64,000 nt of DNA. Source: Streptomyces milbemycinicus (GTDB taxonomy: Bacteria; Actinomycetota; Actinomycetes; Streptomycetales; Streptomycetaceae). Position 1 is the first letter of the stretch, and each line of letters opens with the position of its first letter. Where the stretch lies: positions 1 through 64,000 of the forward strand of contig NZ_MUNE01000045.1 of the NCBI RefSeq assembly GCF_002154605.1, in the 5' to 3' direction. This document shows, piece after piece, positions 1 to 64,000 of the stretch. The notes under the pieces were generated by a model. It searched no databases, was not told the DNA's origin, and saw only the letters and a list, made by a program, of their open reading frames with translations. Both the position numbers and the translations under genes were made by a program.

Positions 1-20
1 TCGCTGCCCGCGGGCAGCGA
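1..20. repeat. Perfect 20-base palindrome at the window edge
   Basis: The first 20 bases are two 10-base complementary arms (TCGCTGCCCG and its complement) with no loop. Streptomyces telomeres are built of closely packed palindromes, but this one does not match the archetypal telomere start I remember, and the window edge need not be a replicon end. Only the palindrome itself is certain. Confidence 0.6.
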
Positions 21-338
21 ACATGTCGTGCTGGGCATGCCGCGCGACTGCATGCGGCCGTCCTACGTCCCGCGCTCACAGTGGGGGAGCGGTCGACAGG
101 CGACCGCAGACCCGGGTCAAGGACAGGCCGTGGCAGATCTGGGACGGCGGGCCACATTCACCCTGGCGCCGGAGCCTGGTCGGCAGCGACGCATACGCTT
201 CCGCCCGGCCGGTCTGGACCATGGGAACACGCCAACAGGCTGGTGGGCGGCGTATGGCAAGGGCGTTGTCAGTGCCCGGGGTTAGGGTTTTGGTCCTCCG
301 GTACGGGGTCGGTTCTGTGACGAGCGGGAGGAGTACAT
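21..338. other. Gene-free stretch before the first gene
   Basis: No frame here shows both a plausible start and a coding signal. A small inverted repeat lies at 89-107 (7-base arms GCGGTCG and CGACCGC). The last bases hold the ribosome binding site of the next gene. No further structure was recognised. Confidence 0.5.
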
Positions 339-1184
339 ATGAAGCGTGAGCGGGCGACCATGCTGCTGGGCGAGATGCTCGACCGACTGGACCAAGGCGC
401 ATGGCCACTCAACCTGGTCGAGGAGGTCTACCTGTTCGGGTCCTACATCCGCGGCGCCCTGGAAGTCGGCGACATCGACGTCGTCGTGCAGCACACCACC
501 GACGAGCGCTGGAAGCAGGAATCCCTCGACGCCCTCTTCAACGGCAGCGACGGCTACGTGACCATGCGTCAGGCATTGCGAGGACGGCGCCGCGGCATCA
601 GCTTCCAGTTCCAGGAACGCAGAACCCTCGAAGAGGAGGGCTTCGAGCTGCTCCTGTTGTGGCGGCGGGGCGAGCCGGTCGCCCTCGCCCGGCAGCGGTT
701 GGACGCGATCACGCCCGACCCGGCCGCCGGCCGCGCGCCCCGGGATCACGTCCTGCCTCCGTACGAGACGATCGCTGATCTGCTCCCGCGACCGGTCCGC
801 ATTGACCTGCACCGCCTGTGCGCCGATGGCGTCGCGACGGTTTCGGCGTTCCCTCTGCCCGACGCCCACCCGCGCTCGGTCGTAGCGGCGGCGCACGCGG
901 AAGAGCGCTGGACTTCGAACAGCCCGCTGCGTCGTGCGGCCACCGCCGCGCTCGCCCACCTGGAGAGCACCGGCCAGGTGCTGGACCGAGTAGAGGTGCA
1001 TGGCCAGTACCTGCACCAGGGGACGACGGACGACGACATCGACTGCTTCGTCGACCTGGGCTGGCGCTACTGGAGACGCGTGAAACGTTACCTGGGCGAC
1101 GGTCAGGCGTGGTTCGAGGTCCTGCCCGCCACCACCCGGAAGCCCCTGCACGCCCTGCGCATCACCCCCGCCTCCCGGGCATAG
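339..1184 (+). CDS. Nucleotidyltransferase-like protein
   Basis: A 281-residue protein. The ATG at 339 follows GGGAGGAG at a good distance. Residues 33-50 read FGSYIRGALEVGDIDVVV, which resembles the polymerase-beta-type nucleotidyltransferase signature: Gly-Ser (34-35) followed by an Asp-x-Asp pair (45, 47). A second similar stretch lies near the C-terminus (HGQYLHQG, then DDDIDCF at about 231-237), so the protein may contain a duplicated or split nucleotidyltransferase-like motif. Members of this fold transfer nucleotides to small molecules, tRNA or proteins, and some are toxins or antitoxins. No clear partner gene is adjacent, so the substrate is unknown. It is probably cytoplasmic, with no signal peptide or membrane segment. 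Confidence 0.6.
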   Translation: MKRERATMLLGEMLDRLDQGAWPLNLVEEVYLFGSYIRGALEVGDIDVVVQHTTDERWKQESLDALFNGSDGYVTMRQALRGRRRGISFQFQERRTLEEEGFELLLLWRRGEPVALARQRLDAITPDPAAGRAPRDHVLPPYETIADLLPRPVRIDLHRLCADGVATVSAFPLPDAHPRSVVAAAHAEERWTSNSPLRRAATAALAHLESTGQVLDRVEVHGQYLHQGTTDDDIDCFVDLGWRYWRRVKRYLGDGQAWFEVLPATTRKPLHALRITPASRA

Positions 1185-1200
1185 CAGGGGCCCGGTTGGT

Positions 1201-1554
1201 TCAGGGACGTCCCTGGGGCCCAGGGCGGCCGAACAGGTCGCCGAAGGAAAACGTGAACCCGGAGTCGGGGCCACCGGCAGCGCTTCCGCCTCCTTCGGCT
1301 TCCCCGGCGAGCCTGGTGATGACAGCATCCCAACAGGAGGGACGGCCGCACTTGCCGTCCGGCCGGTGCTCCACGCCTGCCTGGACCACTGCCGCCCGCA
1401 CCTGGTCGGCCGGTACCTCGAAGGCGGTCTTCCACCGGGCTGCCGACGCCTTGTGGGCCGCGTCTTCGCGCCTGGCCGAGCTGGCCTCTTCCTCAGCGCG
1501 CCGCCTGGCCCGGATGATCGGCCAGTCGGGACCGCCGCCGTACTCGTAGGACAT
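1201..1554 (-). CDS. Hypothetical protein
   Basis: A protein of about 117 residues, convergent with the nucleotidyltransferase-like gene. I chose the ATG at 1554 (MSYEYGG) because AGAGGA lies seven bases upstream; a GTG at 1560 in the same frame is an alternative. The N-terminal half is charged and probably helical (RARRRAEEEASSARRE). A short Cys-containing stretch follows (KCGRPSCWDAV), and the C-terminus is rich in Gly and Pro. I do not recognise a family. The ribosome binding site and GC-rich third positions favour a real gene. Confidence 0.45.
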   Translation of the reverse strand: MSYEYGGGPDWPIIRARRRAEEEASSARREDAAHKASAARWKTAFEVPADQVRAAVVQAGVEHRPDGKCGRPSCWDAVITRLAGEAEGGGSAAGGPDSGFTFSFGDLFGRPGPQGRP

Positions 1555-2054
1555 CTGCACTCCTCTCGCACCGTCTTGCTGCCTTCAACCGCCCGCCCCC
1601 TTGGAAGACGCGCCCGCCGCACCGGTTGGAGTATGAGAGATCCCGCCCGTCGGACGTCGCTGGAGACGCTCTCCTGGCGTGCCGCACGTTCTCGCCACTC
1701 CCATGGGGCGGGCCCGCCGGGAGTGCGCTGAAGGCAGAGCTGGCGCGCAAGCCTCATCTCGGACCTGCAGGACCGGTTGGAACTGCCTCGGCCTTCTGGA
1801 AGCCGCGGAGATTCCGCCGCAGGAGCGGTAGCGGGATGGTGGCGCCGAGACGGTCCAGCCCGGTCGATTCGGGTAGCGGTCCGTGCTCGGCAGCCCCGGT
1901 ACGGCTACTGGGCGGACGACGTTGAACATCCCGACGTCTTCGGATGGCAGCAAACCGATGCTGGTTCATCGGCCATGTAACCCTCGTGCCGTCATCAGGT
2001 AGAAGTTTTCGCGGCGTGTGCGACTCCGCCTGGCAGCCTCCCAGAGGCAGGGCG
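1555..2054. other. Stretch without a supported gene
   Basis: Open frames exist on both strands, as expected at this GC content, but none combines a ribosome binding site, a recognisable domain and consistent third-position bias. It separates the hypothetical gene from a gene fragment and a TnpB relic, so it may be old decayed sequence. Confidence 0.4.
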
Positions 2055-2285
2055 TCACGCGCGGCCGCCCAGGGCCCAGCCGTCCGGTGCGGGGGTCAGT
2101 TCGGTGGTGATCATCTCGACGAGCTTCCAGGGCAGACAGGACCGATCGCCGAGGGTCGCCTCCATCTTCTGGCTGGTGTGCGGGGCATGCAGGAGCAGCC
2201 GCCGGTAGCGGCCGCGGGCCGGCCGTTCCGCCGCGGCCTCGGCCGCGCGGCGCGGCCGAGGCAGGAGGGGATGGTGGCTGGCCCA
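2055..2285 (-). pseudogene. C-terminal fragment of an unknown gene
   Basis: On the minus strand the frame ending at 2055 has G or C in almost every third position for at least 50 codons. It reads a plausible protein C-terminus (MEATLGDRSCLPWKLVEMI, then TTELTPAPDGWALGGRA). No start or upstream domain is present, and the frame runs into the TnpB relic at about 2286, so it appears to be the 3' remnant of a gene cut by that insertion. The family is not recognised. Confidence 0.4.
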
Positions 2286-2542
2286 GACCCCGGTGCGGGC
2301 ACGTGGACGCGAGGAGCCGCAAGAGCCAAGCGGTCTTCGCGTGCACGGTCTGCGGACACCGGGACCACGCCGACGTGAACGCGGCCAAGAACCAAAGGGA
2401 CGCGGGTCGCGTTCCCAGCCTGTGGAGACCTCGGCACCAGCCGGTCCGCGAAGCAGGAACCCGTAAGTCGGCCAACCGGCCGACACCCCTGAGAAGGGGA
2501 ATCCCCGTCATTCATGACGGGGAGGACGTCAACTCCGGATAG
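2286..2542 (+). pseudogene. tnpB: TnpB (IS200/IS605 family) C-terminal relic
   Basis: Only the last quarter of a TnpB RNA-guided nuclease remains. It carries the end of the zinc ribbon and the last RuvC motif: CGHVDARSRKSQ, then CTVCGHRDHADVNAAKN, where the Asp of HADVNAAKN is the third RuvC acidic residue. TnpB proteins are normally about 400 residues, so this copy cannot act as a nuclease. The first zinc-ribbon CxxC is damaged (RPRCGH). The stop lies close to the element's right-end hairpin, the usual arrangement in IS605-type elements, where the 3' end of tnpB overlaps the guide RNA. Nothing of the 5' part or of a TnpA gene is visible. Confidence 0.8.
2495..2532 (+). ncRNA. Right-end hairpin of an IS605-type element (3' end of omega RNA)
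   Basis: A perfect 8-base stem (CCCCGTCA 2503-2510, loop TTCA, TGACGGGG 2515-2522) is followed by AGGACGTCAA ending at 2532. In IS200/IS605 elements this conserved hairpin plus trailing ...TCAA is both the transposon right end and the scaffold end of the TnpB guide RNA. The guide is then read from the flanking DNA, here starting at 2533. Whether it is still transcribed is unknown. Confidence 0.6.
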
Positions 2543-2919
2543 ATGCACACGTAGCCATCAGGGCAGTCAATGGCGGCGTGCGTGGTGGCGGGGCGGCGGA
2601 GGCCGACGTCGGCATCGTCAGGGGAAGACAGGTCAGGGCTGCGGCGACAGCGGCACGCATCACAGTGCTGATCACATGACAGGGATGGACCATGCGGCCG
2701 TACGGCGTGGTGGCATGACGCGAAGTTTCACTCCGAAGGGCGCGCGGCCGTCATCACGCATACAACCCTTGGGTTTCATCGCGAGTCTCCTGATCGGCAA
2801 CCGTCTCGTGAAGCCGTGGCCGATCTACGGCGAACTTCCGGCGAACGCGGGCGGAATGCCACCCCATTGACTGCGGATACCTGCCAAGGTATCCCCCGCA
2901 TGCAGCAGGAGAACCCCGC
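2543..2919. other. Upstream region of the FG-GAP gene
   Basis: No gene is supported here. The last bases hold the ribosome binding site AGCAGGAGA (about 2904-2912) for the GTG at 2920. The region presumably contains the promoter of that gene, but I see no convincing -10/-35 pair. Confidence 0.4.
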
Positions 2920-4395
2920 GTGCACAAGCACCTTCGTATCGCCCTCGCGACGGCCGCCGCGGCCTCGCTGACGGGCGGTCTGCTCACGTTACCGGCAGCG
3001 ATGGCCATCGCAGCGGACTCGACGACGGTCCCCCAGGCCGACTTCAACGGCGACGGCATTGGCGACGTCGCCTTCTCGGCCGCCGGCGCCTATGTGAGCG
3101 GCAACAAGACCGCGGGCCAGCTCGTGGTGCTCTACGGCACCTCCACCGGTGTGTCGTCCGCCAAGCGGACGGTGCTCAGCCAGAACAGCGCGGGCGTCCC
3201 CGGCACCGCGGAGGCCGGAGATGCCTTCGGTGGTGAGACCGCTTACGGTGACTTCAACAGCGACGGTTACGACGACATCGCCGTGGCCGCGGACGGCGAG
3301 GACGTGGGCGGCGACACCGACGGCGGCACCCTTGCCGTGCTGTGGGGCTCGGCCTCGGGTATCACCGGCACCGGTGTCACGATCGCGGACCCGGCCGTCT
3401 CGTCGCACGACTTCTGGGGCAAGAACCTGGCCGCGGGCGACTTCGACGGCGACGGGAAGGACGATCTGGCCGTCGGTAACTCCTCCAGCACCGTCTATGT
3501 CTACAAGGGCGGCATCAGCACCTCCGGCACCGCCGGCGGCCGCTACACGATCAAGCCCCCGATCCAGTCCGGCGGCAGCGCCCGGGGCCCGATGAACCTC
3601 ACCGCCGGTGACGTCAACGGCGACAGCCGCACCGACCTCGTGGTCGACGGCTTCGAGACGCAGACCGACTGGGGCTGGAACACCAACTACTACGTGCCGG
3701 GCACCGCGCGGGGCCTCAGCACCTCCTCGGCCACAGCCCTCAAGCCCGGCGTGATCACAGCCATCGGCGACGTCAACGGTGACGGCTTCGGCGACATCGT
3801 CAGCGGCGCCTACTGGAACAACACGACCGACGACGGCACGACCATCCCGAACTCCGCCCTGGGCGGCAAAGTCAACATCACCTACGGCTCCACCGCGGGC
3901 CCCGGTTCGACCACGGGCATCACCCAGAACACCGGCAACGTCCCCGGCGGGTCGGAGAAGAACGACCAGTTCGGCTACGAGCTCGACCTGGGCGACATCA
4001 ACGGCGACAACTACCAGGACATCGTCATCAGCGCCGCCGGCGAGGACCTCAACGGCGTCGCCGACACCGGCGCGGTCACCGTCCTTTACGGCTCCGCGAG
4101 CGGCCTGAACACCAGCTCCGGCGCCCAGTACTTCGCACAGAGCACCGCCGGCGTGCCCGGCGACGACGAGAAGTATGACGGGTTCGGCCTCGACGCCAAG
4201 CTCGACGACGTCACCGGCGACGGCAAGGCCGACCTGCTGGTCAGCTCCTGGGAGAACTCCGGCAACGGCGCGGTGACGTACCTGCCCTCCAGCGGAACAA
4301 AGATCACCACGACCGGCGCCCGCTCCGTCTCGCCGAGCTCATCGGGCGTCTCCACCACCGGCACGCCGAACTTCGGCGCCAACTTCGCCGACTGA
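2920..4395 (+). CDS. Secreted FG-GAP repeat (integrin-alpha-like beta-propeller) protein
   Basis: A 491-residue exported protein. The GTG start at 2920 follows AGCAGGAGA. Residues 1-32 are a Sec signal peptide (basic start, Ala/Leu core, cleavage near AMAIAA). The mature part has seven calcium-binding FG-GAP loops: DFNGDGIGD, DFNSDGYDD, DFDGDGKDD, DVNGDSRTD, DVNGDGFGD, DINGDNYQD and DVTGDGKAD. This fits a seven-bladed propeller like the integrin alpha head. Related Streptomyces proteins are extracellular and generally of unknown ligand. Codon 24, inside the signal peptide, is TTA (2989-2991), so translation probably depends on the bldA tRNA and therefore on developmental stage. A strong hairpin follows the stop. 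A decayed relative lies at 7821. Confidence 0.9.
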   Translation: MHKHLRIALATAAAASLTGGLLTLPAAMAIAADSTTVPQADFNGDGIGDVAFSAAGAYVSGNKTAGQLVVLYGTSTGVSSAKRTVLSQNSAGVPGTAEAGDAFGGETAYGDFNSDGYDDIAVAADGEDVGGDTDGGTLAVLWGSASGITGTGVTIADPAVSSHDFWGKNLAAGDFDGDGKDDLAVGNSSSTVYVYKGGISTSGTAGGRYTIKPPIQSGGSARGPMNLTAGDVNGDSRTDLVVDGFETQTDWGWNTNYYVPGTARGLSTSSATALKPGVITAIGDVNGDGFGDIVSGAYWNNTTDDGTTIPNSALGGKVNITYGSTAGPGSTTGITQNTGNVPGGSEKNDQFGYELDLGDINGDNYQDIVISAAGEDLNGVADTGAVTVLYGSASGLNTSSGAQYFAQSTAGVPGDDEKYDGFGLDAKLDDVTGDGKADLLVSSWENSGNGAVTYLPSSGTKITTTGARSVSPSSSGVSTTGTPNFGANFAD

Positions 4396-4412
4396 CCACC
4401 ACCCCAACCCTC

Positions 4413-4447
4413 ACCGGGCCCGCTCCCCACCGGGACGCGGGCCCGGT
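4413..4447 (+). terminator. Hairpin terminator after the FG-GAP gene
   Basis: A perfect 11-base stem (ACCGGGCCCGC 4413-4423 and its complement 4437-4447) with a 13-base loop starts 17 bases after the stop codon. There is no T-run, which is usual for Streptomyces terminators. Confidence 0.75.
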
Positions 4448-5088
4448 CCGTCATGATCCTTCCTTCTCCTCGGGCTGATCGGTTCCGGTGCGGGAATGTC
4501 TGGGGATCGGTGCTGGTTGGACTACTCGCGGGTGCCGGCCGGTGGACAGTGTCCCCGGGCCTCACCTATTGCCCGTGGGGAAGATCGTTCGGCTGAAGCC
4601 CCATGGCGCGTTTCGCCGCGAAGGCGACCGCCACCGTCGGCAGCCCGCACCCCACAGTCCGGCGTCGGCCAGGTTCCCCCGTCCTGGCCGACGCCCTCTT
4701 CCACGCCTCTCAAGGGCCGGGTCATCAACCGACTTCCGCTCCAGCAGCTGGCAACTGGCACGGCGATCACGGTCGTCCGGTACGGCCCGGTGGCGCTGAT
4801 TTCGGCCGGACATTGCCCGATATTGACCGTACCTGGCCGGTATCGGCCTTACTGCTTGTCCTGATGTGCCCTGGATAATTTGGCGTCGTCGCCGCGCCGT
4901 CGGCGCGGCGCCTCGGCTTGGAGGGGCCCATTCCGCCCTCCTCCGTCTGATTCACCTCGGTTTCTCTCTGTACCTCTCTGTACCTCTCCGCTCCATCGCA
5001 CCAACGGGAATTCACTGATGGTCATTCACGCTCGTGGAACGGTTCGGCACCTTTTCCGGATCAACCGAAGACATCGTGGGAGACACAC
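4448..5088. other. Long intergenic region with a hairpin and short tandem repeat
   Basis: No gene is supported in these 640 bases. A strong hairpin (GCCGCGCC, loop GTC, GGCGCGGC) lies at 4891-4909. A short tandem repeat of the type CTCTCTGTAC lies near 4970-4990. The end holds GTGGGAG as ribosome binding site for the GTG at 5089. The length and the hairpin suggest a long leader or regulatory region for the secreted protein gene that follows. Confidence 0.45.
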
Positions 5089-5760
5089 GTGAGAAAGCAG
5101 AAGTTGGGCAGCAGATCGGCCCGACGGGCGGCCGTGCTGGCGGTCGGCTTACTGATGGTGAGCGGCCTGTCGGCCACATCGGCCGACGCGGCGCCGTCCT
5201 CGGCCAACGCCGCGCCCGAACTGGGCGTCCGGTTCTACCCCGACGGAGACGGCCAGTGCGACGGGCCGACGAATCCGCCGGAGCGGTGGGTCACCGCGCC
5301 CGACTGGACCTCCACCATCCGCCTGGACACCGACAACCGCGCGGGCGGCTGTCAGCTGGCCTTCGGCATCTACGACCCGTCGAACACTCTCGCGGGCCTG
5401 AACGTCACCTACACCTGGATGGTGGAGCCCGGCAGCGACGAGAGCCAGTGCGAGAACGAGGGCACGCACACGATCCCGATCAAGACGTTCAGGACGTTCG
5501 GCGACAACATCCGGGTGGACACCGACGGCCGAGCGGGCTGGTGCAACCTCACCTTCGCCCTGTCCGGTCGCTCGGACATTCGGCTCGACGTGCAGTGGTA
5601 CGGCGATGGCGGACGCGATGCCTCGGGGCAGTGCAAGGGGTACATTCCGCAGGGGGGCTGGGACACGGTCGATGAGACCAAGTCTGTGACGGTGGGCGAC
5701 GACACGGACGGCCGCGCCGGCGGCTGCTACCTGTCACTCCGCCTGAGCCGCTCGTTCTAG
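5089..5760 (+). CDS. Secreted protein with three cysteine-paired repeats
   Basis: A 223-residue exported protein with a signal peptide of about 35 residues (basic start, LAVGLLMVSGLSATSADAA). The rest is three repeats of about 60 residues. Each begins with a pattern like V-x-[FYW] and a Gly/Asp loop followed by a Cys, and ends with DTDxRAGxCxLxFxL. The two cysteines of each repeat are exactly 31 residues apart (57/88, 121/152, 182/213), which suggests one disulfide per repeat. I do not recognise the family; a beta-rich threefold domain is likely. Codon 21, in the signal peptide, is TTA (5149-5151), as in the FG-GAP gene, implying bldA-dependent expression. A terminator follows. Confidence 0.75.
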   Translation: MRKQKLGSRSARRAAVLAVGLLMVSGLSATSADAAPSSANAAPELGVRFYPDGDGQCDGPTNPPERWVTAPDWTSTIRLDTDNRAGGCQLAFGIYDPSNTLAGLNVTYTWMVEPGSDESQCENEGTHTIPIKTFRTFGDNIRVDTDGRAGWCNLTFALSGRSDIRLDVQWYGDGGRDASGQCKGYIPQGGWDTVDETKSVTVGDDTDGRAGGCYLSLRLSRSF

Positions 5761-5770
5761 GGGGCCGCGG

Positions 5771-5807
5771 ACGGCCCGGGGTGCATGGGGGTCTGCCCCC
5801 GGGCCGT
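5771..5807 (+). terminator. Hairpin terminator after the three-repeat secreted protein
   Basis: A perfect 11-base stem (ACGGCCCGGGG 5771-5781 and its complement 5797-5807) begins 10 bases after the stop codon. Confidence 0.75.
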
Positions 5808-5848
5808 ATGGAGTTCGCTGCCGGGTAGGGCGGTCATCGGTTCATTGG

Positions 5849-6030
5849 TGTGGAGGCCTTCTACCTCGACGACGACCAGCACACCGTGGTTGAAACCCTC
5901 ACCGCCGTCATCAACGTCCGCCAGCCCCGCGAGATCTCCGACTACGCACGGGCGTTCACCGGCCTGGCGAAGCTGGCCGTGCACGGCGATGCCGCCCGCG
6001 CCCTGATCCGGTCCGCGGTTGACACTGAAT
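5849..6030 (+). pseudogene. C-terminal relic of an Scr1/DUF5753-type HTH regulator
   Basis: The frame starting near 5850 reads EAFYLDDDQHTVVETLTAV and then PREISDYARAFTGLAKLAVHG. This is the typical end of the C-terminal domain of actinomycete XRE regulators of the Scr1/DUF5753 type. The N-terminal helix-turn-helix is missing and no start or ribosome binding site precedes it, so this is a remnant. Such regulators often pair with a small DUF397 partner, which is not present. Confidence 0.55.
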
Positions 6031-6127
6031 CCGCGCAATCATCCGCAATTTCACTGAGACCCCTCCAGCGGGCCTCCGTAGCGTCGAAGGACACCGACGC
6101 CACCACCAGCAGCGGAAGAGGCGGCCC

Positions 6128-6614
6128 GTGCGCACGCGCACGAGCAACACCGCCGACGCTGCACCGGATGGTCACGGCCTTCAGACCCAGGACGACAAGG
6201 CGAGCAGTGACGATCACGCACCGAAGACGCCGGTGACCAACACGCATACGGTCCTGTACGACCCTACGGGATGATCGAGGCGGAACTCCCCTTCGACCGC
6301 GCCCCCACGAGACACTCGCCATGGCCATGCTCGCGTGGAGGGACCCGCGCCTCGCACCGCGCGACTACGAGCAGATCGCACTGCAGCTGACCGGGCACGC
6401 CCGCGCGGTCGCCGCAGACTCCAGCACCAGGCCCACCGACTGCCGGAAGACGATGGCCGGCGGGCGCTTACAGGTCGTCCTCGCCGAGGCCGAGCAGTTG
6501 CTGTCCGTCCCGCTGGAGGGAACCGCCGCGTGCGTCCAGGGCCTTGCCCGGATGGTGCGCGGTCTGTACGAGCGACTCGATCGCCTGACAGAAGCCTCCC
6601 CGGCCTCCGCCTGA
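6128..6614 (+). pseudogene. DUF6415-family gene with frameshifts
   Basis: The family is recognisable in pieces. A GTG at 6128 after AGAGGCGG begins a frame ending LYDPTG with TGA near 6275. MIEAELPFDRAP follows in a second frame. HETLAMAMLAWRD and the rest (DYEQIALQLTGHARAVAAD, SVPLEGT, LYERLDRL) follow in a third frame to the stop at 6614. The second shift falls in a run of C bases, so a sequencing error is possible there, but two shifts make decay more likely. The last section also contains a TTA codon (GRLQV). DUF6415 proteins are actinomycete-specific and of unknown function, often near natural-product or HTH genes. Confidence 0.6.
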
Positions 6615-6850
6615 ACTGTGCCGTACACCCGGGCATGAGCAGGGTCCCCAGGTGCGCGGCCCAGCACGATTCCAGCTCACCGGTCCGGGCGGCACGCGAT
6701 CCGACTCGAATACGACACCGTTGTCGACGCGCCTGCGCCCCGATCCGGGCCATCGCCCCCTGCCGGGCGGGACGAAGCTGCCCCTGTCACCTCAGCTTGT
6801 CGTTTAACGTTCGACGGCCGGCACCGGCATCTTGAGCGTCCGTGCGACCA

Positions 6851-7339
6851 TCACTGTCGTTCGGCAGCGAACACCAGGTTGTGGACCATGAAGTGGAGTT
6901 GCCCGTCGTCCATGGACTCCGTCCACAACCCCTCAGCGTCGAGCACGGAGGCCGCGGCCATCCGTGCCTCTGCGACGAGTTCGGGGTGGTAGTTGAAGCC
7001 CGGCCAAGGGAGGACGGGGTAGTCGTTCTCCTCGCCGAACTGCCGCACCCGCTCGATGTCGCCCAGGACGGCGTGCGGTAGTGACTCGTTCGCCCAAGAC
7101 CACAACCAGGTCTGTTGGGCAAGGCTGACGCTGCCGATCATCGTGAGTCGGCCGGTGAGGAACACCTCTCCGTCGCGCGACCATGTGATCTGCGCGTCGT
7201 CCATCGACCAGTCGTACTGCACGTCCCCTGACAAGCCGAAGCGCTCGACCATGAGGGCCTGCCGCGAGCGGGCACGCTCCCGAGCTGCGAGCACGACCGC
7301 CTCCCAGCCGGAGTGGTCATGCTTCGAGCCGTCGTCCAC
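6851..7339 (-). CDS. DUF6882-family protein
   Basis: A 162-residue soluble protein. The ATG at 7339 is preceded by GAGGAGG. The middle reads WLWSWANESLPHAVLGD and then VRQFGEENDYPVL, which matches what I remember of the DUF6882 family (Trp-rich, one domain). Its function is unknown. It has no signal peptide or membrane segment. It stands alone, with relics on both sides. Confidence 0.7.
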   Translation of the reverse strand: MDDGSKHDHSGWEAVVLAARERARSRQALMVERFGLSGDVQYDWSMDDAQITWSRDGEVFLTGRLTMIGSVSLAQQTWLWSWANESLPHAVLGDIERVRQFGEENDYPVLPWPGFNYHPELVAEARMAAASVLDAEGLWTESMDDGQLHFMVHNLVFAAERQ

Positions 7340-7570
7340 CTTGCCTCCTCATACAAAACTGTCGGCAAGATCCTCCCATCCCGGCTTCTGGCAGGACTTC
7401 CGGGCTCGGACGGAAGATCTGCCTGTCGCTCATCCTGTTCGTCGGGGCTTGGTTCCCTTCTGGTGATGCGCAGGCGGGGCGTATGCCTCGCCGGTGGCGA
7501 GGACTCTGCCGACGTCGTGGCGGGTGGCTAGGCGACGGTTCTTCGAACCTGGCGGTCGTCCTGGCCCGGG

Positions 7571-7687
7571 GTGTGCTGGTGGATGTGGGACGGCTGGCCG
7601 GACAGCGGCGAGACCGAGCGGCGCCTGGCCTACACCCCGCATGGCAAGACCGCCGAGGAGGTGCTGCGCCGCTGGTGGCGCGGGTGA
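7571..7687 (+). pseudogene. 3' fragment of an unknown coding region
   Basis: For 38 codons before the TGA at 7685 nearly every third position is G or C, and the frame reads WPDSGETERRLAYTPHGKTA, then EEVLRRWWRG. No start, ribosome binding site or upstream domain is visible, so this looks like the end of a gene whose front has been lost. I cannot assign a family. Confidence 0.3.
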
Positions 7688-7820
7688 CGGCGGACACCGG
7701 TGCGCGGCCCACATGTGCCCGTTCACCTGATGTCCATTCACACGCCACTCCACCACAACCCTCCGCCTCGCTTGGGTGTCAAAGCCACGGAAGCCCGACC
7801 CCGCACCTCTGGGAGAGCCC

Positions 7821-8190
7821 GTGCACATACGAACCCTGGCCGTGACCGCCACCGCGGTGGCACTGGCCGCCGTCCTCACCCCCTCGGGCCCGACCGAGGA
7901 CACGGCCGCCGCGGCACCCTCGGCTCTCAAGGGTGACTTCAACGGCGACGGCTACGGCGACCTGGCCGTCACCGCGCCCGGCGAACAGCTGAAGGACACC
8001 GGCGACGACCACGAGGGCACCGCCACTGCCGTATGGGGCTCGGCGTCCGGCTTCAGCAGCGCGCTCACCGCGGCCAAGGGCCGGGCCGACTGACGACTCG
8101 GCAGACTGCTCACCGTCGGCGACTTCGACCACGACGGCCACCAGGACCTCGCCGTGACCACCGAGGGCAACGGGGACGGCGGCACAGACG
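7821..8190 (+). pseudogene. FG-GAP secreted protein gene, truncated
   Basis: A GTG at 7821 starts a signal peptide (HIRTLAVTATAVALAAVL) followed by a first FG-GAP loop (DFNGDGYGDLAVTAPGE). A TGA at 8091-8093 interrupts the frame. Beyond it the same frame continues with a second loop (VGDFDHDGHQDLAVTTEG) up to about 8190, where recognisable sequence ends. Intact relatives have about seven repeats, so both a stop codon and a 3' truncation have inactivated this copy. It is related in type to the gene at 2920. Confidence 0.75.
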
Positions 8191-8444
8191 CGGCTGCGCT
8201 GCACCTTCGTGAGGTGGCGAGCCGGTCCGGGCGTGATGTGCGCAAGATCCTCGAAGAGGTGTGTCGCGGTGTGTGCGGGCTGTGAACCGGTGCTGCTCAC
8301 TGCTCGTACGCGGATGCTGGACGGCAAGAACATCGCCGACATGGCTGTCGCGTCCGGCGCCGCCGCTGTGGCCGCTGCCCGCGCCCGCCTGATGTGAGCC
8401 CGCCGGGCCGCTGCTGCCCGTTTCGAGGAGGGGGAGGAGGAGCA
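8191..8444. other. Short region of unclear content
   Basis: The sequence after the FG-GAP relic does not continue its frame meaningfully. The end holds the strong ribosome binding site GGAGGAGG (8433-8440) for the GTG at 8445. No other feature was recognised. Confidence 0.4.
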
Positions 8445-9032
8445 GTGACCGACAACCAGCGCGTCTACCTGCACGCGGGGCTCGAGGGTCAAGGCAACCA
8501 GCCGCTGGTACGTCCGAAGGCGAGGACCGGCGGCCGGACCCGACGGCGCTACCAGGTCGCTATCGAGGCCCTGGTGAGCACAACGGCCGACCCTGCTCAC
8601 GTCGCAGATCTGCTCCCAGGCCAGCGGCGCATCTGCGACCTGTGCCGGGAGGTCAAGTCGGTGGCCGAGGTGTCGGCGCTCCTGTCGATTCCGCTCGGAG
8701 CCACCCGCCTCCTCGTCGCCGAACTCGCTGCGGCTGGCCTGGTGGCCGTACACCAGGCGGGCGACGGCAACCCCAGCGGCCCACCAGAGGCGACGCTACT
8801 CGAACGAGTGCTCAACGGGCTCCGCAACGACGAAGCAGTGGAGCGGTGGCTCGCGGATGGCTGCCAAGCGGTGGTCGACGACCTCGGCCATGCCCTGGAC
8901 ACTGAGGCAGGCCTTCGTGAGGTGCTGCTTCAGCACCACCACGACGCCGCCGTTGACAGTCTCGATGATGTTCTGGACGTCGAGGCCGGCCTGCGCGAGG
9001 CCTTGGGAGTTCAAGCCGATCTCGACACCTGA
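8445..9032 (+). CDS. DUF742 (conservon-type) protein with an added C-terminal repeat
   Basis: The GTG at 8445, with GGAGGAGG upstream, gives about 195 residues. The first 120 residues are a DUF742 domain (GGRTRRRYQVAIEALVSTT, RRICDLCREVKSVAEVSALL, AGLVAVHQ). In Streptomyces conservons this protein (CvnC) works with a roadblock protein, a small GTPase and a sensor kinase at the membrane. None of those partners is adjacent, so this is an orphan. After the DUF742 domain there is an unusual extension with two copies of a helical motif of the form DDLxxxLDxEAGLREVL (near DDLGHALDTEAGLREV and DDVLDVEAGLREAL). Its function is unknown; it could be an interaction module. Confidence 0.7.
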   Translation: MTDNQRVYLHAGLEGQGNQPLVRPKARTGGRTRRRYQVAIEALVSTTADPAHVADLLPGQRRICDLCREVKSVAEVSALLSIPLGATRLLVAELAAAGLVAVHQAGDGNPSGPPEATLLERVLNGLRNDEAVERWLADGCQAVVDDLGHALDTEAGLREVLLQHHHDAAVDSLDDVLDVEAGLREALGVQADLDT

Positions 9033-9046
9033 GAGACCTGACCCGG

Positions 9047-9415
9047 TCAGCAGCGGTCCGTGAGGTGAAGGCCGTCTGGGACGTGGTGCGTCAGCTCCAC
9101 GTCTACCGCCGTCTGCCGGTGGAGCGGCATCTGGGTGGGCGGTGGTTGACGGTGGAGCCGGCTGCTGTGGGTTGCCGTGGTGGTGAGGCGCGTGGCGCAG
9201 CATTCGCACGGCGCCGTCAGGTCTCGCAGCGGGCGCGCATCACGTCGGCCCACTGCTGGGGCGACGCTCTCACAGCCGGCGCAGCGGTACCCGGCGATCC
9301 AGACACGGGCCGGGTAGTCCTGCTGGGCGGAGGGGCGGGTGCGGTCGTACTCGATCCGGAGCGGTCGGCGAGACAGCGGGCAGAGGCCGTCTCCGAAGAG
9401 CGGTTCGTGGTTCAT
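9047..9415 (-). CDS. Hypothetical protein with paired cysteines
   Basis: The minus frame ending at 9047 has strong third-position G/C bias from about 9415 downwards, clearer than the overlapping plus frames. It reads RTRPSAQQDYPARVWIAG, then YRCAGCES, then CECCATRL, so it may bind zinc through CxxC/CECC pairs. No good ribosome binding site is seen; the ATG at 9415 (MNHEPLFG) is the best guess, with an ATG at 9433 as alternative. Family and function are unknown. It converges with the DUF742 gene 14 bases away. Confidence 0.4.
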   Translation of the reverse strand: MNHEPLFGDGLCPLSRRPLRIEYDRTRPSAQQDYPARVWIAGYRCAGCESVAPAVGRRDARPLRDLTAPCECCATRLTTTATHSSRLHRQPPPTQMPLHRQTAVDVELTHHVPDGLHLTDRC

Positions 9416-9867
9416 TCGGCGGACTGTGCACATGGCGGCGGCTTACCGTCGCGGGCTGGCGGGTCGGCCCGCCGGGCGGGCGCTCCAGGCCGCCGAACCA
9501 CAGCTCCGCGAGGGCCGCACTGTTCGCTGCGCTGGCCGCCCCTCCCGCCCTGGCCGCCGTCGCTCTGGGCTCAGCGTGGTCCCGCGCCAGCGCCACCCCT
9601 GCTCCGGGCCCTTTTCGTCGCCCGCAGGAGGGAAACACGGAGCAGCTGATTGACGGACAGCGAGCCAACCGGTAGCAGCCTGCCGCCCCGGGGCCGACCG
9701 CAGGACGGCCTGTGACCAGCGTCGATGCTGCTACGGCCGCTCCAGCCGTCGGGGCGGCGGGGATCACCGGCGCACTGCGTGCCCTGTCAGACCCGCTCCG
9801 TACGGTTCTGCCGCCAGCGCGCCACACACGTGACGCGCTACCGCATCGAGCAAGGAAAGAGATCACT
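9416..9867. other. Region without a clear gene
   Basis: Frames on both strands are open, but none shows a ribosome binding site or a domain. The frame of the next gene extends upstream to a GTG at 9712, but that section looks non-coding. The AAGGA motif near 9852 precedes the preferred start at 9868. Confidence 0.35.
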
Positions 9868-10833
9868 GTGGATGAGTCGACCATCACCGTGGACAACCTG
9901 CCGGACTTCATCAAGCAATGGGCCGCAGACCACGACATGTTCCTGCTGCCCCCGTTGTCGGCGTCGGACAGCCAGCACGCAGTGCAGCTTGATGCGCAGG
10001 ACTTGGGCATCGAAGCCTTCTGCCACCTGGCATCCACTCTCGGAGCACGTGTCCTCTACCAGGACATCGACCGCTTCGACGTTGACGAACACGTCGACTG
10101 CTACACCGCTGCCGACAAGCACACCGACAGCGAGAAGCAGGAAGACAAGCCCTCGGACGACGCTGTCCAGCAGGCCCTGACTGACATCCAGACCAAGGCC
10201 CGCCCACACGACGGCAAGACCGCCCGCGTCGAAGTGAGTTTCGTGCACGACGCCGTCGCCCACACTTGGGAAGCAGTAGCCCCCTGGTACACCGCATTAG
10301 TCGCCGAGTGTGACGACGTCCACGCGCTGCAATGCACCGCCCGACAGGAACAGTACGAGGACCACTACCAGGCCAGGGAGGCAGAGCGGCAGGCAGACGA
10401 AGAGCAGCAGGTAATCATGGCCGCGCACCTGGCTGAACGCCCCGATTTCCGCTCGGCCAAGAACGCAGGAGCACGCCGCGAGATTGCGGAACGCGTCTTC
10501 CCCGAGCCGCAGGACAGCGAAGGTTACCGTCACTCTTTCCGGCTCAACCGTGCTGTCGCGACCGCCCACGCCGCTGTCCAGGCAGCTGTCCGGGCTGTCT
10601 ACGCGGATTATGAGTGTCGCCTCGATGAGCTGGCCGAGGAACTGCTGGCCAGCGGGAAGCTTGATCAGGCAACGGGTGCAGGGCCTCGCAGGATCCTGGC
10701 AGCCGACTTCCTCACTGAGCGCTCTGGGGGATACCCGCCCCCCGGCCGCACATTGACGCTCTTGCTCGCCCGGCCACAGCTGAAGCCGGGCAAGACCCCG
10801 TCCTCCAGCGCTCTCTCATTGCCGCTGACCTGA
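9868..10833 (+). CDS. Hypothetical acidic cytoplasmic protein
   Basis: About 321 residues from the GTG at 9868 (VDESTITVDNLPDFIKQW), chosen because CAAGGAAAG lies upstream; GTG 9712 would add 52 low-complexity residues. The N-terminal 80 residues look like a small mixed domain. The middle is strongly acidic and charged (ADKHTDSEKQEDKPSDD). A helical, probably coiled-coil stretch follows (QYEDHYQAREAERQADEEQQ), and the C-terminal part contains a further helical block (AHAAVQAAVRAVYADYEC). I recognise no family, signal peptide or catalytic motif. It stands alone upstream of the tap-tpg region. Confidence 0.5.
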   Translation: MDESTITVDNLPDFIKQWAADHDMFLLPPLSASDSQHAVQLDAQDLGIEAFCHLASTLGARVLYQDIDRFDVDEHVDCYTAADKHTDSEKQEDKPSDDAVQQALTDIQTKARPHDGKTARVEVSFVHDAVAHTWEAVAPWYTALVAECDDVHALQCTARQEQYEDHYQAREAERQADEEQQVIMAAHLAERPDFRSAKNAGARREIAERVFPEPQDSEGYRHSFRLNRAVATAHAAVQAAVRAVYADYECRLDELAEELLASGKLDQATGAGPRRILAADFLTERSGGYPPPGRTLTLLLARPQLKPGKTPSSSALSLPLT

Positions 10834-11675
10834 GACAGGGAGCAGCTCGCGATGGCCGCCGCCGGGAAGCGCAGCTTTGTGGACCGGCGGCGCCCACAGC
10901 CGTCGGCGGCCGTGGTCTGTCGGGCTGGTCTGCATGTATGCGCGCATACGGCGCCTCGGATACGCGCCGGACGTGGGTGCGGCGGCATCGATGAGGGCAC
11001 CGGGACCTCCCGGGGGCGAGCGCCATCTTCATGAAGCAGGTCGGCTCGTCCCGGATGCGTGAAGCATAGATCGCGGGACCCAGCCGTTCGGTGACGAGGC
11101 AGCAGGGTGCCTGCTGGCTAGCGGCATTCAGCTCAGATGTGGAGGGGAGGTCCCCGGGCCCGTCGTGTCCGCGATCCGCGGACGACCCGGCCCGGGAGGC
11201 GCCGTCCACGGTCAGGGCGAGTCGGCACCCGGCAGATGTGCCGAGCGGCGGATGCGAGGGTGTCGCGGCGGCCCCTGTCTGATCCGAGCCATTTGCTCGC
11301 GGTGACGGAGCAGTCCCGAGTGACGGGACTACGAGGTGAGATCAGACATGCGCAGTGGTTCCCGCCGTTGGCGCCTGATGCTCGAAGTCGTCCCCGACTG
11401 CATTTCCGAGGACCAAGAAGCCGTCCGTCTGGCCCCGCTGTGCGAGGAGATCGGCGCCCCCCGACTACGGGCTGGCCGTCCGCCGCTTACGCGCTGGTGA
11501 CTGCCGTGCCCTGCCCGGCATCGTCCTCTGCCCCCTGTCGGGTTCCAGGCTCGTCGGCCTGTGCCCGGGATGACGATCATCACTTTGAGGCGGCGCTATC
11601 AGATCATGCAAATGAGCGCCTAATGTATGCCTAAGTAATTTCCATTCTATGCCTAGATGGATGTACCCTTGAGGT
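10834..11675. other. Long intergenic region upstream of tap
   Basis: About 840 bases without a convincing gene. A possible 50-codon frame starts at ATG 11348 after GAGGTGAG (MRSGSRRWRLMLEVVPD) but ends quickly and may be a relic. The last 70 bases are unusually AT-rich and contain phased GCCTA repeats, listed separately. The rest shows no recognisable structure. Confidence 0.4.
11615..11660 (+). promoter_or_regulatory. Phased GCCTA repeats upstream of tap
   Basis: GCCTAA occurs at 11618 and 11629 and GCCTAG at 11651, so the spacings are 11 and 22 bases, one and two helical turns. The last two lie in the longer direct repeat TATGCCTA (11626 and 11648). The block is AT-rich against its surroundings and ends 16 bases before the tap start. 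A regulator, or Tap itself through its HTH domain, could bind here on one face of the helix; this is inference. Confidence 0.45.
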
Positions 11676-13241
11676 ATGAGTGGTGAGCAATTCGACCGTG
11701 TGGAGGCGTTGCTGGAGGAGGCGCGGCTGACGGCACGTATGCCGAAGCCGGCCGAGCGTCTGCGTCTGCGGCAGGCCGCCGGTCTCTCCCGTGCCCAGGT
11801 GGCGGCGGCGGTGGGTGTCGGTCGGCAGACGGTCGCCAACTGGGAAGACGGCACCACCGATCCGCAGCCGCCGGGGCGCTTTAAGTACCTGCGGCTGCTG
11901 GAGGGCCTGGCCCAGATCCATCCCGCCGCCGCCCCGGCCCAAGGACCCACCGAGACGGCCGCCCCGAGCGGCGCCCCGGTCGCAGGATCCGCCGTGCCTG
12001 AGACCGCGTGGGGCCCCAACGGGCTAGCCGTACAGGGCGAGCCCGCCCCCTGCCTCCGCTGCGGCGTCACGACGCCCTACAAGGCCACCGACGGCCGTTC
12101 CCTGCACCCCGGCGCCATGTGCCAGTCCCCAGCCGCCGTGGCGCCGCTCCAGGCCGCCGCCGTGCCCGTGCCCGCCCCGGTCAGCGCACCCTCACCGGCA
12201 CCCTCACCGGGTCCCGCGCCGGTTCCCTCGCGGCCACAGCGCCGGGCGAAGTCCGCGGCCCGCGCCCAGGCGGAGACCGCCGGCCTCATCGGCCAAGCCG
12301 TGCACGAAGAACTGGAACGCGCTCAAGGCGACGCCGACGCCGCCATGAAGGCCCTGGTCAAGCGCGCCATCCCGGATGTCATGCGCCTGTTCGGGGAGAC
12401 CCGGGCCACCGCCCGCTACACCTACACCGCCTACCCGGCCCTGCCCGACATCCTCACGAAGCCCTCGAAGAGGGAGCCGGACCAGATCTGGGAAGCCCGC
12501 CCCAACTTCCACCACCCCCGCTACTCCCTCAAGAACCCCGGGAGCATCGCGGTCACCGCCCTGGACGTCAACGCCGCCTACCTCTCCGCCCTCAAGACCT
12601 GGCTCCCGATCGGAAAACTGGAACACTCCACCGGTATGGACGGCATCGACCCCAAACGCTCCGGAGTCCACCTGATCACCCCCTCACCCTGGCACCACCC
12701 TCACCTCCCCGACCCCCTCGGCGACCGCGACCAGCCCGGCCCCGTATGGGTCACCAACGCCACCCTGCGCCTCCTGTTGCGCCTCGCCACGCCGAAATAC
12801 GGGCTCCTCGATCCGCCGGTGGTGCACGAATCGTGGACGTCCGGCGCGACCGAGAATTTCCTGGACGCCCTGCGGAAGACGCTCACCGCCGCACGGGAGA
12901 CGGCCATCGCCGAGGACGACACCATCACCCTTGAATACATCAAGGCGATGTATTCAAAGTTCATCTCTACGATGGGCGAATCAATCCACAACCGCGAAAT
13001 CATGCGCCCGGACTGGATGCACATCATCCACAGTCAGGCGTACGCCAACCTCTGGGGCAAGGCATACAAGGCGCACCAGGCCGGTCTGGACGTCATCGCC
13101 ATGATGGGCACCGACGAACTGCACGTCGCAGGCGACTGGCGGCAGGTCTTCCCCGAGGGACGGGGTGTCGCCCAGATGAAGATCAAGCACAGCGATGCCA
13201 AGGCGTCCGGTGAGTACACCATCGGCACGGCGGCCCGCTGA
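11676..13241 (+). CDS. tap: Telomere-associated protein Tap
   Basis: A 521-residue protein encoded directly upstream of tpg. Tap recruits the terminal protein Tpg to the single-stranded 3' overhang of Streptomyces telomeres, and it has been reported to have primase activity. Residues 28-60 are an XRE-type helix-turn-helix (LSRAQVAAAVGVGRQTVANW). A CxxC with a further Cys follows (126, 129, 149), then a Pro/Ala-rich linker (150-187). The conserved C-terminal part (about 285-520) contains DVNAAYLSAL (297-306), YIKAMYSKFISTMGE (421-435) and MMGTDELHV (477-484 region). These resemble motifs A, B and C of DNA polymerase palms; this reading is mine. It is shorter than the roughly 740 residues I remember for S. 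coelicolor Tap. The start at 11676 has GAGG very close, so the start is not certain. Confidence 0.9.
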   Translation: MSGEQFDRVEALLEEARLTARMPKPAERLRLRQAAGLSRAQVAAAVGVGRQTVANWEDGTTDPQPPGRFKYLRLLEGLAQIHPAAAPAQGPTETAAPSGAPVAGSAVPETAWGPNGLAVQGEPAPCLRCGVTTPYKATDGRSLHPGAMCQSPAAVAPLQAAAVPVPAPVSAPSPAPSPGPAPVPSRPQRRAKSAARAQAETAGLIGQAVHEELERAQGDADAAMKALVKRAIPDVMRLFGETRATARYTYTAYPALPDILTKPSKREPDQIWEARPNFHHPRYSLKNPGSIAVTALDVNAAYLSALKTWLPIGKLEHSTGMDGIDPKRSGVHLITPSPWHHPHLPDPLGDRDQPGPVWVTNATLRLLLRLATPKYGLLDPPVVHESWTSGATENFLDALRKTLTAARETAIAEDDTITLEYIKAMYSKFISTMGESIHNREIMRPDWMHIIHSQAYANLWGKAYKAHQAGLDVIAMMGTDELHVAGDWRQVFPEGRGVAQMKIKHSDAKASGEYTIGTAAR

Positions 13242-13831
13242 TGGCCGGCACCAGCGGCCGGTGGAGGGACCTGGGCGCCTTCCGCGCCCGGGGCGTCCAC
13301 GGGGGAGTGGCCCTGGCCGAAGGCATCGACCGGATGGTCACCGGCATCGAGTCCCCCGTCGACTCCGAGCGGGGCCTGGCCGCCCGCCTGCGCTACCTCA
13401 CCGCCAGCGACGCCGGGTACGAGGCCATGGACCGCGCGGGCATCCACGTCAGACCCCGCACCCTCATCGCCTGGCTGGCCGGGGAACAGACCCCCAGCAA
13501 GGCCAACCTCGCCCGCCTGGACGCCGCCTACTGGGACCTGCGCCGCTGCAATGTAGTCGCCGGCCTCAAGCGCCGGCTCAACAACCGCGGCCGCGGAACC
13601 CGCATCGAGATCGACCCCGTCGACCAGTCCCGCGTCCAGCACAGACACCAGCGCGACCTGCAGACCCGCAACATCAACGTACGCGGCGCCGTATGGGACC
13701 GCGCCGTCGACGCCTGGATCGCCCACGACACGCAGGAACTCGAAGCCATCTGGGACGACATCATCCAAAGCACCCTCGGCACCGACTGGGACGCCTACAC
13801 CCACGTCTCCTCTATCGGCTGGGCCGCCTGA
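13241..13831 (+). CDS. tpg: Telomere terminal protein Tpg
   Basis: A 196-residue protein whose ATG overlaps the tap stop (TGATG), so the two are translationally coupled. Tpg becomes covalently attached to the 5' ends of linear Streptomyces replicons and primes telomere patching. The diagnostic region LTASDAGYEAMDRAGIHV, then RTLIAWLAGEQTPSK (about residues 52-88) is conserved, as is the C-terminal stretch AVWDRAVDAWIAHD. Length is close to the usual 185 residues. Together with tap it shows that the replicon is linear or recently derived from a linear one. Confidence 0.93.
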   Translation: MAGTSGRWRDLGAFRARGVHGGVALAEGIDRMVTGIESPVDSERGLAARLRYLTASDAGYEAMDRAGIHVRPRTLIAWLAGEQTPSKANLARLDAAYWDLRRCNVVAGLKRRLNNRGRGTRIEIDPVDQSRVQHRHQRDLQTRNINVRGAVWDRAVDAWIAHDTQELEAIWDDIIQSTLGTDWDAYTHVSSIGWAA

Positions 13832-14026
13832 AAGCACCCGTATCGCGAGAATCCCTATGGGCCCGGCAGTTTTTGCACGGATCAGAGCCACTCCTTGAGC
13901 GGGAAACCGGTCTTGAGCTCTCGCAGCGAAGCGTTGTCGTCGAAGGTTGGTCACCGCTGGGACCTTCATGGAACACGCGGCCGGCCGTCCCCGATGTCAC
14001 GTACAGAGAGCGGCTTCGCGGTCCTG

Positions 14027-14392
14027 TCAGGCGCGGTCCGTCAGGTCCTCTGCGAACACCTGTGACAGAGGCTGCGGTCCCACGTACTGCTGGCAGTTGC
14101 ACTGGCCGGCCTCGTAACGCAGCGGCTTCTTCTTCTCATCCCAGGCTGTTGGCACCTCGACGCGTTCGTGGCACCGGCCCTGTTTGTCGTGCTTGGCGAG
14201 ATGGTGCGTGCATCCGCACACTGGTTCCGGTGGCTTGTGCGCCGCTTCGATGGCCAGACGTTCCTGCCTCGCCGCTTCCAGCAGCTGCAACTTGCGCTCA
14301 TGCCGATTGCGCAGTGCAGTGCGGACGTTGTCGGCTGCCCATGCGAAGCCACCCGTCCAGAAGACGATGAGAACCCACCAGAACCAGTCCAT
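14027..14392 (-). CDS. Small membrane-anchored cysteine-rich protein
   Basis: A 121-residue protein starting at the ATG at 14392 after GGGGAAGGGG. Residues 3-20 (WFWWVLIVFWTGGFAWAA) form one membrane helix, followed by a charged helix (RNRHERKLQLLEAARQERL). The C-terminal half carries CGCTHHLAKHD, a single Cys, and CNCQQY, which suggests metal binding on the cytoplasmic side. Similar small proteins of unknown function are common in Streptomyces. It converges with tpg. Confidence 0.65.
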   Translation of the reverse strand: MDWFWWVLIVFWTGGFAWAADNVRTALRNRHERKLQLLEAARQERLAIEAAHKPPEPVCGCTHHLAKHDKQGRCHERVEVPTAWDEKKKPLRYEAGQCNCQQYVGPQPLSQVFAEDLTDRA

Positions 14393-14449
14393 CAGCTGCC
14401 CCTTCCCCCTGTGCTGCTGCGGGCCAGCATAGATGGCTCATCCGAAGCG

Positions 14450-15060
14450 CCTTCGTCTTTGCAGGCCTCAGGCACAGCTTCTGAGTAAGCGCATGGCGGC
14501 GGGCGTTGTGCACGTAAACCGCCGCCCGTGTCCCGAGCTCCTCGGCGAAGATCGGATCGTCGTGGTCGAAGCCGTCGGGACGCTGATGGCGTACGAAGGT
14601 CGCCACCCCCGGAATGGCCCCGCGGGCGCTCAGCGGAATCGCACGCCCGGATACCGGGCTGGGTCTCGGCCGGAAGCGGGCGGGCGGCGATACCTGCGGG
14701 GCGGCCCTCTCTCTCCTCTGGCGCCCACACCGTTTCGGGATAGTCCGTAAGAACGGACTTGGCGGGCGACACGGCGCAGTGCGACCGGATCCGGGAGCGG
14801 CTCGGTTGAGGGTTCCCCGCCCCGCAGGACGGCATCGGACAGCTCCAGTGACGGTGTCGGCGAACCGGGGGACGGCGGCCTCGGCCGGCTCGCGGGCGGT
14901 GCATACCGCGTCCAGGGTGCTGCCGATGCGCTGGCCGGCCGTGCCCCGGGAGGATGATTCGGTCCCGGTCGGTCATGAGTCGCTTCCAGCGTTCCTCCTG
15001 ATCCAGGCGGACGGACCTGGCCGGCCACGAGGCTGACACCGGAGGATGGCGCCACCGCCG
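14450..15060 (-). pseudogene. Decayed GAF/SpoIIE-type phosphatase gene
   Basis: Pieces of one protein appear in different minus-strand frames, in order: LDQEERWKRLMTDRDRIILPG, GQRIGSTLDAVCTAREPA, VPRFADTVT, LELSDAVLRGGEPSTEPL, DPVALRRVARQ, and finally FDHDDPIFAEELGTRAAVYV with HNARRHALTQ. These match the GAF-like region before the PP2C domain of Streptomyces SpoIIE-family phosphatases. Several frameshifts separate them and the catalytic PP2C part is absent. Hydrophobic remnants in other frames up to about 15300 may be its membrane part. Confidence 0.55.
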
Positions 15061-15317
15061 TGGTGACGGCGAGGCGACCGCCTGGCGAGACCCCATCGAT
15101 CACGAGGCCGTAGACAGCGGCGGCCGCGAGCGGTCCGGGCTTTGACCACCAGGCCGCAGCGGCAGCAGCGCGGCGGCCACCAGGGGCGCGAGCAGCGAGT
15201 AGCGAGTAGTAGCCCGCCCGCCGCACGAGGCTGCCGCCCGCGGTCTCGAGCTTTGGGGCGGAGGCCAGCCCGATGCAGACGATGAACAGGGCGCACATCT
15301 GTCAAGTCGACGGATAG

Positions 15318-16310
15318 TCAGGGAGATGCCTCCTCCCACGAGGCCCGATGCGATGGTGGGGGAGGGACGGTCCGGGCTCCTGGCCCTCGTCCGGCCAAAG
15401 GGGGCCGCCGGATGGCGACCATGGCGAGATCGTCATCAGGCCGGCCACCGGTGTAGATCTGCAGGTCATGGAGGATGTGCCGCACGAGGTGTTGGGGGTT
15501 GTCTCCGGCCCAGGGGACGGCCCGGTCGCCGATCGGGTAAAAGGCGCCGGCGGAGCTGCGGGCCTCGATCGCGCCGTCGGTGCAGAGCAGCAGGGTGTCT
15601 GCGGCGTGGAACGGGAAGGAGTGCAGCTGGTAGGCGTCGGGAATGAGGCCGGCCAGGCCGGGGGGCGGTGCGGGACGGTCTGTGTGCAGGGCGGTCACCC
15701 GGTGGGCGTGTGCCAGCAGGGGCGGAGGGTGGCCGCAGCTGATCATCCCGATCGTACCGATCTCGTCGGGTATCTCGACGATGAGGGCAGTAATGAAGTG
15801 TTCACCGGCCTCTTGGCCGGTCTCGGCGATCTGGGTCAGGTGTCTGCGGACGCTGTCCTCCAACGAGGGGGCCGGCTCAGGCAGGGTGGTGCGCCGGTGG
15901 GCGGCTTCCCGGAAGGCGCCGAGTACTGCGGAGGCGTCGTCGATCGCGGGCAGGCCCTTGCCCCGGACGTCGCCGATCAGAAAGCGGGTCGCGCTGCTGG
16001 TACGGACGTATCTCTCGGCCGCCCGGTACGCCGGGGCAACCTCCAGCGGGCCCATCCGGTCCGGTAGGGGGCGCAGCAGGACCCGCTGAGCGGTCTCGGA
16101 GACTGCTCGTACCTGGGCCGGCTCTCTGGGATCGCGGTCGCGCAAGGTTCGGAAGGCGATGACGAAGCCCGAGACCACAAGGAGTGCGACGACGTGCACC
16201 AGCAGGACCGGCGAGTGCAGCAAGCCGTCGTGAATGTCGACGACGGCCCCGACTGCGCCGGCCGGGATGGCAACGCCTGCGGTGTACGGGGCGCCCGCGA
16301 ACGCGGCCAC
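15318..16310 (-). CDS. SpoIIE/PP2C-type protein phosphatase, membrane-anchored
   Basis: A 330-residue protein. Residues about 5-55 hold one or two membrane helices (VVDIHDGLLHSPVLLVHVVA and following). The PP2C domain of the SpoIIE type follows (FLIGDVRGKGLPA with its metal-binding Asp, AGEHFITALIVEI, ISCGHPPPLLA, LLLCTDGAIEARS, and GRPDDDLAMVAI with the last Asp). Such enzymes dephosphorylate anti-anti-sigma factors or regulate sigma-factor switches. The first in-frame start is the GTG at 16310. Further upstream a different frame encodes matching membrane sequence (TVAITPAGI), so the natural N-terminus may have been lost by a frameshift. It lies next to a decayed relative. Confidence 0.75.
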   Translation of the reverse strand: MAAFAGAPYTAGVAIPAGAVGAVVDIHDGLLHSPVLLVHVVALLVVSGFVIAFRTLRDRDPREPAQVRAVSETAQRVLLRPLPDRMGPLEVAPAYRAAERYVRTSSATRFLIGDVRGKGLPAIDDASAVLGAFREAAHRRTTLPEPAPSLEDSVRRHLTQIAETGQEAGEHFITALIVEIPDEIGTIGMISCGHPPPLLAHAHRVTALHTDRPAPPPGLAGLIPDAYQLHSFPFHAADTLLLCTDGAIEARSSAGAFYPIGDRAVPWAGDNPQHLVRHILHDLQIYTGGRPDDDLAMVAIRRPPLAGRGPGARTVPPPPSHRASWEEASP

Positions 16311-16567
16311 GGAGGTGGGGGCGGCGACCAGGAGAGGGGCGAGACGGACATGGGGGCACAGATGCCGGCCGGGGTTATCGCCACGGTCAGTGCGGCCGCT
16401 GTCGCCGGCGCCGTGCAGTTACCTGCCGGCCACGGCCGACGGCCGGGCGTGCCGGGGTCCCGCGGATGTCGGGGACGCAGGCCGCCGGCAGTGCCGGTAC
16501 CGGCTTCCCCGGCGCTGCTCTTGAGATCACCGACACCGGCTGTGGCACGGGACGAGAGGCATGAACT

Positions 16568-17113
16568 TCATGGGCGGTCCTTGCGGAGCAGGGCGGATTT
16601 CTCGCCGACGGCCTCGCCGGGAACCGCAGCCGGGACGTCGACGTACACCCCGCCCGGGCGCCCCGGGACGGCGGCGCGGATCACCCGGCTGGCACTGCGT
16701 CCGATGTCCTCGGCCTCCTTGACCCGGTAGGCCGCCTTGACAGAGGCCGGGCCGCTGCCGGCAGGCCGGTTTCTTCGCCGTCGCGCGGCAGATCGACGGT
16801 GTGCCGCGCGCTGGATCCGGAGATCTGCACCGCCTGGAAGCGATGCGTTATGGCGTTGGCGAGCACGGCGAGCCCGTTGAAGAACCCGGCAGCCGCCGCG
16901 GCAGGCGCTGCGTCGCTGGGAGCGGAAGCCGATGAAGCCGATCCCCGGCGCCCGCACCAGGCGCGCCGGGCCGGTGACCGGGATGCCGGCCGACCCGTGG
17001 GCGGCCTCGACGCCGTTGAGCTTGGGCGTGCCAATGACCAGGCGGCAGCTGTCGTTGAGTCCGGCCGAGGTCGCGGCGCCCTGCGTGGTCTGCGGTGTGG
17101 AAGCGGCGGCCAT
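16568..17113 (-). pseudogene. oxc: Oxalyl-CoA decarboxylase gene, 5' part, frameshifted
   Basis: The start ATG at 17113 follows GAGGAG. The first frame reads CRLVIGTPKLNGVEAAHGSAG, interrupted here only by this description, then IPVTGPARL and IGFIGFRSQ. Another frame supplies GFFNGLAVLANAITHRF and QISGSSARHTVDLPRDG. The first frame returns with VKAAYRVKEAEDIGRSA and PGRPGGVYVDVPA. This order matches the thiamine-diphosphate N-terminal domain of oxalyl-CoA decarboxylase. At least two frameshifts, and loss of everything beyond about residue 190 of the usual 560-580, make it non-functional. Confidence 0.7.
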
Positions 17114-17395
17114 GCTGCGACTCCTCATATGGTGCCCTGGTTCTTTTGCCGTTCTGGTCCCACGGTTTGGCAGCGAGCGTCGCGGCGTCCAGGACTCGTC
17201 GATGACCGGCCGATAAGCAGGATCTATCACTGAGCGGTGCGCAGAAGGTGCCTGGTCCGGGAAGCTGTGGGTGAGCGATACCCTCGCGCACACCAGCCGG
17301 ATCGCCGTACTTCTTGCCCTGGAATCGGACTCGGACAAGGGCGGAGCAGGTGGCGGCAACCATCTTCGCCGCCTGCTGCCTGCTGCCTGCGTCGA

Positions 17396-17433
17396 CCGGC
17401 CCGGTCCCCCCGCTGATCGAGGGGCCGGGCCGG
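17396..17433 (-). terminator. Hairpin terminator of the ribosomal protein cassette
   Basis: CCGGCCCGG (17396-17404) and its complement (17425-17433), extended by CCCC and GGGG around a bulged T, form a strong stem. It lies 19 bases beyond the L36 stop. Confidence 0.65.
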
Positions 17434-17452
17434 CCGGGGGGAAGGGGAGTGC

Positions 17453-17575
17453 TCAGCCCTGGCGGGCCTTGGATCGGGGGTCCTTCTTGTTGATCACGTA
17501 AGTCACACCCCGGCGGCGCACCACCTGTGCACCGGGCTTCGACTTCAGCGAGCGCAGGGACTTGCGTACTTTCAT
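17453..17575 (-). CDS. rpmJ: Ribosomal protein L36, zinc-independent form
   Basis: A 40-residue protein ([19 protein letters not shown], then [20 protein letters not shown]). It is a full-length L36 but lacks the Cys/His zinc ligands of the housekeeping form. Such C-minus paralogues replace zinc-containing proteins in the ribosome under zinc starvation and are normally repressed by Zur. It is the last gene of the L33-L31-L36 cassette, 34 bases after L31. A ribosome binding site (GAGCAGGAAGAGAAC) precedes the ATG. Confidence 0.9.
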
Positions 17576-17609
17576 GATGTTCTCTTCCTGCTCACGCGCC
17601 GGTCCGCGG

Positions 17610-17870
17610 TCAGCGGCCGGCCGGCGCCGTGCGGCCGTAGCGCCGCTCGAAACGCTCCACCCGGCCGGTGGTGTCCACAATCCGCGAGGTGCCGGTGTAG
17701 AACGGGTGACTGGCCGACGAGGTCTCGACGTCGATCAGCGGGTAGGTGTTGCCGTCCTCCCACTCGATGATCCGCGATGTGTGCGCGGTCGAACGGGTCA
17801 GGAACGTCGCGCCCGCCGCGCGGTCGCGGAAGACCACCGGCCGGGAGACGGGGTGGATTCCAGGCTTCAT
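17610..17870 (-). CDS. rpmE2: Ribosomal protein L31 type B, zinc-independent form
   Basis: An 86-residue protein with the type B signature ([45 protein letters not shown]). It lacks the CxxC pair of zinc-binding L31, as expected for a zinc-starvation paralogue. The ATG at 17870 follows GAAGGAAAC. It lies between L33 and L36 in a same-strand cassette. Confidence 0.93.
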
Positions 17871-17916
17871 GATGTTTCCTTCCTCGTGACCGTCCGCGAA
17901 AGGGCAACGGCTGGGT

Positions 17917-18081
17917 TCATCGCTCCTCGCGGAAGAGGACGTGTTCCCCGGCCACCGGGTCGTACTTGCGCAGGACGAGCCGGTCGGGGTCGTTGAGACG
18001 GTTCTTGCGCGTCACGTAGGTGACGCCGGTCCCGGCCGTCGACTTCAACGTGACGACGGGGCGTACGGTGGTGCGTGCCAT
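17917..18081 (-). CDS. rpmG: Ribosomal protein L33, zinc-independent form
   Basis: A 54-residue protein ([20 protein letters not shown], then [20 protein letters not shown]). The two CxxC pairs of the zinc form are replaced, for example by YDPVAGEHV. The ATG at 18081 follows AAGGAGGA. It is the first gene of the cassette, so the Zur operator would be expected just upstream (18085-18190). I see no clear match there to the usual Zur box (TGAAAATGATTTTCA-like). The cassette lacks the L28, S14 and S18 partners found in larger versions. Confidence 0.92.
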
Positions 18082-18192
18082 GAACTCCTCCTTCCGCTCA
18101 CATTCGGCGGGTCCTTGATCCGCCCATGTCAGCGACGTTCCTCTCAACGCCACCCCCCGCTCCTGCATTCCCGACGGCTGCCGAGCCGGTCA

Positions 18193-18452
18193 TCAGGCTG
18201 TTGCGGCGGCTCGCACCGGGGCCGGCAGGCTGCCGATGTCGTAGGCGCCGTGGTGCCTGCGTCCGTGGACGAAGAAGGCCGGCGTCCAGGCCACGTCGCT
18301 GAGATCCGCCGACTCCGCGTCCCCGGCGATCCGCGCCGCACCTGCGTGGGCGCGCAGTCCCGCTCGGAGCGCTCCTTGTCCAGGCCGGTCTGTGCCGCGT
18401 ACCGGCGCGGATATTCGAGGCGCAGTGCGACTTCTTGCTTCGATGTCACCAT
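18193..18452 (-). pseudogene. C-terminal relic of a DsbA-like thioredoxin-fold protein
   Basis: One frame reads RLEYPRRYAAQTGLDKERSE. Another continues with RAHAGAARIAGDAESADLSD, then VAWTPAFFVHGRRHHGAYDI. This is the C-terminal part of DsbA-family proteins, including the cis-Pro loop (WTPAFFVHGR), also found fused behind NhaA antiporters. The N-terminal CxxC domain is absent and a frameshift separates the two pieces. The IS3 element inserted at 18495 lies immediately upstream and probably removed or displaced the front. Confidence 0.5.
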
Positions 18453-18527
18453 CAGTTCTCATCAGCCTGTCCTCAATCTTGGCTGGTCAGGGTGTGAAGT
18501 TTCCCCGTGATCCTGGACACTCTTCTT

Positions 18528-19430
18528 CTACGCTGCGAGTGTTTGGTCGTTGCGGAACCGCTGGCGCGTCTCGTGGGGTGTGAGGTACCCGAAGAGAGGG
18601 TGTTTGCGCAGGCGGCGCCGGTTGTAGAAGGTCTCGATGAATGCGAAGACATCGGCGCGGGCGGTAGCCCGGTCGGGCCAGGTTCGGGTGCCGATCTCTT
18701 CCTTGAGGACGGCCCAGAAGCTTTCGGCTGCGGCGTTGTCGAAGCAGGAGCCGGTCCGGCCCGTGCTTTGCCGAAGCCCCAAGGCGTGTATCTCAGCGCG
18801 GAATTCGGACGAGGTGTATTCGCTTCCACGGTCGCTGTGTGCGATGCAGCCGGGTTGCAGGCTGCCCCGGCCGTGAGCCATCCGCAGCGCGTCAGTCACC
18901 AGCTCGGCGCGGTGGTGGTCGGCCATCGCGTAGCCGGCGACCTCGCGGGTGGCCAGGTCCAGCCAGCAGGCCAGATACAGCCGGCCCTCTCGCGTGGGCA
19001 GGTACGTGATGCCACCCGGCCGGGTGCCCGGCCGGGTGCCGGGCCGGGTGGCAGTGAAGTCGCGGCCGATCAGGTCCGGCGTCGGCCACGCCTGCTTGTC
19101 GGGCCGGGTCAGCGAGCGGCGTCTTCGGCGCCTGAGGCCGACGATCGCGCGTTCGCGCATGATCCGTTCCACCCGTTTGCGGTTGACCGGCTTTCCCAGC
19201 CGGTGCAGCTCGGCGTGCACCCGCGGGACACCGTAGGCACCTTTTGAGGCCAGGTGGATCACGGCGATCTCATGGGCGAGCGCGTCATCAGCACGTATCC
19301 GCAACTGCCGGGCCTCCTCCGCTTCCAGCCAGGCGTAGAACGAGGAGCGGGCCACGTACAGGACACGGCACAGCAGGGCCACAGGGTATGCGGCCTTCTC
19401 CGCGTCGATGAACCGGTAGCCCTCGCTCAC
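18528..19430 (-). CDS. IS3-family transposase OrfB, probably catalytically dead
   Basis: A 300-residue integrase-type transposase part with an HTH_21-like N-terminus (ASKGAYGVPRVHAELHRLG). The second catalytic Asp (HSDRGSEYTS) and the Glu (NAAAESFWAVLKEE) are present. The first DDE Asp should stand in a motif like VGDITYLPT. Here a tandem repeat reads TRPGTRPGTRPGGITYLPT, so the Asp is replaced by Gly (codon 19011-19013) and three residues are added. The start at 19430 overlaps the orfA stop by four bases; natural expression is as an OrfAB fusion by frameshifting. Confidence 0.85.
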   Translation of the reverse strand: MSEGYRFIDAEKAAYPVALLCRVLYVARSSFYAWLEAEEARQLRIRADDALAHEIAVIHLASKGAYGVPRVHAELHRLGKPVNRKRVERIMRERAIVGLRRRRRRSLTRPDKQAWPTPDLIGRDFTATRPGTRPGTRPGGITYLPTREGRLYLACWLDLATREVAGYAMADHHRAELVTDALRMAHGRGSLQPGCIAHSDRGSEYTSSEFRAEIHALGLRQSTGRTGSCFDNAAAESFWAVLKEEIGTRTWPDRATARADVFAFIETFYNRRRLRKHPLFGYLTPHETRQRFRNDQTLAA

Positions 19431-19726
19431 CGGTCGCTGTCCTGGGCGAAGAAGGCCGCGGCTTTTTTCGGGATCTCGATCGTCTTGTGCTGCTCGATGT
19501 TCTGCTTGCGCAGCCGCGCGAGCTCCTCGCGTTCGGTACCGGTCAGCTCGCCCGGCCTGTCCTCACCACGGTCGTTCCGGTCACGCTTGACCCAGCCGCG
19601 CAGACTCTCCGGACTCACCCCCAGATCCCGCGCAACCTCCGTGATCGTCTTGTCGGAGGAGCGGGCCAACGCGATGGCGTCCCGCTTGAACTCCTCCGAA
19701 TACCGCTTCGAGTACTGACTACCCAC
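19427..19726 (-). CDS. IS3-family transposase OrfA
   Basis: A 99-residue DNA-binding part with the HTH_Tnp_1 pattern (YSEEFKRDAIALARSSDKTI, then TEVARDLGVSPESLRGWVKR) and a C-terminal leucine-zipper-like coiled coil (EREELARLRKQNIEQHKTIE). OrfA binds the element ends. In the fused OrfAB form, made by slippage on AAAAAAG close to the end of this gene, it brings the catalytic part to them. Confidence 0.88.
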   Translation of the reverse strand: MGSQYSKRYSEEFKRDAIALARSSDKTITEVARDLGVSPESLRGWVKRDRNDRGEDRPGELTGTEREELARLRKQNIEQHKTIEIPKKAAAFFAQDSDR

Positions 19727-19857
19727 CTGGCACTACTTCCTCTGGAACCTCATGTCCCAGTCCCCAGGTGTCCAGTCACAAGGGGAAGCTTCAGTGGGGC
19801 CGCGCTAGAACGGTAGGACAGCTTCTCAGCCCGCCGGTATCCCGTAGCACGCGCACT

Positions 19858-22758
19858 TCACACGACGATGCAGGTCATGGCCGCCCACAGCAGGGGTGAG
19901 TGCTCGGTCCGGCCGTCGGCGCGCCAGCGGTCGAGCTGCTCGCGCTGCCAGCGCCCGAGCCGCTGCACGGGGTCAGGGTCCTCGTGGGCGGTGTCGACGG
20001 CGACGATCGCCTCCGACAGTGGGCGCACGGACTCGGCCAGACCTGCCAGCCGGTGGAACGCGAAGCTGGTCGGCAGCACCCAGCGGGTGGCGGTGACCAG
20101 TTCGGCACCGTTGTGGATCATCGCCGTGGCCAGGCCGAACGACTCGGCGAACCGCAGATCGCCACCGCTCTCACAGCCGATCAGGGCGACCCGCGGCGGC
20201 GCGGGCCAGATCCGCGCCCCCGGCTCACCGTCAGCCCGCAGGGGCAGCGTGCCCAGCAGGAGGTCCTTGGCCGACAGCGGCCGATGCGTGCGGACCGCCT
20301 CGGCCAGGCCGACGGTCTCCGGACCGCAGGACAGATGCAGCGTGCCGTCCTCGCTCTGCCCGCCCTCGACCGGTGTGCCGCTCACATGCCCGACGTACAT
20401 CAGTCGGCGTGCCCCCTTGCGGAGCACGCCGCTCAGCCAGTCCCGGTCCAGGTCGGTGCGGCGGAACGCCTCCGCCGGGCCGGCGAGGGACGGCTCGACG
20501 GCGCCCGCGTCGAGGCGGCTTTGGACCAGCGCCAGCAGCTCCGGATCCGAGCCGGGCGGCCCCAGGACCGAGCCGAGCGGGGAGTCGGCGCGGAATCCGG
20601 GCACCCGGGGGTCGAGGACGAGCACGACCGGGCCGGTGTCCCGCGCCGGACCTTCAGGAGCGCGCTGCACTGTGTTCTGTCGTCGCAACGACGTCGGCGC
20701 GGTGGTCACCACGTCCGCCAGCTCGATGAGCCGGGTGCCGGCGTCGTCGACGGCCAGCAGTTCCCATGGGACTTGAGCGACCCGCGGCGACGGCTGGATG
20801 CGGACCAGCGGGCGGCCCGCGCGCTCCGACACCTGGCGGATCTGCGCCGTCAGCCCCTCCGGCCACAGCGCCTCGGCCAGCGTCCGCGCGAGTTGCCGCT
20901 CGGCGCGGTGATCGGCCAGCGCGCCCGACTCGAACGCCCGCCGCATCCCGGCGGTCCCCTCGCCCGAGCCGGGGAGCGCCTCGGCCAGCTCACGTACCGC
21001 ACGGTCGACTTCGGCTGCGGGGCCGTGTCCGGTGCCGAACCCCTGGGCGCCGCCGGCCCACGTCCAGGTCATGAACAGGTCGCCCGCGTCGGCCAGCCGG
21101 ATCTGGACCACGGGGCGGGCGGTCAGCTCGTCGGTGATCCAGAACGGCACCTCCTCCTCGTCCACGATCCGTCGGCGATAGCGGAACTCTGCCGCCGCGA
21201 TGAACTCCTGGAGCGCGACCCGGCCGGACTCCGCCGACATCCGCACCTTCCGCGGCGGCGCGACCCGCAGCCCGGCGGAGGCGGCGGCCTCGGCGGCCAC
21301 ACCCCCGAGGGCCATCGGCCCGCCGTCGCCGTACGCCTTCATGCCCGCGTTCGGGAAGACCGTCGGCCCGTCATGCCCGTCGTCGGGGCCCGGCCCTGGA
21401 CCCAGTGCCAGCGCGGCGCCTGCGCACCGGTGTTCCACCAGCTCGAAGAGGAGCCCCTGGTCCTGGCGGCGCACGGCGAGACGGAACGCCAACTGCATGG
21501 CCCTGTCCGCCAGTTGAAGCCACTGGGCGCGCGCGTGGGCGGTGACGAAGTCGTGGCGTGCCGCGGCCAGCGCCAGGGCGGCGGGCAGGGCGAGGGAGAG
21601 CGCGGTGTCGATGGACCGCGTCTCGTGCCGGCCGTGGTCCGTCCGGTTCAGGTTGTCCTCAAGGGCGCCCGCGAGCATGAGGTCGACCTGGGCGCACCGC
21701 TCGTGGATCGCCCGTGCCTGGTAGACGTCACGGGCCTCCTGGGCCAGCCGCTTCATCTCCTCGATGTCGCCCCGCTCGTACGCGTGTTGGGCGCCCAGCA
21801 GCATGGAGTCGGCGGCGGCCACCGAGGCGCCGAGCCGCTCGAACCGGTCCAGGCTCGCCGTCGCGAGGTCGTGCGCCCCGGCGGTGTCGCCGCGCAGACC
21901 GGCGAGATGGCTGCGGGCCTGTTCACAGACCGCCAGATCACCGAACCTCCGCTGCTCCTCGAAGAACGCGGACGCCTCGGCGAACAGCCGCTCAGCGAGG
22001 TCGAGTTCACCGCGCTCCATGGCGAGGGACGCCCGGTGCGCGAGCAGCGTCTGCCGCTCCCCGGTGTCCCCCAGCGCCCGGAAGCCGTCGTCCGCGCGGG
22101 CGAAGCAGTCCTCGGCCAGGTCGAACCGTCCGGTCGTGGCACAGATCGTGCCGAGCGCGGTCAGCAGGCGTGGGACGGCCTCCGCGGCGGTGGCCGGAGT
22201 CGTGGACAACAAGAGCGTGGCCTGTTCCTCCGCCCTTCCCCACTCGCCCCGGTTCATCAGCAACAGGACCCGGTTCAGGCCGAGTTCGGCGGCGCGCAGC
22301 CCATCAGGGTCGTCGAACTCGGGGAACAGGGCCGCCGCTTCGTCCAAACAGGCCAACGACTCGTCCAGACGCCCCGTCCTGCTCATCACGTCGGACCTGG
22401 CGATGAGTGTCTTCAGTACGGTTTCCAGCCACAGTTGACGGCCCTGCGGGCCCATCTGCGCCGACGCGATGCCCTCGAGCAGGGCCAGGGACCGTTCGAC
22501 CGCACCCTCCGCCCCGGGCAGGTCCGAGGCGGTGAGGAGGACGATGGCGAGGTCGGACAGCACGTGCGCGCGCAGGAACCGCACGTCGGGCGAGTCCTCG
22601 ATGGACTCGGCCAGGGTGAGCATCTCGCCGTACACGGCGCACGCGGCCGCGAAGTCGGCGGCCATGTGGTGCTCGTGGGCCAGGGCGAAGCGGCTGTCGA
22701 ACGGCTCCCCGTACAGTTGCGCCGCCCCCTGGACCTGTGACTCGTTCTCGTCCGGCAT
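19858..22758 (-). CDS. TPR-CHAT protein (caspase-like protease)
   Basis: A 966-residue protein. Residues about 1-430 are helical tetratricopeptide-type repeats (for example AAACAVYGEMLTLAES, LDESLACLDEAAALFPEF, GDIEEMKRLAQEARDVYQA). The C-terminal 350 residues form a CHAT domain with the expected dyad: His791 in MYVGHVSG and Cys862 in ALIGCESGGD. CHAT proteins are clan CD proteases related to caspases and separase. In some type III CRISPR systems a TPR-CHAT protease is held inactive by its TPR part and released by target RNA. No CRISPR genes are visible here. It is the last gene of a three-gene operon, with its ATG three bases after the preceding stop and GAGGAC as ribosome binding site. It may cleave one of its operon partners when triggered; that is inference. 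Confidence 0.85.
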   Translation of the reverse strand: MPDENESQVQGAAQLYGEPFDSRFALAHEHHMAADFAAACAVYGEMLTLAESIEDSPDVRFLRAHVLSDLAIVLLTASDLPGAEGAVERSLALLEGIASAQMGPQGRQLWLETVLKTLIARSDVMSRTGRLDESLACLDEAAALFPEFDDPDGLRAAELGLNRVLLLMNRGEWGRAEEQATLLLSTTPATAAEAVPRLLTALGTICATTGRFDLAEDCFARADDGFRALGDTGERQTLLAHRASLAMERGELDLAERLFAEASAFFEEQRRFGDLAVCEQARSHLAGLRGDTAGAHDLATASLDRFERLGASVAAADSMLLGAQHAYERGDIEEMKRLAQEARDVYQARAIHERCAQVDLMLAGALEDNLNRTDHGRHETRSIDTALSLALPAALALAAARHDFVTAHARAQWLQLADRAMQLAFRLAVRRQDQGLLFELVEHRCAGAALALGPGPGPDDGHDGPTVFPNAGMKAYGDGGPMALGGVAAEAAASAGLRVAPPRKVRMSAESGRVALQEFIAAAEFRYRRRIVDEEEVPFWITDELTARPVVQIRLADAGDLFMTWTWAGGAQGFGTGHGPAAEVDRAVRELAEALPGSGEGTAGMRRAFESGALADHRAERQLARTLAEALWPEGLTAQIRQVSERAGRPLVRIQPSPRVAQVPWELLAVDDAGTRLIELADVVTTAPTSLRRQNTVQRAPEGPARDTGPVVLVLDPRVPGFRADSPLGSVLGPPGSDPELLALVQSRLDAGAVEPSLAGPAEAFRRTDLDRDWLSGVLRKGARRLMYVGHVSGTPVEGGQSEDGTLHLSCGPETVGLAEAVRTHRPLSAKDLLLGTLPLRADGEPGARIWPAPPRVALIGCESGGDLRFAESFGLATAMIHNGAELVTATRWVLPTSFAFHRLAGLAESVRPLSEAIVAVDTAHEDPDPVQRLGRWQREQLDRWRADGRTEHSPLLWAAMTCIVV

Positions 22759-22761
22759 CCG

Positions 22762-24045
22762 TCAGTAGTCCTCACGCGTGGCGGTGGCGGCGAGGGTCTC
22801 GGCAAGGAAAGGCGCCGAGACGCTGTGGTACGCGTCGTCGGATGTCAGGGGCTGCGCCGCGGCGGCCAGTCGGCGTCGGGCCAGGGCGCGGGCCGCGTCA
22901 CGGTCGGCGCGGCCCCCGGGACCGGCGCCTGGGTCGAAACCGGGCAGCAGGACTCCGACGTCGACATGGGGCGGTGTCGTCGCCGGCAGATCGAGATGCG
23001 GGCTCAGGCCGAGATCCGCCCGGCCGGTCCACACGTCGTCCCGTCTGGCGAGGGGCACCCGGCTCGGCGGGCCGCCGTTCACCTGGACCTCCGCGACGAG
23101 CAGCGCACCCGCGACGGGAGCCGCGACGTGCGCGACGACCTCGACCTCGATCTGGCGGCGCGCACCGAGCGCGCGGGCGGTCCAGGAGACCGAGTCCTCG
23201 GCGGCGTCGACGAACCCCGGCGGGTAGCGGCGCCAGTCGTTCGTCCCCGAGCCCCGGGCGACGACCCGGCCGCCGGGCACGGGTGCGTCGCCTGCCGCGA
23301 GGGCGTAGCCGTCCCGCCGAGCGAACAGCGTGCCCGCGTCGACGGGCGTACGTACCAGGCCCCGCTCCAGGGCCGAGCGGAGTTCACGCAGGGCCGGCCC
23401 GTCCAGCCCGGCGCCGTCCGCCGCGTCGTCGATCAGCCGCAGGACGTTCTCCAAGTGGCGTGCCGTGCCCGCTGGTTGTGGTGCCGAGCGCCACCACTGG
23501 ATCAGCGGGCCGAGTCCGGCCCGGTGCTCTTCGATGAGTTCGGGCACGCAGTCGTCGGGCTGGTCACCGAAGTCGTCGAACAACTGCTGGCACCGGTGGG
23601 TGAGCGCCGCCGACTCCAGGCCGAGCACATCCGGTTCGAGCACCGCAATGCCGTCGGTGTACGACGCCGGCCACCACCGGGCCGCCCAGTGCGCCAACCC
23701 GAGCCGGGCGGCAGCGCCCGCGAGAGCGCCGAGGTCCACCGGCACGGGGCTCACCTCGCCTCCCCCTGCCGCGCACGCGTGCACCGCGGCAGCGGTGGGC
23801 TCGCCGTAGACCGCCCACAGCCATTCCAGCGCCCGCCCCACGTCATGCACTTCCGCCACCGGCGGCCTCGGCTCCCCGAGGATGGGCCAGACCAGCACAG
23901 CGCCCGCGACGTCGAGAACGGAGCGCGCGAAGTCGGGGCCTGGGGCGTCCACATCGTCATGGGTGAAGACAGGGCTGCCGGCGGCGACCCGGATCGTGCC
24001 GTCCGCGCCCTGCGCGACGTGGATGAGCGACCCGTTCTGGGCCAT
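22762..24045 (-). CDS. Unknown second protein of the CHAT operon
   Basis: A 427-residue protein. The ATG at 24045 overlaps the stop of the gene before it (TGATG), and the CHAT gene follows after three bases, so the three are surely co-expressed. No family is recognised. The first 200 residues are mixed alpha/beta with many Trp (ALEWLWAVYGEPTAAAVHAC, LAHWAARWWPASYTDG). Residues about 190-260 are helical. Residues about 310-390 look like a beta-sandwich (RQIEVEVVAHVAAPVAGALL, PLARRDDVWTGRADLGLSPH). The C-terminus is Asp/Arg-rich. There is no signal peptide. Context makes it a candidate sensor, regulator or substrate of the CHAT protease. Confidence 0.7.
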   Translation of the reverse strand: MAQNGSLIHVAQGADGTIRVAAGSPVFTHDDVDAPGPDFARSVLDVAGAVLVWPILGEPRPPVAEVHDVGRALEWLWAVYGEPTAAAVHACAAGGGEVSPVPVDLGALAGAAARLGLAHWAARWWPASYTDGIAVLEPDVLGLESAALTHRCQQLFDDFGDQPDDCVPELIEEHRAGLGPLIQWWRSAPQPAGTARHLENVLRLIDDAADGAGLDGPALRELRSALERGLVRTPVDAGTLFARRDGYALAAGDAPVPGGRVVARGSGTNDWRRYPPGFVDAAEDSVSWTARALGARRQIEVEVVAHVAAPVAGALLVAEVQVNGGPPSRVPLARRDDVWTGRADLGLSPHLDLPATTPPHVDVGVLLPGFDPGAGPGGRADRDAARALARRRLAAAAQPLTSDDAYHSVSAPFLAETLAATATREDY

Positions 24046-25442
24046 CACGTGCTCCTCGGCTCGGCCGTGTCCACGGCGGTCGCCGCCGACAGGGTGCGCA
24101 GTGCCGATCGGACCCTGTCGCGGTGGTCCATCATCACCGAGCGGGATACCCCGTCGAGCACCGCCCAGAGCGAGGCGAGGTCCCCCAGGGGCGCGTCGCG
24201 GACGTCCCGCCCGTGCAGCCGCACCCACAGCCGCCGCATATAGGCGGCCCAGGGGGTGCGCAGGTCCCGGGCGAGGGCGTCCAGGACGCCGCCGCTGTCG
24301 CCGTGGCCGCCGTCCGGGTCGGGGCGGGGAGAAACGGTCATCCTGCGGGCGCGCAGGACCGATGCCTCGCGCCGCCAGCGGCTGTTGACGGCCCGGTGCG
24401 CCGCGGTGCGCCCCGGCGCGGGTTCCCCGGTGCCCAGCGGGTCGAGGCCGACCGCGAGCCGCCCGCCGAGGACGACGGCGACGCGCAGGCTCTCGTCGTG
24501 CAGGCCGAGCGGAGCGCAACTGCGGCCGACCTCCCGCTGAACGAGATCCGGCACGGCCGGCAGCTCCTCGCGCCGGGACGACGACTGCAGCACGACGAAG
24601 AGCCGCTCGAAGAGCGTGCGGTCGAGCGGCGCGGGAAGCGTGGCGGTGGAGGCGGCGCGCCCGACCTTAGGACGCGGCGGCGCCTGGCGCGCGGTCAGCC
24701 CCAGATGCGCCGGCAGCTCCTCGGCGCCCCAGACCTCGCCGGCATGCGCCCACAGCGCCCGGCCGAACAGCCCTCCGTGCCCCGCCTCGACCATGGCCGT
24801 GTACTCCGGCGAGTTCACCGCCGGCCCCATCGGCCCCGCCGCACCGCACGCTTCGAGCACCTCGCCCGCCAGCGCGACCGCCACACCGACGTCGGCGGCG
24901 ACCGGAGGCCGGCCCGCCCACGCGACGGCCAGCTCCCCGTCGAGCCGGGCCCGCCGCGCGGCGTCCGCCAGATGGCCCTTCAGCGCTTCGACAGTACGTC
25001 CGCCGCCCGCGTCCGCCACGTCCTCCACCACGCCCCTCGCCACGGCGTCCGCACCGGCGGAAGGCGCCCCGTACCCGGTCGCCAGCTCGAAACACCGCTG
25101 GAAGTACAGATCCTGGGGGTGACCCGCCACGATCCCCAGAGCCCGGCGGGTCTTCTTGAGCAGCGTGAACCACTGAGCCGTCGCCCGAAGACGCGCACCG
25201 GACTCCTGGATCAGCGCGTCCAGGCGCGCGGCCTGCGCCGGTTCGAGGAAATCCGCCGCGAGTTCGGGACACAGCGACGGCCTGACGATCAACGGCAGCA
25301 CGATCAGCTTGACCGTCCGGGTCAACGGCGCCCCGCCGGGCCCGCTCAGCGACTCCAGCCCCGGCCCGAGGCCACGCCAGGCACGGTCGATGACCAGGGC
25401 GCGAGATCGGCATGCATCGGTCGGCTGGCTCGGCGGCGGCAT
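24045..25442 (-). CDS. Unknown first protein of the CHAT operon
   Basis: A 465-residue protein if started at the ATG at 25442 (MPPPSQPTDA). No ribosome binding site is evident, so a later start is possible. The N-terminal part (PLTRTVKLIVLPLIVRPSLC) is followed by a long helical, Ala/Arg/Glu-rich body (ARLDALIQESGARLRATAQW, VEALKGHLADAARRARLDGE). A C-terminal region with aromatic residues (PWAAYMRRLWVRLHGRDVRD) completes it. No catalytic motif, membrane helix or known domain was recognised. It is coupled to the next gene by TGATG and divergent from a five-gene plus-strand operon 118 bases away. Confidence 0.65.
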   Translation of the reverse strand: MPPPSQPTDACRSRALVIDRAWRGLGPGLESLSGPGGAPLTRTVKLIVLPLIVRPSLCPELAADFLEPAQAARLDALIQESGARLRATAQWFTLLKKTRRALGIVAGHPQDLYFQRCFELATGYGAPSAGADAVARGVVEDVADAGGGRTVEALKGHLADAARRARLDGELAVAWAGRPPVAADVGVAVALAGEVLEACGAAGPMGPAVNSPEYTAMVEAGHGGLFGRALWAHAGEVWGAEELPAHLGLTARQAPPRPKVGRAASTATLPAPLDRTLFERLFVVLQSSSRREELPAVPDLVQREVGRSCAPLGLHDESLRVAVVLGGRLAVGLDPLGTGEPAPGRTAAHRAVNSRWRREASVLRARRMTVSPRPDPDGGHGDSGGVLDALARDLRTPWAAYMRRLWVRLHGRDVRDAPLGDLASLWAVLDGVSRSVMMDHRDRVRSALRTLSAATAVDTAEPRST

Positions 25443-25560
25443 GCGGCGAGCGTACGTCGTCCGGGAACGGGCGGGCGAACCTGGGATCGGTAGGAGGTTC
25501 GGGCCGCCTAGCGTCCACACCGTGCACCGCACATGACATCACCACAAGGAGAAGCGGCCA
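25443..25560. promoter_or_regulatory. Divergent promoter region between the CHAT operon and the small-gene operon
   Basis: These 118 bases must contain promoters for both directions. AAGGAG lies about ten bases before the ATG at 25561. I see no strong -10/-35 pair and no obvious palindrome, so regulation cannot be read from sequence. Confidence 0.5.
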
Positions 25561-25985
25561 TGGGAATCTTCAGCAAGCGCAGCAAGAACCGCGAGGTGCG
25601 GGCCGCCGAGATCGCCGACCAGGTGGCCGACGGCAAGGGGTTCTACGGCCGTGCCACGCGCGCGTTCCTCGCCAAGGAGGACTTCGCCAAGGTCCAGCAG
25701 ACGATCGGCGCGTACAAGTCAGGCCAGGACGTCCGGCAACTGCTCGCCATGGGTGCGCCGACCGTACCGGCCGTCGTCGTGTCGATCGGCGACACCGGCC
25801 GGCTGGTCAACTTCGACCCGGTCGTCGACCTGGTCCTCCAGCCGTCCGGGACAACCGACCGGACCACCGTCCAGACCGTCGTCTCCAAACTGCGCATCCC
25901 CCGCACCGGCGACCAGGTCCTGCTGATCGCCGACCCCGCGCGGCCGGGCGGCTACCTCTACGCCGGGGACGGCGTCACTCCGTGA
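25561..25985 (+). CDS. Small hypothetical protein, first gene of the divergent operon
   Basis: A 141-residue protein with a clear ribosome binding site (AAGGAG). The N-terminus is basic and helical (SKRSKNREVRAAEIADQVAD). The remainder reads as a compact alpha/beta domain (VPAVVVSIGDTGRLVNFDPV, then VDLVLQPSG and TGDQVLLIADPARP). The stop overlaps the next start (GTGA), giving tight coupling. I do not recognise the family. The operon carries several short soluble and membrane proteins and may be functionally linked to the CHAT genes it diverges from. Confidence 0.65.
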
Positions 25986-26260
25986 CCTCGCCGATCTTCC
26001 ACGAAGCGCCGGCGAGCGACTTTGTCCTGCTCTCCTTCGACGGCCGGGTGCTGGAGGTGTTCGGTTACGTCGACGACGCCCGCTATCACCTCTGGGAGCG
26101 GCCTCGGCTGGAGTTCCGCCCCGGCCGAAGCCGCAGAGCGTCGATCGTCACCAGGCACGGCAGACGCCACACCATCCCGTACGACGCACACCTGCTCCCC
26201 GGCCTGCAAGCCCTGGCGGCCCGGCTGGCTGAGAGCGTGTCCGAGACCCCGGAGCCCTGA
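25982..26260 (+). CDS. Small hypothetical protein
   Basis: A 92-residue protein starting at the GTG at 25982, which overlaps the preceding stop. It reads VLLSFDGRVLEVFGYVDDAR, then YHLWERPRLEFRPGRSRRAS and RHTIPYDAHLLPGLQALAAR. This pattern of beta strands followed by a C-terminal helix resembles small PH-like proteins common in Streptomyces. The next gene starts one base after its stop, so this is part of one operon. Function is unknown. Confidence 0.6.
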   Translation: MTSPIFHEAPASDFVLLSFDGRVLEVFGYVDDARYHLWERPRLEFRPGRSRRASIVTRHGRRHTIPYDAHLLPGLQALAARLAESVSETPEP

Positions 26261-26261
26261 C

Positions 26262-26723
26262 ATGGCGGACGACGCGGACGGGACCCGGTGGACGCAGGTG
26301 TCGCGGGTCGGCCCGGGGGGTGCCGCCTCCGCGTACGGCAGCGCGGCGGTGATGTGCGTGTGCGGCCCGGTCATGCTCGGCTCGGCCCTCCTCGGCGCCG
26401 CGGACCTCATGGTCATGGGCATCGTCTTCACGGTGGTCTTCCTTCCTCTGGGCCTGGCGTTCTGGGGCAACACCACTGTCGAGCGGGAGCACAACCGACG
26501 GCTCGACGCCGTAGGGGTTGCGGCGACTGCGGAGATCACCGAGCTGACCGACTGGGACGACGGAGACGACGTCGGCGTCACGGTGGGCCTGCGGGTCAGC
26601 GGGCCGGGATTCCGGACGTTCGAGACGACCTGGAGACGCTCGCACCATGGCGCCCTGCGCGTGGGCCTGCGCCTCACGGCCGTCGTGGACCCGTACAACG
26701 GCATCTTCCGCGTGGAGATCTGA
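26262..26723 (+). CDS. Small membrane protein
   Basis: A 153-residue protein with two membrane helices near the N-terminus (AAVMCVCGPVMLGSALLGAA and MVMGIVFTVVFLPLGLAFWG). A soluble beta-rich C-terminal domain follows (ATAEITELTDWDDGDDVGV, FETTWRRSHHGALRVGLRL, AVVDPYNGIFRV). The layout resembles DUF3592-type proteins, like its neighbour. Its stop overlaps the next start (TGATG). Function is unknown. Confidence 0.6.
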   Translation: MADDADGTRWTQVSRVGPGGAASAYGSAAVMCVCGPVMLGSALLGAADLMVMGIVFTVVFLPLGLAFWGNTTVEREHNRRLDAVGVAATAEITELTDWDDGDDVGVTVGLRVSGPGFRTFETTWRRSHHGALRVGLRLTAVVDPYNGIFRVEI

Positions 26724-27580
26724 TGAGGAATCACGAGGCACTGGAGTTCTGGTGGGTGATACCCGCCGCGCTGGCGCTGCTCGGCTACGCGCGCTCGCTC
26801 GCCGGGGTGACCCGGGCCCAGCGAGCGGTATGGGTGAAGGCGCGGATCGTGGCAGTGGAGCAGCCGGCCCACGGCGGCTCCAGGAAGCCCGGGATACCGG
26901 TGACGCTCACGTTCCAGGACCCGGGCACGGGCCGGGAGTTCACCTTGTCGAACGCCGGCAAGCACGGCGAGGCGATCGAGGAGGCCTGGGTGGGCCGGGA
27001 GGTCGAGGTGCGCTACCCGCCAGGGCAGCCTCTCCGGTTCGCCGTCGTGCTGGGCGGCGCGGGGGAGCAGACCGGCCGCGAGGGTCCCGACTGTGCAGTC
27101 ATGCTGCTCCTCATCGGGCTGGTGATCCACGCGACCGTCCGCTGGGGCTGGCCATGGGCGCTGCTCGGCTTCGGCACTCTGCTGACGGCTGCCGCGGTGA
27201 GGAGCCCCGACATCCGCATGGTGCGCGCCCGCAACGCCCAGCTGGCCTCGGCCGTAGCCGTCCCGGCCCGGGTGGTGGCCGTCACCCGGGACGTCTACAC
27301 CGACGACGAGTCCGGCGGCGACATCGTCGTCCATGCCCCGGTCATCGCCTTCACCACCCACGAGGGCGCCCACGTCACCGCCCTGTCCGGCGAGGGCATC
27401 CCCGATCCGGGCCGGTCCCTCCACCGCGCCCTCACCATCCACTACGCCCCCACCGACCCGGCCGTCTACACCCCCGACCCCGCGGCCGACCGCCGTTCGG
27501 GAGCGATGAACATCGCCTTCGTCGTCGCCCTCCTGCTGGCCGGGGCAGCGGGGGCAGTGGTCGGCGCGGTCATGTTGTGA
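26723..27580 (+). CDS. DUF3592-type membrane protein
   Basis: A 285-residue protein. A membrane helix near the N-terminus (WWVIPAALALLGYARSLAGV) precedes a DUF3592-like domain (VKARIVAVEQPAHGGS, IPVTLTFQDPGTGREF, GREVEVRYPPGQPLRFAVVL). Two central helices follow (MLLLIGLVIHATVRWGWPWA, LLGFGTLLTAAAV). A second DUF3592-like domain (VPARVVAVTRDVYTDD and following) and a C-terminal helix (IAFVVALLLAGAAGAVVGAV) complete it. Such proteins are of unknown role. Translational overlap places it in the same operon as its neighbours. Confidence 0.65.
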   Translation: MRNHEALEFWWVIPAALALLGYARSLAGVTRAQRAVWVKARIVAVEQPAHGGSRKPGIPVTLTFQDPGTGREFTLSNAGKHGEAIEEAWVGREVEVRYPPGQPLRFAVVLGGAGEQTGREGPDCAVMLLLIGLVIHATVRWGWPWALLGFGTLLTAAAVRSPDIRMVRARNAQLASAVAVPARVVAVTRDVYTDDESGGDIVVHAPVIAFTTHEGAHVTALSGEGIPDPGRSLHRALTIHYAPTDPAVYTPDPAADRRSGAMNIAFVVALLLAGAAGAVVGAVML

Positions 27581-27626
27581 CACCCCGGAAGGCGACCGGA
27601 AGGGGATAAGGAGCGGAAGAGGAGCA

Positions 27627-28331
27627 ATGCGCAGCCATATAGGTGTGTTCGTCGAGAATCTCGTGTTCACAGCGCTCTGCTTGTCGACAGGCCCGGTCTT
27701 CCTCGTCCTCCAAGGCGCCGCCTGTCATGACGGCACGAGCTGGGGCTGGGCAGTGTCCGCATTCGGCGCGGCCGTCACCGTCATGATCTCTGTCCTGGCT
27801 CTCCGCTCGACGCGCGCCGAGTTCCCTCGGATCACGGGCGGGGACCGCGTGCGGGCCGAGAGCGGCTCGTACGGGGACGACACCTTCGTGATGTGGGCGC
27901 CACGGTCCGAACCGGGGTCGGTGGGCGCGCGGTTGGTGCGGGCGGACGTCCTGGAGGCGTCGTCGGTGCGGTACGACCCTGACGGAGAGGGGACGTTCAC
28001 GACGTACGTGGGCGACTACGCGCCCGCCGAGTTTACGCCGCTGGTCAGGCTGAGGCTGCGGGTGCACGCCGCGGAGGAGGCGGAAGGGGCTGTGGGGCTC
28101 TCCGGGTTCGAGATCACGGACGAGTGGCGGGCCCCGGCCCTGTGCCTGTCGGCGATCACGGCGGGCCGACTGGCCGTCCTCACAGACGGCCTTGGCAAGG
28201 TCACCGCCCTCTGGCCGCACAGCGTCCTGCTCTCGGGCACGAGAACCTGCCGGTTCATCGACCACGACGGTCGGCTGATCGACGTGACGCGACGCACCGG
28301 GCATCTGCTGGAACAGATGCGGCTCTTCTAG
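27627..28331 (+). CDS. Membrane protein with a soluble C-terminal domain
   Basis: A 234-residue protein. The ATG at 27627 follows AGAGGAGC. Two N-terminal membrane helices (LVFTALCLSTGPVFLVLQGA, WGWAVSAFGAAVTVMISVLA) are followed by a domain with many beta strands (VRLRLRVHAAEEAEGAVGL, AITAGRLAVLTDGLGKVTAL, RTCRFIDHDGRLIDVTR). It is probably the last gene of the five-gene operon, 46 bases after the previous stop. No family was recognised. Confidence 0.6.
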   Translation: MRSHIGVFVENLVFTALCLSTGPVFLVLQGAACHDGTSWGWAVSAFGAAVTVMISVLALRSTRAEFPRITGGDRVRAESGSYGDDTFVMWAPRSEPGSVGARLVRADVLEASSVRYDPDGEGTFTTYVGDYAPAEFTPLVRLRLRVHAAEEAEGAVGLSGFEITDEWRAPALCLSAITAGRLAVLTDGLGKVTALWPHSVLLSGTRTCRFIDHDGRLIDVTRRTGHLLEQMRLF

Positions 28332-28569
28332 TGCCGCATCAGGCAACGTTCGCCCTGTCATGACGCATCGTTTTGTTGCTGCGCGCGGAGGCGCTGGCCG
28401 GTTTCTGGACTACCGGAGGACCGGCGTCCGCGAGTAGGTCGTCGGCTCGCTGACCACGGCAATGTTCGGGCACTTCATCCAATTCACGAACGTTGATCGC
28501 GCGCGGTGCGCTCGCTGAGGATGATCACAGCCAGAAAATGAGTGTGCGGTTGCATAGCCTCAACCGATC
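28332..28569. other. Intergenic region, possibly an old insertion scar
   Basis: No gene is supported. The sequence just after the operon (GTGCCGCATCAGGCAACGTT at about 28331) resembles ends of small Streptomyces transposable elements, but no matching inverted end was found within the region, so this stays a suspicion. Confidence 0.3.
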
Positions 28570-29295
28570 ATGGGGGGTGTGGCCGAACATCTGACGATCA
28601 GCACCTTGATTTTGCAGCACAGGATTCCGGACGACTGGGCGGCGGATCCCTGGGCCGAAGTGCATCCTCTGATCGACGGCGTGGACGTCCTGAAGGAAGT
28701 CCATCCGGAAGGCCTCGGGCTCAGCTGCCGACACTGGAGGGGGCCGGCCGAGAGCTGGCCGCTGGCGGTCACGGAGGAACCCCGCAGGATCATGATCACC
28801 GAGCCGACCTGCACGGCCGGCTGCTGCGGCGCCCTGTACGTCACGATACGCCGCGAGGGCGATCAGGTGATCTGGGGCGCCTGGGAAAACACCAGCAACA
28901 TCACAGCGGTGCCGGCGGACTTCCGCTTCGACAGTGCGCAGTACGAGGCTGAGCTCGCGCGGGCCGCTGCGGACCGCAGCTGGGAAGAGCCAGTGGACAC
29001 CGTTGCTCGGCTCCTCGAGCAGACGCTTGCGGACAGCGGCTGGTTCGAACGGTGGGGCTGCGTTCTTACGAATTGCTGGCCACGACGTGAGGAGCCCGGT
29101 CTCCCCGAGGAGTTCACCAGTCCCCAGGGTGTTGATGTCGACTTCCACCAGGTCCGGGGGCCAGGCGAGCGTACGGATCTCTACCGGTACGAGTTGTTCG
29201 TCACCCGCGATCACCCCGTGGAGGAGCAGGTACGGCGGCTGACGGACCTCGTTCTGGCGGACGATCCGCGGAAGACCGCCGAGATGCAACGCTGA
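28570..29295 (+). CDS. Hypothetical soluble protein
   Basis: A 241-residue protein from the ATG at 28570; a GTG at 28579 (VAEHLTIS) is equally plausible and neither has a clear ribosome binding site. It reads LTISTLILQHRIPDDWAADP, AEVHPLIDGVDVLKEVHPEG, then a Cys-containing stretch ITEPTCTAGCCGALYVTIR, and an acidic C-terminus (HPVEEQVRRLTDLVLADDPR). The even length and coding bias support a real gene. I recognise it only as a conserved Streptomyces hypothetical protein. It stands alone before an IS630 relic. Confidence 0.55.
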   Translation: MGGVAEHLTISTLILQHRIPDDWAADPWAEVHPLIDGVDVLKEVHPEGLGLSCRHWRGPAESWPLAVTEEPRRIMITEPTCTAGCCGALYVTIRREGDQVIWGAWENTSNITAVPADFRFDSAQYEAELARAAADRSWEEPVDTVARLLEQTLADSGWFERWGCVLTNCWPRREEPGLPEEFTSPQGVDVDFHQVRGPGERTDLYRYELFVTRDHPVEEQVRRLTDLVLADDPRKTAEMQR

Positions 29296-29354
29296 GGACC
29301 GGCTACCGGCGACACGGTCGCGACGGGGCGGCATCGGGCAGCCAGAATGACGAC

Positions 29355-30200
29355 GTGGCCGAACGTGTGCGGATCCGGGAGATTGATGACGACGAGGGCA
29401 GGAGGTTGCTGCGGATCATCCGCCGGGGCACCGGTTCGGTGGTGACCTGGCGGCGGGCCCAGATGGTGCTGTTATCCGCGCAGGGCATGTCCGTGGCGAA
29501 GATCGCCGAGGTGACGTTTACCAGCCCGGACCGGGTCCGGGACGTGATCCACAACTTCAACACCGACGGCTTCGACTCGCTCTACCCGAAGTACAAGGGC
29601 GGCCGGCCGAGAACCTTCACCCTTCCCGAACGCCGGGAGATCAAGAAGATCGCGAAGTCGAAGCCGGCCGAGCACGGCCTGCCGTTCTCGACCTGGAGCC
29701 TGGCCAAGCTGGCGGACTTCCTGGTCGCCGAGGGGGTGGTCGACGACATCAGCCACGAGGGTCCTGCTCCGCGAGGAGGGCGTCTCGTTTCAACGCGTGA
29801 AGACCTGGAAGACCTCCCGCGACCCGCACTACGCGGCCGAAAAGGCCCGCGTCGAGCATCTCTGCGCGATCGCCGACGGCGAAGTCATACCCGAGGACGG
29901 CGAGCCCGAAGTCGTCTTCTGCATGGACGGGTTCGGTCCGCTCAACCTCCAGCCCCATCCCGGCCGGCAATGGGCCGAACGCGGCGGCCGCCACAGGGAT
30001 CCCGACCGCGAGCCCAGACCACGGCGCCGGGCGACCTACACCCGCCCACACGGTGTCCGTCACCTGTTCGCCGCCTACGACCTTGCCAAGGACCAGCTCT
30101 ACGGACACGTCAAGAAGACCAGGAACCGCTCGAAGTTCCTGGAGTTCTGCCGCTACCTGCGCTCGCTGCACCCGGCGAACGTGCGCATGGCGACCATCTG
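29355..30200 (+). pseudogene. IS630-family transposase gene, frameshifted and 3'-truncated
   Basis: The GTG at 29355 starts the N-terminal HTH region (RRAQMVLLSAQGMSVAKIAE, YPKYKGGRPRTFTLPERREI, FSTWSLAKLADFLVAEGVV). A small deletion after DDISHEG shifts the frame. The continuation is VLLREEGVSFQRVKTWKTSR, then FCMDGFGPLNLQPHPGRQW, QLYGHVKKTRNRSKFLEFCR and LRSLHPANVRMATIC. The usual MDEFGPL has become MDGFGPL. The end of the transposase, with the last catalytic acid, is lost where an unrelated gene begins at about 30200. A TTA codon is present early (29470 area). Confidence 0.8.
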
Positions 30201-31323
30201 TGGCGACCTGCTCGGCGGCCTGGAGTCGATCTCCGCCGGCATCACCACCGTCGTCGACCGCAGCCGCCTCCAGACCTCCGCCGACATCAGCGCCGCTCTG
30301 CTGCGTGGCCTGTGGGACAGCGGCGTGGGCGGCTACTTCGCCTACGCGTTGCAGAACGCCCCCGACTGGTCCGGTGACGCACCCGCCGACCCGGAAGCCC
30401 TCAACGACCTCCTCACCCGGGCACCGGACCCGGAACACGACGAGCGCTTCCACGGCATGCGCAAAACGCTCACCGACCTGGACCGGACCGGCTCACACCG
30501 CCTCCGGCTCGGCGTGGCCCTGCCCGAGACAGCCCCCTACCTGCCGCTCGACCTGGTCCGGCCCCTCCTCGAACGCGTCCGATCCCTGGAGCCGGCCCTC
30601 GTCACCGGGCACTGGAACGCTCTGGTGCACGGGGACCACTACGTCTCCACACTCGGGCAACTCGTCGAGGAAGGGCTCTTCGACGGGACGACGGTGCTGT
30701 CACACTGCAACCAGCTCAACGACGGCGACCTCGACGTCATGGCCCGCGCGCACATCGGCCTGGTCACCACACCCGGCACCGAAGGCGGCATGGGGCTGGG
30801 CCCCTTCCTCGCCAGCCGGCTCGTCGCCCGGGGCGGAGCAGCGGCTCTCGGCGTCGACACCACGTGCTACGCACAGGTTGACATCCTCGGCGAGGCGCGG
30901 ACACTGCTGGACGCGGAACGCCGAGACGCGGCCGTCACGGCAGGCGGCATCCCGCAGGAGGTGCAACCCGCACGCGCCGCACTGGAGTTGGCAACCGGCG
31001 TCGGGGCCCGGGCCGTCGGACTACAGGACGAGGTGGGCTCCCTCACCCCGGGCAAGCGCGCGAACGTCACGGTCGTCCTCCCGGACGCCGTACGAGCCCG
31101 CCCCGCCACGGACGCCGTCGCCACGCTGGTCCACTACACCGGACCCGGCGACGTGGAGACGGTGCTCGTCGACGGCGAGATCCGCAAGCGCGCAGGCCAA
31201 CTCGTCGGCATCGACATCGCCGACCTCGCTCGGCGGTGTGCGCAGTCGCTCGATGCCATCCGCAGGCGTTATGCGGCCCTGCCCGCCGATGTCGTCGAAG
31301 GCGCGTGGCGCGGCATGTTCTGA
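30201..31323 (+). pseudogene. Amidohydrolase (AtzA/TrzN/cytosine deaminase type), 5'-truncated
   Basis: From about 30200 the frame inherited from the IS630 relic reads GDLLGGLESISAGITTVVD, VTGHWNALVHGD, TTVLSHCNQLNDGDLDVMAR, GGAAALGVDTTCYAQVDIL and finally LTPGKRANVTVVLPDAVRA with DVETVLVDGEIRKR. This is the latter three quarters of a metal-dependent amidohydrolase. The N-terminal beta-strand with the HxH metal motif is missing, so it should be inactive. There is no own start; it is an in-frame continuation of transposase sequence. A strong terminator follows. Confidence 0.75.
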
Positions 31324-31336
31324 CGGCGGACCGGGC

Positions 31337-31380
31337 ACCGAGGCGCATCGCCCCGGGCGGTCGGGACGATGCGCCTCGGT
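31337..31380 (+). terminator. Hairpin terminator after the amidohydrolase fragment
   Basis: A perfect 14-base stem (ACCGAGGCGCATCG 31337-31350 and its complement 31367-31380) begins 13 bases after the stop codon. Confidence 0.8.
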
Positions 31381-31488
31381 ATCCGTTTGGTAACCGCTGT
31401 CCGCTGCGGACTAGCGTGCTGTCCGGGCGTCGCACGACGCACCTTCATCCCGGTTGACCAGCACTTTCACCGGGCGCAAGGAGAAAGC

Positions 31489-31825
31489 ATGAGCACCGGC
31501 ACGGCGAGAGACACCAAGCTGCCCACGCGGTTCGGCTCCCGCCGGCGCACCACTCCCGCCACCCCCCACCTACAGCTCGACCAACACGTGCCGAGGGTGC
31601 TCCAGGACGACCTGTGGAGCTTGATGACCGGCTTGCGGGGCGTGCGGATCGGGCGCAGTGGCATCTCGTTCCCGCAGACGCGGGCCCTGCACCTCGACCC
31701 CAGGCCCGCTCTGGGCCCCCGCGACGCGTTCATGGCCGGAACCGAGTTCGCCCACCTGCACGGCGACGGCAGCGGCAGCCTGCACGCGGCTCTCTCGCCC
31801 GAGCGTGCCGCAGCGGCGATCCGCA
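31489..31825 (+). pseudogene. Luciferase-domain protein, 5' fragment
   Basis: The ATG at 31489 follows GGAGAAAG and begins a recognisable N-terminus (LPTRFGSRRRTTPATPHLQL, LWSLMTGLRGVRIGRSGISF, TRALHLDPRPALGPRDAF, GTEFAHLHGDGSGSLHAALS). This matches small Streptomyces proteins annotated as luciferase-domain or phospholipase-like. Around 31825 the sequence changes abruptly to an ABC permease in another frame, so the C-terminus is lost. The frame happens to stay open into the next permease gene, but this is not a meaningful fusion. Confidence 0.6.
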
Positions 31826-32056
31826 GTCGGCTCACTCACCTACTTCGACCTGGTCTTCGTCCTGACCGGCGGCGGCCCCGGCTACGCCACCCGCATCCTG
31901 CCGCTCGACATGTACATCACCGGCTTCCAGGGCAACGAGATGGGCCTCGCCAGCGCCGTCTCCGTCGTGCTCGTCCTGGCCGGGCTGATCCTCTCCCTCG
32001 CTCCCGTCCGGTTCTCCGGTTTCAGCCGGATGCGCAGCCAGCAGGCAGGTATGTGA
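31826..32056 (+). pseudogene. Sugar ABC transporter permease, 3' fragment
   Basis: The last 75 codons of a MalF/UgpA-type permease (SLTYFDLVFVLTGGGPGYAT, LPLDMYITGFQGNEMGLASA, VSVVLVLAGLILSLAPV) remain, joined at about 31825 to the luciferase-domain fragment. A deletion has removed the front of this permease and probably a substrate-binding protein gene before it. Its stop overlaps the start of the next permease (TGATG), as in a normal operon. Confidence 0.75.
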
Positions 32057-32973
32057 TGTCCGCGCTTTCCCACGCCCCGTCCACCGACTCGCCCAAGATC
32101 CCGCGGCGCGCGGCGGCGCCCGCGACGCCACCGGGCCGCGCCCGCCTCGTCCGGCGCCTCCGTCGCACCAACCCGCTCGGTGCGCTGGGCGGTGTCGTCT
32201 GGCTGGTCGTCGTGCTCGTCCCGGTGTACTGGGCCGTCGTCACCAGCCTCCGCACCCGCGAGGGCTACTTCGAGGCCAACCCCCTCGCCATCCCCACCGA
32301 CCCGGCCCTGGAGAACTACCGCCAGGTCCTCGACAACGACTTCACGCACTACCTGCTCAACAGCCTCGTCGTCACGGCCGGCGCCACCCTGCTGACCCTC
32401 TCGGTGTCCTTCCTCGCCGCCTACGCCATCGTGCGCGGCACCAGCCGGGCCCTGTGGTGGACGTTCAGCGTGTTCCTGCTGGGTCTCGCCATCCCGCTAC
32501 AGGCCACGATCATCCCGGTGTACTACCTGATCGCTAAGGCGAACATGTACGACACCCTGCTCGCGATCGTGATGCCCTCGGCGGCCTTCGCCATCCCGCT
32601 CACCGTGATTATCTTGGTCAACTTCCTGCGGGACATCCCCGACGAGCTGTACGAGTCGATGCGTGCCGAGGGCGCCAGCCACTGGCGCATGCTGTGGAAC
32701 CTGGCCCTCCCGCTGTCCCGCCCCGCCCTGATCACGGTCACGATCTATGACGCCCTGAACGTCTGGAACGGCTTCCTCTTCCCGCTGATCCTCACCCAGA
32801 GCCCCGACAAGCGGGTCCTGTCCCTGTTCGTGTGGAGCTTCCAGGGTGAGTTCACCATCAACGTGCCCGCCATCCTGGCCGCCGTCGTCCTGTCCACTCT
32901 CCCCATCCTGGCGCTGTACGCCATCGGTCGTCGCCAGCTCATCAGCGGTCTCACGGCCGGCTTCGGCAAATGA
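32056..32973 (+). CDS. Sugar ABC transporter permease (MalG/UgpE type)
   Basis: A 305-residue inner-membrane protein with six membrane helices (for example GALGGVVWLVVVLVPVYWAV, TFSVFLLGLAIPLQATIIPV, VPAILAAVVLSTLPILALYA). The EAA loop that contacts the ATPase reads YESMRAEGASHWRMLWNLAL PLSRP, shown here in two parts. Start: the ATG at 32056 overlapping the stop of the damaged partner permease. Because that partner is truncated and neither a binding protein nor an ATPase is encoded nearby, the transporter is probably not functional even though this gene looks intact. Confidence 0.85.
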   Translation: MSALSHAPSTDSPKIPRRAAAPATPPGRARLVRRLRRTNPLGALGGVVWLVVVLVPVYWAVVTSLRTREGYFEANPLAIPTDPALENYRQVLDNDFTHYLLNSLVVTAGATLLTLSVSFLAAYAIVRGTSRALWWTFSVFLLGLAIPLQATIIPVYYLIAKANMYDTLLAIVMPSAAFAIPLTVIILVNFLRDIPDELYESMRAEGASHWRMLWNLALPLSRPALITVTIYDALNVWNGFLFPLILTQSPDKRVLSLFVWSFQGEFTINVPAILAAVVLSTLPILALYAIGRRQLISGLTAGFGK

Positions 32974-33028
32974 CCGCCCGCATGAACCGCTGCGCCCGAA
33001 CTCACCTTTCGCCGAAGGGCACCAGTAC

Positions 33029-34036
33029 ATGACAGGCACCCGTCCCGTCCGCTGGGGCATCCTCGCCACCGGTACCATCGCCCACCTGTTCGCCGAGGAC
33101 CTGCGCCTCGTCCCCGACGACGCGGAAGTCGTCGCCGTGGGCTCCCGCACTCCGGAAGCCGCCCGGAACTTCGCCGACCGGCACGGCATCAGCCGAGCCC
33201 ACGGCACCTGGCGGGCCCTGGCCGACGATCCGGACGTCGACGTCGTGTACGTCGCCACGCCGCACTCGGCACATCACACGGCCGCAGCCCTGTGCCTGGA
33301 GGCCGGAAAGGCGGTGCTCTGCGAGAAGCCGTTCACCGTCAACCTCGCACAGGCACAGGACCTCGTGGCCCTCGCCCGCAAGCGGAACGTGTTCCTGAGG
33401 GAGGCGATGTGGACCTACATCAACCCGGCCGTGCTGCGCATGCAGGAGCTGATCGCGGACGGCGCGATCGGTGAAGTCCGCTCGGTCCACGCCGACTTCA
33501 GCATCGCCCTGCCGTACGAGGCTACCCACCGGCTGCACGACCCGGCGCAGGGCGGCGGGGCCCTCCTCGACCTCGGGGTCTACCTGGTCTCCTTCGCCCA
33601 CCTGCTGCTCGGAACCCCCGACGCCGTCTCCGCGTGGGCCCACCTCAACCCCTCGGGCGTCGACGACAACACCGGCATCCTGCTCGGCTACGACAGCGGT
33701 GCGGCCGCGGTGCTCTCCTGCTCGCTCGGTGCGCAGACGGAGCAACGGGCGTCGGTCAACGGCACGCTGGGGCGCATGGAGTTCGTCCGCGAGTTCTTCC
33801 ACGCGGACGGCTTCGTCCTGCACCGGCAGGGCCGTGAACCCGAGGAGATCCGCCTGCCGGACGGCCCGGGCAACGGCTACACCCACGAGGCATTGGAGGT
33901 GGCCCGCTGCCTGCGGGCGGGGCAGACCGAGTCGCCGTACGTCCCTTTGGACGGCACCCTGTCGGTGATGGCGACGCTGGATGCCGTCCGGGAGAGCATC
34001 GGGGTGCGCTACCCGGGCGAAGGGCAAGCACCTTAG
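33029..34036 (+). CDS. Gfo/Idh/MocA-family oxidoreductase
   Basis: A 335-residue NAD(P)-dependent dehydrogenase. The Rossmann N-terminus (VRWGILATGTIAHLFAEDL) and the family motif CEKPFTVN (around residue 93-100) are clear, followed by the C-terminal alpha/beta domain (HRLHDPAQGGGALLDLGVYL). Members oxidise sugars, cyclitols or related alcohols. It lies 55 bases after the sugar permease on the same strand, so it was probably part of a sugar-uptake and catabolism operon now damaged upstream. The ATG at 33029 has a weak GAAGGG upstream. It converges with a marR gene. Confidence 0.85.
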   Translation: MTGTRPVRWGILATGTIAHLFAEDLRLVPDDAEVVAVGSRTPEAARNFADRHGISRAHGTWRALADDPDVDVVYVATPHSAHHTAAALCLEAGKAVLCEKPFTVNLAQAQDLVALARKRNVFLREAMWTYINPAVLRMQELIADGAIGEVRSVHADFSIALPYEATHRLHDPAQGGGALLDLGVYLVSFAHLLLGTPDAVSAWAHLNPSGVDDNTGILLGYDSGAAAVLSCSLGAQTEQRASVNGTLGRMEFVREFFHADGFVLHRQGREPEEIRLPDGPGNGYTHEALEVARCLRAGQTESPYVPLDGTLSVMATLDAVRESIGVRYPGEGQAP

Positions 34037-34053
34037 CTTGGTCGGACAGCTAA
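34033..34053. promoter_or_regulatory. Inverted repeat of the TTGTTCGGACAG class at a convergent gene junction
   Basis: Arms TTAGCT and AGCTAA enclose TGGTCGGAC. The 21 bases align well with the motif at 43958 and 63585. It overlaps the stop codons of both convergent genes, so it could be a bidirectional transcription stop, a regulator site, or a site left by rearrangement. Confidence 0.4.
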
Positions 34054-34550
34054 ACGGCCGAGTCGTCGGCGATGTCAGGCGAGCCGGTGAGGTTCGCCTC
34101 GATCCGGGCCAGCAGGTACATCGCCTGGTCGTACTCCTCGTCGGTGAGGCCGTGCGCGGTGACCTCCTCCAGGTCCCGCCACGCTTGAAGGACCCGGTCG
34201 CGCAGGGCCTGGCCCGCTCGTGTCGTGTCGACGACGACGGCGCGGCGGTCGGTGGAGGACTGCCTGCGGGTGACGAAGCCGGACTGTTCGAGGCGCTGCA
34301 GCATCTTGGTGACGGTGGACGGATCCAGGCCCAAGGTCTTGATCAGGTCCGCTTGGCGCTGCTCGCCGCGCTCCCAGAGCTGCATCATGAGCAGCTCCTG
34401 GCCCGGATAAAGGCCGGTCTCGCGCAGGAGGCTGCCAGCCATTATCCGGTGGACACGAGCGGCGCGGAAAATCGCTTCGCTCATGGGGGCGTCGGCGACG
34501 GTGGGTACCGCGCCGTCCTTTCCCGGCATCGGCTCGGATGCTGGCGCCAT
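34050..34550 (-). CDS. MarR-family transcriptional regulator 1
   Basis: A 166-residue winged-helix regulator (SLLRETGLYPGQELLMMQLW, RQADLIKTLGLDPSTVTKML, SSTDRRAVVVDTTRAGQAL). MarR proteins bind palindromes as dimers and release them on binding aromatic or oxidising ligands. It diverges from a luciferase-like gene, and a perfect 22-base palindrome lies between them at 34603-34624. It is therefore the most likely owner of the TTGGTCGACCAA motif found repeatedly to the right. Confidence 0.9.
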   Translation of the reverse strand: MAPASEPMPGKDGAVPTVADAPMSEAIFRAARVHRIMAGSLLRETGLYPGQELLMMQLWERGEQRQADLIKTLGLDPSTVTKMLQRLEQSGFVTRRQSSTDRRAVVVDTTRAGQALRDRVLQAWRDLEEVTAHGLTDEEYDQAMYLLARIEANLTGSPDIADDSAV

Positions 34551-34602
34551 GGTTCGTGTTCCTCCTGTGTCGTGCGGATCAGAGAATCATCTCACCCCTT
34601 CA

Positions 34603-34624
34603 CTCCATTGGTCGACCAATGGAG
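34603..34624. promoter_or_regulatory. Perfect 22-base palindromic operator, class TTGGTCGACCAA
   Basis: Perfectly symmetric arms (CTCCATTGGTC and its complement) lie 53 bases upstream of marR1 and 43 bases upstream of the luciferase-like gene. This is the best copy of a motif that recurs at 35622, 42514, 53138, 59781 and 63732. It probably controls both divergent genes. Confidence 0.8.
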
Positions 34625-34666
34625 TACGGTGGCCGCAGATCGCCGATTTAACAGCGGAGTGGAGCC

Positions 34667-35542
34667 ATGGGTCTGCCTGCCCTTTTTGGTGCGAACGTCG
34701 ACCCGCTGTGGGGCGACGGAGACCAGCCGTTGCGGCGTGCGCTGCAAGCCGATCGGGAGGGTCTGGACTTCGTCACGGTCCAGGACCACCCGTATCAGAA
34801 GGCCTTCTACGACACCTGGACGCTGATGGCGTTTCTGGCGGCCCGGACCGAGCGGGTGACCTTCGTGCCGACGGTGGCCAACCTGCCGCTGCGCCCGCCC
34901 GCGATGCTGGCCAAGGCCGCCGCGAGCTTCGATCTGCTCTCGGGTGGCCGGCTGCAGCTGGGTCTGGGTGCCGGAGCCTTCTGGGAGGCCATCGAGGCCA
35001 TGGGCGGTCCGCGCAGAACCAAGAAGGAGTCGCTCGAAGCCCTGTCGGAGGCGATCGACGTCATCCGGGCGATGTGGAGCGGTGAGCGCTCCGCGCGGGC
35101 CGGTGGTGCGTACTACCGCGTGGCCGGTGTCCATCCGGGGCCCGCACCGTCGCACGCGCTCGGCATCTGGCTCGGCGCCTACGGCCCCCGCATGCTGGAG
35201 CTGACCGGGGCCAAGGCCGACGGCTGGATGCCCTCGCTGGGCCATCTCGGCCTGGACCGCCTCGGCGAGGCCGTCGCCCGCCTCGACGACGCCGCGGCCC
35301 GGGCCGGCCGCGATCCGGGAGAACTCCGCAAGAGCTACAACCTCAACGGGATGATCACGTCGACCTCCCGCGGTGCGTTCCATGGCCCCGTCGAGCAGTG
35401 GGTCGACCAGATCGCCGAGCTGTACCGCGATCATGGCATGAACGGCTTCTCGTACTGGCCGAACGAGGACCACGACCGCCAGCTGAGTGTCTTCGCCCAA
35501 GAGGTGGCACCCGCCGCGCGGGAGGCGGTCGCGAAGCTGTGA
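34667..35542 (+). CDS. Luciferase-like (LLM class) flavin-dependent oxidoreductase
   Basis: A 291-residue TIM-barrel monooxygenase or F420-dependent dehydrogenase (ANVDPLWGDGDQPLRRALQ, VTFVPTVANLPLRPPAMLAK, RLQLGLGAGAFWEAIEAMGG). The enzyme uses reduced FMN or F420. The ATG at 34667 follows GAGTGGAG. It is divergent from marR1 across a perfect operator and so is presumably derepressed by the same ligand. Confidence 0.85.
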   Translation: MGLPALFGANVDPLWGDGDQPLRRALQADREGLDFVTVQDHPYQKAFYDTWTLMAFLAARTERVTFVPTVANLPLRPPAMLAKAAASFDLLSGGRLQLGLGAGAFWEAIEAMGGPRRTKKESLEALSEAIDVIRAMWSGERSARAGGAYYRVAGVHPGPAPSHALGIWLGAYGPRMLELTGAKADGWMPSLGHLGLDRLGEAVARLDDAAARAGRDPGELRKSYNLNGMITSTSRGAFHGPVEQWVDQIAELYRDHGMNGFSYWPNEDHDRQLSVFAQEVAPAAREAVAKL

Positions 35543-35621
35543 AGAGCCTGGTCGAAGCGGGCGGCTTCATCTGATTTTTCCCTCGGGAATAGATCAGCGT
35601 CACCCGGCGCTGACGGGATCG

Positions 35622-35636
35622 ATTGGTCGGCCAAAT
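35622..35636. promoter_or_regulatory. Operator of class TTGGTCG(A/G)CCAA upstream of the isochorismatase-like gene
   Basis: ATTGGTCGGCCAAAT lies 63 bases before the ATG at 35699 and differs from the perfect motif at one central base. An AT-rich stretch follows and may be the promoter -10 region. Confidence 0.65.
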
Positions 35637-35698
35637 AATTTGAACCTGCCGACTGATCCGGCATCGGCCCACAGCGCTCACCTTGAAAGGTCCCCTTC

Positions 35699-36232
35699 AT
35701 GTCCGCAGAGCGTTCCACCGCCGACAACACCGCGATGCTGCTGATCGACCACCAGCAGGGCACGATGAGCCAGGTCGGCCCCATGGCCCTCGAGGAGATG
35801 AAGGCCAACGCCATCTCCCTGGCCAAGACGGCCAAGGCGCTGGGCATCCCGCTGATCCTCACCTCCTCCCAGGAGGAGAACATGCAGGGCCCTCTGATGC
35901 CCGAGCTGGAGGAGATCGCCCCGGAGGAGTTCGCCGCAGCGGTCAAGGCGGCCGGCCGCAAGAACCTGATCATCGCCGGTGTCACCAACGACGTCTGCAC
36001 CGTCTACCCCACCCTGACCGCCCTGAGACAGGGCTACCAGGTCCAGGTGGTCGCCGACGCCGGAGGTTCCCCGACCAGGGTGTCCGACGACCTCTCCATC
36101 CGCCGTATGGAGATCGCGGGAGCGGTGATCACCTCCACCAACTCGCTCATGGCCGAGCTGGCCGGGAACTGGACCAGTGAGCACGGCAGCAAGATCGTCG
36201 CGATCGCGATGGAGCGCATGAACCAGCAGTAG
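35699..36232 (+). CDS. Isochorismatase-family hydrolase-like protein with an internal gap
   Basis: A 177-residue cysteine-hydrolase-fold protein. Asp17 (MLLIDHQQ) and the nucleophile Cys100 (AGVTNDVCTVYP) are present, and the ending (GSPTRVSDDLSIRRMEIAGA) is typical of the YcaC-like group. Relatives have about 20 more residues between PELEEIAPE and EFAAAVKAAG, a segment containing the RxGxxNAW region and, as far as I recall, the catalytic Lys. The gap is in frame. The protein may be folded but inactive, or it may use another residue. The start has GAAAGG upstream and the gene has its own operator-like site and terminator. Confidence 0.8.
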   Translation: MSAERSTADNTAMLLIDHQQGTMSQVGPMALEEMKANAISLAKTAKALGIPLILTSSQEENMQGPLMPELEEIAPEEFAAAVKAAGRKNLIIAGVTNDVCTVYPTLTALRQGYQVQVVADAGGSPTRVSDDLSIRRMEIAGAVITSTNSLMAELAGNWTSEHGSKIVAIAMERMNQQ

Positions 36233-36255
36233 TCGCGTCCAGCCGGAACGGCATC

Positions 36256-36291
36256 GCCCGGGACCGCCCCGACGGCGCGGCGGTCCCGGGC
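36256..36291 (+). terminator. Hairpin terminator after the isochorismatase-like gene
   Basis: A perfect 13-base stem (GCCCGGGACCGCC 36256-36268 and its complement 36279-36291) starts 23 bases after the stop codon. Confidence 0.8.
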
Positions 36292-36336
36292 AGCCGGCGG
36301 CCCTCACTTCTCCCACCCCACACTCCGGAGCACGCC

Positions 36337-37452
36337 ATGCAGTTCGGCACTTTTTCCATCGGCGACGTCAACGCCAACCCCGTCACTGGCCAACCGCGGA
36401 CCGAGCAGGAGCGGCTGAAGGACATGGCCGCGATCGCGGTCAAGGCCGAGGAAGCCGGCTTCGACGTCTTCGCGACCGGCGAGCACCACAACCCGCCGTT
36501 CGTCTCGTCCTCGCCCACCACCCACCTGGCCTACATCGCCGCGAAGACCAGCCGGATCATCCTCTCCACCTCGACGACGCTGATCACCACCAACGACCCG
36601 GTGAAGATCGCCGAGGACTACGCGGTCCTCCAGCATCTCGCCGACGGCCGCGTCGACCTGATGCTGGGCCGCGGCAACACCGGCCCGGTCTACCCCTGGT
36701 TCGGCAAGGACGTCCGCCACGGCATCCCGCTCGCCATCGAGAACTACGCGCTGCTGCACCGGCTGTGGCGTGAGGAGTACGTCGACTGGGAGGGCCGCTT
36801 CCGCACCCCGTTGCAGAGCTTCACCTCCGTCCCGCGCCCGCTCGACGGCATCCCGCCGTTCGTCTGGCACGGCTCGGTCCGCAGCCCCGAGATCGCCGAG
36901 CAGGCCGCGTACTACGGCGACGGCTTCTTCGTGAACAACCTCTTCATGCCGAAGGACCACTTCCGCCGCCTGATCGGCATCTACCGCGAGCGCTACGCCC
37001 ACTACGGCCACGGCAGCCCGGAGCAGGCGATCGTCGGTGCCGGCGGCATGATCTTCGTCCGCAAGAACTCCCAGGACGCCGTGCGCGAGTACCGCCCCTA
37101 CTTCGACAACTCGCCCATGGCCGGCCACGGGCCGACGATGGAAGAGTACATGGAGCAGACCCCGCTCATCGTCGGCAGCCCGCAGCAGGTTATCGACAAG
37201 GCGCTGACCTTCCGCGAGCACTACGGCGACTACCAGCGCCAGCTCTTCAACATCGACACCGGCGGCGTGCCGCTGAAGGCCGTGCTGGAGACCCTCGACC
37301 TGCTCGGCGAAGAGGTCATACCCGTCCTGCGCAAGGAGTTCGACGCCCTGCGCCCCAGCCATGTCCCGGAGGCACCGACACACGCCTCCCGGCTCGCCGA
37401 GCGTGACGCGACCGTCACCTTCGTCGACGCCGACAAGGAGGAGTCCAAGTGA
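36337..37452 (+). CDS. FMN-dependent luciferase-like monooxygenase, CE1758 family
   Basis: A 371-residue bacterial-luciferase-type enzyme (EEAGFDVFATGEHHNPPFVS, HLAYIAAKTSRIILSTSTTL, VDLMLGRGNTGPVYPWFG). Genes of this type are regularly paired with an FMN reductase of the CE1759 type, as here, where the two overlap by four bases. The reductase supplies reduced flavin for oxygenation of an unknown substrate. The start at 36337 follows GGAGCACG. Confidence 0.88.
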   Translation: MQFGTFSIGDVNANPVTGQPRTEQERLKDMAAIAVKAEEAGFDVFATGEHHNPPFVSSSPTTHLAYIAAKTSRIILSTSTTLITTNDPVKIAEDYAVLQHLADGRVDLMLGRGNTGPVYPWFGKDVRHGIPLAIENYALLHRLWREEYVDWEGRFRTPLQSFTSVPRPLDGIPPFVWHGSVRSPEIAEQAAYYGDGFFVNNLFMPKDHFRRLIGIYRERYAHYGHGSPEQAIVGAGGMIFVRKNSQDAVREYRPYFDNSPMAGHGPTMEEYMEQTPLIVGSPQQVIDKALTFREHYGDYQRQLFNIDTGGVPLKAVLETLDLLGEEVIPVLRKEFDALRPSHVPEAPTHASRLAERDATVTFVDADKEESK

Positions 37453-38090
37453 GCGCCCGCCAGCCCCAACGGCTCGCCGTCGTATCGGCCGGCCTGAGCG
37501 TCCCCTCGTCCACCCGGCTGCTGGCCGACCGCCTCACGGAGGCGGTGCGCGCAGAACTGGCCGGGGCAGGACGGGAGGTTGACGTACAGGTCGTCGAACT
37601 ACGCGATCTCGCCGCCGACATCGCCAAGAACTTCGCCTCCGGCTTCCCCTCGCCCGACCTCGCCGACGCCATCGAGTCGGTCACCTCGGCCGACGGACTG
37701 ATCGCCGTCACCCCGGTCTTCACCGCCTCCTACAGCGGGCTGTTCAAGTCGTTCTTCGACGTCATCGACAACGACGCCCTCACCGGCAAGCCCGTCCTGG
37801 CCGCGGCGACCGGCGGCACGGCCCGGCACTCGCTCGCCCTGGAGCACGCGCTGCGTCCGCTCTTTGCCTATCTGCGCGCCGTGGTCGTACCCACCGCGGT
37901 GTACGCGGCCTCCGAGGACTGGGGCGGCCACGGCGATCCGCTGACCGACACGCTGCCCACCCGGATCGCCCGCGCCGGCCGCGAACTGGCCGCGCTGATG
38001 CGCGACCTCCCGGGCGGCGCCGCGCGGGCGGACGACGGCACGGACGTGGTGCCCTTCGCGCAGCAACTGGCCGCGTTGCGGCCGGAGTAG
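37449..38090 (+). CDS. NAD(P)H-dependent FMN reductase, CE1759 family
   Basis: A 213-residue flavodoxin-fold reductase (LAVVSAGLSVPSSTRLLADR, ITPVFTASYSG-like AVTPVFTASYSGLFKSFFD, KPVLAAATGGTARHSL). The GTG at 37449 overlaps the previous stop (GTGA), so the pair forms a two-component monooxygenase system. It delivers reduced FMN to the CE1758-type partner. Confidence 0.88.
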   Translation: MSARQPQRLAVVSAGLSVPSSTRLLADRLTEAVRAELAGAGREVDVQVVELRDLAADIAKNFASGFPSPDLADAIESVTSADGLIAVTPVFTASYSGLFKSFFDVIDNDALTGKPVLAAATGGTARHSLALEHALRPLFAYLRAVVVPTAVYAASEDWGGHGDPLTDTLPTRIARAGRELAALMRDLPGGAARADDGTDVVPFAQQLAALRPE

Positions 38091-38128
38091 CGCGGACGAA
38101 GAACGAGAACGACGAGCAAGGGAGAGAC

Positions 38129-39550
38129 ATGGCAGCACCGGCGAATCGGGCCGGACGGTCATCCTGACCGTGGACGACGACCCGGGAGTGTCCCGGTCCG
38201 TAGCCCGGGACCTGCGGCGCCGCTACGGCGACACGTACCGGATCGTGCGGGCGGAGTCCGGTGCGACCGCGCTGGACACCCTGCGCGAGCTCAAGCTCCG
38301 CGGTGACCGGGTGGCGGTGATCCTCTCCGACTTCCGGATGCCGATGATGAACGGCATCGAGTTCCTGGAACAGGCCATGGACGTCTATCCGGGCGCCCGG
38401 CGAGTGCTGCTGACGGCGTATGCGGACACCGACGCGGCGATCGAGGCGATCAACGTCGTGGACCTGGACCACTACCTGCTCAAGCCATGGGATCCGCCGG
38501 AGGAGAAGCTCTACCCGGTCCCGGACGAGCTGCTGGAGGCGTGGCGGAACACCGAGCACCGTACGGCGCCCACCACCAAGGTCGTCGGGCACCGCTGGTC
38601 GGCCCGCTCGTCGCAGGTCCGCGAGTTCCTGGCCCGCAACCACGTGCCGTACCGCTGGTACTCCTCGGACGAACCCGAGGGACAGCGGCTGCTGGCGGCG
38701 GCCGGACAGGACACCGAGCGGCTCCCGCTGGTGATCGCCGCAGACGGCATGGCCCTGGCCGAGCCCTCGGAGCCCGACCTCGCGGCGCTGGTCGGCCTGG
38801 CGACCACGCCGACAGAGGAGCTACGACCTCGTCGTCATCGGCGGCGGCCCGGCCGGGCTCGGCGATCGCCGCGCACAGCGTCCTGCTGGCAACGGGCGTG
38901 TCCTATCGCCAGTTGGAGGCGCCGGGCCTGACAGAGCTGACCGGACGCGGTGTCTTCTACGGCTCCGCGCTCACCGAGGCACCCTCCTGCCAGGGCCACG
39001 ACATCTACATCGTCGGCGGCGCCAACTCTGCCGGTCGGGCGGCGATGTACCTGGCCAAGGGCGCCGAGTCGGTGACCCTGCTGGTGCGCGGCCCGGACCT
39101 GTCGGCGTCGATGTCGCACTACCTGATCCAGCAGATCGAGCAGACGCCCAACATCTTCGTGCGCACGCGGACGGCGGTCGAGTCCGCGCACGGCTCGGAC
39201 CACCTGGAGCAGCTGCCCCTGCGCGAGGTCGACAGCGGGCACACCGAACTGGTCGACACGCAGTGGCTGTTCGTGTTCATCGGTGCGGCTCCGCTGACCG
39301 ACTGGCTGGACGGCGCGGTGCTGCGGGACGAGCGCGGGTTCATCCTGGCCGGGCCCGACCTCACCCCGGACGGGCGGCCGCCGGCCGGCTGGGAGCTGGA
39401 CCGGCCGCCGTACCACCTGGAGATGGAGACCAACATCCCCGGTGTGTTCGTGGCGGGTGACGCCCGCGCCGAGTCCGCCAAGCGGGTCGCATCCGCCGTC
39501 GGAGAGGGAGCCATGGCCGTCATGCTCGTCCACTGCTATCTGGAGCAGTC

Positions 39551-39554
<4 letters not shown>
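38129..39554 (+). pseudogene. Response regulator-thioredoxin reductase fusion gene, decayed
   Basis: The ATG at 38129 after AGGGAGAG is out of frame by one base with the receiver domain (TVDDDPGVSRSVARDLRRRY, ILSDFRMPMMNGIEFLEQA, LLTAYADTDAAIEAINVVD). A thioredoxin-like linker follows (RNHVPYRWYSSDEPEGQRLL). The FAD-binding GGGPAGLG is then in a second frame. About a hundred residues of the FAD domain are missing. The remainder continues in a third frame (AAHSVLLATGVSYRQLEAPG, IVGGANSAGRAAMYLAKGAE, NIPGVFVAGDARAESAKRVA). The lost CxxC-containing segment alone would abolish activity. It is followed at once by the equally decayed kinase gene. Confidence 0.85.
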
Positions 39555-40774
<1,220 letters not shown>

Positions 40775-40796
40775 ATGTGTATGCACCTACGCCATA

Positions 40797-41597
40797 ATGG
40801 GTGGCATGCCTCAGCCAATCATCCGCATCCCGGGCATCGAGCCGCTCAACCTGCCGGGCGCCCGGCAGGCGGTCGCTCCGTTGCACACCTTCCTGCGTGA
40901 GTGCATCGTCGACGGCCGGCTGCCACCGGGAACCGTGCTGTCGCAAGTGGCGCTCGGGCGGCAGCTGGGCGTGAGCCGTACGCCCGTGCGTGAGGCATTG
41001 CGCATGCTGCAGGAGGAGGGCTTCGTCGAGGCGGAGCCCAACCAGCGGATGCGCGTGGCGTCCCTCGACCCGGCCGAGCTGGACGCCACCTACGCGCAGC
41101 GCATCCTGCTGGAGACGCTGGCGCTGACCATGACCTTCGACGGGTTCGGCGCCCGGGAGCGCCGGGAGGCCAAGGCGCGGGTCACGGCGATGCGGCGGGC
41201 CGCGCGGGCCAAGGACCTCGAGACGTGGTTCGTCGTGCACGCCGAGTACCACGGCCTGCTCACCGCCAGGGCGAGCGAACCGCTGCAGCGGCAACTGCGT
41301 GCGCTCTCCGACCGAAGCGTGCGCTACATCCGCATCGCCCAGCGTTTCGACCCCGAGAGCTGGTCGGAGGCGGGCGACATCGAGCATCCGGCGATCCTGG
41401 AGGCGGTTGTCGCTGGGGACCGTGAGGCGGCGGTGTCGTGCCTCGCGCACCATCTGGAGCGCACGGCACTGCGGGTCATGCGCGATCACGCCCCCGACCA
41501 CGTCCCTACGGCGGTGCAGCGGGCCATGGCCCTGGTGCACGCCGGTCCGGCACCCTGGCCCGCGGCGGACGAGGCGGCGTGGCCGGGGGTGGCGTGA
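40797..41597 (+). CDS. GntR-family regulator (FCD type)
   Basis: A 266-residue regulator, from the ATG at 40797 (or 40806). The winged helix reads GTVLSQVALGRQLGVSRTPV, then REALRMLQEEGFVEAEPNQR. The helical FCD ligand domain follows (TWFVVHAEYHGLLTARASE, EHPAILEAVVAGDREAAVSC). FCD proteins usually bind organic acids and repress catabolic genes. The TGTATGCAC just upstream (about 40776-40786) may be part of an autoregulatory site. It lies directly downstream of the decayed kinase and converges with the nmrA-like gene. Confidence 0.85.
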   Translation: MGGMPQPIIRIPGIEPLNLPGARQAVAPLHTFLRECIVDGRLPPGTVLSQVALGRQLGVSRTPVREALRMLQEEGFVEAEPNQRMRVASLDPAELDATYAQRILLETLALTMTFDGFGARERREAKARVTAMRRAARAKDLETWFVVHAEYHGLLTARASEPLQRQLRALSDRSVRYIRIAQRFDPESWSEAGDIEHPAILEAVVAGDREAAVSCLAHHLERTALRVMRDHAPDHVPTAVQRAMALVHAGPAPWPAADEAAWPGVA

Positions 41598-41615
41598 CGG
41601 GGGCGGGGAGGCCGC

Positions 41616-42491
41616 TTACTGGGCGGGTGTGGTCCACTCTCGCCGTGCCCAGTCCTCCAGGGTCGTCAGCTCGGGGTGCTGGGCCCGCAGGGCCGGAAGA
41701 TCGGCGCTGAAGCCCTCGTCGTTGAACCAGCCGAACATAAGGCCCATCTCCTCGTTGAACTGCGTCGCCTGCTTGATGGGCAGCTCCTGGAAGCGGGTGG
41801 GCAGTCCGGACACCTTCTCGAACACCTCGGCCATCTGCGGACCCGTCAGCTCCTCGGTAGCCAGTTCCGCCTGGCGGCCCACGTACTCCTCCGGATTGTC
41901 GAAGGCGTCAGCGGCGGACAGGCCGATGTTCTCGGGGGCGAACATCTGGAGGGAGACGTCGGGATTCAGGCCCAGGGCGAGGACCAGGCCGTCCCCGGCG
42001 CGCTGCGGACCCGTGAAGGCGAAGTTGTTGATGAAGAAGGCCGGACGCAACACCGTGGCGGGCAGCTTGAGTTCGGCGATGTGCTGCTCGATCCGGCCTT
42101 TGCTCTCGAAGTGCAGGACCCCGCTGTTGCGCTCGGTGCCGCCCACCGAGCCATAGACGAAGTGCCCGACTCCGGCGCGCGACGCGGCGTCCGCGACCGC
42201 CCGGCCTTGGCGCTCCTCGGCCTCGATCCCGCCCGGGCCCATGAAGGTCTGGACGCTGTAGACGCCGTACACCCCGCTCAATGCGGCGTCGAGCGACTGC
42301 GGGTCGTCGAGGTCGCCCGCCACCACCTCCGCGCCGGCCTTGATCAGCGCCTGGGTCTTCGCCGACTGCGGATCACGCGTCAGCGCGCGTACGGGCCGGC
42401 CCCGGCGGAGCAGCTCCCGCGTCGCCGCACCGCCCTGGCTGCCCGTCGCACCCAGCACAAGGATGGTTCCCCTGGTGTCGTTGGTGGGCAT
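41616..42491 (-). CDS. NmrA-family NAD(P)-binding protein
   Basis: A 291-residue atypical SDR (ILVLGATGSQGGAATRELLR, VRALTRDPQSAKTQALIKA, AGVGHFVYGSVGGTERNSGV). NmrA-like proteins sense or reduce with NAD(P)H and are often redox-responsive. A TTGGTCGGCCAA site lies only 22 bases upstream of the ATG at 42491, so it probably belongs to the MarR-controlled set. It converges with the GntR gene. Confidence 0.85.
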   Translation of the reverse strand: MPTNDTRGTILVLGATGSQGGAATRELLRRGRPVRALTRDPQSAKTQALIKAGAEVVAGDLDDPQSLDAALSGVYGVYSVQTFMGPGGIEAEERQGRAVADAASRAGVGHFVYGSVGGTERNSGVLHFESKGRIEQHIAELKLPATVLRPAFFINNFAFTGPQRAGDGLVLALGLNPDVSLQMFAPENIGLSAADAFDNPEEYVGRQAELATEELTGPQMAEVFEKVSGLPTRFQELPIKQATQFNEEMGLMFGWFNDEGFSADLPALRAQHPELTTLEDWARREWTTPAQ

Positions 42492-42513
42492 GGCTCACGC
42501 CCTCTCGTCATTT

Positions 42514-42527
42514 ATTGGTCGGCCAAG
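42514..42527. promoter_or_regulatory. Operator of class TTGGTCG(A/G)CCAA upstream of the nmrA-like gene
   Basis: ATTGGTCGGCCAAG lies 23-36 bases before the start codon, in a position to block the promoter. Confidence 0.65.
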
Positions 42528-42623
42528 CAAGCGTTGGCATGCATGTACGAAAGGAGACTCGCTGACGTGGCCGGCCAGCTGAAGAGCGAAGCGAAATTCG
42601 CCCGGCGACGACTGTGGATCTGA

Positions 42624-43228
42624 TCAGCATGCGTAGTCGGCGTCTGATGTCGCGACCCAGCCCAGGAGATCGCGAAGCGTGGTGCGCTCCCGGGTGGACA
42701 GCATGGCGAACAGGCGGTCCTCGACTTCGGTGAGGGTTGTGTTCAGGGAGTCGAGCGCGGTCATGCCCTAGGGGCAATACTGGTGATTTAGGTGTTTTTC
42801 TGGTGTCTGCTGGTTGGTTTGGTGGGTGGGGTGAGGGTGATGGTTGGCGTCGGTGGTCGGGGTGGGCTGCGGTGGTGGGTGTGTTTGAGGTGCCAGTTGG
42901 TCATCTTGCGTTTGATGACGCGGGGGTTGGAGCGTGGCCTGCGGGGTGGCAGGAGGCGTTCTAGCAGCTCACGGGTGGTGTGAGTCAGGGCTTGTCTGAG
43001 TCGTGAGGGGGGAAGGTGCCGCCTGGTCGGTGACGTGGCGGCGGGCGATGCGAAGAGTGCGGGTGAAGGACACTCGAGGTCGTTGAGGACGGCCACGAGC
43101 ACGCTCGGGTTGACGTCGATTACGTCGATGAGTGCCTGCTGGCTCACCGGCCCGGAGCCGAGGTGTATCAGCGTCATCGCGTGGCGTGGGGTGAGCGCGG
43201 GTGCGGCGGCGGGACGCAGGGATGGCAC
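42624..43228 (-). pseudogene. MarR-family regulator gene split by an IS4-type relic
   Basis: Upstream part (about 43228-43060, minus strand): LTPRHAMTLIHLGSGPVSQQ and ALIDVIDVNPSVLVAVLNDL, a MarR N-terminal region. Downstream part (42764-42624): LTEVEDRLFAMLSTRERTTL then RDLLGWVATSD, a MarR C-terminal helix. Between them sits an IS4-type transposase remnant. A TAG immediately before the downstream part confirms that it is not translated from the upstream one. Confidence 0.6.
42788..43010 (-). mobile_element. IS4-type transposase C-terminal relic
   Basis: The minus frame ending at 42788 reads RPRSNPRVIKRKMTNWHLK and then HTHHRSPPRPP. This is the typical C-terminal tail of one group of Streptomyces IS4-family transposases. 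The catalytic part is gone. It lies within a marR gene, so it marks an insertion followed by deletion. Confidence 0.6.
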
Positions 43229-43312
43229 GCCTGGCGGGCGAGGGCGGACAGCGCTGACGCTTGACGCCCGCTCAAGGGCGCGGACCTTATGGCGGGCGCG
43301 GGCGCAGTCGAA

Positions 43313-43819
43313 TCAGCCGGTGTGGGTCGTCGCGCGGGCGAGGCTGTCCTCGATGCGGCTCAGGACCTCGATGGCCTCGGTCTGCTGATCGGGCGTGAGG
43401 CCCCCGGCGACACTGCTCTCCAGGTCGAGCCAGACACGCTCGACCTCCTGGCGCAGGGCATTGCTGGCGGCCGTGGGTTCCACGATGGTGGCACGCTTGT
43501 CGATGGGGGAGGAGAGGCGTCGGACGAAGCCCGCCTTCTCCAGCCGCTGGATGGTACGAGTCATGGTGGCGGCGTCGGAGCCGAGGAGGCGGGCGAGGTC
43601 GGTCGGGCGCTGCGGGCCGCGCTCCCACAGCTGCATCATGACCAGCTCCTGGCTTGGGTGGAGGCCAACACGGCGAAGCAGTTGGCTGGCCAGCATGCGG
43701 TGCAGACGGGCCACTCGGAGGATCGCGTGGCTGACTGGGCCGGCCATGACGGAGGTCGGAAGGGGCTCGCTCGCCGTCGACGACACGTCCCCGGTGTCCT
43801 CGGTCTTCGGCTGGCTCAT
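43313..43819 (-). CDS. MarR-family transcriptional regulator 2
   Basis: About 168 residues from the ATG at 43819 (MSQPKTEDTGD). The winged helix is clear (GLHPSQELVMMQLWERGPQR, LARLLGSDAATMTRTIQRLE, SPIDKRATIVEPTAASNAL). It resembles MarR 3 at 61774 closely in the recognition helix (GSDAATMTRT). The palindrome at 43958-43978 upstream is nearly identical to one before the Old Yellow Enzyme gene, so MarR 2 and MarR 3 probably recognise the same motif. Confidence 0.9.
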   Translation of the reverse strand: MSQPKTEDTGDVSSTASEPLPTSVMAGPVSHAILRVARLHRMLASQLLRRVGLHPSQELVMMQLWERGPQRPTDLARLLGSDAATMTRTIQRLEKAGFVRRLSSPIDKRATIVEPTAASNALRQEVERVWLDLESSVAGGLTPDQQTEAIEVLSRIEDSLARATTHTG

Positions 43820-43957
43820 ACAGTCCCCGCTGCGCCTGAAGTTGGCTGAACATGCAAATCGTACCTTCCCGCGGTGGGGCGTGGGCAGTGCGGGCATATT
43901 CGCCCCAGTCGCGACCGGGGGCGTGGATCACGCGCCACTGGGGAATGGTCCATGGGG

Positions 43958-43978
43958 TTTACTTGTTCGGACAGTAAA
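43958..43978. promoter_or_regulatory. Palindromic operator built on TTGTTCGGACAG
   Basis: Arms TTTACT and AGTAAA enclose TGTTCGGAC in an AT-rich 21-base element between marR2 and the PPOX-like relic. A near-identical copy in reverse orientation lies at 63585-63605. It presumably served both divergent genes. Confidence 0.7.
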
Positions 43979-43984
43979 TAATGC

Positions 43985-44315
43985 TCCGGGCAACGGCTGG
44001 GCCGACTGGCCACCGTCGACCCCAGCGGGCAGCCGCAGAACAACCCCGTCATGTTCAGCCTCGCGGCTGAGGGAACCATTCTGATCGGCGGCCACAACAT
44101 GGGGGCGTCGAAGAAGTGGCGCAATCTGCAAGCCGATCCCAAGCTGGCGTTCGTCGTCGACGACGTGGTCAGCTTCCGGTCCTGGAAGGCGCGTTTCGTC
44201 GAGATCCGCGGCAGGGCCGAGCTCCTGGACGGCGCCACCGCGCGGCGCGGGATTCAGTTCCGAGGTGATCCGCATCCACCCGGAGAAGATCTTCAGCTTC
44301 GGGGTGGATCAGTGA
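43985..44315 (+). pseudogene. PPOX-class (pyridoxamine oxidase-like, F420/FMN) protein gene, truncated
   Basis: The frame reads GQRLGRLATVDPSGQPQNNP, LIGGHNMGASKKWRNLQADP and LAFVVDDVVSFRSWKARFVE. After a shift near 44250 it reads FSSEVIRIHPEKIFSFGVD and stops at 44315. Relatives begin about 20 residues earlier, and here a stop codon replaces that part just after the operator. The truncation and frameshift make it non-functional. Confidence 0.7.
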
Positions 44316-44324
44316 GCGCCACGG

Positions 44325-44732
44325 TCAGGCTGTCACCATGGGCATGATGTCCAGGTAGACCTGCATGTCCTTGATGATTCCGTCCGCGCGTCGACGGAGG
44401 AGGGTGACGGCGGGCAGGCACATCGTGCGACCGTCGCGGAGGGTGTAGTCGACATCCGCGACGAGCACCGCCGAGTCGCCACACTCCCACACCTGGCGGA
44501 ATCGGTGCGAGACGCGGCTGATCATCTCGAGGAACGGTGCCGCCGCCGCTCGGTACTCGGCGTGGCCGATGGTCTCCTTCCCGCTGCCGAACCGGACGCG
44601 GGCGTCTGCAGAGAAGCGGGCGACGGCGGCATCCACGTCCATGGCGTCGAAGCACGTGTAGAGCTCTGTCACCCAGGTGGGTATCTCGTCGGCGAACCGT
44701 ACGGCGGCGGTGGCGGGCTGATTGTCGATCAT
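44325..44732 (-). CDS. SnoaL/NTF2-fold protein
   Basis: A 135-residue protein starting at the ATG at 44732 after GGGAGAC. It reads ITELYTCFDAMDVDAAVARF-like sequence (VTELYTCFDAMDVDAAVARF), RVRFGSGKETIGHAEYRAAA and VWECGDSAVLVADVDYTLRD. This is the NTF2-like fold used by SnoaL cyclases, DUF4440 proteins and small isomerases or hydratases. It is the last gene of the eleven-gene leftward operon and may act on a ring-derived intermediate. Confidence 0.75.
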   Translation of the reverse strand: MIDNQPATAAVRFADEIPTWVTELYTCFDAMDVDAAVARFSADARVRFGSGKETIGHAEYRAAAAPFLEMISRVSHRFRQVWECGDSAVLVADVDYTLRDGRTMCLPAVTLLRRRADGIIKDMQVYLDIMPMVTA

Positions 44733-44818
44733 GATGTCTCCCTGCGGCCTGGTCGTCCCTTGGTGGTGCGTCTGCGGTCCCCGTGAGGTGCTTGCTGCGG
44801 GTCGTGGTCGGTGCGGGC

Positions 44819-45586
44819 TCACGCCCGCACGAAGCCCCCGTCGACGACCAGCGTCTGGCCGGTCATGAAGGCGGCGTCGTCGGTGGCGAGGAACGAGACC
44901 ACGCCCATCAGGTCCTCTGGCAGCCCGGTGCGTTTGATCGCCTGGTTCGCGACGATCGCGTCGAAGGCGCCCAGCTCCAGCTGCGGCCCGGAGAGGGTGC
45001 CGGGTGTGCGCACGAGACCCGGCGCGATCGCGTTGACGGTGACGCCCTGTTCCCCGACCTCGGCGGCCAGCGAGCGTACGAAGCCGATGACCGCGCCCTT
45101 GCTCGCCGTGTAGGCGACCATGCCGGCGGAGCCCGCGTGGAAGGTGGTCGAGGCCATGACGACGATCCGGCCCCAGCTGCCCCGAGTCATGGCAGGCAGG
45201 AACGCCTTGGTGAGGTGGAAGACGGAGTCGAGGTTGACGTCCATGATCCGGCGCCAGGGCGTCCAGTCGGTGTCCGCGAAGGGCGCCATGGGGTAGATGC
45301 CGGCGTTGTGGACGAGGATGTCGACGCCGCCGAAGCGGTCGGTGACCGCCTCCGCGCAGCGGGCCACACTCTCGGCGTCGGAGACGTCGCATCGCACCGA
45401 GAAGACCTCACCGCCGTCCTCCCGGACGAGCTTCTCCGTCTCGTCGGCCGAACCGAGGTCGGCTATGGCCACACGGTGCCCGTCGCGGGCGAGCCGCAGG
45501 GCGTAGCCCTGTCCGATGCCCGCGGCTACGCCCGTGACCAGGGCGACTCTCCGAGGTCTGTGTTCCTTGGCTGTGTCGGTCGGCAT
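44819..45586 (-). CDS. Short-chain dehydrogenase/reductase (leftward operon, second)
   Basis: A 255-residue classical SDR with the glycine-rich motif TGVAAGIGQGYALRL, NAG (HNAGIYPM), the catalytic Ser region (VVMASTTFHAG) and YTASK. It uses NAD(P)(H) for alcohol/ketone interconversion. It lies 60 bases after the SnoaL-AHSA1 gene and before the terminal SnoaL gene, in the same operon. Confidence 0.85.
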   Translation of the reverse strand: MPTDTAKEHRPRRVALVTGVAAGIGQGYALRLARDGHRVAIADLGSADETEKLVREDGGEVFSVRCDVSDAESVARCAEAVTDRFGGVDILVHNAGIYPMAPFADTDWTPWRRIMDVNLDSVFHLTKAFLPAMTRGSWGRIVVMASTTFHAGSAGMVAYTASKGAVIGFVRSLAAEVGEQGVTVNAIAPGLVRTPGTLSGPQLELGAFDAIVANQAIKRTGLPEDLMGVVSFLATDDAAFMTGQTLVVDGGFVRA

Positions 45587-45646
45587 GCCAACTCCCTTGG
45601 TAGGGCGGGGGGCGTGTCCTCAGAGGCCACGCCCCTCGATAGGTGT

Positions 45647-46636
45647 TCAGGTGCTGGACTTCTCGATGCCGAGCAGGTGCTCGTAGTACGCGCGCTTGGT
45701 GCCTTGGTCCTTGTCGAGGTAGGCCAGGACCAGGGCGTAGATCTCGTTCTGCTGAATGGTGTAGTGGTCGTCATTGCCGGCGAGGAGTTCGCCCAGCTGG
45801 TCGAGGTGGAGGTGCCAGGCGGCGCTCAACAGGTGCTCGCGGCCGACGGAGAACGGCAGGGCATGGGTGAGCGCGATGCGCGAGCCGTCGCCGTCGGCCC
45901 GGACCTCCCAGCGCATCGTGGTGCCGATCAGGTCGGGGGTGTGGCCCCAGGCAGGCACGTCCCAGGTCAGCGCGAGGACGCGCTCGGGGTCGTACTCCAG
46001 GACCTTGCCGTAGACCGTCGCGCCCATCTTGGGGGCGATCTGGATGACCACCTCGCCGCCCACGACCGGCTCCAGCTTGTCGATCGGGCCGCCCATCCAC
46101 TTCGCCAGCGACTCGGGCTCCGAGACGAAGCGCCACAGGCCGGTCAGGGGCGCGTTGAAGCGCCGTTCGAAGTGCACCTCGTTCATCTCGGAAGTGCGGC
46201 GGATGATTCCGTCCACGGGGTCCTTCACTGGTGTCACTGCTGCTTCCTCCTCGGGGGCGAAGTCGGGGTCGAAGTAGACGTGCATGCGGCTGATCCGGCC
46301 GTCGCGGAAGTCGAAGACGGCACAGAACCGGCCGGGGACCGTACGGCGGCCGTCCCAGGTTTCGCCCGTGACGAGCTCGCCCTCCGTCGTGCCCTCGACA
46401 ACGACGCGGTCGCCCTGCTCGACGACGTCGAAGTCGGCGACGTGGTGGGCCATGTGACGGAACCTCACACGGCCCTTTCCGGCGGTGACCATGGCCTCGA
46501 TGCCGGTCGCGGTGCCGAACTTGGGGGCATAGATCTGAACGTCCTCGGTGAACAGCTCGACGGGGTTGCCCTCGATTCGGCCGTCGGCGATGTCGTAGAA
46601 CCGCTTGATCGTGGCGACGTTCTGGGAGTTCACCAT
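45647..46636 (-). CDS. Fusion of a SnoaL/NTF2 domain with an AHSA1/SRPBCC domain
   Basis: A 329-residue protein. Residues 1-130 are NTF2-like (VATIKRFYDIADGRIEGNPV, VRFRHMAHHVADFDVVEQGD). Residues about 150-300 are an AHSA1-type START-like domain (EVHFERRFNAPLTGLWRFVS, TMRWEVRADGDGSRIALTHA). Both folds have hydrophobic cavities and often act as cyclases, hydratases or ligand carriers. The fusion is unusual to me. The ATG at 46636 overlaps the upstream SDR stop, so it is coupled within the operon. Confidence 0.75.
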   Translation of the reverse strand: MVNSQNVATIKRFYDIADGRIEGNPVELFTEDVQIYAPKFGTATGIEAMVTAGKGRVRFRHMAHHVADFDVVEQGDRVVVEGTTEGELVTGETWDGRRTVPGRFCAVFDFRDGRISRMHVYFDPDFAPEEEAAVTPVKDPVDGIIRRTSEMNEVHFERRFNAPLTGLWRFVSEPESLAKWMGGPIDKLEPVVGGEVVIQIAPKMGATVYGKVLEYDPERVLALTWDVPAWGHTPDLIGTTMRWEVRADGDGSRIALTHALPFSVGREHLLSAAWHLHLDQLGELLAGNDDHYTIQQNEIYALVLAYLDKDQGTKRAYYEHLLGIEKSST

Positions 46637-47385
46637 GCGAGATAGCCTCCGTCGGCGTTGACTACGGATCCGGTGATCAAAGAGGCCTCGTCGCCGCACA
46701 GCCAGGTCACCGCGGCCGCGACCTCCTCCGGTCGGCCCGGGCGGCCGATGGGCTGGCGGGCCAGGACGGCGGCCACGGCGTCGGGCGGGTTGGCGGCCGT
46801 CATCGGGGTGTCGATGTAGCCGGGGGAGACCGCGTTGACTCGGATGCCCTGGGCTGCGTACTCGACGGCCGCCGTCTTGGTCAGCCCGGCCACGCCGTGC
46901 TTACTGGCCACGTACGCCGCCTGAGTCGGCATGCCCGTGTGGGCCCAGATCGAGGTCGTGTTGACGATCGCACCGCCGCTGACCTCGAGCATCGCGGGGA
47001 TCTGGTACCGCATGCAGAGAAATACGCCGAGCAGGTTGACGTTCACCACACGGGTGAAGTCCGCCTCCGCCAACTCTCCTGTAAGGGCCATGGAGTAGGT
47101 CCCCGCGTTGTTGTGGGCGAAGTGCAGCCCGCCGTACGCCGTCGAGATGGCGTCGACCGCCGTGCGGACCGCGTCGCCGGAGGCCACGTCGGTGTGCACG
47201 AAGAGCGCCGCGCCCCCGGCCTCCTCGATGAGGGCAACGGTCTCCTTGCCACCCTCGGTGTCGATGTCGCACACCCCGACCGCCGCGCCACCGGCCGCGA
47301 AGGCCAGCGCCGAGGCCCTGCCGATGCCGGAACCGGCGCCGGTCACCATCGCGACACGCCCCTCGAACCGTTCGGATGCCGGCAC
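46630..47385 (-). CDS. Short-chain dehydrogenase/reductase (leftward operon, first)
   Basis: A 251-residue classical SDR (TGAGSGIGRASALAF, HNNAGTYSMAL, the Ser region NTTSIWAHTGMP, YVASK). It is typical of dehydrogenases that oxidise dihydrodiols or side-chain alcohols. It starts three bases after the VOC dioxygenase stop and overlaps the next gene by seven bases. In aromatic catabolism such an SDR could make the catechol-type substrate of the dioxygenases. Confidence 0.87.
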   Translation of the reverse strand: MPASERFEGRVAMVTGAGSGIGRASALAFAAGGAAVGVCDIDTEGGKETVALIEEAGGAALFVHTDVASGDAVRTAVDAISTAYGGLHFAHNNAGTYSMALTGELAEADFTRVVNVNLLGVFLCMRYQIPAMLEVSGGAIVNTTSIWAHTGMPTQAAYVASKHGVAGLTKTAAVEYAAQGIRVNAVSPGYIDTPMTAANPPDAVAAVLARQPIGRPGRPEEVAAAVTWLCGDEASLITGSVVNADGGYLAW

Positions 47386-47388
47386 GGG

Positions 47389-48294
47389 CTACTCCGGCTT
47401 CGATTCGAAGTTCTGCAGGAACTCCTCCGGCATGATCGGGCACCACACCGCCGGAGGGACGTCCCAGTCCTTGCCCTGCCAGTCCTCCGTGATCTGGTCG
47501 ATGTCGCTGAAGTACTCGATCCAGCTGCCCCACGGGTCGCGCACGTAGTGGAAGAGGTTGGAGCCGAGGCTGTGCCGGCCCAGGCCCCATCCGACCGTGT
47601 GGCCCTTGCCGGCCATGATCTGCGCGCCCATTGCCAGCTCGTCGAGGTTGTTGACCTCCCAGCTGGAGTGGTGCAGGCCCGGGTGGCTGGACTGGATGAA
47701 GCCGAAGACGTGGTGGTCGCCCGGGCCGGAGTTCATGAACACGGCCTTGCCGGTGATCCGGTCGGACAGCCTGAGTCCAAGGGCGCGCTCGTAGAAGTCC
47801 TGGGAGCGGTTGACGTCCGAGGAGAAGATCAGCATGTGGCCCAGCCGGCGCGGGCGCGGCGCGGCGTCCGCGGTCAGCCAGCGGGCCTCGTCGACGCGCT
47901 GATGGTCACCGGGCAGGTTCTGTTTCACCGGCTGAGCGGGACGCGCCGGGGCGAGTTCCTGCTCGCGGACGTTGACCGCGTTGCCGTCCGGGTCGCGGAA
48001 CCACAGGCCGCCCTCGGGGGCGCCGGCCGGGGCGTCCAGCAGGGCAATGTCCAGGGATTCGAGGTGACGCTGGAACTCGCCCAGCGAGCCGGCCGGCGCG
48101 GCGAAGGCCACGTGGTGCAGGCGCTTGTCCTGCCCCTCGACCAGCAGGGTCTGGTTCTGGTCGCGTCCGTCGCAGCGCACGACCAGACGGTCGGAGTGCT
48201 CGTCGACGGCGAGGCCGAAGTCGGTGTAGAAGTCCTTGCCCTGGGCCAGATCGGGTAGTTGGAGGCCGTAGTGCAGCAGGCCGCTCACGCGCAT
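47389..48294 (-). CDS. Extradiol-type dioxygenase (VOC family) 2
   Basis: A 301-residue two-module vicinal oxygen chelate protein. The C-terminal module carries the 2-His-1-Glu iron ligands: His153 (LGHMLIF), His208 or 209 (GLHHSSWEV) and Glu260 (WIEYFSD). This is as in catechol 2,3-dioxygenase and BphC-type enzymes that open aromatic rings next to two hydroxyls. The N-terminal module is degenerate, as usual. Together with the other VOC gene it provides the ring-cleavage step feeding the rightward operon. It is followed after three bases by the SDR. Confidence 0.85.
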   Translation of the reverse strand: MRVSGLLHYGLQLPDLAQGKDFYTDFGLAVDEHSDRLVVRCDGRDQNQTLLVEGQDKRLHHVAFAAPAGSLGEFQRHLESLDIALLDAPAGAPEGGLWFRDPDGNAVNVREQELAPARPAQPVKQNLPGDHQRVDEARWLTADAAPRPRRLGHMLIFSSDVNRSQDFYERALGLRLSDRITGKAVFMNSGPGDHHVFGFIQSSHPGLHHSSWEVNNLDELAMGAQIMAGKGHTVGWGLGRHSLGSNLFHYVRDPWGSWIEYFSDIDQITEDWQGKDWDVPPAVWCPIMPEEFLQNFESKPE

Positions 48295-48324
48295 GGTGCG
48301 TTCCTTAGGTGGGGGTGGGGGAAT

Positions 48325-48990
48325 TCAGGATTCGGTCGTTCGGCGCAGGTGCGCCCAGAGCCGGTCGAGCAGGGGCGGCGCTGCCGCTCGCCAGGACGCG
48401 ATCTCGTCGGGGGTGAGGGGGCGGCTCGCCCCCGCCTGGCGGGCTGCGAGGTGCAGACGGCAGGTGACGTCCAGCAGCCACATGCGGGCCACCGCGTGAC
48501 CGGGTGAGCAGCCGGTGGTGACTGCACCGTTGCCGCGTAGCACGAGCGCGTCGGCCTTGCCGAGGGTGCGTACGGCCGCCTCGGCGATGGCGGCAGAGCG
48601 CATGAGCCGGGCGTCGTCGTGGACGGGGACCGCCTCGCCGAGCATGGCGCCCTGGCCGTGCAGGGGCGGGATGCGGGACGTGACCGAACCCGCCGCGAAG
48701 GCCGATTCTGGGATGGCCCGGGCGACGGCGTCCACGTCGGGGCGGGCCCGGTAGACCGCCAGATGGACCCAGGCCTCGCCGGGCGCGCCCGCCGGCAGGG
48801 TCCGGGCGTCCAGCGGGATACCGACGAGGGTGTCCGGCGTGGCCTCGGCGAGGTCGATCGCGGGGGTGATCAGGACGTGGTCGGCGTGTCGCACCGACAC
48901 GTGTCCGAACGCGGTCACCATGCCGAGCGCCGCGAGGACGCGGGCCGCGGTGACCATGTCCTCGCCAAAGTTCGGCGCGTCCGGGGTCAT
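48325..48990 (-). CDS. Class II aldolase/adducin-family protein lacking the HxH zinc site
   Basis: A 221-residue protein (TAARVLAALGMVTAFGHVSV, LVLRGNGAVTTGCSPGHAVA, MWLLDVTCRLHLAARQAG). True metal aldolases of this family carry HxH in a VVHTH-like stretch and a later His. Here those positions read AVARAIPE and RGNG, so the zinc site is absent. It may be a decarboxylase-like or non-enzymatic subgroup member. It belongs to the leftward operon, 30 bases before the VOC gene. Confidence 0.75.
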   Translation of the reverse strand: MTPDAPNFGEDMVTAARVLAALGMVTAFGHVSVRHADHVLITPAIDLAEATPDTLVGIPLDARTLPAGAPGEAWVHLAVYRARPDVDAVARAIPESAFAAGSVTSRIPPLHGQGAMLGEAVPVHDDARLMRSAAIAEAAVRTLGKADALVLRGNGAVTTGCSPGHAVARMWLLDVTCRLHLAARQAGASRPLTPDEIASWRAAAPPLLDRLWAHLRRTTES

Positions 48991-49018
48991 GACCGCGGGA
49001 GCCAGGGGCGGCGACCGC

Positions 49019-49438
49019 TCATCCCGTGACCTCCTGCGCGGCCACGGCCTCGGCGTCCAGGGCCGCGAACAGCGGCGCGGCGTCGATGTGCACGCGCAGC
49101 GATGTGATCAGGGCGGAGGGGCCGCGGCCGATGACCGTGACGGTGGGGAGGATCACCTCGGCGCCGCCCCGCGTGAGGTAGTGGACGCGGGCTTCGAGCA
49201 CGAGGGTCGTCGGGGTGACCTGCCAGCGGTTGCACCACTCGTGCCGCATGCCGGTTAGGGCCGCACGCAGGTTCTCCAGCAGTTCGCGCACCGCGTCGTG
49301 GCCGATGGCGGGCGGGTTGTTGCCGAAGACGATCTCCCCGTCGGGGGCGAAGCGGTCGAGGACGCGCTCGGTGAGCTGTGCGTCGACGTCGGCGTAGAAG
49401 GCGTCGGTCCAGTCGCCCCAGTCGGACTTGTCAGACAT
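49019..49438 (-). CDS. SnoaL/NTF2-fold protein (leftward operon, upstream copy)
   Basis: About 139 residues from the ATG at 49438 (MSDKSDWGDW); a GTG at 49447 is the alternative. It reads LTERVLDRFAPDGEIVFGNN, AVRELLENLRAALTGMRHEW and LVLEARVHYLTRGGAEVILP. This is another NTF2-like domain, comparable in layout to the 44325 protein. It probably performs an isomerisation, hydration or ring-related step. Confidence 0.72.
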   Translation of the reverse strand: MSDKSDWGDWTDAFYADVDAQLTERVLDRFAPDGEIVFGNNPPAIGHDAVRELLENLRAALTGMRHEWCNRWQVTPTTLVLEARVHYLTRGGAEVILPTVTVIGRGPSALITSLRVHIDAAPLFAALDAEAVAAQEVTG

Positions 49439-49472
49439 CTTTGTCACTTTCCGTCCGTGTTTGTTTTCGGCG

Positions 49473-49934
49473 TCAGGCTGCGTCAGCCGTCGCCAGCCGG
49501 CGCATCGCGTCCCTGGTGGCGGTGATGGCCTGGAGGTAGTCGGCGGTCATGGTCCTGGCGTACGTCTCCTCCGCCTCGGAGCTGCCGGGGATCCCGACGA
49601 GAACCAGGGCGAAGCTGAAACGCAGCTGCATGTCGTCGCCGTCGCCGTCGATCTCGTTGGCGATCGTGCCGAGCACTGGCCCCGACAGTCGGGTGAACAC
49701 CACCCGATGGGGTTCTTCGAGCGTAATGCGCTCTCGGAATGAGTCGCTCCGGATGCGTATGTCGCGGTCGAAGCTTCCGTCCTCGTATTCGGCGACGACA
49801 GCGCAGTCGCTCATCGCGGGCACGAACGGCAGGGCGTTGTTGGCCTTGCGGACCAGGCCCTCCCACACCGCTGCGCGGTCGAGACAGGGGGCTCCCGGTT
49901 CGTTGACGGGCACTGAGTGGCTCACGAAGATCAT
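49473..49934 (-). CDS. SRPBCC-fold protein, AtaL/DUF1857 type
   Basis: A 153-residue START-like protein (SHSVPVNEPGAPCLDRAAVW, VRKANNALPFVPAMSDCAVV, RERITLEEPHRVVFTRLSG). The pattern (a first strand, EGL.RKA..P..FVP, and DGSFDRDI) matches the DUF1857/AtaL-like group. These bind small hydrophobic molecules. It is the fourth gene of the leftward operon. Confidence 0.72.
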   Translation of the reverse strand: MIFVSHSVPVNEPGAPCLDRAAVWEGLVRKANNALPFVPAMSDCAVVAEYEDGSFDRDIRIRSDSFRERITLEEPHRVVFTRLSGPVLGTIANEIDGDGDDMQLRFSFALVLVGIPGSSEAEETYARTMTADYLQAITATRDAMRRLATADAA

Positions 49935-49995
49935 TGGATCTCCTCCTCCGGCCGGCGGCGTTGCCGGTCTTGTGGGCGAGTGCGAGGGGACGTCG

Positions 49996-50880
49996 CTACG
50001 ACGCCGCGGGCAGCTGGCGCTGCCGGATGGTCGGCGCGACCGGGCCGCGCCACATGTCGATCGACGAGGGCTGCTCGAGGTCGAACACGCGCGGCGCCCA
50101 CGTCGTGTCGTCCTCGATCAGCTGCCCGCCGACGGCGTATTCGTAGGTGAGGTTCTCGGGGCCCCTGAAGTAGAGGAACACCGAGCCGGAGGTGGGGTGG
50201 CGCCCCGGGCCCATGACGATCTCTACGCCCTGTTCGATGAGGAAGTGCCAGTTGCGCATCAGGCCGTCCAGGGAGCCGACCTGGAAGTTGACGTGGCAGA
50301 GCGCCGCTTCGTCGCCGCGGAACACGGCGAGCTTGTGGTGGACCGGGTCGATGCGCATCAGGCAGGCGCCGTCGCCGACCCAGTCCGACACGCGGGCGTT
50401 GAAGGTGGTGGACCAGAAGCGGTACGCCTCATGCACGTCGGGCGCGTCCAGGCACAGGTGGCCGAACTCGGTGACGCCCGAGGCCCGGCCGAGCCGCACC
50501 GGTTCGGCGGACTGGAACTGCGCGGCGGCCAGCTCGACGCGGTTGCCGAACGGGTCGTCGAAGGCGAGGTAGCCGGAGACCCCGCGCGAACGCGCCCCTG
50601 CCTGGTCGCCGCGCTCCACGCGCACCCCCTGCTTCTCCAGTTCGGTTTCGGCCGCGGCGAGTGCGTCCGGACCGGCGACCGTGAACCCGGAGGAGATCAC
50701 GCCCGAGGGGCCCTCGACGAAGGTGAGGCAGTGGTGCCGGGCGTCCGCGCGCAGATGGACAACACCGGGTTCGCCGGAGTCGACTACTTCGAGCCCGACG
50801 ATGTCCCTGGCGAAGCGGACGGCCCCGTCCAGATCCTCGACGCCCGAGCGCACGTAGGCGATGTCGGTCAGGGTGATCAC
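49996..50880 (-). CDS. Extradiol-type dioxygenase (VOC family) 1
   Basis: A 294-residue two-module protein from the GTG at 50880, which overlaps the ene-reductase stop (GTGA). The iron ligands are in the second module: His141 (EFGHLCLD), His196 (LCHVNFQ) and Glu247 (LTYEYAV). It resembles BphC/2,3-dihydroxybiphenyl dioxygenase-type enzymes. Two such dioxygenases in one operon suggest two ring-cleavage steps, or one specialised for a substituted catechol. Confidence 0.85.
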   Translation of the reverse strand: MITLTDIAYVRSGVEDLDGAVRFARDIVGLEVVDSGEPGVVHLRADARHHCLTFVEGPSGVISSGFTVAGPDALAAAETELEKQGVRVERGDQAGARSRGVSGYLAFDDPFGNRVELAAAQFQSAEPVRLGRASGVTEFGHLCLDAPDVHEAYRFWSTTFNARVSDWVGDGACLMRIDPVHHKLAVFRGDEAALCHVNFQVGSLDGLMRNWHFLIEQGVEIVMGPGRHPTSGSVFLYFRGPENLTYEYAVGGQLIEDDTTWAPRVFDLEQPSSIDMWRGPVAPTIRQRQLPAAS

Positions 50881-52070
50881 GGGGTGGTCCCTTCGTCGTA
50901 GCCGAGGAAGCCGCGCGACTGGGCGCTTTCGGGCCAGTGGCCGCAGATGGCGCCGGTCAGCTGCGTCTGCAAGCACCGCGGCGGGTTGCACGGGCAGGTG
51001 CGGCGGGCGCCGGCGGTGCCGGACTGCACCTTCGTGGGCCAGTCGGGGTCGACGAAGAGAGGGCGGGCGAGGCCGACCGCCGAGGCCTGGCCCGTTTCCA
51101 GGACCTGCACCGCCGCACGCGGGTCGCCGAGGCCGCCGTTGGCCACTACCGGGATCCTCACCGCGCGTTGCAGTGCCTCGGTGTCGTCGAGCGAGTAGCC
51201 CGGCTTGGCGAGCATGCCCAGATTGGCAGGCAGGCGCATGGTCTCGAAGGTGGCCGGGATGGCGAAGAGGAACGCCGCGCCCTCGGCCTCCAGCAGCGGG
51301 GCGAGCCGTACGGCGTCGTCCAGAGTCCAGCCGCTGTCCACCCGCTCGTCGCTGAGCAGGTGCACGCCGACCACGAAGTCCGGGCCGGTGTTCGCGACGA
51401 TGCGGCGTACGACCTCCAGCGCGAAGCGCGTCCGGCCGGCGAAGTCGCCGCCCCACTCGTCGGTACGCCGGTTGGTGCGCGAGGACAGGAACCCGGAGAT
51501 CAGGAAGCCCTGCGCGGCGTGCACGTCGACGCCGTCGAACCCGGCGCGCTCGCACAGCCGCGCGGCGCGCACGAACTCCTCGATGGCTTCCTCGATCTCC
51601 TCGGGCGTGATCTCCTGCGGGGTGACGACCCGGCCCGGAGCCAGTTCGAAGGGAATCGCGGAGGGCGCGAGCCGGGGCCTGGCCTCGTACTCCTCCCAGG
51701 GGCCGGCGTACCGCCCGGAGTGCACGATCTGGACGATCGACAGGGCACCGTGCCGACGGATCTCGTCGGCCAACCGCCGCAGGCCGGGCAGCTGCTCCTC
51801 GTCGCTCACCAGGGTCTGCAGGGGCATCTGGCGGCCGGCGACGCTGATCGCGAAGTTCTCCGTGACCACGACCCCGGTGCCGCCCTGTGCGCGGCGGGCG
51901 TAGTGCTGGATCTCCTTGTCGGTCACCGTGCCGTCGGGGTTGGCATATCCGACGGACATGGGGGCCTGGAAGATGCGGTTGCGGGCCGTGCGCTTGCCCA
52001 GGCTCAGCGGTGCGAACAGCGGAGCGAAGTCCGCGGTGACGGCGGTGTCACTCGTACTCGTGGAGGTCAT
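50877..52070 (-). CDS. Old Yellow Enzyme-family ene-reductase
   Basis: About 397 residues from the ATG at 52070 (MTSTSTSDTA). FMN-binding TIM barrel (FAPLFAPLSLGKRTARNRIF, VVTENFAISVAGRQMPLQTL, WGGDFAGRTRFALEVVRRI). The usual active-site pair HxxN or HxxH reads HAAQGFL, with Gln in the second position. The C-terminus has clustered cysteines (CPCNPPRCLQTQL, AICGHW) that recall the Fe-S motif of the 2,4-dienoyl-CoA reductase branch, but the following FAD domain is absent. It may reduce a ring or enone intermediate before cleavage. It is the second gene of the leftward operon. Confidence 0.82.
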   Translation of the reverse strand: MTSTSTSDTAVTADFAPLFAPLSLGKRTARNRIFQAPMSVGYANPDGTVTDKEIQHYARRAQGGTGVVVTENFAISVAGRQMPLQTLVSDEEQLPGLRRLADEIRRHGALSIVQIVHSGRYAGPWEEYEARPRLAPSAIPFELAPGRVVTPQEITPEEIEEAIEEFVRAARLCERAGFDGVDVHAAQGFLISGFLSSRTNRRTDEWGGDFAGRTRFALEVVRRIVANTGPDFVVGVHLLSDERVDSGWTLDDAVRLAPLLEAEGAAFLFAIPATFETMRLPANLGMLAKPGYSLDDTEALQRAVRIPVVANGGLGDPRAAVQVLETGQASAVGLARPLFVDPDWPTKVQSGTAGARRTCPCNPPRCLQTQLTGAICGHWPESAQSRGFLGYDEGTTP

Positions 52071-52087
52071 CCCTGCTCCAAGGTTTC

Positions 52088-53026
52088 TCAGGCCACCTGC
52101 GGGTCCCGCTGGGCAGACGGCTCGCCTGCACGCCACACGTGATTGCGCAGGGCGCCCAGGGGGTTGATGTCGATGTGCAGTTCGTCGCCCGGGCGCAGCG
52201 ACAGGCCCTTGGCGGCGCCGACGCCGGCGGGTGTGCCGGTGGCGAGCACGTCGCCGGGTTCAAGGGTCATCAATTGGCTGGCCGCAGAGATGAGTTGCGC
52301 CACGCCGAAGATCATGTCCTTGGTGTTGCCGTCCTGTTCGAGCACGCCGTTGCGCCACAGACGGATCGGCAGCGACTGGGGGTCGGGCGCGAACCAGGAC
52401 GGCGTCACGCCGGGACCGATCGGGGTGAAGGTGTCCCGTCCCTTCGACGCGAGCCAGTCGAAGGCGAACGGCGGAGCCAGGGGGTTTGGCCGGGCATGGA
52501 GGCCGCGCGCCGAGATGTCGTTGACGATCGTGTAGCCCGCGACCGCCTCCAACGCCCACTCCACCGGCACCTGGTGGACGCGCCGCCCGATCACCACGCC
52601 GAGTTCGGCCTCCCAGTCCACCCGGGCTTCCGGGTTGTCCGGGATCTCGATGGCGTCGTCCGGCCCGACGATCGTGGTCGGCGGCAGCAGGAAGAAGTAC
52701 GGCTCCATGCCCGGCGGCACGTCGCCGACGCCCATCTCCTGCAAGTGGTCGCTGTAGTTGGCGCCGGCGCAGACGAGCTTGCCCGGCGACGGGATCGGCG
52801 TGAGGAGCCGTACGCCGTCCAGGGACTTGCCGTCCGCCGGCTGCCAGTCGCGCAGGACCGGCTCCAGCTCTGTCCAGTCACGCAGCGCCGCCCCCACGTC
52901 GGGGTAGCGCGCCAGGTCCGGATGGCGCCACACGCGCCCGTCGGCGTCGGCGGCCGCGACGAATGACTCCGCTGGTTCCGCATCGCGGCCCTCAGGGCGG
53001 CAGGTCACCAAACTCCATACGGTCAT
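52088..53026 (-). CDS. Fumarylacetoacetate hydrolase-family protein
   Basis: A 312-residue protein from the ATG at 53026 after GGGAG. FAH core motifs are present: VCAGANYSDHLQEMG, ARVDWEAELGVVIGRR with the metal-binding Glu residues, GYTIVNDISARGLH, KGRDTFTPIGPGV and LEPGDVLATGTPAGVG. Members hydrolyse or decarboxylate ring-cleavage products. It is the first gene of the leftward operon and diverges from the rightward meta-pathway operon across a region containing a TAGGTCGACCAA site. Confidence 0.87.
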   Translation of the reverse strand: MTVWSLVTCRPEGRDAEPAESFVAAADADGRVWRHPDLARYPDVGAALRDWTELEPVLRDWQPADGKSLDGVRLLTPIPSPGKLVCAGANYSDHLQEMGVGDVPPGMEPYFFLLPPTTIVGPDDAIEIPDNPEARVDWEAELGVVIGRRVHQVPVEWALEAVAGYTIVNDISARGLHARPNPLAPPFAFDWLASKGRDTFTPIGPGVTPSWFAPDPQSLPIRLWRNGVLEQDGNTKDMIFGVAQLISAASQLMTLEPGDVLATGTPAGVGAAKGLSLRPGDELHIDINPLGALRNHVWRAGEPSAQRDPQVA

Positions 53027-53137
53027 CCGAACTCCCGAAGCTCGATTATTGGCCGTCCTACCATTTGGCAATGACTCGATGCAACGCTGCCTGGCGGCCA
53101 TGACGACCACAGTGCATACAGTTTCATCGCCAGTCAA

Positions 53138-53149
53138 TAGGTCGACCAA
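53138..53149. promoter_or_regulatory. Operator of class TTGGTCGACCAA between the two catabolic operons
   Basis: TAGGTCGACCAA lies in the 272-base divergent region, 112 bases before the leftward start and 150 before the rightward start. A degenerate similar element (TTGGCCG...CCTACC) is seen near 53048-53062, close to the leftward promoter. Both catabolic operons are therefore likely members of the same regulon. Confidence 0.6.
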
Positions 53150-53298
53150 GGGTTGACTTCGGTCCGCGAAAGTGCACACAGTTTGAGCGTGGATCGCCTG
53201 CCGGCCCAGCCCGGCGCGCACCTGAACCGACCCGATCGGAGATCGCCAATGACGGAGTTGATCGCACGCCCGGCGGAGCGGGGCGAGGGGGTGACGTC

Positions 53299-54093
53299 AT
53301 GACCGACGCGACGCTGACCGAGGCAGCGGACACCCTGCTCGCCGCCTACGACACCCGGGTCCCGGTCGAGCCGCTGGTGGACAAGTATCCCGGGCTGACA
53401 CTCGCCGACGCCTACGAGATCCAGCTGGTGCAGATCCGCCGCAGGGTGGAGGCCGGCGCCCGGATCAAGGGCCACAAGGTCGGCCTGTCGTCGCCCGCCA
53501 TGCAGCGTCAGATGGGTGTCGGCCAGCCCGACTACGGCCATCTGCTGGACGACATGTTCTGGCTGGAGAACGCGCCCGTTCCGGCGTCGCGGTTCCTGCA
53601 GCCACGCGTCGAGCCGGAGATCGCGTTCGTGCTCAAGAAGTCCCTGACCGGCCCGGGCGTCACCGTGGCCGAGGCCGCGGCGGCGGTGGACTTCGTGCTG
53701 CCCGCCCTGGAGCTCATCGACTCACGCATCCGCGACTGGCGCATCGGCATCATCGACACCATCGCCGACAACGCCTCGTCCGGGGGAGTCGTCCTGGGCA
53801 GCACCCCCGCCCGGCTCACCGACGTCGACCTCCGCCTTGCCGGCTGCACGCTGCACCGCAACGGCGACCTCGTCGGCACCGGCGCGAGTGGCGCGGTGCT
53901 CGGCTCGCCGCTCACCTCACTGGTGTGGCTCGCCAACACCGTCGGCACGCGTGGTGTGGTCCTGGAGGCCGGGCATGTCGTGCTGCCCGGCTCCATCACC
54001 GCTTCCGTGCCGGTCGCCGCCGGGGACACCGTCACGGCGGCCTACGCCGGACTCGGCAGCGTCACGGCACGTTTCACCGAGGAGACCTCATGA
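53299..54093 (+). CDS. mhpD: 2-keto-4-pentenoate hydratase
   Basis: A 264-residue member of the MhpD/BphH/DmpE family ([59 protein letters not shown]). It adds water to 2-hydroxypenta-2,4-dienoate to give 4-hydroxy-2-oxovalerate. First gene of the rightward six-gene operon; the next gene starts within its stop (ATGA). Confidence 0.9.
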
Positions 54094-54995
54094 GCAAGGC
54101 GATCGCGGCCATCGTCGGCCCCGGCAACATCGGCACCGATCTGCTGGCCAAGCTGCTGCACGGCGAGACGGTCGACGTGCGCTACATGGTCGGCGTCGAC
54201 CCGGCCTCGGACGGCCTCGCCCGGGCACGCGACCTGGGCCTGGAGACGTCCGCGGAGGGAGTCGACTGGCTGCTGTCCCGCGACGAGCTGCCCGAGCTGG
54301 TCTTCGAGGCGACCTCGGCGAAGGCGCATATCGCCAACGCGAAGCGCTACGCCGAGGCAGGCATCCAGGCGATCGACCTGACGCCGGCGGCGGTGGGCCC
54401 GCTGGTCTGCCCGCCGGTGAACCTGGGTGAGCACCTGGACGCCCCCAACATCAACATGATCACCTGCGGCGGACAGGCCACCATCCCGATCGTGCACGCG
54501 GTCTCCCGCGTGGTGCCGGTCGCGTACGCCGAGATCGTCGCGTCGATCGCCTCCCGGTCCGCCGGACCCGGCACCCGCGCGAACATCGACGAGTTCACCG
54601 AGACCACCGCGCAGGCGATCGAGCAGGTCGGTGGCGCCCGCAAGGGCAAGGCCGTGATCATCATGAACCCGGTCGAACCGCCGATGATCATGCGGGACAC
54701 CGTGTTCTGCGCGATCCCGGAGGACGCCGACCGCGACGCGATCAGTGAGTCGATCGTCCGCATGGTCGACGAGGCGGCCGAGTACGTGCCCGGCTACACG
54801 CTGCGCGCCGACCCGCAGTTCGACGACCCGCGCCCCGAGTGGAAGGACCAGGCGCGGGTGGCTGTCTTCCTGGAGGTGCGCGGCCGGGGCGACTACCTGC
54901 CGCCCTGGGCCGGAAACCTGGACATCATGACGGCCGCGGCCGCTCGCGTGGGCGAGCTGCTGGCGGGCGCGAAGACGACGGCGGTGACCTCATGA
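54090..54995 (+). CDS. mhpF: Acetaldehyde dehydrogenase (acylating)
   Basis: A 301-residue MhpF/BphJ/DmpF-type enzyme ([18 protein letters not shown], catalytic Cys126 in [31 protein letters not shown]). It converts acetaldehyde plus CoA and NAD to acetyl-CoA. It forms a channelling complex with the aldolase encoded next; the two genes overlap by four bases. Confidence 0.93.
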
Positions 54996-56080
54996 CCCCC
55001 GAAACGACCACCGGCACGACACCTGAGACGCCCCCCGAAGGGACCGCCGAGCCGCGCAGGTTGCGGATCACCGACTCCACCCTGCGGGACGGCTCGCACG
55101 CCATGCGGCACCAGTTCACCGAGGAACAGGTGCGCGGCGTCGTCCACGCTCTGGACAAGGCGGGCGTCGAGATCATCGAAGTGGCCCACGGCGATGGCCT
55201 CGGCGGCTCCAGCTTCAACTACGGCTTCTCCAAGGTCGACGAGATCCAGCTGATCGGGGCCGCCGTCGACGAGGCCACCCGCGCGAAGATCGCCGTCCTG
55301 ATGCTGCCCGGCGTCGGCACGGTCACCGAACTGAAGCGCGCTCACGCCGTCGGAGCGAGCGTGGCCCGCATCGCCACCCACTGCACCGAGGCGGACACCT
55401 CCGTCCAACACTTCACCGCCGCGCGGGAGTTGGGCATGGAGACGGTCGGCTTCCTGATGCTCTCCCACCGCATCGCCCCCGACGAACTCGCCAATCAGGC
55501 CCGGATCATGGTCGACGCCGGCGCCCAGTGCGTGTACGTCGTCGACTCGGCCGGCGCCCTGGTACTCACCGACGCACAGGCCCGGGTCCAGGCCCTCGTC
55601 AACGAGATCGGCCACGAAGCACAGGTCGGCTTCCACGGCCACCAGAACCTCTCCCTCGGCGTCGCCAACTCCGTCCTCGCCTACCAGGGCGGCGCCCAGC
55701 AGATCGACGGCGCTCTGTGCGCGCTGGGCGCAGGTGCCGGAAACTCGCCCACAGAGGTGCTCGCAGCCACCTTCGAACGGATGGGCATCCCCACCGGCGT
55801 CGACGTCGACCTGGCCCTGGCCGCCGCCCAGGACGTGGTGAAGCCTTTCATCCCCCGGCTGCCGTGGATGGACCGCTCCTCCATCGTGCAGGGCTACGCA
55901 GGCGTCTACTCCAGCTTCCTGCTGCACGCCGAACGAGCCGCCGAACGCTACGGAGTTCCCGCCCACGAGATCCTCGAACAGGTCGGCGAGGCGGGCTATG
56001 TCGGCGGCCAGGAGGACATGATCATCGACATCGCGCTGCGGCTCGCCGAAGAACGAGAGAAGGCGGGGGCAGACCGATGA
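54992..56080 (+). CDS. mhpE: 4-hydroxy-2-oxovalerate aldolase
   Basis: A 362-residue HMGL-like TIM-barrel aldolase ([18 protein letters not shown] with catalytic Arg and metal-binding Asp, [20 protein letters not shown] with metal-binding His pair, [20 protein letters not shown]). It splits 4-hydroxy-2-oxovalerate into pyruvate and acetaldehyde and passes the latter to the acylating dehydrogenase. The start at 54992 overlaps the previous stop (ATGA), and the N-terminal 20 residues are a Thr/Pro-rich tail. Confidence 0.93.
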
Positions 56081-56856
56081 CCTGGGATCTCGACCGCGCC
56101 GCCACAGCCCTGCTGGAGGCGGAAGACACCCGCACCGACCGCGGCCCGATCACCGACGAGTGGCCCGAACTCGACCTGGACATGGCGTACGCGGTCCAGG
56201 ACGAGACCCTGCAACGCAGGCTCAACCGGGGCGAGCACATCGTCGGCGTCAAACTCGGCCTGACCTCGCGGGCCAAGCAGGAGCGGATGGGCATCGCCGC
56301 CCCGCTCACCGCCTGGCTGACCGACGCGATGCTGCTCCCGGCCGGTGCACCGGTCCCGCAGGACCGGCTGATCCACCCGCGCGCCGAACCGGAGATCGTC
56401 TTCGTCATGAAGGACCGGCTGGCCGGCCCCGGCGTCACCGCCGCCACCGCGCTGGCCGCGGTCGGGTCGGTGCACGGCGGCATCGAGGTCATCGACAGCC
56501 GCTACCGCGACTTCCGCTTCACCCTGCCCGATGTGGCCGCGGACAACGCCTCCTCCGGGCGCTTCGTCACCGGCCCCGTCGGCGTGCCGCCCGAGAAGCT
56601 CGACCTCGCGATAGAGGCATGCCTGGTCGAGGTCGACGGCCAGGTCGCCGACAGCGCGACCGGCGCCGCCGTCCAGGGCCACCCCGCCGAAGCACTGGCC
56701 CTGGCCGCCAACGAACTCGGCCGCCGGGGCCTTGCGATTGAGCCGGGCTGGCTCGTCCTCACCGGCGGCATGACCGACGCCGTTCACGTGCCGCCCGGGA
56801 CCACGGTGGCCGTGCACTTCACCCACCTCGGTTCGCTCCACCTGACAGGAGGCTGA
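56077..56856 (+). CDS. dmpH: 2-oxo-3-hexenedioate (4-oxalocrotonate) decarboxylase
   Basis: A 259-residue relative of the hydratase ([57 protein letters not shown]). The DmpH/XylI branch decarboxylates 2-oxo-3-hexenedioate to 2-hydroxypentadienoate. Hydratase versus decarboxylase assignment rests on operon composition and the matching tautomerase and dehydrogenase genes. It overlaps the aldolase gene (ATGA). Confidence 0.83.
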
Positions 56857-56857
56857 C

Positions 56858-57079
56858 ATGCCGCTGATCGAAGTGACGATGGTTCATGGCCGTACGCCGG
56901 ACGAGATCCGCTCACTCATCCACGAAGTGACCGGTGCCGTGGTCAAGGCGCTGGACGTACCCCAGCAGAGCGTCCGGGTCGCCGTACGCGAACTGCCGAA
57001 GACGCACTGGGCGGCCGGCGACGTCACCATCGCCGAACGCGAGGCGGCGGCGAGCGCGGCCGGGGGAGGGACGAGCTGA
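56858..57079 (+). CDS. dmpI: 4-oxalocrotonate tautomerase
   Basis: A 73-residue protein with the catalytic Pro directly after Met (PLIEVTMVHGRTPDEIRSLI, VTGAVVKALDVPQQSVRVAV). It interconverts 2-hydroxymuconate and 2-oxo-3-hexenedioate. It is slightly longer than the usual 62 residues, through a C-terminal Ala/Gly tail. Its stop overlaps the next start by one base. Confidence 0.92.
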   Translation: MPLIEVTMVHGRTPDEIRSLIHEVTGAVVKALDVPQQSVRVAVRELPKTHWAAGDVTIAEREAAASAAGGGTS

Positions 57080-58527
57080 TGGAGTTCTACAGCCATATGA
57101 TCGACGGCGAGGAGGTGGCCTCGCTCTCGGGTGCCACGTTCTCCTCCTTCGACCCCCACACCCACCAGGACTGGGCGGAGATCGCGCTCGGCGACGGCTC
57201 CGACGCCGACCGAGCCGTGACAGCCGCCCGCCGAGCCTTCGACACCGGGCCCTGGCCGCGCATGGGCGCTGCCGAACGCGGCCGCATCCTGCACCGCCTG
57301 GCCGACCTGATCGAGGCGCACGCCGACGACCTGGGCATGGCGGACACCCGCGACATGGGCAAGCCGATCACCCAGTCCCGCGGCAACGACGTACCGCGTA
57401 CAGCCGCCAACTTCCGCTTCTTCGCCGACCACGCGAGGCTGTCCACGTCCGAGGCCTATCCGATGGACACCGGCCACCACGCGTACACCCGCTACGGCCC
57501 GGCCGGAGTCGTCGCGGCTATCGCCCCGTGGAACTTCCCGATGATGCTGGAGAGTTGGAAGGTCGCACCGGCCCTCGCCTGGGGCAACACGGTGGTGCTG
57601 AAGCCCGCCGAGGACACCCCCGTCTCGGCCACCCTGATAGCCCGGCTGGCCCTCGAAGCGGGCATGCCGCCCGGCGTGTTCAACGTCGTCCACGGCTACG
57701 GCCCCGACTCGGCGGGGCAAGCCCTCACCGAGAACCCGGCCGTGGACCGCATCACCTTCACCGGCGAGTCCGGCACCGGCCGCGTCATCGCCGCCGCCGG
57801 GGCCCGCAACCTCACCCCGGTCAGCCTTGAACTCGGCGGCAAAGGCGCCAACTTGGTCTTCGCAGATGCCGATCTGGACAACGCCGTCGAGTGGTCGATC
57901 AGGGCCGTGTTCACCAACTCGGGCCAGGTGTGTCTCGCCGGCTCCCGGCTCTACGTCCAGCGGGAAATCTACGACGAGTTCCTCGCCCGGTTCGTCGCCG
58001 CGGCGGACGCGATGGTCGTCGGCGATCCCAAGGACGAGGCCACCCAGATCGGACCGCTGGCCTCCGCCGAACACCACGCGAAGGTCGCCGGTTACGTGGA
58101 CACGATCACGGAACAGGGCGGCACCTTGCGCACCGGTGGCCTCGGCGAGGGCTGGACGGTACGCCCCACCGTGATCACCGGCATGGATCACAAGGCCCGG
58201 CATGCCCGCGAGGAGATCTTCGGCCCCGTCGTCGTGGTGATCCCGTTCAGCACCGAGGCTGAGGCGGTCGAGCTGGCCAACGACACGACGTACGGCCTCA
58301 ACGCGATGCTGTTCACGGAGAACCTGCACCGTGCCCACCGGGTCTCGGCAGCGCTGCGGGCAGGCACGGTCTGGGTCAACTGCTTCTTCGTACGGGACCT
58401 TCGGGCGCCCTTCGGCGGTGCGGGCGACTCCGGGATCGGCCGTGAAGGCGGCACCTTCAGCCGGGAGTTCTTCACCGAGCCCAAGGCCGTGGTGATGCAG
58501 ATCGATGAGGCGGCGGACAGCCGCTGA
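57079..58527 (+). CDS. dmpC: 2-hydroxymuconic semialdehyde dehydrogenase
   Basis: A 482-residue aldehyde dehydrogenase with Asn152 (PWNFP), Glu251 (LELGGKGAN) and catalytic Cys285 (NSGQVCLAGSR). In this operon it most likely oxidises the ring-fission semialdehyde to 2-hydroxymuconate, the entry to the tautomerase-decarboxylase branch. Last gene of the rightward operon. No clear terminator follows, only a short CGACGG repeat. Confidence 0.88.
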   Translation: MEFYSHMIDGEEVASLSGATFSSFDPHTHQDWAEIALGDGSDADRAVTAARRAFDTGPWPRMGAAERGRILHRLADLIEAHADDLGMADTRDMGKPITQSRGNDVPRTAANFRFFADHARLSTSEAYPMDTGHHAYTRYGPAGVVAAIAPWNFPMMLESWKVAPALAWGNTVVLKPAEDTPVSATLIARLALEAGMPPGVFNVVHGYGPDSAGQALTENPAVDRITFTGESGTGRVIAAAGARNLTPVSLELGGKGANLVFADADLDNAVEWSIRAVFTNSGQVCLAGSRLYVQREIYDEFLARFVAAADAMVVGDPKDEATQIGPLASAEHHAKVAGYVDTITEQGGTLRTGGLGEGWTVRPTVITGMDHKARHAREEIFGPVVVVIPFSTEAEAVELANDTTYGLNAMLFTENLHRAHRVSAALRAGTVWVNCFFVRDLRAPFGGAGDSGIGREGGTFSREFFTEPKAVVMQIDEAADSR

Positions 58528-58545
58528 TCCCCCGGATCGCCAACC

Positions 58546-58570
58546 GACGGCGACGGCGACGGCGACGGCG
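58546..58570. repeat. Short tandem repeat of CGACGG
   Basis: Four imperfectly abutting copies of a six-base CGACGG unit lie between the convergent dehydrogenase and nitroreductase-like genes. It is probably a slippage product with no known role. Confidence 0.6.
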
Positions 58571-58572
58571 GC

Positions 58573-59037
58573 TCAGTCGGGGGAGCGGGGTATCAGGCGG
58601 ATGATCGGCAGTTCACGGTCAGTCTTCACCTGGTACTGCGCGAAACGGGGCGCGGCGGTGGTGATCTGCCGCCACGCCCCGATTCGCTCCTCGCCGTGGA
58701 GTTGCTCGGCGACGACGTCCACCTTGCGGCTTCCGATCTGCACCTGCGCCTTGTCGGGATGGGCGGACAGGTTGTAGTACCAGGCCGGGTTCTTGGCGGC
58801 CCCGGCCGCCGAGGCCACGATGATCCAGCTGCCGTCCTGGCCAGGGAACCAACCGACGGGTGACTCGCGTGGCTCACCGCTCTTGCGGCCGGTGGTCGTC
58901 AGGACCAGGGCGTTCATCCCCATCAGCTTGCCTCCGCCTTTGCGGCGTATGCGCTTCATGGTCCACTTGTTGAACCACCGGGTACCTCGCCCGGGTTGAC
59001 GTGCGCCATGCGTCCCGGAAGATGCGTCGAAGCTCAT
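58573..59037 (-). CDS. Deazaflavin (F420)-dependent nitroreductase-like protein
   Basis: A 154-residue protein of the DUF385/Ddn family (MGMNALVLTTTGRKSGEPRE, SWIIVASAAGAAKNPAWYYN, LSAHPDKAQVQIGSRKVDVV). These small split-barrel enzymes use reduced F420 to reduce quinones, nitro groups or activated double bonds. The ATG at 59037 follows GGAGGTCAC, and a 27-base palindrome overlaps the region just upstream. It lies downstream of tetR on the same strand. Confidence 0.88.
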   Translation of the reverse strand: MSFDASSGTHGARQPGRGTRWFNKWTMKRIRRKGGGKLMGMNALVLTTTGRKSGEPRESPVGWFPGQDGSWIIVASAAGAAKNPAWYYNLSAHPDKAQVQIGSRKVDVVAEQLHGEERIGAWRQITTAAPRFAQYQVKTDRELPIIRLIPRSPD

Positions 59038-59046
59038 GTGACCTCC

Positions 59047-59073
59047 TTGGCCAGCAAAATATTTGCTGGCCAA
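59047..59073. promoter_or_regulatory. 27-base palindrome upstream of the nitroreductase-like gene
   Basis: Two perfect 12-base arms (TTGGCCAGCAAA and its complement) flank ATA. The site lies 10-36 bases before the start codon and just behind the tetR stop codon, the expected place for an operator of the adjacent TetR protein. The outer TTGGCCA/TGGCCAA recalls the neighbouring TTGGTCG class but differs inside. Confidence 0.75.
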
Positions 59074-59080
59074 TCGCTGG

Positions 59081-59725
59081 TCAATCAGACTTCGATATGT
59101 GGTCGGGATTGTCCCGGTTAGTCCGGCAGATGCGTGCGACAAGGGACTCCCAGCTCCCGGCCAGTCGCTCGACGTGGCGGCTGGGATCGGTCTCCTCCGG
59201 CATGGACAGGTAGAGCAGGATCGGGCCCTCGAGGGCGGCGGTGAGCTGAACCGCCAAGGCGTCGAGGTCCGCGAACCCCGGGCGTGCCTGGCGCAGGAGC
59301 ATGCGGATGTGGAACTGGGAGACGCTGCCCTCCCCGGCCGGGACCGGCCGGTTGCGGTCGAGCGCGGCGCGGGCGATCGCGATGCGGGCGAGCAGGAAGG
59401 AGATCCGGGCGCGACCGTAGGCGATCAGGCGGGCGACCGGTTCGGCCTCGGGGCCCAGGGGCGCCGGGCCGGACAGTACGTGCTCCTGGAAGGCGCGTTC
59501 GTCGTCGTCCAGCACCGCGTGGAAGATCCCCGCGCGGGTGCCGAACCGCCTGTACACCGTGCCCTTGCCCAGTCCGGACCGCTCGGCCAGACCATCCATG
59601 GTGACCTTGTCCACCCCGAGCTCGGCGATCATCTCGCGGGTCGTCCGCAGGAGGAGTTCGCGGTTGCGTGCGGCGTCGGCCCGCTCTCCGCGAAGCCTGC
59701 CCAGGGGGATTGCGACTCGTTCCAC
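59081..59725 (-). CDS. TetR-family transcriptional regulator
   Basis: About 214 residues from the GTG at 59725 (VERVAIPLGRLRG). The N-terminal HTH is typical (LLLRTTREMIAELGVDKVTM, DGLAERSGLGKGTVYRRFGT). The C-terminal ligand domain is helical (LIAYGRARISFLLARIAIAR). It sits between the SDR-hydrolase pair (divergent) and the nitroreductase-like gene (same strand), with palindromes on both sides. It probably represses both. Confidence 0.9.
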   Translation of the reverse strand: MERVAIPLGRLRGERADAARNRELLLRTTREMIAELGVDKVTMDGLAERSGLGKGTVYRRFGTRAGIFHAVLDDDERAFQEHVLSGPAPLGPEAEPVARLIAYGRARISFLLARIAIARAALDRNRPVPAGEGSVSQFHIRMLLRQARPGFADLDALAVQLTAALEGPILLYLSMPEETDPSRHVERLAGSWESLVARICRTNRDNPDHISKSD

Positions 59726-59780
59726 GCGGTGCAGCGTACGGCACCAAGAGCTAAGCGGGGTGAAGTCCCCTTCTGTTATC

Positions 59781-59794
59781 TTTGGTCGACCACA
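59781..59794. promoter_or_regulatory. Operator of class TTGGTCGACCA between tetR and the SDR-like gene
   Basis: TTTGGTCGACCACA with the perfect core TGGTCGACCA (59783-59792) lies about 30 bases before the SDR-like start and 56 bases before the tetR start. It could belong to TetR or to the MarR 1 regulon. Confidence 0.6.
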
Positions 59795-59822
59795 TTTTAT
59801 CGACCTGTGAAACGGACGTCCC

Positions 59823-60773
59823 GTGAACGCACCCAACGATCCTTCCAGCGGCTCAAAAGCCCCCAGGAAGCCGAAGCAGCGGCTGAGCGGAGTCGTGGAC
59901 CGCAGCCTTGCCATCCGCACGACGCCGATCGAGCGCCTCGACCTGTCGTCCAAGCGGCTGATCGTCTTCGGCGGCACGGGCGGTCTCGGTCAGGCCGTCG
60001 CCCGGCAGGCCCTTCAGCGTGGCGCCGAGGTGACCGTGGTCGGCCGGACGTTCCGGGACACCCCGTCGGACCGGCTGACCTTCGTGAAGGCGGACCTGTC
60101 GTCGATGCGCGAAGCCGTACGCCTGGGCGAGGAGCTCCCGGTCGAGTCCTACGACGTCGCCTACTTCTCACTCGGGATCATGGCGGCCAAGACCCGTGAG
60201 GTGACCCGCGAGGGCCTCGAGCGGGACATGGCGATCAGCTACCTGAGCCGACTGGCAGTCCTCCAGGGACTGAGCCCCAGGCTGGGTACCGGGCGTCCCG
60301 GGGGTGCGGCGCAGCCGCGCGTGTTCGTCATGGGTGCTCCCGGCACGGGCATGGTCGGCGACCTCGACGACCTGAATTCGGAGAAGGCGTACAAGCCCAT
60401 GGTGGCGCACATGAACACCGTCGCCGGCAACGAGATGCTCGTGCTCGCCGGACCCGACAGGCTCCCCGGCCCGGCGTACTTCGGTCTGAACCCCGGCTTC
60501 ATCAAGACCGGCATCCGCTCCAACTACCTGGGCGAGGGCAGCATCGGCCACCGCCTGGCCGAGTCCCTGGTGGGCCTGACGGGGCCGTCGCCGGAGACCT
60601 ACGGGGAGCGCATCGTGCCCCTTCTGTTCACGGAGGACCTCGAGGGCCGCACGGGGCTCATGTTCAACAACAAGGCCCAGCCCATCCTGCCCACCGAAGG
60701 GCTCGGGAAGGGCTACATCGATCGCTACCTGTCGGCGTCGGAAGCGCTCCTGCACAGCGCGCTGAACCGATGA
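59823..60773 (+). CDS. Atypical SDR-like NAD(P)-binding protein
   Basis: A 316-residue Rossmann protein with a clear nucleotide motif (RLIVFGGTGGLGQAVARQAL) and NAD-binding context (LTFVKADLSSMREAVRLGEE). The usual catalytic YxxxK is not evident; the corresponding region reads AYKPMVAHMNTVAGNEMLVL. It may be a dehydrogenase with unusual catalysis or a binding protein. The GTG at 59823 follows a weak GACGTCC. Its stop overlaps the start of the hydrolase gene (ATGA). Confidence 0.75.
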   Translation: MNAPNDPSSGSKAPRKPKQRLSGVVDRSLAIRTTPIERLDLSSKRLIVFGGTGGLGQAVARQALQRGAEVTVVGRTFRDTPSDRLTFVKADLSSMREAVRLGEELPVESYDVAYFSLGIMAAKTREVTREGLERDMAISYLSRLAVLQGLSPRLGTGRPGGAAQPRVFVMGAPGTGMVGDLDDLNSEKAYKPMVAHMNTVAGNEMLVLAGPDRLPGPAYFGLNPGFIKTGIRSNYLGEGSIGHRLAESLVGLTGPSPETYGERIVPLLFTEDLEGRTGLMFNNKAQPILPTEGLGKGYIDRYLSASEALLHSALNR

Positions 60774-61687
60774 CAGAACGAACCGTCCGACAAGTGGCCG
60801 ACGTGACCTCCATACCGTCCGATGCCGAACTCGCGCGGTCACTGGACGGCGACTTCGACAGCCGTCATGCCGAAGTGAACGGCATCGACCTGCACTACGT
60901 GATCGGCGGCCAGGGGGACCCGCTGTTCCTGCTCGGCGGATGGCCGCAGACCTGGTGGCAGTTCCACAAGATCATGCCGACGCTCGCACGGCGGCACCAG
61001 GTGATCGCCGTCGACCTGCGGGGCATGGGGTCCTCGGGCAAGCCGGAGGCCGGCTACGACAAGAGGACGATGGCCGGCGACATCCTGGCGCTCGCCCACC
61101 TCCTCGGCCATGCACGCGTGGACATCGCCGGTCATGACATCGGCGCCACCGTGGCGTACAGCTTCGCCGCCAACCACCCCGAAGCCGCCGGCCGCATCGC
61201 GCTGCTGGACGTGCTGCATCCCGAGGAGAGCTGGTTCAAGTTCAGCGTGCTGCCCCGGCCCGGGCAGTTTGTCGCGTGGTGGTTCGCTTTCAACCAACTG
61301 CGCGGTCTGCCGGAGAAGTTGCTGGAGGGGCGCTCGCGTCATCTGGTCGACGCGATGCTGGATCTCCTGGTGGCCGACCCGACCGCCATCAGTGACTTCG
61401 ATCGCGCCGTCTACGCGCAGGCATACTCCACACCGGAGGCGATCAGGGCGTCCAACGGCTGGTACCAGGCCTTTGCACAGGACATCGAGGACGAGAAGGG
61501 CTACGGCTTCCTGACGCCGCCTATCCTCGCCCTGACCAGTCCGCACACCTACGAGCCCGCGCGGACCACGCTGGCCCGCACGGCGCCCGACGCCAAGGTG
61601 GTCAAGGTCGACGGGTCCGGTCACTTCCTCGCCGAGGAGCAGCCCGACGCCGTCGCCCAGCACCTGACCGCGTTCTTCACCCGATAA
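60770..61687 (+). CDS. Alpha/beta hydrolase, epoxide hydrolase-like
   Basis: A 305-residue hydrolase. The nucleophile elbow reads AGHDIGATVAYSFA with Asp123, typical of epoxide hydrolases and haloalkane dehalogenases. The oxyanion region LLGGWPQTWWQF and the His in GSGHFLAEEQP are present. It is coupled to the SDR-like gene and opposite to tetR. It could act on an epoxide or ester formed from the aromatic substrate. Confidence 0.87.
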   Translation: MTERTVRQVADVTSIPSDAELARSLDGDFDSRHAEVNGIDLHYVIGGQGDPLFLLGGWPQTWWQFHKIMPTLARRHQVIAVDLRGMGSSGKPEAGYDKRTMAGDILALAHLLGHARVDIAGHDIGATVAYSFAANHPEAAGRIALLDVLHPEESWFKFSVLPRPGQFVAWWFAFNQLRGLPEKLLEGRSRHLVDAMLDLLVADPTAISDFDRAVYAQAYSTPEAIRASNGWYQAFAQDIEDEKGYGFLTPPILALTSPHTYEPARTTLARTAPDAKVVKVDGSGHFLAEEQPDAVAQHLTAFFTR

Positions 61688-61698
61688 CGTCCGCATTC

Positions 61699-61729
61699 GC
61701 CGACCCTGCCGACTCCTGCGAGGGTCGGC
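61699..61729. terminator. Hairpin between hydrolase and marR3
   Basis: A 9-base perfect stem (GCCGACCCT 61699-61707 and its complement 61721-61729) starts 12 bases after the hydrolase stop and may serve both convergent genes. Confidence 0.65.
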
Positions 61730-61773
61730 CAGGTCGGCGTTGCCGTCCTTCCCTCAGCTGAGCTGACGGACCA

Positions 61774-62319
61774 TCAGGAGGGGCCGTAGGTGTCGTCGCC
61801 AGGGGGCTGAGCAGTCGTCGACAGATGATCGGCAATGTTCTGCTCCAGTCGCGCGAGTATCGCGCGCATCTGACTCTGCTCGGCATCAGTGAGGCCGTTC
61901 GTGATGAGTTCCTCCAACTCGACGCAGCTTTGCTCGACCTGTCGGCGCAGAGCGATGCTGGCAGCGGTCGGCTCGACCATCACGGACCGCTTGTCGGTGG
62001 GGGAGGGGACACGGCGCACGAAGCCGGCCTGCTCCAGGCGCCGGACGGTACGCGTCATCGTCGCGGCGTCGGAGCCGACGAGCTGGACGAGGTCCACCTG
62101 GCGCAGCCGGCCGCGCTCCCACAGCACCTTCATGACGACCTCCTGGCTCGGGTGGAGCCCGACCTCACGCAGCAACTGACTGGAGGCCATGCGGAATTGC
62201 CGGGCCACGCGGACGATGTGGTGACTGAGGTTGTCGCAGTGTGCGATCAGCGCGGCCGCCTCGATGTCGGCCGACAACGGTGTCCCCGCCGGCCCGTCGA
62301 CTCCTGTTCTGCTGCTCAT
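61774..62319 (-). CDS. MarR-family transcriptional regulator 3
   Basis: A 181-residue winged-helix protein (GLHPSQEVVMKVLWERGRLR, VQLVGSDAATMTRTVRRLEQ, SPTDKRSVMVEPTAASIALR). The recognition helix is nearly identical to that of MarR 2, so both should bind the TTGTTCGGACAG palindrome. It is encoded downstream of the Old Yellow Enzyme gene on the same strand, whose promoter carries that palindrome. Confidence 0.9.
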   Translation of the reverse strand: MSSRTGVDGPAGTPLSADIEAAALIAHCDNLSHHIVRVARQFRMASSQLLREVGLHPSQEVVMKVLWERGRLRQVDLVQLVGSDAATMTRTVRRLEQAGFVRRVPSPTDKRSVMVEPTAASIALRRQVEQSCVELEELITNGLTDAEQSQMRAILARLEQNIADHLSTTAQPPGDDTYGPS

Positions 62320-62369
62320 CGATCCTCCGGACGCTTCGCGCCAGGGATTGGCCCTGGTGCCTTGACGCG

Positions 62370-62411
62370 CCGCGGCGCCCGCCGGGTCGGTGGCCGGTGC
62401 GGGCGCCGCGG
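62370..62411 (-). terminator. Hairpin terminator after the Old Yellow Enzyme gene
   Basis: A perfect 13-base stem (CCGCGGCGCCCGC 62370-62382 and its complement 62399-62411) lies 19 bases beyond the stop codon. It separates this gene from marR3. Confidence 0.75.
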
Positions 62412-62430
62412 TATGGCTGGGTGCTGTCGG

Positions 62431-63507
62431 CTACGAGTTGAGGGAGGGGTAGTCGGTGAAGCCCTTGTGGTCGCCGCCGAAGGAGGTGGCGCGGTCGGGG
62501 GCGTTGAAGGGGCCGCCCTGCTGCAGGCGGGCGGGGAGGTCCGGGTTGGCGAGGAAGAGGCCGCCGTAGGCGATGAGGTCGGCGACGCCGTCCTCGATCA
62601 GCTTCAGCTCCTCGGGCCCGGTGGGCTCCATGCCGGTGAACGGGTTGAGGATGAAGGTGGTGGGCCAGGCCTTGCGCAGGCGCAGGGTGAGGTCGCGGAC
62701 CTCGGGGGCCTCCATCTGGTGCAGGTAGGCCAGGTTCAGCGGTGCGAGGGCGTCGACGAGGGCGGTGTAGGTGGCGTCGACGTCGGTGCGGTCGTTCTCG
62801 TCGATGTCGTTGTAGGGGTTGGCCGGTGAAATGCGGAAGCCGACCTTGTCCGCACCGATGGCGTCGACGACGGCCTTGGCGGTCTCGACCGCGAAGCGGG
62901 TACGGGCCTCGGGGCTGCCACCCCAGGCGTCGGTGCGGGTGTTGGAGTTCGGGGCGAGGAACTGGTGGATGAGGTAGCCGTTGGCGCCGTGCAGTTCCAC
63001 CCCGTCGAAGCCGGCCTCCACGGCGTTGCGGGCCGCCGTGGCGTAGTCGGCGATCGTCTCCGGGATCTCGTCCTCGGTCAGCTCCTTCGGAGTGACGAAG
63101 TCCTGCGGACCCTCGTGGGTGTAGACCTGACCCTTCGCCTGGACCGGGGAGGGGCCGACCGGGGTCAGGCCCATCAGGGAGGGATGTCCCACCCGGCCGG
63201 TGTGCATCAGCTGCAGGTAGATCACACCGCCCTCGGCGTGCACGGCGTCGGTCACCTTGCGCCAGGCATCGATCTGCTCGGCGGAGTGGATGCCCGGAGT
63301 GTCGGGGTAGCCCTGGCCGATCACCGACGGCTGGGTGCCCTCCGTGACGATCAGCCCCGCGCTCGCCCGCTGCGCGTAGTACTCGGCCATCAGGTCGGTC
63401 GGGGACTGCCCGGAACCGTAGGCGCGGCTGCGGGTCATCGGAGCCATCACGATCCGGTTCGACAGACGCGTACCGGACAGGTCGTAGGACTCAAAGGCCG
63501 TCGACAT
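62431..63507 (-). CDS. Old Yellow Enzyme, NemA-type alkene reductase
   Basis: A 358-residue FMN enzyme (RIVMAPMTRSRAYGSGQSPT, YLQLMHTGRVGHPSLMGLTP, the active-site pair in VELHGANGYLIHQFL with His and Asn, WGGSPEARTRFAVETAKAV). It reduces electrophilic double bonds such as enones, maleimides or quinones with NAD(P)H. The ATG at 63507 follows AAGGAATG. The operator at 63585-63605 suggests induction by electrophiles through a MarR protein, as known for NemA/NemR-type systems. Confidence 0.92.
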   Translation of the reverse strand: MSTAFESYDLSGTRLSNRIVMAPMTRSRAYGSGQSPTDLMAEYYAQRASAGLIVTEGTQPSVIGQGYPDTPGIHSAEQIDAWRKVTDAVHAEGGVIYLQLMHTGRVGHPSLMGLTPVGPSPVQAKGQVYTHEGPQDFVTPKELTEDEIPETIADYATAARNAVEAGFDGVELHGANGYLIHQFLAPNSNTRTDAWGGSPEARTRFAVETAKAVVDAIGADKVGFRISPANPYNDIDENDRTDVDATYTALVDALAPLNLAYLHQMEAPEVRDLTLRLRKAWPTTFILNPFTGMEPTGPEELKLIEDGVADLIAYGGLFLANPDLPARLQQGGPFNAPDRATSFGGDHKGFTDYPSLNS

Positions 63508-63584
63508 GATCACATTCCTTGCTTCACAGAAGATACCGCTGCACAGGCAGCAGCTCTGACGGACTGGCGCTCGCTCTCGCGCCG

Positions 63585-63605
63585 TTTGCTGTCCGAACAA
63601 GTAAA
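63585..63605. promoter_or_regulatory. Palindromic operator built on TGTCCGAACAAG upstream of the Old Yellow Enzyme gene
   Basis: Arms TTTGCT and AGTAAA surround GTCCGAACA. In reverse complement it differs from the 43958 element at one base. It lies about 80 bases before the start codon, in the likely promoter. Confidence 0.7.
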
Positions 63606-64000
63606 CACTAAGAATCGTTTCCGGCGCACATTGTGACGAGCGGCACATGTCTGAATAGCGCTGCTAGCTGGGGTTTTGGGACCTCGAGTGGGAGGAGGAG
63701 GTGTCGATGAGTGAAGGTGCCCGCTTGATAATTTGGTCGACCACTCGGGATCGTGTGCGGCAAAGGACGACCAAGTCAGCACGCCACATGGCGAAGTTCG
63801 CCGACATGCCGCACGCCGCCTAGAGGCAGGCGGGAGAGCGCATCAACATCTTCGCGACGCCCGTTTAGAACACCGGGTCGATCAGACAGAACTCCTGGGG
63901 GGTACCGTGCGTCCATCGTTCCCCCGTTTCCTTGTCACGACCAGCTGACGGGCCGAACTACCGGCCCACGCTTTCCTTTGTGGCCGAGACCCACGGCGCG
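63606..64000. other. Right-edge region with another TTGGTCGACCA site
   Basis: No gene can be supported to the window end. The core TGGTCGACCA lies at 63734-63743 in an AT-rich stretch, probably a promoter for a gene now lost or beyond the edge. A 38-codon frame from ATG 63707 has a good GGAGGAGG but contains the operator and no domain, so I do not call it a gene. Confidence 0.45.
63732..63745. promoter_or_regulatory. Operator of class TTGGTCGACCA near the right edge
   Basis: TTTGGTCGACCACT repeats the form seen at 59781 almost base for base. No intact target gene is visible in this window. Confidence 0.55.

Follow-up and report, generated by a model that had tools for sequence, protein, structure and literature searches.

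Caspase-like CHAT proteases are common in bacteria, and to our knowledge few of them have a known output. Among the systems that contain such a protease, we know of no promoter box common to CATRA loci and of no envelope regulon attached to them. CATRA ternary systems are described as caspase-dependent (PMC8195603). They have the form of a three-gene operon in which lineage-specific proteins are combined with a TPR-CHAT protein, the probable executor, and this layout is the same as that of the three genes g1, g2 and g3 described here. In type III-E CRISPR, the TPR-CHAT protease Csx29 occurs with Csx30 and CASP-sigma; the substrate of Csx29 is a sigma-factor inhibitor, so that its cleavage leads to a response at the level of transcription, and promoter sites for this response are found within the system's own locus (PMC10028731). 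The same source also names DegS-RseA-RpoE, a protease-controlled envelope stress circuit (PMC10028731).

The locus lies in the window, i.e., the whole 64,000 nt stretch of DNA that was analysed. An original prediction made from this sequence had proposed an operon of g1, g2 and a gene for a TPR-CHAT protein (g3), with five small genes, s1 to s5, in divergent orientation. The arrangement is confirmed and the coordinates are correct (Table 1). g1 and g2 overlap by one base, three bases separate g2 from g3, and the spacing between the divergent g1 and s1 is 117 bases.

Table 1. Genes and promoter elements of the locus, with positions in the window.
Feature	Position	Strand	Description
g1	24045..25442	-	465 aa; unannotated family
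g2	22762..24045	-	427 aa; unannotated family
g3	19858..22758	-	966 aa; TPR repeats fused to CHAT peptidase domain
Conserved box GAACCTGGGATCGGTAGG (18-mer)	25477..25494	+	core CTGNGATCGGTAG at 25481-25493
-10-like block TAGCGT for s1	25509..25514	+	15 bases after GGTAG
-10-like block TACGCT for g1	25449..25454	-	6 bases ahead of g1 start codon
s1	25560..25985	+	141 aa, without hydrophobic segment; 43/45 clade A loci
s2	25982..26260	+	92 aa, without hydrophobic segment; 17/45 clade A loci
s3	26262..26723	+	153 aa, two hydrophobic segments; 17/45 clade A loci
s4	26723..27580	+	285 aa, two hydrophobic segments; 29/45 clade A loci
s5	27627..28331	+	234 aa, two hydrophobic segments; family in 13/45 clade A loci

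A relative of g2 is found in 16 of 198 congeneric genomes, the window's own genome excluded, and thus the operon is not a chance run of open reading frames. The three genes are adjacent in 11 of these 16 genomes. Of the other five, L032 has its g3 at a distance of some 9 kb, L036 has fragments only, and L037-L039 are distant forms with the same parts split across more genes. A scan with g1 yielded 76 actinobacterial loci, with g2 present in 73, TPR in 68 and CHAT in 66; at L103, L114 and L130 TPR and CHAT are absent though the contig runs on. The co-occurrence of the three genes outside of the window, on which the original prediction depended, is therefore seen both in the 11 congeneric genomes and at the g1-scan loci. 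The g1 of clade B is only about 40% identical to that of the window. In lineage C (30 loci) the tpr, chat and g1 genes are present in 30 of 30 and g2 in 29. In a Mycobacterium-like genus, a third form of the module is present in 97 of the 148 genomes, some of these 97 g1-positive genomes being scored by partial matches.

The g3 protein displays TPRs at approximately residues 1-540, detected in a Pfam scan of the full-length sequence, and a CHAT domain at approximately residues 540-966. The CHAT match (PF12770, E 4.4e-12, 46.5 bits vs the Pfam cut-off of 24) came from scanning the C-terminal 427 residues and is absent from the listing for full-length g3. All 34 g3 homologues match PF12770 with E 0.01 or better. 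His791 and Cys862 (252 and 323 in the numbering of the C-terminal piece) do not vary in any of the 34 CHAT domains aligned, which are a selection from the 66 found, and a looser motif check finds the His/Cys pair in 30 of 30 lineage C CHAT proteins. Pfam and the alignment bear out both the proposed TPR and CHAT composition with these two residues and the conservation of the pair among homologues. With the domain above cut-off and the His/Cys pair present, the C-terminal part of g3 is a predicted CHAT peptidase. A PDB sequence-profile search with CHAT gave three matches at chance level (E 0.8). According to gene calls, TPR and CHAT are separate genes in 16 of 39 scorable clade A loci and in 26 of 26 scorable clade B loci. 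The shared occurrence of the genes, along with an invariant His/Cys pair, supports a conserved system in which a CHAT protease has two partners from unrecognised families.

The two partners, g1 and g2, had been considered members of no recognised family, and searches of Pfam, NCBIfam and PADLOC agree in showing no family match for either. A PDB sequence-profile search gave no match for g1 and one weak match (E 1.4) for g2. The predicted structure of g1 is all-helical (mean pLDDT 89.2), and that of g2 (mean pLDDT 85.8) combines an N-terminal part of mixed type with helices and, at about residues 260-366, a C-terminal beta-sandwich. Foldseek searches with the g1 model against PDB and with the g2 model gave no match with E below 0.001. 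VIA-align over the Foldseek candidates gave a best Z of 5.5 for g1 (66 residues, rmsd 3.1) and of 6.0 for g2, the latter with an Ig-like fold (74 residues, rmsd 2.9; g2 residues 270-373); both values are in the range the tool terms 'common arrangement', and these candidates were not retained as fold relatives. A sigma factor identity was considered for g1 on account of its helical fold, but Pfam and the structure search give it no support, and no sigma factor was matched by Pfam among the conserved module proteins. The description of g1 as a basic DNA binder was also dropped: it holds for most of alignment A2, where 40 of 52 members have a pI >8 (9.48 in the window), and fails in lineage C, where only 7 of 30 proteins do. 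Apparently long g1 proteins in Glycomyces are taken for over-extended gene calls, since reference-matched starts give 419-465 aa.

Similarity to CATRA proteins was not detected. CATRA-N (PF20269) and CATRA-C (PF20270) have no Pfam match in g1 or g2, nor in the 52 members of A2 and the 49 of A3, and CATASP (PF20271) has none among g1, g2, g3 and s1-s5. In hhalign comparisons with 12 CATRA proteins the probability is <1%, from g1 and g2 profiles that are shallow, and g1 and g2 were rejected as CATRA proteins. PADLOC component models leave g1, g2, g3 and s5 unmatched; the sole match among the five proteins submitted is that of s1 to a type IIG enzyme, which is weak (E 0.011) and not CRISPR-related.

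The intergenic promoter box has a bipartite form, with the core CTGNGATCGGTAG followed by a -10-like block at a fixed distance of about 15 bases. It resembles no promoter that we know of. In the TAGCGT block, the T, the A and the last T are each kept in 98% of 44 clade A loci. The closeness of the TACGCT block to the g1 start codon suggests that the g1 transcript may be leaderless. The genome of the window (an 11.6 Mb assembly) has a single box match when up to 2 mismatches are allowed. In clade A the box was scored over the 600 bases 5′ of g1, with ≤1 mismatch to the 18-mer allowed; it is present in 44 of 44 loci and is exact in 37; one of the 45 loci was omitted, its g1 being cut by the contig end. 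In clade B the core is found 5′ of g1 in 27 of 31 loci (≤1 mismatch, within about 400 bases upstream). L114, L121, L133 and L142 have no core within 1 mismatch near g1, and at L133 a core box is located ahead of c6. At the 30 loci of lineage C the box (≤1 mismatch) is upstream of all 28 called lipoprotein genes, and the sole box is not ahead of g1 in 9 of 10 loci inspected. The lineage C lipoprotein matches PF05481, the mycobacterial 19-kDa lipoprotein family, in 4 of 4 tested, and would be an output of the module and not a relative of it.

The presence of the box follows that of the module across genomes. Among 199 Streptomyces-type genomes, 13 have a clade A module; 12 of these carry the exact box and the 13th carries it with 1 mismatch. 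The other 186, among them three distant forms and one remnant, have no exact box. If up to 2 mismatches are allowed, 47 of 199 have some box match, and those in module-free genomes look like background for the most part. In G144, which is without the module, the one 1-mismatch match inspected falls inside a gene. In the Mycobacterium-like genus the exact 14-mer is present in 96 of 97 g1-positive genomes (361 copies) and in 6 of 51 g1-negative genomes, with 374 copies in total vs 2 for a reversed-pattern control. The association between box and g1 has a Fisher p of 3.6e-30, with genomes that are not independent. One genome, G721, has g1 and CHAT and lacks the exact box. A search of 29 clade B genomes, in which one lineage C genome was taken in, found 1-4 exact core copies in 19 and none in 10.

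Boxes are also found at genes that are not linked to the module. Where s4 has been relocated, an exact core box stands upstream of it at 8 loci, at 7 of them 28 bases from the called start. In G120, unlinked boxes are upstream of an s3 relative and of a relative of the clade B protein c5 (E 4e-116), and one clade B genome has an unlinked box 54 bases ahead of an s1 relative (E 1e-66). Thus the divergent genes belong to the system, because they have the promoter box in common with the operon and because s1, s3 and s4 have displaced relatives that are each preceded by a box. A hydrophobic segment is encoded by 48 of 64 box-downstream genes examined; 19 of 83 distinct box sites have no called gene start within 220 bases.

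The four-part module, the His/Cys pair, the box and its spacing, its linked and unlinked placement, and its co-occurrence with the module are all read directly from the genomes. The interpretation we prefer, which we judge to have an even chance of being correct, is that of a signalling module built on the CHAT protease and coupled through the bipartite promoter to an envelope regulon of its own; together, module and box look like a previously undescribed switch for cell-surface remodelling. g1, g2, the TPR part and the CHAT part would form one co-inherited signalling module, with transcription from the private promoter as its output, and the promoter would drive genes whose products are small membrane proteins, lipoproteins and secreted proteins. 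An envelope signal may be read by an assembly of TPR, g1 and g2, whereby the CHAT peptidase would be activated and would cleave an inhibitor, for which g1, g2 and the small proteins under box control are candidates. Cleavage would then free a box-binding factor, which may be g1 or an unlinked protein. The circuit in the window would be self-regulating, since the operon and the five small genes have a common box region. Counting against this reading are the low pI of most lineage C g1 proteins, G721 with its missing exact box, the 19 box sites that have no gene start nearby, the lineage C and clade B loci with no box at g1, the loss of TPR and CHAT at L103, L114 and L130, and the small number of boxes in clade B genomes. 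More tentatively, g1 or g2 might represent a transcription factor of a new kind that is restrained by the TPR-CHAT caspase-like protease, in an envelope-sensing switch where one promoter leads to species-specific surface proteins (in the Mycobacterium-like bacteria PE proteins, a 19-kDa-family lipoprotein and lipid-synthesis enzymes).

The proposed logic of envelope signal, proteolysis, dedicated promoter and envelope genes is the same as that of DegS-RseA-RpoE, whereas the protease differs, being a CHAT peptidase with TPRs as predicted from sequence, and neither a sigma nor an anti-sigma factor came up here. The TPR-CHAT protease is shared with type III-E CRISPR, but the partners differ (here g1 and g2, with no RNA-guided protein among the five locus proteins compared with PADLOC models) and the regulon is envelope-type. 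The likeness to type III-E appears to be one of mode, from a protease to a transcription response (PMC10028731), and not of membership.

Alternatively, an unlinked regulator could bind the box and have the module as just one of its outputs; the module would then act downstream, e.g., as a quality-control protease for the envelope proteins made with it, and send no signal to the promoter. In six Mycobacterium-like genomes the box is retained although g1 and CHAT are absent, a pattern that suggests a factor from outside the module, and in two of these six (G650 and G665) the first listed site precedes a usual box gene family (L247, L253). The lineage C lipoprotein, TPR and CHAT genes also sit 3′ of the box like any target, and the g1 model matched no DNA-binding fold in the structure search. 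However, the exact box is missing from 45 of the 51 g1-negative Mycobacterium-like genomes as well as from the 186 Streptomyces-type genomes that have no clade A module; a general regulator would be expected to retain its sites, so this absence counts against it, and we consider an output-only module rather unlikely.

A CATRA-like system for antiviral defence or suicide, whereby infection unleashes the TPR-CHAT protein, the cell is harmed and the membrane proteins are effectors or targets, appears improbable. The single CATRA operon checked by Pfam, at the Streptomyces-type locus L060 (CATASP of 112 aa, CATRA of 509 aa and TPR-CHAT of 912 aa), likewise joins lineage-specific proteins with TPR-CHAT, and the module is patchy in Streptomyces-type genomes, where its wider neighbourhoods vary. 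Against this are the lack of CATRA similarity in g1 and g2, the one weak PADLOC match among five proteins, and the presence of the module in about two thirds of Mycobacterium-like genomes, where in L194 it adjoins lysX-type and ribosomal protein genes. The linked regulon is also envelope-type and not toxin-type, as far as its genes are named. The immune role first suggested for the locus is not favoured, given the 97 of 148 Mycobacterium-like genomes with the module and its tie to envelope-type genes. That g1 and g2 are the dedicated sensor and substrate of the protease, with the small genes as accessories, fits their being its most constant partners and having an evolutionary history in common with CHAT (g1, g2 and CHAT distances are correlated with r 0.95-0.97 over 33 sequences), but leaves the promoter box and the unlinked box genes unexplained, has no cleavage site legible from sequence to support it, and seems very improbable. 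What stands of the original idea of a protease with dedicated partners is the conserved CHAT system with g1 and g2; no evidence was found for these two as substrates, and in the module they are as constant as TPR and CHAT.

If the preferred reading of a signalling module with a private envelope regulon is correct, surface proteins would be under an additional, so far unrecognised control in about two thirds of the sampled Mycobacterium-like genomes, and two conserved unannotated protein families would gain a role. Sequence alone here connects a CHAT protease with a defined promoter and concrete targets. A literature search, in which coverage of subscription papers was thin, gave no title or abstract that describes this module.

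The small genes had been divided into two that encode soluble and three that encode membrane proteins, and a simple hydropathy scan agrees, with s1 and s2 negative and s3, s4 and s5 positive. s4 has a DUF3592 match slightly under the Pfam cut-off. Grouping of s1, s3, s4, s5 and c5 into one family was rejected, profile comparisons being weak (hhalign probability ≤17% except for s5-s2). The s5-s2 match has a probability of 98% over 40 columns and is taken for an overlap artefact. The s5 protein of the window is shorter than all 13 other members of its family, and it lacks a C-terminal half that is present in 12 of the 13 (449-549 aa).

In the sequence comparisons, the genes g1 and g2 and the TPR and CHAT parts of g3 (together the module) travel with a conserved motif in the s1-g1 interval (the box), and this box precedes envelope-type genes. 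The three-gene operon and the five small genes diverging from it (s1 to s5) lie where the original prediction placed them (table below). TPR repeats are recognised by Pfam in g3, and a CHAT domain, likewise expected, is found in its C-terminal 427 residues (46.5 bits). The proposed residues His791 and Cys862 are conserved among relatives: all 34 aligned CHAT domains, selected from the 66 recovered from 76 loci, have both, as do all 16 domains of a first set that partly overlaps these 34.

Features of the locus and adjoining reading frames (positions in the window)
Feature	Position	Strand	Description
g1	24045-25442	-	465 aa
g2	22762-24045	-	427 aa
g3	19858-22758	-	TPR-CHAT protein, 966 aa
s1 to s5	25560-28331	+	five small divergent genes
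ORF with a beginning that we take to be IS630-type transposase-like	29355-30377	+	downstream of the shortened s5
Two ORFs, presumably resembling an IS3-type transposase pair	18528-19726	-	immediately beyond the CHAT gene's 3' end

The g1 and g2 proteins were said to belong to no known family. This was borne out in Pfam searches with each protein singly and with sets of 52 and 49 members, respectively, which gave scattered weak matches confined to one or two members. The predicted fold of g1 is all-helical (pLDDT 89.2), and that of g2 comprises a mixed N-terminal part, helices and a C-terminal beta-sandwich (pLDDT 85.8). Foldseek found no PDB match below E 0.001 for either model and the Z values from VIA-align were uninformative; the absence of PDB matches does not prove that these folds are new.

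The nearest operon type is CATRA, which likewise includes a TPR-CHAT protein. It is exemplified by locus L060, with the order CATASP-CATRA-TPR-CHAT, where the three CATRA/CATASP Pfam families and CHAT were found. Neither g1 nor g2 passes the tests for a CATRA protein, and the module is therefore filed outside CATRA. We place it with the TPR-CHAT systems as a relative in kind, neither CATRA nor type III-E CRISPR. PubMed Central searches listed none that describes the module among published systems.

A relative of g2 is present in 16 of 198 congeneric genomes, the window's own not counted. A g1-alignment scan of a species genome collection with two short peptide patterns yielded, from the best 80 of 100 encoding stretches, 76 loci whose names are all actinobacterial (Streptomyces, Kitasatospora, Kutzneria, Saccharothrix, Actinokineospora, Glycomyces, Crossiella and others). 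By best-matching reference, 45 that are close to the window were assigned to clade A and 31, at about 40% identity, to clade B. Profile searches located g2, TPR and CHAT near g1 in most of the 76, in agreement with the predicted co-occurrence: 42, 40 and 39 of the 45 clade A loci and 31, 28 and 27 of the 31 clade B loci, respectively. Of the ten loci without CHAT, seven span less than 15 kb owing to contig ends (L073, L078, L100, L111, L112, L117, L133), L103 has a shortened g1, and L114 and L130 are untruncated. A phylum sample of 396 genomes gave the window's own genome and 10 further g1 matches, all from one other family; in one genus of that family g1 is matched in 97 of 148 genomes, a few of the matches being partial. 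The form of the module found there is termed lineage C. The genus is presumably Mycobacterium, since at locus L194 a lysX-type gene (Pfam) adjoins and other neighbours are, as we recognise them, the L35, L20 and IF-3 genes, in an order like that of mycobacteria.

Clade A has the order g1-g2-TPR-CHAT, and gene calls at 39 scorable loci place TPR and CHAT in a single gene in 23 and in two genes in 16; in clade B they are separate genes at all 26 scorable loci. In lineage C the lipoprotein, TPR and CHAT genes usually come first, often followed by a small divergent gene, and then g1-g2. Distances among g1, g2 and CHAT correlate (r 0.95-0.97 for 33 sequences; 0.87-0.92 within 24 of clade B), as would be expected for a jointly inherited unit. 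Conservation of the divergent genes was upheld for s1 in most clade A loci, but the divergent partner differs by lineage. Among the 45 clade A loci s1 is found in 43, s4 in 29, s2 and s3 in 17 each, and s5 in 13. At 234 aa, s5 of the window is short, since 12 of the 13 other members have 449-549 aa, and its C-terminal half may have been lost through insertion or deletion. The 31 clade B loci have the neighbour proteins c5 (29) and c6 (23), the latter with a single hydrophobic segment and a PQQ-propeller match below threshold. The lineage C partner is a 19-kDa-family lipoprotein (PF05481 in 4 of 4 tested). At three Streptomyces loci of clade B form (L113, L115, L125), g2 and the usual TPR gene are separated by the gene for an additional TPR-type protein of about 840-950 aa, and in Glycomyces (L132, L137, L140, L143) a gene of about 930 aa that we take to be Hsp70-like lies near the module.

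Alignment of the s1-g1 interval displays a nearly invariant stretch, GAACCTGGGATCGGTAGG. Allowing one mismatch, this box is upstream of g1 in every one of the 44 clade A loci examined, and its core in 27 of 31 clade B loci. The lineage C form is TTGGGATCGGTAGC; at 30 loci a box with up to one mismatch to the core precedes all 28 called lipoprotein genes, and a box is present too at the two where no such gene was called. A -10-like block follows at a fixed distance: in clade A it is TAnnnT, 15 bases past GGTAG (T 98%, A 98%, T 98%; n=44), its A and T stand at unchanged positions in all 27 clade B sites, and in lineage C it is T..A.T, starting one base nearer the box (90%, 81%, 92%; n=83). Toward g1, the window has a TACGCT block 6 bases ahead of the start codon, a placement suggestive of leaderless actinobacterial transcripts.

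The box is specific: in the window's 11.6-Mb genome it has a single match with up to two mismatches. Among 199 Streptomyces-type genomes it is exact in 12 of the 13 with a clade A module (one mismatch in the thirteenth) and in none of the 186 others, which include three distant forms and one remnant. Of 29 further genomes searched (28 clade B, one lineage C), 19 have 1-4 exact copies of the 13-base core. In the Mycobacterium-like genus the exact 14-mer has 374 copies in 102 of 148 genomes, against 2 for a reversed control, and is found in 96 of 97 g1-positive versus 6 of 51 g1-negative genomes (Fisher p 3.6e-30, which overstates the evidence because the genomes are related). A CHAT search of 20 genomes of this genus found none in the six box-positive g1-negative genomes, nor in 13 box-free genomes without g1; genome G721 has g1 and CHAT and no exact box.

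These six genomes, with boxes and without the module, together with the mostly non-basic g1 of lineage C (pI >8 in 7 of 30), weigh against g1 as the candidate box-binding factor. The same two observations keep alive the explanation that the module is merely one output of an unlinked regulator. In the simplest circuit, a TPR/g1/g2 assembly would read a signal, CHAT would be activated, a putative inhibitor would be removed, and the box promoters, the module's own included, would be transcribed. Precedent for such control of transcription by CHAT comes from type III-E, where the TPR-CHAT protein Csx29 cleaves Csx30 and Csx30 inhibits a sigma factor with sites in its own locus (PMC10028731).

Boxes are also found at other genes. 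In 8 loci with s4 placed on the far side of the operon, the gene is preceded by an exact core box of its own, 28 bases ahead of the called start in 7. On other contigs of genome G120, boxes lie about 190 bases upstream of an s3 relative, about 100 bases upstream of a c5 relative (one mismatch; E 4e-116) and about 175 bases upstream of the gene for a 107-aa protein with a hydrophobic start. In one clade B genome a box is 54 bases ahead of an s1 relative (E 1e-66). Thus proteins whose genes are linked to the module in one lineage are encoded by unlinked box genes in another. Two Glycomyces loci have separate boxes for c5 and c6 (L137:8587 and 9917; L144:8576 and 9906), and in two Streptomyces loci of clade B form (L332, L342) an unlinked box lies 154 bases ahead of the gene for a 215-aa membrane-type protein.

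For lineage C, 83 distinct sites of the 374, from among the matches listed, were examined; within 220 bases, 64 of them have a called gene start and 19 have none. The largest group encodes an 88-aa-type membrane protein (16 sites), followed by a protein of secreted type with the pattern WCPG...WD.NVCH (13), the lipoprotein of the operon (7) and a soluble protein of 120 aa (6). Judged by a simple hydropathy rule, 48 of the 64 box genes encode a hydrophobic segment, versus 74 of 170 neighbours below 300 aa (p 1.7e-5) and 141 of 287 neighbours irrespective of length (p 1.6e-4), although sites in related genomes are not independent. Further box genes encode a PE-family protein, an acyltransferase and a CDP-alcohol phosphatidyltransferase-like protein (just below the cut-off). 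At L261 two successive boxes (511 and 1450) stand before genes of the last two kinds, the phosphatidyltransferase-like gene first.
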